DNA from: Nitrospirota bacterium
Lineage (GTDB): Bacteria > Nitrospirota > Thermodesulfovibrionia > Thermodesulfovibrionales > JdFR-88
Direction: 5' to 3'
Assembly: GCA_021789555.1 (NCBI GenBank)
Contig: JAJYJK010000026.1
Span: forward strand, 1-32,433
DNA: 32,433 nt
In this document: in pieces, positions 1 to 32,433 of the stretch
Position numbering within the stretch: the stretch's first letter is position 1
Layout: each line of letters opens with the position of its first letter
Translations under genes and position numbers: made by a program
The notes under the pieces: generated by a model
Seen by the model: only the letters and a program-made list of their open reading frames with translations
Databases searched by the model: none
Told to the model about the DNA's origin: nothing

Positions 1-22
1 CCCTCTCCCTCAAGGGAGAGGG
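1..22. repeat. Type A dispersed palindrome (partial copy)
   Basis: A perfect hairpin whose arms are CCCTCTCCCT and its complement around a two-base centre. It matches the core of the other GGGAGAGGG-type repeats in this window (72-121, 1831-1890, 3663-3700, 9495-9550, 12886-12954, 27407-27445). The element is cut by the window edge, so its outer arms cannot be seen. Positions 23-71 hold no feature I recognise. Confidence 0.75.
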
Positions 23-71
23 TTTCACATGAAAATTAATCCGCAATAAAACAGTTTTTACGCCGATTTTC

Positions 72-121
72 GGGGGGCGAAGCCCCTCCCTCTCCCATTG
101 GGAGAGGGTTAGGGTGAGGGG
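72..121. repeat. Type A dispersed palindrome with side hairpin
   Basis: The core hairpin at 88-108 (arms CCCTCTCCC/GGGAGAGGG) is preceded by a small side hairpin at 74-86 (GGGGCGAAGCCCC) and followed by the outer arm AGGGTGAGGGG. The same three-part plan recurs at 1831-1890, 9495-9550 and 12886-12954. It lies just past the stop codon of the Ig-like gene that ends at 160. It could help terminate or stabilise the 3' end of the pilus operon mRNA; that role is inference. Confidence 0.8.
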
Positions 122-159
122 ATGATTTAGGTGAGGGAAGCGGGCGGGAAATCCGAATT

Positions 160-1194
160 TTACTGCGGTTTTATCGTAAACGTCATCCTGGTCGTCCCTC
201 CGTGGCCGTCGCTTGCAACGACGGTCACGTCGTGTTTTCCCCCTGCCTTCAATTCGCCGGCAGAGACCTTCCAGGTGATGACCCCGCTTGCCGGGCCTAT
301 GCTCATGCCCGCCGGGGCCTCCTGGAGGGAATAGGTGAGCGTATCGTTATCCGGGTCCGTTGCGCTGACCCGGGCCGTATACGTCGTGCCGTCGAAGGAG
401 GCCTCCACGCTCCGGCTGAACATGGGCGGCATATTGCCAATCGTATACTGAAGAATGGCCGGCTGCCCGCAGTTGCCGCTGCTGCAGGGGGTTATCTTCA
501 CCGCGATATGGTCTCCCCTTTTCACGGGGGCGGCGAGCCTGCTTGCGTTGCCGGCGAATTTTCCATTCACGCTCCATTCATAGACTATGCCGGTTGCGCC
601 GGCGGCGGTTGCCTCGACGTAAAGGTTATCGCCGGGTTTAAACGTCTCGGGCATGAGTTTCACTCTCGTTAGCTGCGGGGGGGCGACGCCTATGGTCAGG
701 ACGCCTGATTTTACGACTGCGCCGTTCACGCTGGCCACCGCCTGGATTTTATCGCCTTCCATGAGGCCGGCCGTATCGAATTCATTCGGCGAAGCGGTGG
801 GGCTGTCCGCCCCGTTTACGGTCCATTCGACTTGGGCGTCGGGCAGTTTAAATCCCTTTGCGGCCAGATGGAGCGTCGTATTCACAAAGGCGTTTGAGGG
901 CACTATCTCCAGGGACATTTTTACTTGCCGGAAGTTGAGTCCATTGCCGTTACCGGGGACACCATTGCCCGCCTTGACACCATTGCCGGGCAGGCCGGAA
1001 GGAGCGCCTTTGGCCTGTGGAAAAGTCCCTCCGGGCGATTGCCCCTTTCGGCCAAGGCCGAAGACCGACGGAAAGAAAAATAAAAAAATCCCAAGCAGCA
1101 GGCATGCCGAGGCCAGGGCGGAGAGGACCGGCTTTCTTTTCAGAAAATTCAGTGCGGCCTCTTTTATCTCATCCGGCCTGATTTTGATTTCCAT
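160..1194 (-). CDS. Membrane-anchored Ig/cadherin-like repeat protein, last gene of the pilus operon
   Basis: A 344-residue protein. A short basic cytoplasmic N-terminus (KIRPDEIKEAALNFLKRK) is followed by one hydrophobic segment at about residues 22-45. A Gly/Pro/Asn-rich linker rich in GNG repeats (about 50-88) comes next, then two or three beta-sandwich Ig-like stretches. The C-terminal module (DPDNDTLTYSLQEAPAGMSI, ASGVITWKVS, ASDGHGG) resembles the putative-Ig/cadherin-like repeats that bind Ca2+ through DPDND-type motifs. The start ATG has GGAGG about 13 nt upstream. It lies 58 nt downstream of the PilX-like gene on the same strand, so I infer it is cotranscribed and may be an envelope or pilus-associated accessory protein. 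No standard minor-pilin operon gene matches it. The exact function is unknown. Confidence 0.8.
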   Translation of the reverse strand: MEIKIRPDEIKEAALNFLKRKPVLSALASACLLLGIFLFFFPSVFGLGRKGQSPGGTFPQAKGAPSGLPGNGVKAGNGVPGNGNGLNFRQVKMSLEIVPSNAFVNTTLHLAAKGFKLPDAQVEWTVNGADSPTASPNEFDTAGLMEGDKIQAVASVNGAVVKSGVLTIGVAPPQLTRVKLMPETFKPGDNLYVEATAAGATGIVYEWSVNGKFAGNASRLAAPVKRGDHIAVKITPCSSGNCGQPAILQYTIGNMPPMFSRSVEASFDGTTYTARVSATDPDNDTLTYSLQEAPAGMSIGPASGVITWKVSAGELKAGGKHDVTVVASDGHGGTTRMTFTIKPQ

Positions 1195-1252
1195 TTTTAA
1201 ATAAAATCCTCCAAACTACTTAAACATGGGTTCCCGCAGATTTTTCCCGCCT

Positions 1253-1912
1253 CTAATACTCGTAGACCCCCGAGAGCTTCGAGCGCTCCCCCGTCGGACT
1301 TACCGAAAGCGCCTCGATTGTATAGATATAGGGTATGGCGCGCACCGTGCCCTGGCCGTTGGCCTGCACAACGCCCGTCTTCACAAGCCCCGAGGCCTGC
1401 GCCGTGTTTCCGGGGTCCGTATCGACTATCTTCGCATAGACCTGAAACTGCCCGAGGGTGGCGGTCATGTCCCAGGACGTATTGACAGTCGGGTCTATGG
1501 TCGATGCCTTGCTGCAGTTGCCTGCAGGCCAGGCGGCGGTAAGTTGCGTTAGTTTCGCGGTCAGGCAATTGGCGGCGAGATTGGGATTCGTGGCGAAATT
1601 GATTGTGTTATTAGTAAAGTTCACGGCCCCCTGTTGTTCAATGAACTGCCTGTTCAAATCCACTGCTCCCACGGCGGCCTGGACCGCGGTCGTATACCTC
1701 TGCGCCATCCCCGACAGTTCGGCGCCGGATGTCACCATGTAGATGAGCCCGGACATTATTATAAGCGCGGCGGCCGCCAGGACTATCACGATTACGAGCG
1801 TCATGCCGCTTTCGTTTCCTAAATGGGCCTCCCTCACCCTCCGCTTCGCTCCCCCCTCTCCCATCGGGAGAGGGGACAAGGATGAGGGTGTCATTCCAAA
1901 ATCAGGTCTCAT
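1253..1912 (-). CDS. pilX: PilX-like type IV pilus minor pilin
   Basis: A 219-residue prepilin-like protein. After a 36-residue leader, the motif SG|MTLVIVIVLAAAALIIMSG gives a class III cleavage site followed by the hydrophobic N-terminal helix. The residue at mature position 5 is Ile rather than the usual Glu. PilX and GspK-type tip subunits often lack Glu5, which supports a tip-complex role. The start ATG at 1912 overlaps the pilW stop (ATGA), so translation is probably coupled. The leader is unusually long because a type A palindrome (1831-1890) encodes most of it (SPLPMGEGGAKRRVRE). No good ATG, GTG or TTG with a Shine-Dalgarno sequence lies between the repeat and the cleavage site. The family name rests on the N-terminus, the size and gene order. 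Confidence 0.82.
   Translation of the reverse strand: MRPDFGMTPSSLSPLPMGEGGAKRRVREAHLGNESGMTLVIVIVLAAAALIIMSGLIYMVTSGAELSGMAQRYTTAVQAAVGAVDLNRQFIEQQGAVNFTNNTINFATNPNLAANCLTAKLTQLTAAWPAGNCSKASTIDPTVNTSWDMTATLGQFQVYAKIVDTDPGNTAQASGLVKTGVVQANGQGTVRAIPYIYTIEALSVSPTGERSKLSGVYEY
1831..1890. repeat. Type A palindrome inside the pilX leader-coding segment
   Basis: Outer arms CCCTCACCCT and GATGAGGGTG enclose a side hairpin (CCGCTTCGCTCC) and a CCCTCTCCC/GGGAGAGGG core. In the minus frame it is read as part of the prepilin leader, directly before the cleavage motif. It is the mirror orientation of the copy at 9495-9550, where the side hairpin follows the core. Confidence 0.85.
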
Positions 1913-3186
1913 TGCGCCCCCAGGTTAAACGGCTTCTCCACGATTGTATATACCTTCCACCTGTATCCATTCTGCTGGCTGGCGTTAAGATTGTATGGGA
2001 CACAAATCGGGGGGTTGGCCACTGGCGGAGTCGCGCAATCTCCCAGATAGAAGGTTCCCGGCGCGGTATATGACGGCTCTCTCTGGCCCTCCTGGGCCAA
2101 TATGTAGACCCTGACCTCTTTTATGTCCTGCTGCACCAGGGCGGCGGTGTTATCATTAAAATAGATAGTATTCGCGTCGGCCACCGCGCCGCTTGCCCGC
2201 AGGAAGTTCACCTTCATGTACGCCACGCAGTCCATGAGCGGATAATAGTTGAACGAGCCGTTTGCCTGGTTCACGACCGCCTTCACAAGCTCCCCCGTAT
2301 TAGACGCGCATCTCGCGGGCACCGTGGGCTTCCCCGCGCCGAAGACCGGGACGCTATTGTTGGCTATGAAGTAGTCCGCCCTGTTAAAGGGCATCTGCGG
2401 GCCTGTCGCCGAAGCATCAGCGGCGCTGGCCACGTCGTAAATCATATAGGTCTGGGAAGGGTCAGTAGGGGCGAAAAGCGCGAGGTTGTGAAGGTTAAAC
2501 TGGGTTGAAAACGCGCCTCCCTGGGTCTGAAGGGTCGGCACGGGCTGGTTCTGCGCATTGGGCGGAAAGGAAAGGACGACGACCCAGTCCGTGGCGGCCG
2601 GGGTTTCAGCTTGAACGGGGTTATTGTTTAAATCCAACCATGCCATCGTCGTGGGGCCCGCCCGCAGCGTCGTGGATTTGCCCGCCCCGAGGTCGTTTAC
2701 CGCGACCGATATCGATTTTATGGAGAGATAGTCCTCGCCGAAGATGCCCGCGCCGGGCGTGACTATCGCCCTCGGCGGATTGCCGGGGGCATCGTTGGCA
2801 TTCCGGGCATCGGTGTCGATCGTGACATTAGGACAACTGCCCGCCACATATTCATTATAGCCCGCCCCGTTCAGATCCCAGGGCAGGCCGTAGCCCGCGC
2901 TCTGGATGTCCTTCACCATATATTGAAGCCCCAGGGCGCTGCCGATGTCGGTCTGCGACACCCTGCTTTCCTGCTTGAACTGCGCGAAAAGCTGCGCGAA
3001 GAGCGTGGTCGTGCCGGCCAGGACAAAGACCGAGATGGCAAGCGCTATCAAAAGCTCAATCAGGGTGAACCCGTCTTCCTTGCCGATAGAGTCCGCCATG
3101 CCCGTGAAGACGGGCATCCCTCTTGATTTCAAATCGAATCCTCGCGATTTTTTCAGCAACCTGTTTGTATTGTGTCTCCTGCTCAT
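1909..3186 (-). CDS. pilW: PilW-like type IV pilus minor pilin
   Basis: A 425-residue protein with a prepilin N-terminus. The leader of about 39 residues ends in KEDG|FTLIELLIALAISVFVLAG, with Phe1 and Glu5 as expected. After the helix comes QESRVSQTDIGSALGLQYMVKDIQSAGYG, a stretch typical of PilW proteins. The large C-terminal domain carries Cys pairs and is probably exported. I chose the ATG at 3186 because it overlaps the pilV stop as ATGA. A longer open frame to 3249 would overlap pilV by 67 nt. The leader includes SRGMPVFTGMADSI, which is the translation of a separate REP-like palindrome (3098-3117). The pilX gene follows with an ATGA overlap. Confidence 0.87.
   Translation of the reverse strand: MSRRHNTNRLLKKSRGFDLKSRGMPVFTGMADSIGKEDGFTLIELLIALAISVFVLAGTTTLFAQLFAQFKQESRVSQTDIGSALGLQYMVKDIQSAGYGLPWDLNGAGYNEYVAGSCPNVTIDTDARNANDAPGNPPRAIVTPGAGIFGEDYLSIKSISVAVNDLGAGKSTTLRAGPTTMAWLDLNNNPVQAETPAATDWVVVLSFPPNAQNQPVPTLQTQGGAFSTQFNLHNLALFAPTDPSQTYMIYDVASAADASATGPQMPFNRADYFIANNSVPVFGAGKPTVPARCASNTGELVKAVVNQANGSFNYYPLMDCVAYMKVNFLRASGAVADANTIYFNDNTAALVQQDIKEVRVYILAQEGQREPSYTAPGTFYLGDCATPPVANPPICVPYNLNASQQNGYRWKVYTIVEKPFNLGAQ
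3098..3117. repeat. Type D REP-like palindrome inside the pilW leader-coding segment
   Basis: ATGCCCGTGAAGACGGGCAT is an 8-bp inverted repeat around GAAG. Flanking GTCCGCC and CCCTCTTGATTT resemble the edges of common REP-type repeats whose translations look like MPVKTGIP or MPVFTGM. It is unrelated in sequence to the GGGAGAGGG and AAAGGGG repeats, yet lies in the same relative place, just before a prepilin cleavage site. Confidence 0.7.
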
Positions 3187-3653
3187 TGGTTTGAGATCAC
3201 CGATTGTATAGTATACGTGTACGGTACCGGCTGTCCTTTCCAGTTCCATGACACACTGACCGTAACCTGATCGTCGCTCGCGTCGAGCGCCGTCACGGCG
3301 TTTGTCACGGTGAAGGGCTCCGTGAAATTCCGGAAATTCCTGCTTATAACAACCGTACCCTGCGCGCCCGGAGGACTCGCTCCAATCAGGTTTGGCAGAT
3401 TGGCAAATGGTATATTCCTCGCCCCGCTCATGGACTCGGCCGCAATCCTCACGGCCTCGTTTCTGAGCATGTTCCTGGTGTTGGAGTCGACGGCCAGAAG
3501 GGCGGTGGAGAGCACGGCCATAAAGATGAAGAGGAAGAGGACCATGGAGATGAGGACCTCCACCAGGGTGTCGCCCTTACGGTTTAATCTTTTGACTTCC
3601 CCTCCCTTGAGGGGAGGGGATGAAGGGGAGGGTGTAATCAGCCTTTTTATCAT
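3183..3653 (-). CDS. pilV: PilV-like type IV pilus minor pilin
   Basis: A 156-residue protein. The 27-residue leader ends in NRKG|DTLVEVLISMVLFLFIFMAVLSTALLA, giving a prepilin peptidase site with Asp at mature position 1 and Glu at position 5. The DTLVEVLI pattern is typical of PilV-type minor pilins. It is followed by SNTRNMLRNEAVRIAAESM. The ATG at 3653 is the only usual start codon before the helix. The purine-rich GGGAGAGGGTG just upstream belongs to a palindrome (3663-3700) and may double as a weak ribosome-binding region. Leader residues TPSPSSPPLKGGEVK are the translation of another palindrome (3599-3633). It is followed by pilW with an ATGA overlap. Confidence 0.85.
   Translation of the reverse strand: MIKRLITPSPSSPPLKGGEVKRLNRKGDTLVEVLISMVLFLFIFMAVLSTALLAVDSNTRNMLRNEAVRIAAESMSGARNIPFANLPNLIGASPPGAQGTVVISRNFRNFTEPFTVTNAVTALDASDDQVTVSVSWNWKGQPVPYTYTIQSVISNQ
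3599..3633. repeat. Type A-like palindrome inside the pilV leader-coding segment
   Basis: Arms CCCCTCCC and GGGGAGGGG surround TTGA, with a trailing ATGAAGGGGAGGGTG arm. It encodes PSPSSPPLKGGE in the pilV leader. It is a variant in which the core is CCCCTCCC rather than CCCTCTCCC. Confidence 0.8.
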
Positions 3654-3662
3654 TTATTAGGC

Positions 3663-3700
3663 ACCCTCTCCCAACCCTCTCCCTTAAGGGAGAGGGTTTT
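3663..3700. repeat. Type A palindrome between fimT and pilV
   Basis: The core hairpin at 3675-3696 (arms CCCTCTCCCTT/AAGGGAGAGGG) is preceded by ACCCTCTCCCAA and followed by TTTT on the plus strand. It lies in the 81-nt gap between the fimT stop and the pilV start. It could stall or stabilise the operon mRNA and supplies the purine-rich stretch upstream of the pilV ATG. Confidence 0.8.
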
Positions 3701-3734
3701 GAAACCCACACAAAAACCTGACGACCCCAACCTT

Positions 3735-4337
3735 CTACTTGATGACACAGTTGCCTCCCGGCTGCCAGTTGCCCATCTCCATGTTCGTCGGCGTCCAGGA
3801 GATGCAATCGAGCAGCGCCTGATCGGTGTTAACCGCCGGGGTTATGTCTATCGTTCCGGTTGTCGCTCCAGCGGAGTCCGTCATGATGCCGTCCGGGGAG
3901 ATGTTCAACGGTGGCGTCCCGCTTACGCTCAGCGTCATGCCCAGGAGATTAGGGGTCCTGTTAATGAACTTGGTGTCCCCAGCATCCTGTGTGTTGTCGC
4001 CGTCAGGGGCGGGGTTTGTATCCACCCATACGACATAAGAATTACTTGCACCGAATACCACGTAGACCCATCTTTTCTGCGCCACGGCCTGCTCTCTGGC
4101 GTTCATCAGATCGGCATAGATCTGTTTGATTTCGGATTCGGCCTCAGACTGGCCCCGCTGTCCGCTAAACATGCTGAACCCTATGACGGCGAGGATTGCC
4201 AGTATGGCGAGGACGACGAGCAGCTCGATGAGGGTAAAGCCCCCGCGTTCTACAAATAGTGCCCCCCTCTTTTTAAAAGAGGGGTTAGGGGAGATTTTTA
4301 AATTCACAATAATTCCATGCTTAATCAAATCTGCCAA
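3735..4337 (-). CDS. fimT: FimT/GspH-like type IV pilus minor pilin
   Basis: A 200-residue pseudopilin. The leader ends in VERGG|FTLIELLVVLAILAILAVIGFSMFSG, a canonical cleavage site with Phe1 and Glu5. It is followed by AESEIKQIYADLMNAREQAVAQKRWVYVVFG, which matches the GspH/FimT family pattern of helix then short beta strands. Two Cys near the C-terminus (LLDCISWT and GGNCVIK) may form the C-terminal disulfide common in pilins. The start is uncertain: TTG at 4337 has only a weak AAGGGA nearby, and GTG at 4307 would shorten the leader to 23 residues. Either way the leader contains ISPNPSFKKRGALF, the translation of a palindrome at 4262-4297. It is the first pilin gene after pilY1. Confidence 0.85.
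   Translation of the reverse strand: MADLIKHGIIVNLKISPNPSFKKRGALFVERGGFTLIELLVVLAILAILAVIGFSMFSGQRGQSEAESEIKQIYADLMNAREQAVAQKRWVYVVFGASNSYVVWVDTNPAPDGDNTQDAGDTKFINRTPNLLGMTLSVSGTPPLNISPDGIMTDSAGATTGTIDITPAVNTDQALLDCISWTPTNMEMGNWQPGGNCVIK
4262..4297. repeat. Type B palindrome inside the fimT leader-coding segment
   Basis: Arms CCCCTCTTTT and AAAAGAGGGG (4264-4284), then the GTTAGGGGAGATTT arm. It belongs to the CCCCTTT...AAAGGGG family also seen at 4354-4417, 9274-9320, 11571-11653 and 19211-19288. Confidence 0.8.
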
Positions 4338-4353
4338 ATCCCTTATTCATTCC

Positions 4354-4417
4354 AAATCCCCCCTCACCCCCCTTTGCTAAAGGGGGCAGCAAATTATGAA
4401 GTCCCTTTACTAAAGGG
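4354..4417. repeat. Two type B palindromes between pilY1 and fimT
   Basis: The first unit begins AAATCCCCCCTCACCCC and has a core hairpin CCCCCTTTGCTAAAGGGGG. The second is the simple hairpin CCCTTTACTAAAGGG at 4403-4417. Together they fill most of the 92-nt gap between the pilY1 stop and the fimT start. They may form an mRNA barrier between the very long pilY1 and the pilin genes (inference). Confidence 0.8.
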
Positions 4418-4429
4418 AGGTGGACCACC

Positions 4430-7400
4430 CTATTTTTCCTCCCTTATGTAAAGCATCTTTTTAACCGGCGGGGGCGAGGTGAAGAGCGCCAGCCCCCCGG
4501 CCGTGGGCGGCAGGCCCTCGAACGCGGTCGTGCTCCTGCCGCCGTTATAGTTGAGGGAGGTCGACAGGTTTATCTTCTGGATGCTGCCGGTCGACACCTG
4601 CAGCAGGGCCGTCCCCTTGCCAGACAGCGGCGTCAACGACAGGGAGGCGGCATTATCATAATAGACGGCCCAGAGGAAGCTCTTGCCGCCTATGCCGCAT
4701 TGCTCGTCATAGGGCTTCATGGTGGTGAAATAGACTGCGCCGTTCGTTGCGGTCTCCGGGTCCGTGAGCACCCTTTCCGCGCCATAGGTGTCCGTTACGT
4801 TTGTGATAATGTTCTTGGCCGGGTCCCCGACGTACTCGGGGTATGTGAAATTGCCGGGGCAGGAACCGCCCGGGGGCGCCGTGTCAAGCGTTATATACCA
4901 GCCGTACTGCGAGGTGGAGATGGTCGCGCCGGCAGTGGAGGTGAGGGGCACCGGCGCCAGCTTGCTCGTGCCGCTGAAAGGCAGAGGATAGCTATTGCCG
5001 TCATCGGTCGTATTGGTTGTTATGCATTTCAGGTCGAAAAGGCTTGTACTGCTTGCATAGCAGGGGTCCGTCATCCCCACCAGATAATTCTGGTTGCACA
5101 GGGCGTCCACGACCGGCGAGGAAGTGTAGTAGGAATAATAATCCCTGCCCGTCCCGAAATATAGCCAGAGCTTGTTTGTGTTATTGTTCTGGAGCCGGGC
5201 CACGCCCGCCGTCACCGGCCCGATGCCGTCTATCAACTGCTGGTAGCTCCATTTGGTGGGGTCGGGATTGCCGCTGCCGTCAACGGCCTCCAGCCCGGTG
5301 GCCGTGTCCAGCGTAAGTATCCTTCCCACCCCGCCCTGGGCCCATGTCTTGCTCCCATCGTCCCTGACGTACCCGCCGTACAGGGCCTCGTCCTGGTAGT
5401 CCCCGTTGGAGTCGTTCGTGGCGTTAAAGAGGTCGCCCGAAAAGGCGTTGACCATGTTTGGATAATTGATGCTCGTATCAATCGTCTTTAACAGGGTGCC
5501 TGTGGCCAGGTCCAGTACAAAATATTTAAGGCTCTGGTCCGAGTATCCTTTGAACTGATTGTCCGTGGTGTCCATCGGGCCGGTCGGGCCGGAGCCGAAG
5601 ACGACGAACCAGCGGCCGTTATCGGAGTCGCCGGTGGCGTCGCCCTTTGCGCTGACGCGGACGATGGCCGGCCCGCTCGTGGTAAAGCCCAGATTCGGGT
5701 TGCTGAATTCCCAGAGAAGTTTCGGATTGTTCTCGTCCGTGACGTCCAGGGCGAAATAGGAGGAATAGCCCACGGAGTTGCCGCTGACCGTAGCGGGGGT
5801 GGTCACGCAGTTATTGCAATTGCTTGCGTTGGTGGACGAGCAGCAGTTTGCGCTTGGAGGGGCGCTCGCCCCGCCCAGGCGCATCCCGCCTATGAGTATC
5901 GTCCTCCAGGTGCTGCCGTTGGGTAATTTGGGGCAGTCCCAGTAATCGGAGCCGTTGCCGCATCCCCCTATACTGGCGTCGAAGACATAAGGGGTGAGGT
6001 CCACGGTATAGATATGACAATAGCCGGGGCCCACCCCGGCCTGATTGGTGGCGATCCCCGAGATATATTGAAGGTAGGGCAGGGCGTTTTCGGGTATGAA
6101 GGCCCACCTCTCCGCCCCGAGGTTAGACCCTGTAAGCTGCGCCTTCAAATTAGGATTGCCGGGGTCGTTCTTAACAATCAGCTTGCCAAGATTGAAGGCG
6201 TGCAGCATCCCGTCGTTGGCGCCCGCGTACACGGTGCCCCTGCTTAAGTAACCGGTTGCATTCGTTATGAAGGCCCCGTAACTGATGTCATTATAGACCG
6301 TGTCGTAATGGTCGAGCGGCATCCAGGAGACGATTCTCGGGGTGGAATTGAGGATGTCCCCGAGCTTCCAGACGTTGGAGGTCTCGGCGCCGTTTACTAT
6401 GATGCTGACCGTCCTCGTCCTGTAGTCGTCTATGCCGTCGTTGTCAGGGTCGTTATTGTAACTGGTGCTGCCTGACCCGTTTGTGATGCCGTCATCCCCT
6501 TCAGTCCACTTAATAACGCTGTCGGTCTGGTCAATCCCGTTGACGATGGGCGCATTAAGATAGGGTTTCAGGGATAGGTCATTGGCCGTGTTGAAAGAGA
6601 TCAGGGTCTTCCCATCGGTTGTCGTATAAATCTTCCGGCTGGACGGGGCCGCGCTCCAAAGCTGCTGGCCCGCCTCCCAGAGGTTTAAAAGGTTTTCAAA
6701 GTAGACGGGCGAGTCTGCTGTTTCGCCGCCCGCGGAGCCGTCGGGGTTAGACAGGAACTTGTCGGCCATGGTGCGGCCCTTGTCCTGGTCGAAATAAAAA
6801 CTGGCGATATCGTCCTTTGTGAGGGTCAGGTAATCGTCCTGGTTGGTGTCTTCCAGTATGTCGCTATAGATGAAATAGGGGTCCACGTAATACCAGAGGT
6901 CGTGCATTGCGCCGGACCAGTCTATTACGTCGCTGCCGAAGGCGCGCCTGGGATAGAAGACGGCCTGGACGAGGTTTGCGCCGCTGCCTTCGCCGGAGGC
7001 CAGCACCGACGCCGCCGTGCCGGAAGACGCCCTCTTGAGCATGGATGAAAAGGCGAGGGCCAGTTGGTTTTCGAGGTCCCCGCCCTGCGAGGCCTCGAAA
7101 TATGTGTCCGGCTGGCCCGTGCCGCTCGAGCTCCATTCGGATATGTCATTCGCGTCGGCCCCGCCGTCGGGCTTGTAGTCGCCGTTTTTATCGTCATACC
7201 CGCCGTTTATCGACGCGTATTTTAAAAGCGTGGAGCCGTGCCCGAAGGCAAAGACTGTATAGAGCGTTATGCTGCGTGGAGAGCCCTTGTACGTATTTGT
7301 GAGGTCGGGGCGGATATCGTCCGCCGCGTTGGCTATGCCGTTTGGCGAAAGGGTGCCGTCGTGCATCCAGAGGGCGACAGACTCCAAACCGGCGGCGGCA

Positions 7401-8926
7401 TTGCCCGCCGGGCAGGACTGAAACGACGGTTCAGCCGGGTAGAGGACCGTATTGGCTGGGCATACGCCGCCGGGGTCGGTGACGGGATCGCTGCCGTCCG
7501 AGCACCGGGCCGGACAACTCCCCGAAAGGCTGCCGTCGCTCAGGGAACCGGTGTTGGTGCATGCAAAGGGCGATTTGCCGTTCGCGTAACCGCCCGCGGG
7601 AGTAGCTCCCGGACTGGTGTTCAGCAGTTGGGAAGGCAGGGAGCCGTCCTCGCACGGCTCGCCGTCCGTAATCAGCAGGATGAAGTTCTTGGAGCAAGTG
7701 GGAAAATTAGGCTGCCCGGCGGTGCCGTAATTGTAGGGGTCGTAATTTTTGCTGGACGACGGGTAGTAGGAACTGTTGCCGCCGGAGTAGTTTGACGGCC
7801 CTGGCCCGCCTGGGAACTGGTTTGCGCCGAAGTTCGGAGACACGCGGGGCACCTGGCCGAAATAGCCCGCCGACTCGAAAAGCGCCTCGGCCAGTGGGGT
7901 ATTGGCGGAGGGGATCGCCCCCCTTATTTTTTCCGTGAGTGACTGGAGGCTCTGCCCACTAACCGGAACGATTATATTGGCCCCGTCGCCGGTGCCGGTG
8001 CAGCCGCTGTAGCCGTCAGCGCCGGGCTGGCTGCAGTAGGAGCCGTAAGTCGCCAGGCCAACCCTGGCCCTGCCCGCCACCTCGTCCTGAAGGACCCCAT
8101 GCACCGGCGGGATGACGCTGACTGTGACGTTGAAACTGCCGCCAATAGCCCCGGACTTGGGGCAATACTTATAAGAACTGGAATTGTAGATGAAGGAGGA
8201 ATTACACGCCGAGTTATTGTAGACACTGAAAGTGCCGCCGGCATCGTTGTTACCGCTGCTGTCGCAGTCGTTATGCACTGTGGGGTCGCACGTCTGGAAC
8301 TCTATCTGGCCGTTAAGGCTCTGTCCGTTTATGGTGGTGGGTATATAGTCCTGGTAGTTTGCCACCTGCTTCCAGTCTCCCCTGCCGAAATAATCGGGCT
8401 GTATCCCCTCAAGTCTGACATTGCCGGACTTGTTTGGGTCGTTAGCGCAGGCCCCGCTTTCCCCGCCGGCGCAGAGCCCGCCAGTCAGGGCCTGTTTTAC
8501 GATGTCCATTCTCCTCATCGTGAGCCAGTTGAGGAAGTTGCCATTCCAGTCATTGGCGGAATCGGGGTTGGTAATGCTGCTTCCTATGGTGGGGGTAGTG
8601 GTATTGGCGACACTGAACTCGTTGCTTGAGTACTGATACCAGGCGTTCGGATCGAAATAGCCGTAGTAAGTCTGGGTGGGGTCGAACCCGATGCATGGCT
8701 TGTCAGCTCCGCCGGCACAGTCGTTGCTGCTGTCGGTGTAGGCGTAATTCCACATGCTGCCCGAGTTGTCCAGAAGTATCAGGATGTTTGGTTGTACATT
8801 TTGAACGACGTACGAGGGGACCTGGCAGTAATCGGCGTTCTGCATGGCAAGCGCTCCCTGAAAGAAGGCAAAACCAAATAAAAAAGCCGGCAAAAAAACG
8901 GCAATTGACAAAATATGGCGTTTCAT
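4430..8926 (-). CDS. pilY1: PilY1-like pilus tip adhesin with VWA domain and C-terminal propeller
   Basis: About 1,498 residues from ATG 8926, which has GAGGG five bases upstream. An alternative ATG at 8938 overlaps the previous stop as ATGA. A signal peptide (MKRHILSIAVFLPAFLFG to about ALA) is followed by a von Willebrand A-like region with MIDAS motif DNSGS (about residues 57-61 counted from 8938) and the strand NFILLITDGEP near 420. Acidic Ca2+-loop candidates are DKNGDYKPDGG, DTNQDDYLTLTKDD near 697 (EF-hand-like) and NDPDNDGIDDY near 832. From about 862 the sequence GDILNSTPRIV and VYAGANDGMLHAFN opens the PilC/PilY1 beta-propeller that continues to the C-terminus. PilY1 proteins cap type IV pili with the PilV/W/X/FimT complex and mediate adhesion, surface sensing and Ca2+-dependent retraction control. 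The minor pilin genes follow directly, as in classical operons. Confidence 0.92.
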   Translation of the reverse strand: MKRHILSIAVFLPAFLFGFAFFQGALAMQNADYCQVPSYVVQNVQPNILILLDNSGSMWNYAYTDSSNDCAGGADKPCIGFDPTQTYYGYFDPNAWYQYSSNEFSVANTTTPTIGSSITNPDSANDWNGNFLNWLTMRRMDIVKQALTGGLCAGGESGACANDPNKSGNVRLEGIQPDYFGRGDWKQVANYQDYIPTTINGQSLNGQIEFQTCDPTVHNDCDSSGNNDAGGTFSVYNNSACNSSFIYNSSSYKYCPKSGAIGGSFNVTVSVIPPVHGVLQDEVAGRARVGLATYGSYCSQPGADGYSGCTGTGDGANIIVPVSGQSLQSLTEKIRGAIPSANTPLAEALFESAGYFGQVPRVSPNFGANQFPGGPGPSNYSGGNSSYYPSSSKNYDPYNYGTAGQPNFPTCSKNFILLITDGEPCEDGSLPSQLLNTSPGATPAGGYANGKSPFACTNTGSLSDGSLSGSCPARCSDGSDPVTDPGGVCPANTVLYPAEPSFQSCPAGNAAAGLESVALWMHDGTLSPNGIANAADDIRPDLTNTYKGSPRSITLYTVFAFGHGSTLLKYASINGGYDDKNGDYKPDGGADANDISEWSSSGTGQPDTYFEASQGGDLENQLALAFSSMLKRASSGTAASVLASGEGSGANLVQAVFYPRRAFGSDVIDWSGAMHDLWYYVDPYFIYSDILEDTNQDDYLTLTKDDIASFYFDQDKGRTMADKFLSNPDGSAGGETADSPVYFENLLNLWEAGQQLWSAAPSSRKIYTTTDGKTLISFNTANDLSLKPYLNAPIVNGIDQTDSVIKWTEGDDGITNGSGSTSYNNDPDNDGIDDYRTRTVSIIVNGAETSNVWKLGDILNSTPRIVSWMPLDHYDTVYNDISYGAFITNATGYLSRGTVYAGANDGMLHAFNLGKLIVKNDPGNPNLKAQLTGSNLGAERWAFIPENALPYLQYISGIATNQAGVGPGYCHIYTVDLTPYVFDASIGGCGNGSDYWDCPKLPNGSTWRTILIGGMRLGGASAPPSANCCSSTNASNCNNCVTTPATVSGNSVGYSSYFALDVTDENNPKLLWEFSNPNLGFTTSGPAIVRVSAKGDATGDSDNGRWFVVFGSGPTGPMDTTDNQFKGYSDQSLKYFVLDLATGTLLKTIDTSINYPNMVNAFSGDLFNATNDSNGDYQDEALYGGYVRDDGSKTWAQGGVGRILTLDTATGLEAVDGSGNPDPTKWSYQQLIDGIGPVTAGVARLQNNNTNKLWLYFGTGRDYYSYYTSSPVVDALCNQNYLVGMTDPCYASSTSLFDLKCITTNTTDDGNSYPLPFSGTSKLAPVPLTSTAGATISTSQYGWYITLDTAPPGGSCPGNFTYPEYVGDPAKNIITNVTDTYGAERVLTDPETATNGAVYFTTMKPYDEQCGIGGKSFLWAVYYDNAASLSLTPLSGKGTALLQVSTGSIQKINLSTSLNYNGGRSTTAFEGLPPTAGGLALFTSPPPVKKMLYIREEK

Positions 8927-8934
8927 CGTCTCCC

Positions 8935-9261
8935 TCATTGTATTATGGGGCGCGCGAATACCATGATGTTCTTAAGTACGCCATGGTAGAAGTAGAGTTT
9001 TACAAACCTGCCCCGTATAAACTGGTTTGGTGACGGTTTTCCGGGCACGCCGGTAAAATCGTAATACCTGCCATTGACCCGTATCGCACGGGAAGTGACA
9101 TCCTCTATATGGCCCGCGACCATCGTGACGCCGTCCCACGGCCCCTGTTTGATTGTGGCGCTGCGGGCCGCCCTGTTGGCGGCAAAAACAGAGGGGGATA
9201 AAAAGAACAGGAAAATGGCTGCAAAACAAACTGCGACTGGAAAAAACCTGCCGGTCTTCAA
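8935..9261 (-). CDS. Small secreted protein upstream of pilY1
   Basis: A 108-residue protein starting at TTG 9261, which has GGGAGG five bases upstream. The longer open frame to 9309 would translate a palindrome (MPPCQGGKQGG) and is unlikely. The sequence from the TTG gives a clean signal peptide (KTGRFFPVAVCFAAIFLFFLSPSVFA|ANRA). The mature part is about 80 residues of beta-rich sequence (TMVAGHIEDVTSRAIRVNGRYYDF, FIRGRFVKLYFYHGVLKNI). This looks like a small beta-barrel fold of the kind seen in short periplasmic proteins, but I cannot name the family. Its stop overlaps the pilY1 frame (ATGA at 8935-8938). It is the first gene after the sigma-54-type promoter, so it probably belongs to the pilus operon and may be an accessory factor (inference). 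Confidence 0.8.
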   Translation of the reverse strand: MKTGRFFPVAVCFAAIFLFFLSPSVFAANRAARSATIKQGPWDGVTMVAGHIEDVTSRAIRVNGRYYDFTGVPGKPSPNQFIRGRFVKLYFYHGVLKNIMVFARPIIQ

Positions 9262-9273
9262 AACTGCCTCCCT

Positions 9274-9320
9274 TTCACCCCCCTGCTTCCCCCCTTGGCA
9301 AGGGGGCAAGAGGGGTCAAA
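9274..9320. repeat. Type B palindrome in the 5' leader of the pilus operon
   Basis: The core hairpin CCCCCTTGGCAAGGGGG is flanked by TTTCACCCCCCTGC and GCAAGAGGGGTCAAA arms. It lies between the predicted sigma-54 start site (about 9337) and the TTG start at 9261, so it would be in the untranslated leader of the pilus operon mRNA. Confidence 0.78.
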
Positions 9321-9348
9321 TACATTGAAATTCCACTAAAAGATAGTC

Positions 9349-9362
9349 GCAAGAACCATGCC
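9349..9362 (-). promoter_or_regulatory. Sigma-54 (-24/-12) promoter of the pilus operon
   Basis: On the minus strand the sequence GGCATGGTTCTTGC has the invariant GG (-24) and GC (-12) doublets separated by exactly 10 bases. It matches the RpoN consensus TGGCACG-N4-TTGC at GGCA, G and TTGC. The predicted start is about 9337, giving a leader of about 75 nt before the TTG at 9261. An NtrC-type activator gene lies 2.3 kb away. Sigma-54 control of pilus genes is established in other bacteria (PilR). That this site is used is inference. Confidence 0.6.
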
Positions 9363-9417
9363 TCGTTTGAAATGCTTAAAATTCAAAGGGTTTCACCTTG
9401 CGGCCCATGGGCATTGG

Positions 9418-9454
9418 GTAATCGATTACATAATTTATGCAGGTTGTTACATAA
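9418..9454. promoter_or_regulatory. Candidate enhancer (UAS) palindromes upstream of the sigma-54 promoter
   Basis: A perfect 12-bp palindrome GTAATCGATTAC (9418-9429) and an interrupted inverted repeat TTATGCA-N6-TACATAA (9435-9454). The motif TTATGTAA/C occurs twice on the minus strand. Measured from the predicted start at 9337, they sit at about -81 to -117, the usual distance for activator enhancers. The rest of 9321-9494 shows no gene. Confidence 0.5.
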
Positions 9455-9494
9455 AAGCATCTGAATCCCCACCCGCCCGCCCTATTAACCCAAT

Positions 9495-9550
9495 CCCTCA
9501 CCCCGACCCTCTCCCATTGGAAGAGGGAGGAGCGAAGCGGAGGGTGAGGG
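9495..9550. repeat. Type A palindrome just upstream of the histidine kinase
   Basis: Outer arms CCCTCACCC and GGGTGAGGG enclose a CCCTCTCCC/AAGAGGG core (one mismatch) and the side hairpin GGAGCGAAGCGGAG. It ends four bases before the ATG at 9555, so its purine-rich GGAGGGTGAGGG tail is the only possible ribosome-binding sequence for that start. Confidence 0.82.
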
Positions 9551-9554
9551 CGAT

Positions 9555-11168
9555 ATGATAAAATATTGCGGAATGGTTAAATTCAGCAAATCCCGCCACT
9601 CCCTGGCCGGAAAACTCATCCTCTCCGTGGGAGTCCTGATGATCTTCTGCAGCGCCGTCTTCGGTTTCCTCTTCATAGATTTCGAACGGCAGGTGCTCGA
9701 AAAAAACCTCGTCAACTATGCCGCCGCCACGGCCGACCTCATAGACCGCGGCATACAGTACGGGATGCTCACGGGCAGGAGGGACCTGATCCAGCAGAAC
9801 GTCAAGGTGATCGGGATGGGCAAGACCATCCGTTTCATAAAGGTCTACGGTCCGGACGGGAAGGTCAGATATTCCTCGAAGGAGCCGGGCGCGGCGGAAG
9901 GGCCCCCGCCGCCCATCGATTTCGGCAACGTGGATGCCCTGACGACGACCCACATGATAGTGGGCAGGGGCGCAAAAAAGACCCTGCTCTATATCACACC
10001 CATCTTGAACAAGCCCCAGTGCTACACGGCCGTCTGTCATTTTCACACGGAGGGCAGGAACGTGCTGGCCGTCCTGGAGGCGGGCTTCTACACAAACGAC
10101 GTGGACCGCGTCGTGCACGACAACATGATTGCGACCGTGCTGTCGGGCGGGCTTTTCGTCCTTGTGATCTCCGTCTTCCTCTGCATCATCCTCTACAAGC
10201 TGGTCTCAAAGCCGGTGGCGCTGCTGGAGGCCGGGATGAAGCGGATCGCCAAGGGCGACCTGGATGCCCCCATAGACATAAACACCAGGGACGAGATGGG
10301 CCTCCTTGCGCGGACATTCAATTCCATGACGCAGGACCTGAAACGCTACCGCCTCAATATGGAGAACTGGACGCACTCCCTGGAGGATGAAGTCAAGAGA
10401 AAGACGCAGGAGATACTGAAGACCCAGGAGGAACTGGTCAACACGGAAAAGCTGGCCTCCCTGGGACGGATGGCGGCCGGCATCGCCCATGAATTAAACA
10501 GCCCGCTTACGGGGATAGTCACTTTCGCCCACCTGCTTAAAGGACGCCTGCCCGCCGCAAACACGGAGGAGCACGAGGACCTCCAGGTCGTGATAGACCA
10601 GGCCGAAAGGTGTTCGAAAATCATCAAGGGGCTCCTGGGTTTCTCGCGCGGGGCCGGCTTCGAGATGGTGGAGATAAATCTAAACAGCCTCGTCGAGGCC
10701 GTCATCGCCATGATAAGCCATCAAACGCGCTTTTACAACATAAAATTCGACCTCCGGCTTGCCGCCGGCCTCCCCCCGGTCCTCGCGGACCCGAATCAAA
10801 TCCAACAGGTATTTTTAAATATGCTCATGAACGCCTCCGACGCCATGAACCAGAAGGGCGCAATCACGATAGCCACAAGATATCTGCCGGCCGAAGACGG
10901 CAGGCGGATCGTCGAGACGGAGTTTACGGACACGGGGCCGGGCATCGTCGAGCCCGACGTCGGCAAGATATTCGAGCCCTTCTACACGACCAAGCCGGTC
11001 GGCAAGGGCACCGGCCTGGGGCTTTCGGTAAGCTACGGGATCATCAAAAAGCACGGGGGCGATATACTGGTGAAGAGCGAGCCGGGCCGGGGCGCAACTT
11101 TTCTCATAAGACTTCCTTCAGGAGGGAAAGGAGGCAGGGATGTGGATGAAAAGCGTTCTGGCAATTGA
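9555..11168 (+). CDS. Sensor histidine kinase with CX4CH motif in its periplasmic sensor
   Basis: A 537-residue kinase. TM1 lies at about residues 15-36. The extracytoplasmic sensor of about 150 residues contains C156-YTAV-C161-H162-F-H164, a CX4CH motif. TM2 lies near 195-218, followed by a HAMP domain (SKPVALLEAGMKRIAKGDLDAPI) and a short coiled coil. The dimerisation/phosphoacceptor helix carries H312 in GIAHELNSPLTG. The ATPase has its N-box (QQVFLNMLMNASDAM), DTGPGI, FEPFYTTKPVGKGTGLGLSV and C-terminal GRGATF. This is the NtrB-like class of kinase. The Cys/His cluster suggests c-type heme or metal binding and redox or gas sensing, as in other environmental kinases with CXXCH sensors. The start could also be ATG 9573. 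The gene overlaps the next receiver by 29 nt. Confidence 0.92.
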   Translation: MIKYCGMVKFSKSRHSLAGKLILSVGVLMIFCSAVFGFLFIDFERQVLEKNLVNYAAATADLIDRGIQYGMLTGRRDLIQQNVKVIGMGKTIRFIKVYGPDGKVRYSSKEPGAAEGPPPPIDFGNVDALTTTHMIVGRGAKKTLLYITPILNKPQCYTAVCHFHTEGRNVLAVLEAGFYTNDVDRVVHDNMIATVLSGGLFVLVISVFLCIILYKLVSKPVALLEAGMKRIAKGDLDAPIDINTRDEMGLLARTFNSMTQDLKRYRLNMENWTHSLEDEVKRKTQEILKTQEELVNTEKLASLGRMAAGIAHELNSPLTGIVTFAHLLKGRLPAANTEEHEDLQVVIDQAERCSKIIKGLLGFSRGAGFEMVEINLNSLVEAVIAMISHQTRFYNIKFDLRLAAGLPPVLADPNQIQQVFLNMLMNASDAMNQKGAITIATRYLPAEDGRRIVETEFTDTGPGIVEPDVGKIFEPFYTTKPVGKGTGLGLSVSYGIIKKHGGDILVKSEPGRGATFLIRLPSGGKGGRDVDEKRSGN

Positions 11169-11511
11169 TGACGAGCAGATCGTGAGGATAAGCTGCGAGA
11201 GGATTTTGCGTGGCGCAGGGTATGACATTGACACATCGGCCGACGGCCAAAACGCCCTGAAGATGATCGAGGCGAAAAAATACGATGTCATCCTGACCGA
11301 CCTGAAAATGCCGGGCATGGACGGGCTCGAGGTCATGAGCGAGATAAAAAAGAGGCTCCCCGGCACCAAGGTGATTATAGTGACCGGCTACAGCACGGTT
11401 GACACCGCCGCCAGGGCCATGAAGATGGGGGCCCACAGCTACATAGAAAAACCCTTCAGCCCCGAGTCCCTGGTTGCCGCCGTCCAGGACGCCCTTGGAG
11501 AGAAGGTTTGA
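11140..11511 (+). CDS. Single-domain response regulator (CheY-like receiver)
   Basis: A 123-residue stand-alone receiver domain. The acidic pocket is D10-D11-E12, the phosphoacceptor is D54 in LTDLKMPGMDGLE, T82 lies in IIVTGYS and the conserved Lys is K104 in IEKPF. There is no output domain. The ATG has AAAGGAGG five bases upstream and overlaps the end of the kinase gene. It is therefore translated with the kinase and is its likeliest partner. A lone receiver can be a phosphate sink, a relay step or a binding partner. With an NtrC-type activator following, it may feed or compete with that protein's receiver. Confidence 0.92.
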   Translation: MWMKSVLAIDDEQIVRISCERILRGAGYDIDTSADGQNALKMIEAKKYDVILTDLKMPGMDGLEVMSEIKKRLPGTKVIIVTGYSTVDTAARAMKMGAHSYIEKPFSPESLVAAVQDALGEKV

Positions 11512-11570
11512 ATAAAGGTTCATCAGGCTTTTGTGTGGATAATCCCTTCAGCAAAAAATTTCCAAACAAG

Positions 11571-11653
11571 GTTTCCCCCTTTAGCAAAGGGGGGTGAGGG
11601 GGGATTTGGAAACATTCATTAATCTAAAAAACCCCTCTTTTTCAAAGAGGGGG
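11571..11653. repeat. Two type B palindromes between the receiver and the sigma-54 activator
   Basis: Unit 1 (11571-11609) has core CCCCCTTTAGCAAAGGGGG and the tail GTGAGGGGGGATTTGG. Unit 2 (11632-11653) has arms CCCCTCTTT and AAAGAGGGG. They occupy the 204-nt gap 11512-11715 and probably reduce readthrough or stabilise the upstream mRNA. Unit 1 is the reverse complement of the arrangement at 4354-4387. Confidence 0.8.
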
Positions 11654-11715
11654 AGCACATACAAATCCCGGGAGAGCCATAAAAATATGGAGAAGGCCCG
11701 CCTTGCACATAAGCC

Positions 11716-13221
11716 ATGACGAAAATCCTTGTCCTGGACGATGAGGAGATAATTCAGACCTCCGCCAGGCGCGTACTGGAGCCGGCGGGTTATTGGGTAA
11801 AGACAACCGCCTCGCCCAAAGAGGCCCTGGAACTCACCCGCACCTTCTCTATCGACCTCGTCCTGTCGGATTTAAAAATGCCCGAGATGGACGGCCTCGA
11901 GTTCCTGAAGAGGATCAAGGAAATCTCGCCCGCGACCGAGGTCATAATAATAACGGGTTTCGGTACGGTGCGGGGCGCCGTCGAGGCCCTCCGGTACGGG
12001 GCATTCGACTACATAGAAAAACCGCTAAACCCGGACGACCTGCTGCGGACCGTTGGCAGGTGCATCGAACGGAAAAAGCTGCTTGCCGAAAACGTCAGGC
12101 TGAAGCGCGAAGTCCGCGCCCTCTACAGCCTTGAAAACATCATCGGCGCCTCCTCCGCCATGCAAAAAGTCTTCGACCTTATCGCCACGGTGGCCCCCGT
12201 AGACTCCACGGTGCTCATAACGGGGGATTCCGGCACCGGCAAGGAGCTCGTCTCCAGGGCCATTCATTTCAACAGCCCCAGGAGGGAAGGCCCGTTCGTC
12301 GTCATAGACTGCGTGACCATACCGGAGACCCTCATGGAGAGCGAGCTTTTCGGCCATGTAAAGGGCTCCTTCACCGGCGCCGTCACGACCGGGAAGGGCC
12401 TTATAGACCTGGCCGAAGGGGGCACGCTTTTTTTCGACGAGATAGGAAACCTTCCCCTGACACTGCAGGCGAAGCTCCTAAGGGTCCTTCAGGAGAAAGA
12501 GTACCGGCCCGTCGGAGCCAGGCATACGCAAAAGGCGGACGTAAGGTTCATCGCCGCGACAAACCGGGACCTCCTCGAACTCGTGGTCAAAGGCGTCTTC
12601 CGCGAGGATTTCTACTACCGCCTGAACGTCTTCCCGATAAAGCTGCCGCCGCTTCGCGAGCGCCGGGAGGACATCGCCGCGCTGGCGCACCATTTCCTCA
12701 AAAAATATTCGGCCCGGACGGGAAAAGACGTGGAATTCATATCGGCGGAGGCGATGCGCCTGCTTGCGGCCCACGATTGGCCCGGAAACGTGCGGGAGCT
12801 TGAAAACATCATCCACCGGGCCGTTATACTGGCCAGGTCGAAGACCGTGGGGCAAAAAGAGATAATGCTGGAGGAGACGCCCCTCCCCTCACCCCAACCC
12901 TCTCCCAGAGGGAGAGGGAGGAGTCCCGCCCCCGGCGGGACGAAGAATGAGGGCGATTTTCGGGCAGAGGCAACAGGGGCGATGGAAACAGACGGTCCAG
13001 TGAGGGAAACAGACGGGGCGCCGAGGACATTGAAGGAGCTTCGGCAGATGAAAAAGAGGCTGCGCGAGGAGTCCGCCCACCGGCTGGAGCGCGCCTTCGT
13101 CCTGGATGCGCTCCGGCGCGCCGAATGGAATGTCTCCCAGGCGGCCCGCGAGACGGGCATGGAGAGGACCAACCTGCACGCGCTCATCAAAAAATACGGC
13201 TTGAAGAGGGAAGAGGGGTAA
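11716..13221 (+). CDS. NtrC-type sigma-54-dependent response regulator
   Basis: A 501-residue activator. The receiver domain at 1-120 has D8/D9, phosphoacceptor D52 and K102 in IEKPL. The AAA+ domain has Walker A GDSGTGKE (170-177), the sigma-54 contact loop GSFTGA (217-222; Ser replaces the usual Ala of GAFTGA), Walker B GGTLFFDE ending at D241-E242, and the arginine region FREDFYYRLNVFPI. The C-terminal Fis-type helix-turn-helix is NVSQAARETGMERTNLHALI. It should activate RpoN promoters after phosphorylation. Residues 391-413 in the linker to the DNA-binding domain are the translation of a type A palindrome. The pilus operon promoter at 9349-9362 is the only clear -24/-12 site I see nearby and is a candidate target. 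No Shine-Dalgarno sequence stands out before the ATG. Confidence 0.94.
   Translation: MTKILVLDDEEIIQTSARRVLEPAGYWVKTTASPKEALELTRTFSIDLVLSDLKMPEMDGLEFLKRIKEISPATEVIIITGFGTVRGAVEALRYGAFDYIEKPLNPDDLLRTVGRCIERKKLLAENVRLKREVRALYSLENIIGASSAMQKVFDLIATVAPVDSTVLITGDSGTGKELVSRAIHFNSPRREGPFVVIDCVTIPETLMESELFGHVKGSFTGAVTTGKGLIDLAEGGTLFFDEIGNLPLTLQAKLLRVLQEKEYRPVGARHTQKADVRFIAATNRDLLELVVKGVFREDFYYRLNVFPIKLPPLRERREDIAALAHHFLKKYSARTGKDVEFISAEAMRLLAAHDWPGNVRELENIIHRAVILARSKTVGQKEIMLEETPLPSPQPSPRGRGRSPAPGGTKNEGDFRAEATGAMETDGPVRETDGAPRTLKELRQMKKRLREESAHRLERAFVLDALRRAEWNVSQAARETGMERTNLHALIKKYGLKREEG
12886..12954. repeat. Type A palindrome inserted in frame within the sigma-54 activator gene
   Basis: A full element: outer arms CCCCTCACCCC and GAATGAGGGCG, core CCCTCTCCCAGAGGGAGAGGG-like hairpin, and a side hairpin built on GTCCCGCC/GGCGGGAC. 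At 69 bp (23 codons) it keeps the reading frame and encodes LPSPQPSPRGRGRSPAPGG in the linker. It shows that these repeats can be tolerated inside a protein. Confidence 0.88.
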
Positions 13222-13223
13222 AA

Positions 13224-13245
13224 AAGTTACGGTATACCGTAACTT
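13224..13245 (-). terminator. Terminator hairpin of brnTA
   Basis: A perfect palindrome with arms AAGTTACGGTA and TACCGTAACTT. On the minus strand it is followed by TTTTTT, giving a rho-independent terminator for brnA. It overlaps the brnA stop codon and lies just after the sigma-54 activator stop. Its centre GTATAC is the same core as the two sites in the brnT promoter, so a second role as an operator is possible but unproven. Confidence 0.65.
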
Positions 13246-13507
13246 AACATTCCCGCAACTTTTCGTTTAGCCAAATCTTGACTAGAGACTGGTACGGCAC
13301 GTCCCGCCTATTCGCCTCGACTTTAAGCGATTCTATAAGAGCCAAAGGCAGCCGGATCGAGATTGACTTTATGGTCGGCTTCAGGTTCGGAAACCGCACT
13401 CGCCGCGCCTTTGACCAGTCGATATATTCCGTCGAGTCGTGGGTTTCCCAAAACTCGCGTTCCTCGGCCTCATTTTTGAATTTGGGAACCGGCTTAAGGT
13501 TTTTCAT
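13244..13507 (-). CDS. brnA: BrnA-type antitoxin
   Basis: An 87-residue protein. I chose ATG 13507 because AAGGAG lies five bases upstream; an in-frame GTG at 13513 is less likely. The N-terminal half has the toxin-contacting pattern KNEAEEREFWETHDSTEYIDWSKARR. The C-terminal half SISIRLPLALIESLKVEANRRDVPYQSLVKIWLNEKL is a ribbon-helix-helix DNA-binding and dimerisation domain of the kind found in BrnA/CopG-like antitoxins. It would neutralise the BrnT ribonuclease and repress the operon. The order toxin then antitoxin with a 14-nt overlap is the standard brnTA arrangement. The Shine-Dalgarno sequence lies inside the end of brnT, which couples their translation. Confidence 0.9.
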   Translation of the reverse strand: MKNLKPVPKFKNEAEEREFWETHDSTEYIDWSKARRVRFPNLKPTIKSISIRLPLALIESLKVEANRRDVPYQSLVKIWLNEKLREC

Positions 13508-13790
13508 AAACACTCCTTTCCTTGTGATTCATTGGCCGTGCTGAAATTATCCGTATTTTCGCGCCCCCGCTCCGAAGTGTGAAAACAACGTGCAATAACC
13601 TTCCTTCATTCGTTTTCCCGAGGGCCTGGTATCGTGCTTCACGCTGACTGTGTTTCTCATCAGCAAACATCAACACTCGCTGGTCGAAAAAAACCTGCTC
13701 GGCTTCCGCCGCATCCACGCCGTGCTTCTCGTTTTTCCGGGAATTGCCTTTATCCCATTCAAACCCCTCTATTTTTAATAGGTCGACCAT
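13494..13790 (-). CDS. brnT: BrnT-type ribonuclease toxin
   Basis: A 98-residue protein with the BrnT signature: FEWDKGNSRKNEKHGVDAAEAEQVFFD, then HSQREARYQALGKTNEGRLLHVVFTLR, and C-terminal IRIISARPMNHKERSVYE. BrnT is a RelE-fold mRNA endonuclease. All blocks are present, so it is probably active. No Shine-Dalgarno sequence precedes the ATG at 13790. The predicted -10 box (13797-13802) is only six bases upstream, so the mRNA probably starts at or next to the ATG (leaderless). It is a small accessory module between the sigma-54 activator and the porin. Confidence 0.93.
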   Translation of the reverse strand: MVDLLKIEGFEWDKGNSRKNEKHGVDAAEAEQVFFDQRVLMFADEKHSQREARYQALGKTNEGRLLHVVFTLRSGGAKIRIISARPMNHKERSVYEKP

Positions 13791-13794
13791 ATTT

Positions 13795-13825
13795 GTATAC
13801 TATCTTTGTATACGGCTTCTGTCAA
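13795..13825 (-). promoter_or_regulatory. brnTA promoter with paired GTATAC operator sites
   Basis: On the minus strand TTGACA (-35, 13820-13825) and TAGTAT (-10, 13797-13802) are separated by 17 bp. Two GTATAC palindromes (13795-13800 and 13808-13813), centred 13 bp apart within the repeated unit TTTGTATAC, cover the -10 box and half of the spacer. They are the natural candidates for BrnA autorepression. The start site would fall at about 13790, the first base of brnT. Confidence 0.7.
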
Positions 13826-13850
13826 GGGTGGAAAAGGGGATGGCACACAT

Positions 13851-13882
13851 AAAAAAGGGGTCCGGAAAACCGGACCCCTTTT
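13851..13882 (-). terminator. Rho-independent terminator of the porin gene
   Basis: A strong hairpin with 13-bp arms, AAAAGGGGTCCGG and its complement, around AAAA. On the minus strand it ends in a T-run. It lies 21 nt past the porin stop and insulates the brnTA promoter. The AT-symmetrical ends could also stop plus-strand transcripts. Confidence 0.88.
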
Positions 13883-13903
13883 GTGCTTCAGATGTTGGTT
13901 TAG

Positions 13904-15274
13904 TTAAAACGCATACTCCAGGCCGTGCATGAGCACCCACGGACTGGTGTCGGCGGTGCTGCCCAGGGTGTCCTTGTAGAAGCCGCCGGTCGAAAGCACG
14001 CCCGCGTTCGCGAAGTACTGCAGGTTCTTCGTGAGCTGGTAGGTGCCCTTCAGGTCAACCTCGGTGCCGATGTTCTTGCTTACATTGGCGCCGTAAAGGC
14101 TCGTCTCATTGGCCCTGAGGATGTAGCCGTCAAGGGAGACCTTGAGTTTGTCAACCGGGGTGATGTCAACACCGATGTTATAAACCTGGGTGTTGGCTAT
14201 ACCCAAGTCGTAGTTGCGGCCCACGCCTGCCCCAGCGCCGGGAATGTTGTAGTCATAGACGAGGGTGTAGTACTGCGCGCCCGGGTTGAGGAAGGTGACG
14301 AGCTGCTTCATGTCACCGCTGTTCATATTGCTCGAGCTCTCGCCGCTGCCGTAGGCGAACATCGCCCTTACGTTCACGGGCTCAAGCTTGTAGCCGAGGC
14401 CGAGCCATAAGCCGTAGCCGCCTGCATTCAGGCCGCTCACCTTGCCGAACTGGAAGTCGGCCTGCAACGTGTAGTCCACGCCGGAGATGTTGCCTTTGCC
14501 GAAGAGGCCAAGGTCCGAAAGGGCAAGCGTCTGACCCAGCGTGGTCAGGGTTCCTGCCGTCCCAACAAGCGGGTACTGCAGAAGGCCCAGGTTCGGGTCA
14601 TTCAGATAGGCATAGTAAATCCCAAGCTCCTGCTTGGCGAACTCGCCGTTGAAGATGCCCGCATAGACGTCGAGGTCGTTGCCGTTATGAAACATTTTAT
14701 TATACGTAGACATCTCCTTCGCCTTGAAGGTAAGCACCGTCAGGTGGGTATTGGGCGTCGGGTTCGTGTAGGCCACGATAGCGTCGTCGCCGAATTTGGT
14801 GTTGTCAAAGAAGAGCGTTGCCGGGCCAAGCGCGAGGGGCATATGGCCGACCTTTATGCCGGAAGGCACGCCAAGAAGCCCGCTGCCGGCGTAGTTTATC
14901 CAGGCCTCGAGTATGCCCATATCAGTGGGCTTATTGTCCAGCCCGGTGCCCCATACCCAACTGTCGCTCTGGCCGGTGTTGGACTCAAGGTGAATCCTGC
15001 CGGTTACGGGGCCGTCGGCCGCGTCAACCGCAAGCCTTACCCTCTGGTCGTAGTGGCCGTCCTGGTCATCCTTGACCGGATTGCCGCCTCTGCCTGCCAC
15101 GTTGCCCAAAAGCCAACCCCTGATTCTCAGATCGCCGCTGAGGGTGATCTGGGTGGTGCCGGCCGCGACGACCGCGCTTGTTTCAGCCGGAATCTCGGCA
15201 TGAATCGCGAAGGCCGTAGCGGCGAAGCCTAAGATAAAAAGAAAGCCGATTAGTAATGCTATGGACTTCTTCAA
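13904..15274 (-). CDS. Outer-membrane beta-barrel porin
   Basis: A 456-residue protein starting at TTG 15274, which has AGGAGG eight bases upstream; a longer frame to 15328 adds residues before the signal peptide. The signal peptide is KKSIALLIGFLFILGFAATAFA|IHA. The mature protein has alternating amphipathic strands from the start (TQITLSGDLRIRGWLLGN, DQRVRLAVDAADGPVTGRIHLES). A plug-like stretch INYAG...IKVGHMPLALGPATLFFDNTKFGDDAIVAY follows, and further strands lead to a C-terminal aromatic residue (LMHGLEYAF), the BAM recognition signal. It resembles the large single-barrel porins abundant in Nitrospirota and Desulfobacterota, but I cannot name a substrate. Its strong promoter and terminator suggest high, single-gene expression. 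Confidence 0.88.
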   Translation of the reverse strand: MKKSIALLIGFLFILGFAATAFAIHAEIPAETSAVVAAGTTQITLSGDLRIRGWLLGNVAGRGGNPVKDDQDGHYDQRVRLAVDAADGPVTGRIHLESNTGQSDSWVWGTGLDNKPTDMGILEAWINYAGSGLLGVPSGIKVGHMPLALGPATLFFDNTKFGDDAIVAYTNPTPNTHLTVLTFKAKEMSTYNKMFHNGNDLDVYAGIFNGEFAKQELGIYYAYLNDPNLGLLQYPLVGTAGTLTTLGQTLALSDLGLFGKGNISGVDYTLQADFQFGKVSGLNAGGYGLWLGLGYKLEPVNVRAMFAYGSGESSSNMNSGDMKQLVTFLNPGAQYYTLVYDYNIPGAGAGVGRNYDLGIANTQVYNIGVDITPVDKLKVSLDGYILRANETSLYGANVSKNIGTEVDLKGTYQLTKNLQYFANAGVLSTGGFYKDTLGSTADTSPWVLMHGLEYAF

Positions 15275-15580
15275 ATTCCTAACCTCCTGTTTTTTGCCGG
15301 GCTTATCGTTGCCCCCTCCGTCCGCCAAAGGCGGATTTTTTATTCCCGCAGTCTTTTCTCCCCGGAATTTCCTCTTCCTGAAGGGAATTTTTTCTTCCTA
15401 AAAACCGGCGGGCACTGCCCCATTACCTCTCCCTGCCTATCACCTCCCCTAATTTAAAGTTCTGGTATCCGTATGCCGCCTGATTCCCCGTTTTCTGCTG
15501 CCTGATGAAACTTTTTCCACTGCCAAATCAGACCGTTTTTACTGCCAAATCAGACTTTCCTGCCCGGAATTAAATGAAAT
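15275..15580 (-). other. Long (about 300 nt) untranslated leader of the porin mRNA
   Basis: Between the predicted start site (about 15574) and the TTG start there is no credible gene. Visible elements are a direct repeat ACTGCCAAATCAGAC (plus strand 15519-15533 and 15541-15555) just inside the transcript, a small hairpin TCCGCC-TTT-GGCGGA near the start codon, and several G-rich purine runs. I recognise no known riboswitch. The repeats could be operator sites downstream of the promoter or an RNA element. Confidence 0.5.
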
Positions 15581-15609
15581 TTTATATCATCTCCAGCCTT
15601 TTTTGTCAA
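15581..15609 (-). promoter_or_regulatory. Strong sigma-70 promoter of the porin gene
   Basis: On the minus strand TTGACA (15604-15609) and TATAAA (15581-15586) are separated by 17 bp, a near-consensus housekeeping promoter. The expected start is about 15574. Upstream, 15610-15872 holds no gene but has four loose copies of TGATAAAA/TGATGAAAA on the minus strand (15658-15722), which may be A-rich UP-like or regulator sites. Confidence 0.8.
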
Positions 15610-15872
15610 GGTTTTTTATTGCCGGCGCCTCCGCCCGTTTTCAGGTTTCTCCGGCCCGATTTTATCACTGCCGCGCCGGTTTTCATCACCTTTTTATCAT
15701 CCCACCCGTTTTTATCATCATCTCAATTAGCAAGCAAAAAAGAGACCAATACGGTACAAGAGATTTGCTCCCTTGTTTTCAAAGGTTTTCGGGGATACCC
15801 CGGTTCCGGGCAAGGCGGCGAATGCAGCTTTTTTGCAACGCCTGTGGCGAAAGTGAATCAGCGGGGGCCCCC

Positions 15873-18800
15873 TCAGGCCCCCGCCTTCTTGAACCCTCTC
15901 CCCTTCCAGAGCATGTAAATCGCGGGGTAGATCACCAGTTCGAGCACCGTCGAGGTCACCACGCCGCCCACCATCGGGGCGGCGATCCTCTTCATGACGT
16001 CGGAGCCCGCGCCGTGGCTGAACATAACCGGTATCAGGCCCGCAAGTATCACGCTTACTGTCATCATTTTTGGCCTGATCCTCTTGACCGCGCCTTCCAT
16101 TACCGCCTCCCGGAGGTCGTCCGGCCCGTTCAGGCGGCCCTCATTCTTCCACCTCTCATAGGCAAGGTCGAGGTAGAGGAGCATCACGACCCCGGTTTCG
16201 GCATCCAGCCCCGCAAGGGCAATCATGCCCACCCAGACGGCGGTGCTCATATTGTAGCGAAGCAAGTACAAAAGCCAGAAGGAGCCCACGAGCGAAAACG
16301 GGACGGCCAGCAGCACGATAACGGACTTCGCCACCGATTTCGTGTTCAGGTAGATAAGTATGAAAATGACCAATATGGTCAACGGGATGACCAGCTTCAG
16401 CCTGGCGGCCGTCTTTTCCATGTATTCATACTCCCCGCTCCACTGAAGGTGGTATCCCGGAGGCAGATGAAGGGAGGAGAGCCTCTGCTTGAGCTCTTTC
16501 ACGTAGCCCCCTATGTCCCTTCCCGAAAAATCTATATATACGTAGGAGACCGGGAAACCAGCCTCGCTTTTTATCATCGCCGGGCCTGTGACTATATGGA
16601 TGCCGGCCAGCTCCTTAAGGGGAATTTGCGCCACGGGCTGCGCCTGGTCATCCTGGCCGGGTGCGCCTGGCATGCCATATGCGCCCGGCAGCTGGTAAGG
16701 GTTTTCACCGGCGGCCGGGCCGGGCGCTATGGAGCCCTGCACAAGGCCATCCTGCCGTGGCTGCCCCCGCCCTCCAATCGGCACCGGCACGGGCACCAGC
16801 ACCCTGCCAAGCTTGTCCAGGCTGTCCCTAAACCCCCGCATATACCGCACGTCCACGGGGTAGCGTTCCCTGCCCTCCACGGTGGTCGTAAGGTCCATAC
16901 CGCCTATTGCGGACTCGATGACGTCCTGCACGTCATCCACGCTCAAGCCGTATCTGGCGGCCGCATCCCGCTTTACCTTGATGTCTATAAAATAGCCCGT
17001 AGTCGCCCTTTCCGCGTATACGCTCCTCGTGCCCCTTACGCCCTTTAGAAGCGATTGTATTTTTTGCCCGATTTTGTCTATTTCGCCCAGGTCCGGGCCC
17101 ATGATCTTTATCCCCACGGGGGTGCGGATGCCGGTGGCGAGCATGTCTATGCGGGTCTTTATCGGCATCGTGAAGGAATTGGATGTGCCGGGGATTTGAA
17201 GGGCGTCGTTCATCTGGTTTTTCAGTTTCTCGAAGGTCATTCCTTTTGGCCACTGGCTTTCGGGTTTCAGATTTACTATCGTCTCGAACATCTCCACCGG
17301 CGCCGGATCGGTCGCCGTTTCCGCCCTCCCGGCCTTCCCAAAAACCCGCGAGACCTCCGGGAATTTCATCAGGAGTTTGTCCTGTAATTGGAGGAGTTTC
17401 GAAGATTCCGATACGGAGGCCCCCGGAAGCGTTACAGGCATATAGAGCAAAGTGCCTTCATAGAGGGGGGGCATGAACTCGGAGCCGAGCCTTTCATAGG
17501 GGATGACGGTCAGGCCGAGGATTATCAGGGCAAGCAGGATCACCGTCTTTTTATATTTCAGGGCGAGGTTCGCCACAGGCATGTAAACCATCCGCAGAAA
17601 CCGGCTTACGGGGTTTTTCTCCTCGGGCCTGATCCTGCCCCTTATGAAAATTCCCATGAGCACGGGGGTAAGCGTAATCGCTATAAAGGAGGAAAACAGC
17701 ATGGCGAAGGTCTTGGTGTAGGCCAGGGGTTTAAATAACCGCCCGGCCTGCGCGGTCAGGGTGAAGACCGGCAGGAAACCGGCCGTTATGACCAGGAGCG
17801 AGAAAAATAAAGACGGCCCAACTTCTTTTGCCGCCTCTATGACTACGTCCGCGCGCTTCCCAACACGGTTTTTATTTTCAGGAGCACGACTGGCCGCCTC
17901 CCATTCCTCCAGTTTTTTGTGCGCGTTTTCAACCATGATGATAGAGGCGTCCACCATCGCGCCTATCGCTATAGCTATGCCGCTGAGACTCATGATGTTA
18001 GAGGTCACCCCCAGGTAGTACATGCAGATGAAAGAGATGAGTATGGCTATCGGCAGGGTGAGGATGACCACAAAGGCGCTTGGCAGATGGAAAAGAAACA
18101 CCAGGCAGACGACGGCGACGGCCAGGGAGAGTTTCACTATTTCATTCCGGAGCGTGTCTATCGAACGGTGGATGAGGTCGCTCCGGTCGTATGTGGTCAC
18201 GATCTTCACGCCGGGCGGCAGGCTGGGGGCGATATCGGTTTTTATCTTTTCCTTTACGCGCTTGATGACGTTCAGCACGTTCTCGCCGAACCTTACGACG
18301 ACGATGCCGCCCGCCACCTCGCCCCTGCCGTCCAGTTCGGCGACCCCCCTTCTTATCTCGGGGCCAAGCTCCACGCGCGCGACATCTTTCAGATAAACGG
18401 GCGTGCCGTTTCCGTCCGTGCCCACAGGGATGCGCCTGAGGTCGTCCAGGCCCTTTATATATCCCCTGCCCCTTATCATGTACTCGATGCCCGTCATCTC
18501 CAGCACCCTGCCCTCGACGTCGCGGTTGCTGGAGCGCACCGCCTTCAGGACATCCGTGATCGGGATGTTATAGGCCTGGAGTTTTACCGGGTCCACGTTT
18601 ATCTGATACTGTTTCACGAACCCCCCAATGCTTGCGACCTGCGCGACACCCGGCACGCTCTCCAGGGAGAGTTTCACATTCCAGTCCTGGACCGAGCGCA
18701 TTTGGGAAAGGTCATGCCGGCCGCTCTCATCGACCAGGGCGTACTCGAACCCCCAGCCCACACCCGTTGCATCGGGGCCCAGACGGGGGCTCACCCCCTG

Positions 18801-19166
18801 CGGGAGTCTTGACTTCACCGATTGCAGATATTCAAGCACCCGGCTCCTGGCCCAGTAGATGTCCGTGCCTCCCTTGAAGATGACATAGACGAAAGAGCTC
18901 CCGAAGTATGAAAACCCCCGGACGGCCTGCACCTTTGGGGCCGCAAGGAGCGTGGAGGTTATCGGGTAGGTCACCTGGTCTTCCACCAGATTCGGGCTCC
19001 TGCCCGGCCAGTCGGTGTAGATGATGACCTGCGTATCGCTAAGGTCCGGAATGGCGTCAAGCGGGGTCCTCCTGAGAGAGATTACCCCCCAGACGACCAG
19101 GAAAATGAACACCAGGAATACGAGGAGCCTGTTTCTGGCGCTCTGCTCTATTATCTTGCGGATCAT
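15873..19166 (-). CDS. cusA: CusA-like Cu(I)/Ag(I) RND efflux pump
   Basis: A 1,097-residue inner-membrane RND transporter with the usual 12-helix plan. It keeps the three Met of the CusA copper/silver site, in LLYMPVTLPG (about 576), PVEMFETI (about 627) and TRIDMLATGIRTPVGIKI (about 674). The proton-relay residues are D404 in GAMVDAS, E990 in LDAETG and K1032 in IRPKMMT. This supports monovalent metal export rather than the Co/Zn/Cd type. Relative to E. coli CusA (1,047 residues) it has a Gly/Pro/Gln-rich insertion of about 50 residues at 792-842. It is the last gene of the minus-strand operon and is separated from cusB by a palindromic repeat of about 78 bp. The start ATG has only a weak ribosome-binding site. 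Confidence 0.95.
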   Translation of the reverse strand: MIRKIIEQSARNRLLVFLVFIFLVVWGVISLRRTPLDAIPDLSDTQVIIYTDWPGRSPNLVEDQVTYPITSTLLAAPKVQAVRGFSYFGSSFVYVIFKGGTDIYWARSRVLEYLQSVKSRLPQGVSPRLGPDATGVGWGFEYALVDESGRHDLSQMRSVQDWNVKLSLESVPGVAQVASIGGFVKQYQINVDPVKLQAYNIPITDVLKAVRSSNRDVEGRVLEMTGIEYMIRGRGYIKGLDDLRRIPVGTDGNGTPVYLKDVARVELGPEIRRGVAELDGRGEVAGGIVVVRFGENVLNVIKRVKEKIKTDIAPSLPPGVKIVTTYDRSDLIHRSIDTLRNEIVKLSLAVAVVCLVFLFHLPSAFVVILTLPIAILISFICMYYLGVTSNIMSLSGIAIAIGAMVDASIIMVENAHKKLEEWEAASRAPENKNRVGKRADVVIEAAKEVGPSLFFSLLVITAGFLPVFTLTAQAGRLFKPLAYTKTFAMLFSSFIAITLTPVLMGIFIRGRIRPEEKNPVSRFLRMVYMPVANLALKYKKTVILLALIILGLTVIPYERLGSEFMPPLYEGTLLYMPVTLPGASVSESSKLLQLQDKLLMKFPEVSRVFGKAGRAETATDPAPVEMFETIVNLKPESQWPKGMTFEKLKNQMNDALQIPGTSNSFTMPIKTRIDMLATGIRTPVGIKIMGPDLGEIDKIGQKIQSLLKGVRGTRSVYAERATTGYFIDIKVKRDAAARYGLSVDDVQDVIESAIGGMDLTTTVEGRERYPVDVRYMRGFRDSLDKLGRVLVPVPVPIGGRGQPRQDGLVQGSIAPGPAAGENPYQLPGAYGMPGAPGQDDQAQPVAQIPLKELAGIHIVTGPAMIKSEAGFPVSYVYIDFSGRDIGGYVKELKQRLSSLHLPPGYHLQWSGEYEYMEKTAARLKLVIPLTILVIFILIYLNTKSVAKSVIVLLAVPFSLVGSFWLLYLLRYNMSTAVWVGMIALAGLDAETGVVMLLYLDLAYERWKNEGRLNGPDDLREAVMEGAVKRIRPKMMTVSVILAGLIPVMFSHGAGSDVMKRIAAPMVGGVVTSTVLELVIYPAIYMLWKGRGFKKAGA

Positions 19167-19210
19167 CTATTTTATTAACAGTCCCATAATAGGATGCACT
19201 TAAATTATTA

Positions 19211-19288
19211 GAAAATCCCTCCTGACCTCCCTTTGCCAAAGGGAGGAATTACCCCTCTTTGGAAAAGAGGGGCGAGGGGAGATTTTCC
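19211..19288. repeat. Compound type B palindrome between cusB and cusA
   Basis: Two hairpins, CCTCCCTTTGCCAAAGGGAGG (19226-19246) and CCCCTCTTTGGAAAAGAGGGG (19252-19272), sit inside outer arms GAAAATCCC and GGGGAGATTTTC. This is the most complete copy of the type B element in the window. It lies in the 179-nt gap within the cus operon and could set the ratio of cusA to cusCB mRNA. Confidence 0.85.
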
Positions 19289-19345
19289 GGTCAAAATGTC
19301 TGTTCAATTATGAGAACCTTAATATAGATAAAGGCGGGCGGGAAA

Positions 19346-20539
19346 TCATTTGACAACCCCCTCCAGCCTGGCCTCGGAGTCAATGAGGAAGGTCGCCGCG
19401 GAGGCGACCCGCTCGCCCGGTTTCAGCCCCTTCAGCACCTCCACCCCGGTATCGGTGCTCGCCCCGGTGGTTATCTCCCTGGGCTCGAAGTCGCCGCCTC
19501 CCAAATCCACATACACAATCTGTCTTGTGCCGGTGTCTATGACGGCGCTCTGAGGAATGACAAGCCTCCTGCCCAGGGCTTCCCTTATCAGCACATCCGA
19601 ATACATCTGGGGTTTCAACCTTTCTCCGGGATTCGGGATTGAAAACCTTACCTTCACCGTGCGCGTCTGACCCTCAAGGACAGGATAAACATAATTAATT
19701 GCCGAGTGAAATATCCGGCCAGGGAAAGCCTCAAGTGAAAGGTCTGCCGCCTGGCCCGCCCTGACGTACGGGACATCGTCTTCAAAGATATCCGCAAGGA
19801 CCCAGACCCGCGAGAGGTCCGCCACGTTGAAAAGTGTGGCCCCCGGCGCGGCCTTCATCCCGGAGACGGCGTATTTTTCGACCACATAGCCGCTCACGGG
19901 GCTGTAAATGGTCAGGGTCTTTATCGGTTTGCCGGTGGCTTCTATCTTTTCAATCTCCTTGTCCGGGATATCATAGAGTTTTAATTTCTGTCTCGCGGCT
20001 TCAATCAAGGAGGCAGCGTCGCCGGCGAGCATCGAGCTTACGGGGTCCGCGCCGGAAGCAGCAATTTCCGGCTTTTGTTGTCCGGCCCATTTAAGCACGT
20101 TCAGGTATTCCTGCTGGGTGGCATAGAGTTCAGGGCTGTAGAGCTCGGCAAGCGGCTGGCCCCTGCGCACGTATTCTCCCGTGTAATCCACGTAGAGTTT
20201 TTCTATCCAGCCTTCAACCTTCGTATTGATTGTGGCGAGTCTGGTCTCGTCATATGTGACAATCCCGACCGTGCGGATCACCTTCGCCAGGGGCATCAGC
20301 CGGGCCGCTGTCGTCTTCACCCCGATGAGGCGCTGTTTATACTGGGATATATGGACTGTGGGGGCCTCGTTTTCTCCCCAGCCCTCATCTTTGCCCGTTT
20401 GCCCTGACACCGCGCTTCCGTTTTTACCCGGGGCCTTCCGGGCGGCCTGCGCCGCTTGGCCGCCAGGTTGCGAAAATAAAACAGGTGGCGAAAATAAAAA
20501 AAGGACAAGGGGAAATAAAAATACGAGGGCTTTTCTCAC
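19346..20539 (-). CDS. cusB: CusB-like periplasmic adaptor (membrane fusion protein)
   Basis: A 397-residue protein. A signal peptide (MRKALVFLFPLVLFLFSPPVLFS) is followed by a low-complexity linker and VHISQYKQRLIGVKTT, the typical CusB opening. The lipoyl/barrel-sandwich halves are GWIEKLYVDYTGEYVRRGQPLAELYSPEL and KTLTIYSPVSGYVVEKYAVSG. The alpha-hairpin lies between them, with the beta-barrel (VWVLADIFEDDVPYVRAGQ) and membrane-proximal domain (VEVLKGLKPGERVASAATFLIDSE) after. It would link CusA to the outer-membrane channel. The N-terminal Met ligands of E. coli CusB are not seen here. The ATG overlaps the upstream stop codon (ATGA), so translation is coupled. Confidence 0.93.
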   Translation of the reverse strand: MRKALVFLFPLVLFLFSPPVLFSQPGGQAAQAARKAPGKNGSAVSGQTGKDEGWGENEAPTVHISQYKQRLIGVKTTAARLMPLAKVIRTVGIVTYDETRLATINTKVEGWIEKLYVDYTGEYVRRGQPLAELYSPELYATQQEYLNVLKWAGQQKPEIAASGADPVSSMLAGDAASLIEAARQKLKLYDIPDKEIEKIEATGKPIKTLTIYSPVSGYVVEKYAVSGMKAAPGATLFNVADLSRVWVLADIFEDDVPYVRAGQAADLSLEAFPGRIFHSAINYVYPVLEGQTRTVKVRFSIPNPGERLKPQMYSDVLIREALGRRLVIPQSAVIDTGTRQIVYVDLGGGDFEPREITTGASTDTGVEVLKGLKPGERVASAATFLIDSEARLEGVVK

Positions 20540-21957
20540 CGGCTGGCAGGCCCCCCGCCGTTTGGCTTTAGCCCGAGCCAGCCGGTCTTGCCGGTTATCG
20601 CCTCGATGTTCGCAAGGGCCTTCTGTTTTTCCGTGAACTGCTCCCAGTAGCCAAACTCGTAATCCAGAAGCGCCTTCAGCCTGTCTATGGCCGTAAGGGC
20701 GGGGACCTTGCCCGTTATATAACCGGACAGGGCCGCTTCAAAATCCTGGGATGTCTTTGGAATCAGCCCCCCGCTGTATAATTTCATCAGCTTGTCCGCG
20801 CTCCGGGCGATGGAGAAATAATTCTCTATCTCCGAGGAGAGCGAGAGCCGGGTGGCTTCGAGGTCTTCTTCGGCCCCGCCAAGCAGCGCCCTCGCCTCCC
20901 TTACGCCCTCTCTCTGTTTAGTCCTGTAATAAAGCGGTACGTTTACGGCCGTCGTCAGGCTCCAGATATCCATGAAATCCCCGGCCCTCCTGCTTACCTG
21001 CCCGGTGACCGTGAAATCCGGGTAATACTGTTTTTTGGCCAGCTTTACGGCCGCCCTGGCCTCCTCCACAAGCCTCTGCTTCGATTTCACCTGAGGGCTG
21101 TTGCTTATGGCGGCCGCCACAAGCGGGCCGGTCTTTGTGACGTTAAGCTGATACTCCGTCTGCGCCGGCCTTCCCGGCGGGCTTGCGGTCTGCCTGCCAA
21201 GCAGGGCGTCAAGCCTCGCGTCCGCCGCCTGTATCCGCTGGTCGATCTTCTGCTTGCGCTCAAGAAGCGTGTATTTTTCGGTCTGGGCCAGAATGACCTC
21301 TTCCTGAGGGGCAAGCCCGGAGGAGTAGCGCGCAAGCGCCGCGTTTTCGATCTGCGTAAAAAGCGAAACTCTTTCCGCGATGATGTCAAGGTCCTTGTAG
21401 TAAAGGAAAAGGCTGTAAAAAACCTCTTTCACCTGCGAGGCGATCCGGAGTCTCATCGCCTCATAGGAGGCCGCCATGCTTTCGGCGTCCTCGCGTGCGA
21501 CTTCTCCCTTGAGCCCCAGCTTCCCGGGATACGGGAATTCCTGCGAGGCCGCGAAATTCCACATTGACATCTGTCTGTCCCCGAAGGAATACCTGTCCCA
21601 GCCCTCGTTCTGGTAGCCGGCGGAAAACATCGGGTCGGGCAGGCTTTTTTCCTGGGGTATTCTGTGGCCGGCCGCGGAAACCCTCGCCCTGTAGGAGGAA
21701 AGGGCGGGGTTGTGCCGCAGGGCCTCGCCTACAAGCTCATCAAGGACAAGCGGAGGCCCGTAACGGGCCCCGGCTTCGAAGCCGGACGCATTCATGCTTG
21801 CCGGCGCGTCAGCCGCCGCCAGGGCGGACGTCCCGCCCGGCGCCGGAACGATCATGACAACCTCCAGCACAAAGGCGGAGAGGAGCATCGGGAGTAAAAA
21901 CCGGGGGGCCCCTTTCCAGGCCGGCCTTTTGCACCCGCGCCTATTCAACATCCACAT
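20536..21957 (-). CDS. cusC: CusC/TolC-like outer-membrane efflux channel
   Basis: A 473-residue outer-membrane factor. An N-terminal signal segment (about 18-50) is followed by LDELVGEALRHNPALSSYRARVSAAGHRIPQEKSLPDP, the usual start of the first TolC repeat. The second repeat begins near PLVAAAISNSPQVKSKQRLVEEARAAVKLAKKQYYPDFTVTGQ. Long alpha-helical coiled coils and two short strand pairs fit a trimeric TolC fold. There is no lipobox Cys at the mature N-terminus as in E. coli CusC, so it may be non-lipidated. The ATG has GAGG five bases upstream. It overlaps the YtkA-like gene by 17 nt and cusB by 4 nt. Confidence 0.92.
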   Translation of the reverse strand: MWMLNRRGCKRPAWKGAPRFLLPMLLSAFVLEVVMIVPAPGGTSALAAADAPASMNASGFEAGARYGPPLVLDELVGEALRHNPALSSYRARVSAAGHRIPQEKSLPDPMFSAGYQNEGWDRYSFGDRQMSMWNFAASQEFPYPGKLGLKGEVAREDAESMAASYEAMRLRIASQVKEVFYSLFLYYKDLDIIAERVSLFTQIENAALARYSSGLAPQEEVILAQTEKYTLLERKQKIDQRIQAADARLDALLGRQTASPPGRPAQTEYQLNVTKTGPLVAAAISNSPQVKSKQRLVEEARAAVKLAKKQYYPDFTVTGQVSRRAGDFMDIWSLTTAVNVPLYYRTKQREGVREARALLGGAEEDLEATRLSLSSEIENYFSIARSADKLMKLYSGGLIPKTSQDFEAALSGYITGKVPALTAIDRLKALLDYEFGYWEQFTEKQKALANIEAITGKTGWLGLKPNGGGPASR

Positions 21958-22348
21958 CGAACCTCACGGGGGGCAGCAGCCTGCCCGCGTGCTTCACCTT
22001 CACCATGCTATGCCATTCGCCGGAACTCTCAAGGTCCATTGCCGCACGGTATTCGCCGTCTGCACGCGCTGCATCGGCAAACCCCTTCATGGAAGGCATA
22101 GTGCCCATGGCGGGCATCATCCAGTAAACCCTCACGAGGGCGTCGGTCACGGGCCTGCCCGTCCGGTCAGTGAGCCGGACCCTGACAGTGTTCCGGCCTT
22201 CGGCAGGGGTCTTGTCCATCATTACTTGCACCTTGAGGTCCCCCGCCTGTCCCGTTACATGAAGCCCCCCCGCGTAAGCCCTTTGAAACCCGGCCATCAG
22301 CAAAATGGCCGAAAAAACGAGCACCGCCTCTGAAAGAAACTTCTTCAT
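21941..22348 (-). CDS. YtkA-like Met-rich periplasmic protein, first gene of the cus operon
   Basis: A 135-residue protein. The signal peptide MKKFLSEAVLVFSAILLMAGFQRAYA is followed by a beta-sandwich pattern (LKVQVMMDKTPAEGRNTVRVRLTDRTGRPVTDALVRVYW, GEYRAAMDLESSGEWHSMVKVKHAG). This matches the YtkA-like/FixH-like domain. The segment YWMMPAMGTMPSM has five Met in eleven residues and His residues follow, so it may bind Cu(I) or Ag(I) in the periplasm. It heads the cusCBA genes and overlaps cusC by 17 nt. A role in handing metal to the exporter is inference from location and residue content. Confidence 0.82.
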   Translation of the reverse strand: MKKFLSEAVLVFSAILLMAGFQRAYAGGLHVTGQAGDLKVQVMMDKTPAEGRNTVRVRLTDRTGRPVTDALVRVYWMMPAMGTMPSMKGFADAARADGEYRAAMDLESSGEWHSMVKVKHAGRLLPPVRFDVDVE

Positions 22349-22467
22349 GGTTTTACTTCTCCCCTGTTGCTTTGCAATCTTCTCATCTCTCTCTCCTATG
22401 GAGCGTCCTTAACCTACGATACTTTTGTGATATTAAGGAGTTATGAACGAATCCCGGGGCCCGGTAA

Positions 22468-22532
22468 AAATCATGATTTCCACATAAACATTCCCCGGCA
22501 GCCGCCTTTGAGAGGGGCTTTTTCGTTATAAT
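22468..22532 (+). promoter_or_regulatory. Divergent control region of the cus operon and the two-component genes
   Basis: The 196-nt gap 22349-22544 separates the divergent copper genes. It contains a perfect 12-bp palindrome AAATCATGATTT (22468-22479), a GC-rich inverted stretch CCCGGGGCCCGG before it, and a consensus -10 TATAAT (22527-22532) for the plus-strand regulator. No good -35 lies 17 bp upstream of that -10, which fits activator dependence. The -10 ends 12 bases before the ATG, leaving a leader of about six bases. I cannot fix the minus-strand promoter. Confidence 0.5.
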
Positions 22533-22544
22533 AAACTATATTGT

Positions 22545-23246
22545 ATGGTCAATAGCGTTCTCGTCGCCGAAGACGACAGGAAGATCGCCAGGGTCGTAAA
22601 GGTATATCTTGAGCAGGCCGGCTACATTGTGACGGTCGCGGAAAAGGGGCATGAGGCCATAGACGAAGCCTCAAAGGGCCGGCCGGCCGTTGTGATACTG
22701 GATTTGATGCTGCCCGACATGAACGGCGAGGAGGTCTTCCGGGAAATCAAGAAACTGGGAGATATCCCGGTGATAATGCTGACGGCAAAGTCCGCGCCTG
22801 AAGAGAGGATCGCCGGATTTGCCCTCGGGGCGGACGATTACATAGTTAAACCTTTCAACCCGCGGGAGATGGTATACAGGGTAAAAGCCGTCCTCAAGAG
22901 GGCGAGCGCGCCGGAAGGTTTGGAAACCGCCTCGATGAGTTTCAATAAGGGGTCTCTCTGCATTGACGGACTGAAGCATGAGGTGAGAAAACGCGGCGTC
23001 CCCGTCAACTTTACCCCCAGCGAATTCAGGATCCTGATAGCCTTCGCCTCCGCGCCGCAATGGGTCCTGACGAGGGAAAAACTTATAGAAAAGGCCTTCG
23101 GTTATCAGTTCGAGGGGTTCGACCGGACCATTGACGTCCATATCAAGAACATGAGGCAGAAAATCGAGGACGACCCGAGGAACCCGGCGTTCATAGTCAC
23201 CGTGCACAGGGTGGGATATAAATTCGTTGGGGAACGCGATATTTAA
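22545..23246 (+). CDS. OmpR/CusR-like response regulator
   Basis: A 233-residue regulator. The receiver has E9-D10-D11, phosphoacceptor D53 in ILDLMLPDMNG, T80 and K102 in YIVKPF. The C-terminal winged helix has FTPSEFRILIAFASAPQWVLTREKLIEKAFG, then DRTIDVHIKNMRQKIEDDPRNPAFIVTVHRVGYKF, the OmpR/PhoB effector signature. It lies divergent from the cus exporter and overlaps its kinase gene by 20 nt, so I infer it activates the copper/silver export operon and probably its own. No Shine-Dalgarno sequence is seen. Confidence 0.93.
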   Translation: MVNSVLVAEDDRKIARVVKVYLEQAGYIVTVAEKGHEAIDEASKGRPAVVILDLMLPDMNGEEVFREIKKLGDIPVIMLTAKSAPEERIAGFALGADDYIVKPFNPREMVYRVKAVLKRASAPEGLETASMSFNKGSLCIDGLKHEVRKRGVPVNFTPSEFRILIAFASAPQWVLTREKLIEKAFGYQFEGFDRTIDVHIKNMRQKIEDDPRNPAFIVTVHRVGYKFVGERDI

Positions 23247-24612
23247 GAGTCTCTGGCTAAAGTTCTTCATCCTGCTGCTGATTGTGGTCACTATTGCGCT
23301 TATGGCCGCTTTTACGCTCAGGCATCTCATGATCCGGGACTTCCGCGCTTACGAGGCGGGACGGCTTGAAGACAGGGTCTACTGGGTGATTGCCGACCTC
23401 GAAGCCTCATACGAGAAAAATTCCGCCTGGAGCCGGGACGCATCCGGCAAAGACGCGGTCTGGGCGCTGATGATGGGCTTCGAGGTAAGGCTTTTCGACA
23501 ACCGGCGCGTCCTCATTACGGATACGGAGCAGTCGCTAAAAACCCTCTCGCCGCTTATCCAAAAAAGGGTGCTCGCAATCTCCCGCCTGCATGTGAGAAA
23601 GAAATCGGCGCAGTTTTTTACGTATCCTCTTTTCCTGAGCGGCCATGAGATAGGCAGCCTGGAGGTCAGATTTCTGCGGCCGGAAAGCGAGGCGATATTT
23701 GTCAGGCGTTCGGATTTGTTCCTGTTGTTTACGGTCATCGGACTGGGCGGCGCCGCGTTTGTGCTTAGCATCCTGTTTTCAAGGAAACTGACAAACCCCC
23801 TGAAAAGGCTCGCAGCAGCAGCCGAAGGCATTATCGAAGGGGATTTTTCGCAAAGCAGAGTCATGGTCCCGGGCCAGGACGAGGTGGCAAGACTATCGGC
23901 CACTTTCAACAGGGTGACAAAATTCCTCGAAACCCAGGAGGCCCTCAGGAAAAAGCTTATAAGCAATGTCAGCCATGAAATAAGGACCCCTTTGACAGCC
24001 ATGAGAGGAGAGCTTGCGGGCATGATCGACGGGCTCATTCCCATGGACAGGGAGCAGCTCCAGTCTCTGTACGAGGAGACCTGGCGCCTCGAAGGCCTGC
24101 TTGACGGGATGGAAGAACTCTCGCGGGCCCAGGCAGGGGCAATGTTTCTCCATAGAAGACCCGGGAAGCTCAGGCCGGTGCTTGAAAATATAAAAAAGAC
24201 GTTTGCCGGGCTTTCACTTGATAAAGGGGCCTCACTGGAGGTCCTGTGCGCGGACGGGCTCGATTTATATGCCGACCCTGAAAGGTTCAGCCAGATCGTG
24301 GTGAACCTGGTCAGTAACGCGCTGAAGGCGGTGGGAAAGGACGGGAAAGTGACAATACGGGCCGCAAAAAACGGCAAAATGACCTGCGTAGAGGTTGAGG
24401 ACAACGGCTGCGGCATCGGCAAAGAAGCCCTGCCGTTCATCTTCGAGAGGTTCTACAGGTCCTCCGAAGGAGGCATCGGCATCGGACTTGCAATCGCAAA
24501 GGAGCTTGTTGAGGCCCACGAGGGGCGCATCGAGGTAGAAAGCGAAGAAGGAAAGGGGACATTGTTCAGGATATTTATCCCGGACCAGTCCGCGGACTGG
24601 TCCGCCCAATGA
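23227..24612 (+). CDS. CusS-like sensor histidine kinase
   Basis: A 461-residue kinase beginning at TTG 23227 inside the end of the regulator gene. TM1 lies at about residues 8-30 (LKFFILLLIVVTIALMAAF). A periplasmic sensor of about 125 residues is followed by TM2 (LFLLFTVIGLGGAAFVLSILFS) and a HAMP domain (TNPLKRLAAAAEGIIEGDFS). The phosphoacceptor is H250 in NVSHEIRTPLTAM. The ATPase boxes are QIVVNLVSNALKAV, VEDNGCGIG, FERFYRS and GIGIGLAIAKELVEAHEGRI. The periplasmic part has no obvious His/Met cluster, so metal sensing is inferred from the adjacent cus genes only. Periplasmic metal sensing is typical of CusS relatives. Confidence 0.92.
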   Translation: MGNAIFKSLWLKFFILLLIVVTIALMAAFTLRHLMIRDFRAYEAGRLEDRVYWVIADLEASYEKNSAWSRDASGKDAVWALMMGFEVRLFDNRRVLITDTEQSLKTLSPLIQKRVLAISRLHVRKKSAQFFTYPLFLSGHEIGSLEVRFLRPESEAIFVRRSDLFLLFTVIGLGGAAFVLSILFSRKLTNPLKRLAAAAEGIIEGDFSQSRVMVPGQDEVARLSATFNRVTKFLETQEALRKKLISNVSHEIRTPLTAMRGELAGMIDGLIPMDREQLQSLYEETWRLEGLLDGMEELSRAQAGAMFLHRRPGKLRPVLENIKKTFAGLSLDKGASLEVLCADGLDLYADPERFSQIVVNLVSNALKAVGKDGKVTIRAAKNGKMTCVEVEDNGCGIGKEALPFIFERFYRSSEGGIGIGLAIAKELVEAHEGRIEVESEEGKGTLFRIFIPDQSADWSAQ

Positions 24613-24702
24613 CCTGCAATCCTACATAAGTCCTTTACATCTTTATGGTTATATTGGCAGTAAGAGTATGGTCATGACTGGTCTGAGGCGGGAGCAAAGG
24701 AA

Positions 24703-25077
24703 GTGAAAAAAACGGCATTCATAATACTTATTGCCGGGCTTATCGCCGCCGGACTTGCCGTTGCCGGACTTGTCAAGTCCTCGATGATATCGAATTATGA
24801 AACTGCTTGTTGCGGGACCGCCAAATGCGGCTGCAGTCCGTTTGGAGGATATTGCAAGGGGTCCAGGTGGGGGTGGTACGGGGCGGGCAGGATTGTAAAG
24901 ACAGCAGGTGAAGCCAGGGAAGCAATCAGGAGGTTTTTCCTGCCCGAAAAAATCAGTGTGGCCAGGATACAGGAAAAAAACACCTTCTTCGAGGCGGAAG
25001 TAAGAGGCAAGGACAATAAAGTAGTGGATACGGTGATCGTCGACAAGAGGACCGGCAGAATAAGTTCGATATACTGA
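24703..25077 (+). CDS. Cys-rich, membrane-anchored PepSY-like small protein
   Basis: A 124-residue protein starting at GTG 24703, with GGGAG eight bases upstream. A hydrophobic N-terminal segment (residues 5-24) serves as signal anchor. Five Cys follow at positions 36, 37, 42, 44 and 51 (TACCGTAKCGCSPFGGYC). The C-terminal part AREAIRRFF...FFEAEVRGKDNKVVDTVIVDKRTGRISSIY has the strand pattern and D-TG ending of a PepSY-like domain. It lies 90 nt after the kinase gene, in the copper-response block. The Cys cluster could bind Cu(I) or Ag(I), or be a redox site (inference). No close named family comes to mind. Confidence 0.78.
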   Translation: MKKTAFIILIAGLIAAGLAVAGLVKSSMISNYETACCGTAKCGCSPFGGYCKGSRWGWYGAGRIVKTAGEAREAIRRFFLPEKISVARIQEKNTFFEAEVRGKDNKVVDTVIVDKRTGRISSIY

Positions 25078-25202
25078 AAAAAAGCAAACCGATTTTTCAG
25101 ACCGCACCGGCATTCTAAAATCCATCCCCGCCCGGCCCTCTTCACAGTATGCCCGCCCGCAACCCGCGAAGCCCTTTTTATGCCTGCCTCCCGCGAATCT
25201 AT

Positions 25203-25208
25203 TATAAT
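25203..25208 (+). promoter_or_regulatory. Possible -10 box for lptFG
   Basis: TATAAT about 70 bases upstream of the lptF GTG. No convincing -35 is present at 16-18 bp, so this is tentative. The rest of the 200-nt gap 25078-25277 has no gene that I can support. Confidence 0.35.
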
Positions 25209-25277
25209 CAAGTCTGGGGTTTTAATTTGAAGACCACATGAAAGATCGGTTTTTCGAATAAAAAAGGCGGACATTTT

Positions 25278-26348
25278 GTGAAGACCATCCATAAAAGCAT
25301 TCTCAAGGACCTGGTCCTGGCCCAGCTCCTAAGCCTGCCGCTGCTGAATTTCATCCTGATGATGGAGAAGGTGATGAAATTCTCGAGGCTCCTGTCGAGC
25401 GTGGGGGCGAGCGCCGGCGAGCTCTTCCGGCTGGTCCTCTATATGCAGCCCGAACTTATGCTGCTGACCCTGCCCATGTCTTTCCTGCTCTCGGTGCTCT
25501 ACGTCTACGGCAGGATGAACGCGGACAGCGAGCTTATAGTGCTCAAGGCAAGCGGCATGTCTTTCAGGCAGGCGGCGCTGCCCGCTTTCATCCTGGGCGC
25601 GGTCTGCATGCTGCTGGGCTTTTTTGTGAGCTTTCACCTGGGCCCGGCAGGAAGACGCGACGTCAGGCTCTCCGTGGGCGACACGCTCCGGGCGCGCGCC
25701 CCTTACGCCATAGAGCCCGGCGTCTTCAACACATTGATAAACGACACCGTCATATACGTGATGAACAGGCAGGCGGAGGGGCTTTCCGGCGTCTTCATCT
25801 ACGACCGGAGAAATCCGCAGAGGCCGCTTGTAATATACGCGAGGCAGGCCGTCATCAAGCCAGCCGATGAAGGGGGCTCCTCCCTTCTTTTCGATCTGAA
25901 GGACGGGCTGATTCACGTCGTGAAGGGCTCCCGGCTCACGGAGATATTCTTTGAGAATTACCGGCTGGTTCTGCCGCTGGCGCTGGAGAGACCGGGCGTG
26001 AAGCTGGAGGAGCTTACGCCGGGGGGCCTCCTGGCGCTGGCCGCCCGGCAGGCCGGAGAGCCGAGGACCGAAACCGTCCTGGAGTTCTACCGGAGGTTTA
26101 CGTTCCCGCTGTTTAGTCTTGCGATCATGTTTCTGGCCCCGGCCCTCTCCCTGTACGCGGGGAAGAAGGCGAGGCTCGGCGGGCTGGCCCTCGGCACCAT
26201 GGTCTTCTCGGTCTATTACATCATGCTTATAAATTCCGAGAAGCTTGGCGAGGCGGGCAAACTGCCAGCCTTCTGGGGCGGCTGGACGCCCTTTTTCATC
26301 ATGCTCGCGGCCTCGGTATTCGTCTTCTGGAAGGTCAACCGCAGATGA
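25278..26348 (+). CDS. lptF: LptF-like LPS export permease
   Basis: A 356-residue YjgP/YjgQ-family permease starting at GTG 25278. The N-terminal cytoplasmic helix and first transmembrane helices (LLSLPLLNFILMMEKVMKF, PELMLLTLPMSFLLSVLYVYGRM) are followed by NADSELIVLKASGMSFRQAALPAFIL, the coupling-helix region that contacts LptB. A periplasmic beta-jellyroll domain (about 130-260) accepts LPS on its way to LptA. The C-terminal helices are EFYRRFTFPLFSLAIMFLAPALSLYAGKKARLGG and a WGGWTPFFIM end. With LptG and LptB (not in the window) it forms the ABC transporter that extracts lipopolysaccharide. The stop overlaps lptG as ATGA. Confidence 0.92.
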   Translation: MKTIHKSILKDLVLAQLLSLPLLNFILMMEKVMKFSRLLSSVGASAGELFRLVLYMQPELMLLTLPMSFLLSVLYVYGRMNADSELIVLKASGMSFRQAALPAFILGAVCMLLGFFVSFHLGPAGRRDVRLSVGDTLRARAPYAIEPGVFNTLINDTVIYVMNRQAEGLSGVFIYDRRNPQRPLVIYARQAVIKPADEGGSSLLFDLKDGLIHVVKGSRLTEIFFENYRLVLPLALERPGVKLEELTPGGLLALAARQAGEPRTETVLEFYRRFTFPLFSLAIMFLAPALSLYAGKKARLGGLALGTMVFSVYYIMLINSEKLGEAGKLPAFWGGWTPFFIMLAASVFVFWKVNRR

Positions 26349-27388
26349 GGCTCCTGAAGAGGTTTTATCTGAGGGAATTTTTGGTCGCCTTCGCCGTAGT
26401 GGTCCTTGGGCTTTCGGCGATGCTGTCCTGCTTCGATCTGATAAACCAGATGGACAAGCTCAAATCGGACGGCCCGTACGGTTTCATAAAATACATCCTG
26501 CTGGTGATGCCGCAATACATCGTATACACCATGCCCATGGCGGTCCTCTTCGCCTCTCTCTTCACGGTGGGCCACGCCGTAAGAAACAGGGAAACGGTTG
26601 CCGTGATGGCGGCCGGCGGCAGGATGCGCGCCCTGTTCATGCCGCTTGCGGCCGCCGGGGCCCTCCTGGCGCTGGCGAGCTTCGGGCTCAGTCAATTTTT
26701 GGCCCCCTCGGCAATGCGCCAGGCGAAGGCGATGACCGGCAGCGCCGGGACCGCCTTATTCAAGGAGGGCACCATCTGGGTGAGAGCGGAGGACGGCTCG
26801 CTTGTGCGCTTCAGCCTCTACTCGAAGGAGGCCGAATCGGCCAGACAGGTGGACATATTCCAGTTTTCAAACGGGATGCTGGCAAAAAGAATAGACGCCG
26901 GCGGCGCGAAATACAGGGACGGGCGATGGGTCCTCAGCAACGTCACGGCCTATGACCTCCTCCATCCCTCTTACTCCAAATCGGCGCAAATGACGCTTTC
27001 GGGCTTCATCGACCCGAAATTCCTCGACAAACAGGTGCTCACTTCCGATGAGATGGGCATCACGGAGCTCTACCGGTACACCAGGAGGCTCAGGCAGGCG
27101 GGCATAAGGAGCATAAAACTCGACGTGGACGTGCAATCCAGGTTCGCCTATCCGGTCGTGGACTTCTTCATGGTGCTCTTTGCGACGGCCGTGTCGCTCA
27201 GAAGAGGGATGAGCGGCCTGGCGGCCGCCTCCCTCGGGGTGGCCGTGAGCCTGTTTTACTGGCTGCTCTACACCTTTAGCCTCTCGCTCGGGTATTCGGC
27301 CCTGCTGCCGCCCCTCACCGCCGCATGGGCCGTGCCGCTCGCTTTCGCAGCCGTCTCCATGTGGCTATTCATAAAGATAAGAGACTAA
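26345..27388 (+). CDS. lptG: LptG-like LPS export permease
   Basis: A 347-residue partner permease. It has MRLLKRFYLREFLVAFAVVVLGLSAMLSCFDLINQMDKL at the N-terminus, PQYIVYTMPMAVLFASLFTVG and RETVAVMAAGGRMRALFMPL in the coupling region, then a periplasmic jellyroll. The last helices (FAYPVVDFFMVLFATAVSLRRGMSG, LLYTFSLSLGYSALLPP) complete the six-helix fold. Naming it LptG rather than a second LptF follows gene order; the two paralogs are hard to separate by eye. It is cotranscribed and translationally coupled to lptF. A palindrome with a T-run follows 30 bases after its stop. Confidence 0.9.
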   Translation: MRLLKRFYLREFLVAFAVVVLGLSAMLSCFDLINQMDKLKSDGPYGFIKYILLVMPQYIVYTMPMAVLFASLFTVGHAVRNRETVAVMAAGGRMRALFMPLAAAGALLALASFGLSQFLAPSAMRQAKAMTGSAGTALFKEGTIWVRAEDGSLVRFSLYSKEAESARQVDIFQFSNGMLAKRIDAGGAKYRDGRWVLSNVTAYDLLHPSYSKSAQMTLSGFIDPKFLDKQVLTSDEMGITELYRYTRRLRQAGIRSIKLDVDVQSRFAYPVVDFFMVLFATAVSLRRGMSGLAAASLGVAVSLFYWLLYTFSLSLGYSALLPPLTAAWAVPLAFAAVSMWLFIKIRD

Positions 27389-27406
27389 AAATAAAAAAAA
27401 GAAACA

Positions 27407-27445
27407 CCCTCTCCCAACCCTCTCCCTTTTTAGGGAGAGGGTTTT
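27407..27445 (+). terminator. Type A palindrome acting as terminator after lptG
   Basis: The core hairpin at 27418-27441 (arms CCCTCTCCCT/AGGGAGAGGG around TTTT) is preceded by CCCTCTCCCAA and followed by TTTT on the plus strand. It lies between the convergent lptG and deoC genes. It belongs to the same dispersed family and looks able to serve as the rho-independent terminator of lptFG. Confidence 0.7.
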
Positions 27446-27464
27446 ACCTAAAACCCAAAAAAAA

Positions 27465-27497
27465 GTTTGGGGGCGTGGGGGTGTTTAATTTTTTATC
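27465..27497. repeat. Type C repeat at the deoC stop codon (short copy)
   Basis: GTTTGGGGGCGTGGGGGTG followed by TTTAATTTTTTATC. On the minus strand it reads TAAAAAATTAAACACC..., so its first TAA is the deoC stop codon. It matches the longer copy at 28223-28279 but lacks that copy's central 22 bases. Confidence 0.7.
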
Positions 27498-28170
27498 CTT
27501 CCCCTTCGACAATCTGGACGCCGGATGAGGTGCCGAGTCTTGAGGCCCCGGCCCCTAGAAGCTCCACGGCGAATTTCGCGGTGCGAATCCCGCCTGAGGC
27601 CTTTATGCCGGCCCTGCCGTTTATGAGCCTCTTTAAAAGCGCCACGTCCTCGACCGTCGCCCCCCTGGGGGAATATCCGGTTGAGGTTTTTATAAAGGAA
27701 ACCCCTGCTCCAATAGCGGCCTCCACCGCCATTTCAGTCTGCTTGAGGTCGAGGTATGCCGTCTCTATGATCGCCTTGTGCACAAGCCCCGGGGTGGCCG
27801 CGACGACGTCCGAGAGGTCTTTTTTCACGCCCTCCCAGTCCCCTTCCGCCGCCCGGGGCAGGGCGATGACTATATCAAGCTCGTCCGAGCCGTCGCCTGC
27901 GGCCTTCATCGCCTCATAGACCTTCACGGCCGAGGCGGACGAACCCAGGGGAAAGGCTATCACGGTGATGACCTTTACGGGCCCCCCCTCGCGCAGACAC
28001 TCGGGTGAATCCGCCGCCATTCTGGCGGCCGCCGTATGGACGGGCTTTATGCAGATGCCGTAAAACCCGTATCGGGCGGCCTCGCGGCAGGCCTTCCATA
28101 CCTCCGCCCTGGTGGCCGTCGGCCTCAGCACCGACTGCTCTATGGCAGCCGCAAGGGTTTTACTATCCAT
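27493..28170 (-). CDS. deoC: DeoC-family deoxyribose-phosphate aldolase
   Basis: A 225-residue TIM-barrel class I aldolase. I chose ATG 28170 because AAAGGGTG precedes it; an in-frame TTG at 28188 is less likely. Family motifs are KVITVIAFPLG, the acid/base Asp in DELDIVI, the Schiff-base Lys in SFIKTSTGYSPRGAT and the second Lys in AGIKASGGIRT. All three catalytic residues are therefore present. The N-terminal DHTLLKP-type motif is altered to EQSVLRPTAT and CVNP to CIKP, so it is a divergent member. The expected reaction is reversible cleavage of 2-deoxyribose-5-phosphate to glyceraldehyde-3-phosphate and acetaldehyde. It is on the same strand as, and 107 nt downstream of, the aminotransferase gene. 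Confidence 0.9.
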   Translation of the reverse strand: MDSKTLAAAIEQSVLRPTATRAEVWKACREAARYGFYGICIKPVHTAAARMAADSPECLREGGPVKVITVIAFPLGSSASAVKVYEAMKAAGDGSDELDIVIALPRAAEGDWEGVKKDLSDVVAATPGLVHKAIIETAYLDLKQTEMAVEAAIGAGVSFIKTSTGYSPRGATVEDVALLKRLINGRAGIKASGGIRTAKFAVELLGAGASRLGTSSGVQIVEGEG

Positions 28171-28222
28171 CAAGTCACCCTTTCCCAATCTCGCCTGCGG
28201 CGGGATTTGACAGTCTTAACAA

Positions 28223-28279
28223 GTCCGGGGGCGCGGGGGTGTTTAACACCCCCCACAGAAGGGGTTTTAATTTTTTATC
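28223..28279. repeat. Type C repeat at the stop codon of the aminotransferase gene (long copy)
   Basis: The central palindrome GGGGGTGTTTAACACCCCC (28235-28253) is flanked by TCCGGGGGCGC and CACAGAAGGGGTTTT, and ends AATTTTTTATC next to the TGA stop of the aminotransferase gene. It shares its two outer parts with the copy at 27465-27497, also at a stop codon. Confidence 0.75.
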
Positions 28280-29219
28280 ATTCCGTAAACCCCCAGATAG
28301 AGGGCCCGGCGGCCTTTGTGTTTTCCACGTAGGAGGAGACCTCTTTCCTGTACTCCGCCATCAGGAGTTTTGTTACCGGGCCAACCGGGAATTTTTTACT
28401 CTGCGATGCGCCGCCCTCCGTTTTTTGGATTACCTGGCGGACCGGGACGACTTCCGCTATCGTGCTCGTGATGAAGACCTCCCCGGCGCCGGATATCTCC
28501 GCCGTCCCGAATGCGCCCTCGACCACCTTTATGTCCAGCCTGCGGGCCAGCCCCAAAACCACTTCCCTCGTAATCCCCTCTAATATCCCGCATTCGGGCG
28601 AAGGCGTGCAGAGCGCGCCGTCCATTACGAAAAAGACGTTGCTTGTCGTGCCCTCCGCCGCCAGCCCCTCGTTATTGAGCATCAGGGCCTCATTTGCGCC
28701 CATCTTCCTCGCCTCTATACCGGCCAGGATATTGTTCAGAAAATTGAGGGATTTTATCCGGGGGTCGAGCGCCTCTCTGAGATTTCTCCTGGTGTCCACG
28801 ATGGCCAGCGCGATGCCCTCTTCGTAGTTGGAGCGGGGGGGATGCTTCAGCCTGTCCGCGAAGATGAAAAACGTGGGCCTGGGGCAAAGCGACGGGTCCA
28901 GCCCGATGGGGCCCTCCCCCCTCGAAACGGTCACCCGCAGATAGGCGTCCTTCTGCCCGCATGCCTCCAGTGTCTCAAAAATGGCGAGCTTAATCCGGCC
29001 CGCGCTCTTCGGAAGCCTCAGCTCTATAAGAGAGGCGGAGCGCTCAAGCCTGGCAAGGTGCTCCTCCATCATGAAGACAACGCCGTCATAGACCCTCATC
29101 GTCTCATAGACGCCGTCGCCGTAGAGGAACCCGTGGTCCAGGACGGAGACCTTCGCCTCCTCCAGCAAAAGGACCCTGTCATTCAAATAAACGCCTGGTC
29201 TGCCTGCCGTCCCCGGCAT
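28278..29219 (-). CDS. ilvE: Class IV PLP aminotransferase (IlvE-like)
   Basis: A 313-residue fold-type IV PLP enzyme. I chose ATG 29219 because GGGGGAAGCG precedes it; a longer frame to 29324 has no support. Motifs are VSVLDHGFLYGDGVYETMRVYDG, LRVTVSRGEGPIGL, the PLP Lys (about 158) in IKSLNFLNNILAGIEARKMG, EALMLNNEGLAAEGTTSNVFFV and GILEGITREVVLGLA. Branched-chain aminotransferase is the likeliest function, but D-amino-acid aminotransferase and aminodeoxychorismate lyase share this fold. A C-terminal tail of about 30 residues extends beyond the usual end. It lies between the LysR gene and deoC, all on the minus strand. Confidence 0.85.
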   Translation of the reverse strand: MPGTAGRPGVYLNDRVLLLEEAKVSVLDHGFLYGDGVYETMRVYDGVVFMMEEHLARLERSASLIELRLPKSAGRIKLAIFETLEACGQKDAYLRVTVSRGEGPIGLDPSLCPRPTFFIFADRLKHPPRSNYEEGIALAIVDTRRNLREALDPRIKSLNFLNNILAGIEARKMGANEALMLNNEGLAAEGTTSNVFFVMDGALCTPSPECGILEGITREVVLGLARRLDIKVVEGAFGTAEISGAGEVFITSTIAEVVPVRQVIQKTEGGASQSKKFPVGPVTKLLMAEYRKEVSSYVENTKAAGPSIWGFTE

Positions 29220-29312
29220 CGCTTCCCCCTTGCCCCTAAAAAATCCTCCTGAAGATATCCTCATTATATCATCTGCTGTTTTCGGAGGGCTTAAATGGAT
29301 AGCGAGCGTATT

Positions 29313-29419
29313 CCCCGTGGACAAAAATTTGCCACGGGGTCAAGCGAGCGAATATGGTGAAAAAATTCCTTACATTAGATTCCCTGCGGCTTGGGGACCA
29401 GTCCCCTTGACGCAGGGAA
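29313..29419. other. Structured gap between the aminotransferase and LysR genes
   Basis: The 328-nt gap 29220-29547 has no gene. It contains a hairpin CCCCGTGG/CCACGGGG (29313-29339) and a two-part hairpin at 29380-29419. In the latter, outer arms TTCCCTGCG/CGCAGGGAA enclose inner arms GGGGAC/GTCCCC with a symmetric 4x4 internal loop. A third pairing AAGATC/GATCTT follows at about 29418-29448. They may terminate the LysR transcript or form a leader for the aminotransferase mRNA. I recognise no known RNA family. Confidence 0.45.
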
Positions 29420-29547
29420 GATCAACCGCGGCGTTGCCAGTCGATCTTTTATATCTGGCCAGTGAGAGTTGCGGAAATCGACATCCCGGCATCGGTTTGT
29501 CTGCGAGAGGATGATGCTGCTTCCAGGCAGCGCCAATGTCCCGGGTT

Positions 29548-30471
29548 TTAGAGGCTGCCTTCCAGGAGCTTGTGGAAGGGGAAACCCTTCAGATAATAGA
29601 AGAAGGTATCGACCGAGTAGGTGCTGACGGAGTTCCGGTTGAAAAGGAGCGAGAATTCCCTGAGCATCTCGCATTCCTTGAATTTCAGGGTCTTCAGCGC
29701 CCCGCGGACAAGCTCCTTCCTGACCGCCCAGCGGGAGACGATGGACACCCCGATCCCGTTTTCAACGGCGTCCTTGATCGCCTCGGTGCTGCCCAGGATG
29801 GCGGAGCATATCATGTTCTGCGGAGAGATGCCGTGCCTGGCCAGGTAGTTCTCTATCACCTGCCTCGTCCCGGAGCCCTCTTCCCGGAAGACGAAGGGCA
29901 CCTTCAGCAGCTCCAGGATCGACACCTCGCTTAGTTTCGCCCACGGATGGTTGAGGGGTATGATGAGGGACAGCTCATCCGAGATGAGCTTTTCGGTGGC
30001 GAGCTTGTACCTTATTACCTCTCCCTCGACAAGCCCCAGGTCTACGACGCCGCCCTTCAGAAGCTCTATTATGCGTTTCGTATTGCCGACCAGAAGGTGA
30101 ATCTTTATCTTCGGGTGGACCTTGCGGAACTCCGCGATAACGCGGGGCAGGAGGTAATTGCCTATGGTGGTGCTGGCCCCGACCGTTATCGAGCCCTTCA
30201 CCAGCCCGGTAATGCCGCCCACCGCGCGCTCCGCCGCGGCGTACTGGGTAAGTATCTCCTTTGCATACCTGTAAAGGATCTCGCCTGCCGGCGTCAGGGT
30301 CACGGTGTTTGAGGAGCGGTCGAACAATTTCGTCTCAAAAGTCTCCTCAAGCGCCTGTATCTGAAGGCTTACCGCCGGCTGCGTCAGATGGATGACCTCC
30401 GATGCCTTGGAGAAACTCTTCATCTCGGCAACCGTGCAAAATACCTTGAGCTTGTGGTCTTCCATGCTCAT
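29548..30471 (-). CDS. LysR-type transcriptional regulator
   Basis: A 307-residue regulator. The N-terminal winged helix-turn-helix is KVFCTVAEMKSFSKASEVIHLTQPAVSLQIQALEETFETKLFDR. A linker helix and a two-lobed effector-binding domain follow: GSITVGASTTIGNYLLPRVIAEFRKVHPKIKIHLLVGNTKRI, LGLVEGEV, FVFREEGSGTRQVIENYL and ENGIGVSIVSRWAVRKEL. The sequence resembles the CysB/CysL and selenium-associated LysR group more than the metabolite-specific ones, but I cannot name the ligand. The start is ATG 30471 (or ATG 30465), with no Shine-Dalgarno sequence and a -10 box 11 bases upstream. It could regulate the downstream aminotransferase and deoC genes. Confidence 0.9.
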   Translation of the reverse strand: MSMEDHKLKVFCTVAEMKSFSKASEVIHLTQPAVSLQIQALEETFETKLFDRSSNTVTLTPAGEILYRYAKEILTQYAAAERAVGGITGLVKGSITVGASTTIGNYLLPRVIAEFRKVHPKIKIHLLVGNTKRIIELLKGGVVDLGLVEGEVIRYKLATEKLISDELSLIIPLNHPWAKLSEVSILELLKVPFVFREEGSGTRQVIENYLARHGISPQNMICSAILGSTEAIKDAVENGIGVSIVSRWAVRKELVRGALKTLKFKECEMLREFSLLFNRNSVSTYSVDTFFYYLKGFPFHKLLEGSL

Positions 30472-30478
30472 AAATAAT

Positions 30479-30512
30479 GTTTATTCTAGGATAAACCTAC
30501 AAAATAATTCAA
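30479..30512 (-). promoter_or_regulatory. lysR promoter and overlapping palindromic operator
   Basis: On the minus strand TTGAAT (-35, 30507-30512) and TAGAAT (-10, 30483-30488) are separated by 18 bp. An 18-bp palindrome GTTTATTCTAGGATAAAC (30479-30496, one mismatched pair) covers the -10 box. Such a site fits LysR-type autoregulation. The start site would be about five bases before the ATG. Confidence 0.6.
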
Positions 30513-30538
30513 CTTTAACCGGTTTTTTATTTTTGTTG

Positions 30539-30602
30539 CCCGCGGCAGATGAACGTCGCCGGGGCCGGCCGAAGCCCAGCGGCCGGTTTTTTTAGCCGCG
30601 GG
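30539..30602 (+). terminator. Plus-strand terminator nested in a larger palindrome
   Basis: A hairpin CCGGCCG/CGGCCGG (30565-30586) is followed by seven T (30587-30593), a textbook terminator on the plus strand. It sits inside longer arms CCCGCGGC (30539-30546) and GCCGCGGG (30595-30602). Both flanking genes are on the minus strand, so no known gene ends here. The large palindrome could instead end the lipoprotein transcript less efficiently from the other side. Confidence 0.65.
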
Positions 30603-30621
30603 AAATACGCTGGATTTTACC

Positions 30622-31032
30622 TCAGCGGTAATAGGGGGGGTAAGCCGTAAAGGGTTTTTCGATGTCAATCGGGGTTTGGGGGCCCGGCCGGAGGTGCGCG
30701 ACCTCCGAGGGGTAATATTTTTTAGAAAGCAGGTACCAGGGGCCCGTCCTGTTTCGGCTGAAAAACCAGTCTCCATCCCAATAATAATAATATACGCTGG
30801 CGAAGAAATAAAGGTTTCTGCCCGGGACAATCAGCGCCGGCGGAAGCGGTTTGACCTCCTTCACGAGGCTGGCCGAGGGGTGGCTTTCGACCATGGGGGG
30901 GCCGACCATAAGGCCTGCCGGGAGGGGTTTTATGTATTTTGATTCGTTGTAGACGGGCCTTTGGGGCGCATACGTGCACCCGCCAAGGGCAAAGATCAGG
31001 AGCAGGAAGAGGGCAAATCTTGTCGGCGCCAT
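30622..31032 (-). CDS. Small lipoprotein of unknown function
   Basis: A 136-residue protein with a lipoprotein signal: MAPTRFALFLLLIFALGG|C19TYAPQ. The mature part is Pro/Tyr-rich (YNESKYIKPLPAGLMVGPP, KPLPPALIVPG). It ends in NLYFFASVYYYYWDGDWFFSRNRTGPWYLL, an aromatic stretch typical of small outer-membrane or periplasmic lipoproteins of unknown role. The start ATG has no Shine-Dalgarno sequence; a -10 box TAGAAT ends seven bases upstream, so the mRNA is probably leaderless. It is a single-gene transcript by its surroundings. Confidence 0.83.
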   Translation of the reverse strand: MAPTRFALFLLLIFALGGCTYAPQRPVYNESKYIKPLPAGLMVGPPMVESHPSASLVKEVKPLPPALIVPGRNLYFFASVYYYYWDGDWFFSRNRTGPWYLLSKKYYPSEVAHLRPGPQTPIDIEKPFTAYPPYYR

Positions 31033-31039
31033 CGCCTAG

Positions 31040-31048
31040 ATTCTACCA
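31040..31048 (-). promoter_or_regulatory. Extended -10 promoter abutting the lipoprotein start
   Basis: TGGTAGAAT on the minus strand is an extended -10 (TGn plus TAGAAT), seven bases before the ATG. The -35 region is weak. The expected start site coincides with the ATG, giving a leaderless mRNA. Confidence 0.55.
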
Positions 31049-31108
31049 CCAAACGGCGAAGAAAGGTGCCCGGTTTTTTCCATCCGGCCCCCCCCGGCCC
31101 CCGATTGC

Positions 31109-31137
31109 TTGAATTCAATGCGCCGCCTCCTTATAAT
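31109..31137 (+). promoter_or_regulatory. tRNA-Lys promoter
   Basis: TTGAAT (-35, 31109-31114), a 17-bp spacer and TATAAT (-10, 31132-31137). The expected start is about 31144, 11 bases before the tRNA. Confidence 0.8.
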
Positions 31138-31154
31138 AAAAGACTCCAAAGGAC

Positions 31155-31227
<73 letters not shown>

Positions 31228-31241
31228 CTTTCAATAATAAC

Positions 31242-31275
31242 AAGGGGTTAGACGCTTTAATGTCTGCCCCTTTTT
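31242..31275 (+). terminator. Terminator after tRNA-Lys
   Basis: AAGGGG and AGAC pair with GTCT and CCCCTT across a small bulge, followed by TTTTT. It lies 14 nt after the tRNA. The remaining gap to 31356 contains a tandem ACGTGAAAA (31304-31312 and 31315-31323) and nothing else I can name. Confidence 0.75.
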
Positions 31276-31356
31276 CTCTTTTTGACCCGCTGACTATGAC
31301 CTAACGTGAAAAGAACGTGAAAATCGGCCATGCAAGGCATTGAAAATTCAATTTTT

Positions 31357-31767
31357 TTAGGGCAAAATTATGAATGGCGTTTTCCCGCGGATGCGGTAAG
31401 CATTAAAGCCCCGCTTATCAAGCGTGAGTATGTCCGGAACATTCATCTCTTCCGCGAGGGCCACAAGTGTGGCATCGGCAAAGTCCATCGGGATGTCTTT
31501 ATATTTACCCATGAGCGCCGCCGCCCTTGCCAGGCTTTCCGCTGATTGAGGTATGAGGGAGGTCCCGCCCTTCAATATGAATTCAATGCAGACCCGCTGT
31601 GCTTTGGTTGAGTGAGATAAAAGATATAAGGCCTCTGTAAGCACGGGTTCTGTCGTGAGAATGTTGCCTCTGAAATCTTTAAAAAAAACTACACAGCTTT
31701 CGTGGTTTCTTTCGCTTTTATCGAGGAGCGCAACGAGGACCCCGGTATCAAGCAGGACATTACGCAA
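31357..31767 (-). CDS. vapC: PIN-domain toxin (VapC-like)
   Basis: A 136-residue PIN-domain ribonuclease starting at TTG 31767. The acidic active-site residues are D7 in LLDTGVL, a Glu in TTEPVLTEALYLL, and Asp residues in MDFADATLVALAEE and LTLDKRGF. The tail NAYRIRGKTPFIILP is usual for the family. VapC-type toxins cleave tRNA or rRNA. It overlaps its partner antitoxin by 8 nt. AGGAAA about 12 bases upstream is a weak ribosome-binding site, so translation is probably coupled to the antitoxin. Confidence 0.9.
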   Translation of the reverse strand: MRNVLLDTGVLVALLDKSERNHESCVVFFKDFRGNILTTEPVLTEALYLLSHSTKAQRVCIEFILKGGTSLIPQSAESLARAAALMGKYKDIPMDFADATLVALAEEMNVPDILTLDKRGFNAYRIRGKTPFIILP

Positions 31768-32017
31768 GGCGCCTGAATTTCCTTAGCAGATGTTCGCGGT
31801 GCGACTCGCCAAGATCGGAAATACCGCTGGAAAAACTTCCGAGCAGCCCTCTCACCTTGTCATATGGCCTGCTTTCTTCTTCCGCTCCCGCCTCCTTAAG
31901 AAACCTCTCCAAAGCCATCCTCACGACGTCGGCCCGTTTAAGGCGAAGTTTCCTCGCGAGTATTGAGAGCCCTTTTTCCAGATCATCCGGCAGCCTGACC
32001 GTCAATTGCGAGTTCAT
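31760..32017 (-). CDS. vapB: Ribbon-helix-helix antitoxin (VapB-like)
   Basis: An 85-residue protein. The N-terminal SQLTVRLPDDLEKGLSILARKLRLKRADVVRMALERFLKE is a ribbon-helix-helix DNA-binding domain. The C-terminal part RPYDKVRGLLGSFSSGISDLGESHREHLLRKFRRLA is the segment that would wrap the toxin. The ATG has GGGAGGAAAGG upstream. It precedes the PIN-domain toxin on the same strand, the usual antitoxin-toxin order, and would repress its own promoter at 32048-32076. Confidence 0.9.
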   Translation of the reverse strand: MNSQLTVRLPDDLEKGLSILARKLRLKRADVVRMALERFLKEAGAEEESRPYDKVRGLLGSFSSGISDLGESHREHLLRKFRRLA

Positions 32018-32047
32018 AAATAAACCTTTCCTCCCGTGAGATAATTA

Positions 32048-32076
32048 ATTGTAATTCATTGCATTGCATTAATCAA
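32048..32076 (-). promoter_or_regulatory. Promoter of the VapBC-like operon
   Basis: On the minus strand TTGATT (-35, 32071-32076), a 17-bp spacer and TACAAT (-10, 32048-32053). The spacer holds the tandem repeat AATGCAATGCAAT, a likely binding site for the ribbon-helix-helix antitoxin. Confidence 0.7.
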
Positions 32077-32363
32077 CATTAGGGGGCCGCCGTTATATGA
32101 TTCGCATTAGGGCGTGCTGCTGTTTCCAGTCATCCGCTGTTTTGCAGTAGTTGATATGCACATGGAAAATTGTACTCATATCAAGTTTGCCTAAACGACT
32201 CCATCGGCGCCAGCCCCGAGCAATTACCGTATAAGCGCGGCATTGCACGCCAGCGCAGCCATCATAAGCTCCTTTTCCTAGGCTCTGTATTCTTTCCGTT
32301 TGTGTTTTAACTCTGTAGTTGCATAAATTCCAGGAAAAATTCATCCCGAAACACTACAAAAAC
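32077..32363. other. Accessory DNA without a supportable gene
   Basis: An 83-codon open frame exists on the minus strand (32093-32344). It has no recognisable domain, an unusual composition rich in Trp, Cys and Arg, and no clear ribosome-binding site. I do not call it a gene. Base composition is more AT-rich than the rest of the window. The stretch may be remnant DNA of a mobile element inserted next to the tRNA. Confidence 0.35.
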
Positions 32364-32433
32364 GGCCTCCTGATTGGTTAAAATTGACGATGCCAGTCGC
32401 AAAATCAACCAATGCAGGAGGCCACTGAAAGTG
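32364..32433 (+). promoter_or_regulatory. Hairpin burying the Shine-Dalgarno of a gene starting at the window edge
   Basis: Arms GGCCTCCTGATTGGTT (32364-32379) and AACCAATGCAGGAGGCC (32407-32423) pair perfectly except for one bulged base. The right arm contains AGGAGG (32416-32421), nine bases before a GTG at 32431-32433, the last codon of the window. Readthrough RNA from outside would hide this ribosome-binding site. Such hairpins are known near the ends of IS10 and IS50, so this may be the left end of an insertion sequence, with its transposase beginning at the GTG. Confidence 0.5.

Follow-up and report, generated by a model that had tools for sequence, protein, structure and literature searches.

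Dispersed palindromic repeats before the prepilin cleavage sites in a minor-pilin operon of a Nitrospirota bacterium

Each of the four minor-pilin genes considered here carries a palindromic repeat just before the cleavage site of the encoded prepilin. The feature is real, and it is best read as adding to the known in-frame palindromic insertions, here in a leader that is cleaved off. The explanation we favor, with a probability of roughly 0.7, is that repeats found at gene boundaries are tolerated in the prepilin leader because the leader is cleaved off. In this proposal, short dispersed palindromic repeats, mostly of the intrastrand-triplex type, would pile up at gene boundaries in this lineage. 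In a tightly packed minor-pilin operon the dispensable boundary sequence would be the prepilin leader, which is removed by the prepilin peptidase before assembly. Copies landing there in an open frame would be kept, either lengthening the leader or supplying a new start codon, and the mature pilins would be unchanged.

The operon and the repeats in its leaders

The window, that is, the whole stretch of 32,433 nucleotides that was analysed, is one contig of a 2.85-Mb genome in 108 contigs. The operon lies on the minus strand, and the first gene considered is pilY1-like (4430-8938), assigned by synteny and by homology in relatives; in the Pfam profile search it has a weak PilY1 propeller match under the cut-off. 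Then come a fimT/GspH-like prepilin gene (3735-4337), with N_methyl and GspH matches above the cut-off, a pilV-like prepilin gene (3183-3653), a pilW-like prepilin gene (1909-3186), whose PilW domain match is under the cut-off, and a pilX-like gene (1253-1912). The start codon of pilW, ATG 3186, overlaps the stop codon of pilV (ATGA) and is common to relatives; ATG 1912 of pilX overlaps the stop codon of pilW in the same way. The cleavage/methylation motif (PF07963, N_methyl) scores above the cut-off in fimT and pilW and just under it in pilV, while pilX has no Pfam match, N_methyl included. Synteny supports all four assignments, joined by homology for pilV and pilX, and the long leaders are presumably cleaved, that of pilX included. 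Beside pilX, also on the minus strand, is the gene of an Ig-domain protein (160-1194). The contig starts exactly with an A palindrome (1-22), suggesting an assembly break at a repeat, and near the other end two small adjoining genes (31357-32017) resemble, as judged by eye, a toxin-antitoxin pair of the PIN and ribbon-helix-helix types.

The fimT leader holds a triplex-type repeat of type B (4264-4296, palindrome part 4264-4284), and the pilV leader an A-like triplex-type repeat (3598-3632, palindrome part 3598-3620). In pilW we find palindrome D at 3097-3119 (3098-3117 in the palindrome search), which reads GGATGCCCGTCTTCACGGGCATG on the minus strand and contains ATGs 3117 and 3099. The pilX leader has an A2 repeat unit (1829-1892) with a triplex-type core at 1854-1888 and a palindrome at 1853-1875, and this unit contains GTG 1837. 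Two additional triplex-type copies, which the sequence-only reading had placed between fimT and pilV and between pilY1 and fimT, are indeed present, an A1 repeat at 3664-3696 and a type C repeat at 4355-4387. The leader lengths given in that reading, 33, 27, 39 and 36 residues for fimT, pilV, pilW and pilX, are reproduced with the starts TTG 4337, ATG 3653, ATG 3186 and ATG 1912; GTG 4307 is another possible start of fimT, with a leader of 23 residues.

In fimT and pilV there is no ATG, GTG or TTG between the repeat and the cleavage site, and the repeats must therefore be translated. In pilW and pilX the repeat itself contains alternative starts. The palindrome before the cleavage site thus holds for all four genes, as had been claimed, and its translation is forced in fimT and pilV; for all four, translation within the leader is likely but unproven because of these alternative starts. 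The ATGA overlap of pilW is also found in three relatives (G001, G002 and G011), and that of pilX, in frame, also in three (G002, G003 and G008). Such overlaps with the upstream gene, common to several relatives, favor the long pilW and pilX leaders, short of proof.

Nature and distribution of the repeats

Our triplex-architecture scan detects a hairpin with a purine arm followed by a mirror-image purine third strand. The pilX, pilV and fimT repeats match this architecture with 0-2 third-strand mismatches, and the pilW palindrome was not picked up. By their sequence architecture, the former three appear to be one structural class, that of a published intrastrand triplex motif, with the pilW palindrome unrelated to them, and the three repeat types distinguished by the sequence-only reading are more aptly counted as two. 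The A, A-like, B and C copies are all found by the scan, with 13 hits in the window and 77 in all stretches scanned, compared to 0 in block-shuffled sequence. Strict copies of the A palindrome number 85 in this genome (2.85 Mb), 19 in G002 and 5 in G001, and the reversed control has no match in any of the three. The pilW palindrome resembles 23-bp copies elsewhere in the genome (GGATTCCCGCCTTCGCGGGAATG), the differences being paired changes. That it is part of a longer dispersed unit was considered and rejected, as its flanks are unrepeated and the DNA search gave no strong second copy. At 29340-29425 lies a copy of repeat E (ATTCCTTACATTAGATTCCCTGC), a different dispersed repeat, which at no more than one mismatch is matched 13 times in this genome and 7 times in G001.

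To see where the copies sit, about 233 kb of this genome, in stretches picked for their A copies, were classified with a home-made hexamer gene model that overlooked pilV; the numbers are therefore rough. Of the strict A copies, 42/50 are intergenic, 4 are inside genes and 4 are at possible N-terminal extensions, pilX among them; 88% of this DNA is coding. For the triplex-type copies, 56/71 are intergenic. The gene of a sigma-54 activator (11716-13221) has a triplex-type A2 repeat in frame at 12886-12918, where the AAA lid is linked to the Fis-type HTH domain, and this interdomain linker is another permissive place for an in-frame copy. Just upstream of a histidine kinase gene (starting at 9555), an A2 repeat at 9495-9554 seems to provide the SD-like sequence of that gene (GGAGGGTGAGGG).

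It should be mentioned that the exact B copies are restricted to this contig and that C-type copies are concentrated there, for which local expansion and a mis-binned contig are both possible. The latter was not adopted: the tetranucleotide use of parts of the window correlates at 0.80-0.95 with other stretches of the same genome, and the A1 copies of the window share flanks and loops with those on other contigs, even if the B and C concentration still leaves room for mis-binning.

Comparison with relatives and recurrence elsewhere

The order of the operon is conserved in the family. In G002 the pilX leader (MRSRFLRLRPVRNESG) has 16 residues versus 36 here and the pilW leader (MIQGYAIRKAGG) has 12 versus 39, both repeat-free. 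The leader alignment with orthologs, proposed in the sequence-only reading as a check, gave the result expected for insertions: the leaders of the nearest relatives lack these repeats, and in the alignment of G002 with the window the gaps span them. The short repeat-free leaders of close relatives point to lineage-specific in-frame insertions, deduced here from relatives of about 50-70% protein identity, too distant for clean insertion ends. No palindrome with a stem of at least 9 was reported in the pilin leaders of seven family relatives. A looser triplex scan gave one triplex-type copy, in the pilW leader of G011, with no start codon after it, and pilV takes its 5' end from the unrelated repeat E in G001 and G008. 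Repeat sequence is held by 7/32 leaders in the eight family genomes. In G001, direct repeats GGGCGCAATG enclose about 90 nt between pilW and pilX (locus L046), and this stretch is followed by a new start of pilX.

Within the four pilin genes of the eight genomes, the triplex-type copies are found in the leaders in 4/4 cases (1,866 nt) and never in the mature parts (19,770 nt), which gives a binomial p = 5.5e-5, with leader lengths entered by hand and 3/4 copies coming from this one genome, hence not a wide sample. The control counts (85 strict A copies versus 0 for the reversed pattern, 77 triplex architectures versus 0 after shuffling) likewise go beyond chance.

A single scan of about 85,000 genomes looked for the palindrome at a distance of 14-44 nt ahead of a GFTL-type cleavage motif and yielded 31 matches, mostly in prepilin genes. 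In 30/31 an open frame joins the repeat to the motif; a start codon follows the repeat in 15, and 12 are labelled forced. Three (L114, L115 and L118) do not look like pilins. Ten of the proteins were tested for N_methyl, and eight of the forced type are above the cut-off (L105, L109, L112, L113, L116, L117, L124 and L126, of which L117 and L124 look like one lineage); L102 is under the cut-off, and L100 is above it and is not of the forced type. The matches span Nitrospirota, Planctomycetota and Pseudomonadota (alpha-, beta- and gammaproteobacteria). The loci hold 19 further palindrome copies in 236 kb, which indicates that these genomes carry the palindrome as a repeat. By a rough estimate about one match is expected by chance; run without a matched control pattern, the scan shows recurrence, not enrichment. 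Among the papers listed by literature searches on repeats in prepilin leaders none dealt with the subject, and a search on Geobacter PilA isoforms found nothing.

Alternative explanations

We now consider where translation starts and what else could account for the positions of the repeats. In pilW and pilX, translation could begin inside the repeat, at ATG 3099 and GTG 1837, with the repeat supplying the start codon or the ribosome-binding sequence, such that only fimT and pilV translate the whole repeat. These starts would yield ordinary leaders of 10 and 11 residues (MADSIGKEDG and MREAHLGNESG), GTG 1837 has a strong SD-like sequence upstream (−8.9 kcal/mol), and in two relatives, G001 and G008, pilV does owe its 5' end to repeat E. 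However, ATG 3099 has no SD-like sequence, that of GTG 1837 belongs to the repeat and stands at a distance of 12 nt, and the ATGA-coupled starts 3186 and 1912 are common to several relatives, the latter with an SD-like sequence of its own (−8.4). The internal starts are also inapplicable to fimT and pilV. We regard them as a tentative possibility for pilW and pilX, one that can be compatible with tolerance in a cleaved leader, and the confidences in the two are thus not exclusive. Tolerance would, on the other hand, have no part if the repeats fell at random at gene boundaries and the pilins were hit through a repeat-rich contig and a tight operon, the cleaved leader playing no special role. 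The window, which makes up 1.1% of the genome, does hold 6/85 strict A copies and 3/3 exact B copies, the other prepilins of this genome are without repeats, and a triplex-type copy lies within 100 nt of the start at 7/94 tight junctions in the stretches scanned. Yet the other tight junctions of the window have no triplex-type copy, and forced in-frame N-terminal copies occur only at pilins, the other genes with a copy at the 5' end keeping an available start after it, as judged by a crude gene model in stretches chosen for repeats. Purely random placement is for these reasons rather unlikely.

The sequence-only reading had also suggested that mRNA hairpins tune the translation of each pilin, and one can ask whether the repeats have been selected for such regulation. 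The leader RNAs of pilX (z −3.0) and pilV (z −2.3) fold better than their dinucleotide shuffles, and pairing is possible between the repeat in the pilV leader and the A1 repeat that lies upstream of the pilV start. Those of fimT (z −0.4) and pilW (z −0.7) fold no better than shuffles, though, the relatives are without these repeats, and the four repeats are unlike in type, in position and in how far they lie from the start; moreover, two of the four start codons could sit inside the repeat, and the triplex motif of E. coli gave no sign of a regulatory role (Holder et al., PMC4666352). No positive evidence for the tuning was obtained, and since the repeats are not conserved in orthologs a shared regulatory device is disfavored; we consider it highly improbable. 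The same low standing is given to the broader idea that prepilin leaders are a general landing site retaining hairpin repeats across phyla and that the repeats here were co-opted for setting how much each minor pilin is translated relative to the others.

Tolerance in a cleaved leader goes back in part to the proposal that the leader is the one permissive position in the operon. In its favor, the leaders of relatives are variable, mostly short and repeat-free, other repeats occur in the leaders of other relatives, and the arrangement recurs in several phyla. The proposal is nevertheless incomplete. This genome encodes ten other prepilins, all with ordinary leaders free of repeats, which means that permissiveness alone is insufficient; with these and the repeat-rich window in mind, local repeat abundance and tight operon packing are part of the explanation, and the preference for gene boundaries contributes as well.

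Comparison with known systems

The closest likeness in architecture is to the intrastrand triplex motif TM_ECO, which occurs in many copies per genome in many bacteria, mostly in intergenic DNA (Holder et al. 2015, PMC4666352). Its copies, which include CCCTCTCCCTTGAGGGAGAGGGTTAGGGTGAGGGT, were reported as intergenic in 23/23 cases in E. coli K-12 (PMC4666352). Judged by sequence architecture, the repeats here appear alike in having a hairpin, CCCTCTCCC...GGGAGAGGG in the motif, and then a mirror-image purine strand. The mainly intergenic location is also shared (56/71 triplex-type copies here), with the leader copies as the exception. The differences are that copies here are translated inside genes and that the arms of the B and C copies are of another sequence.

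REP elements and RAYT systems are likewise short dispersed palindromes, mainly extragenic (PMC3733652, PMC2817692), and in both respects the repeats here are similar. The pilV and pilX units have no GTAG/CGTC tag of the REP type in the adjoining 10 nt, and the REP-like tetramers near fimT (CTAC) and pilW (GACG) may be due to chance. Spread driven by a RAYT appears unlikely, the genome having one partial Y1_Tnp match only, adjoining a masked stretch.

In-frame insertion in genes is known from the Rickettsia palindromic elements (RPE), units of about 150 bp that occur in unrelated genes and are kept in the protein (review PMC10969869). The likeness lies in dispersed palindromic elements in frame in genes, here forced in fimT and pilV and absent from the orthologs of relatives. 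The units here differ in being about 30-60 bp long and mostly in segments expected to be cleaved; they are probably unrelated in sequence. In-frame palindromic insertions in Rickettsia and triplex-type repeats in intergenic DNA were thus known before. Repeats kept in cleaved pilin leaders, in this lineage and in scattered phyla, indicate a site inside genes where they would come at little expected cost. Annotators should be aware that a long prepilin leader may stem from a repeat, and the leader repeats offer a natural test of the leader length and sequence that the prepilin peptidase tolerates.
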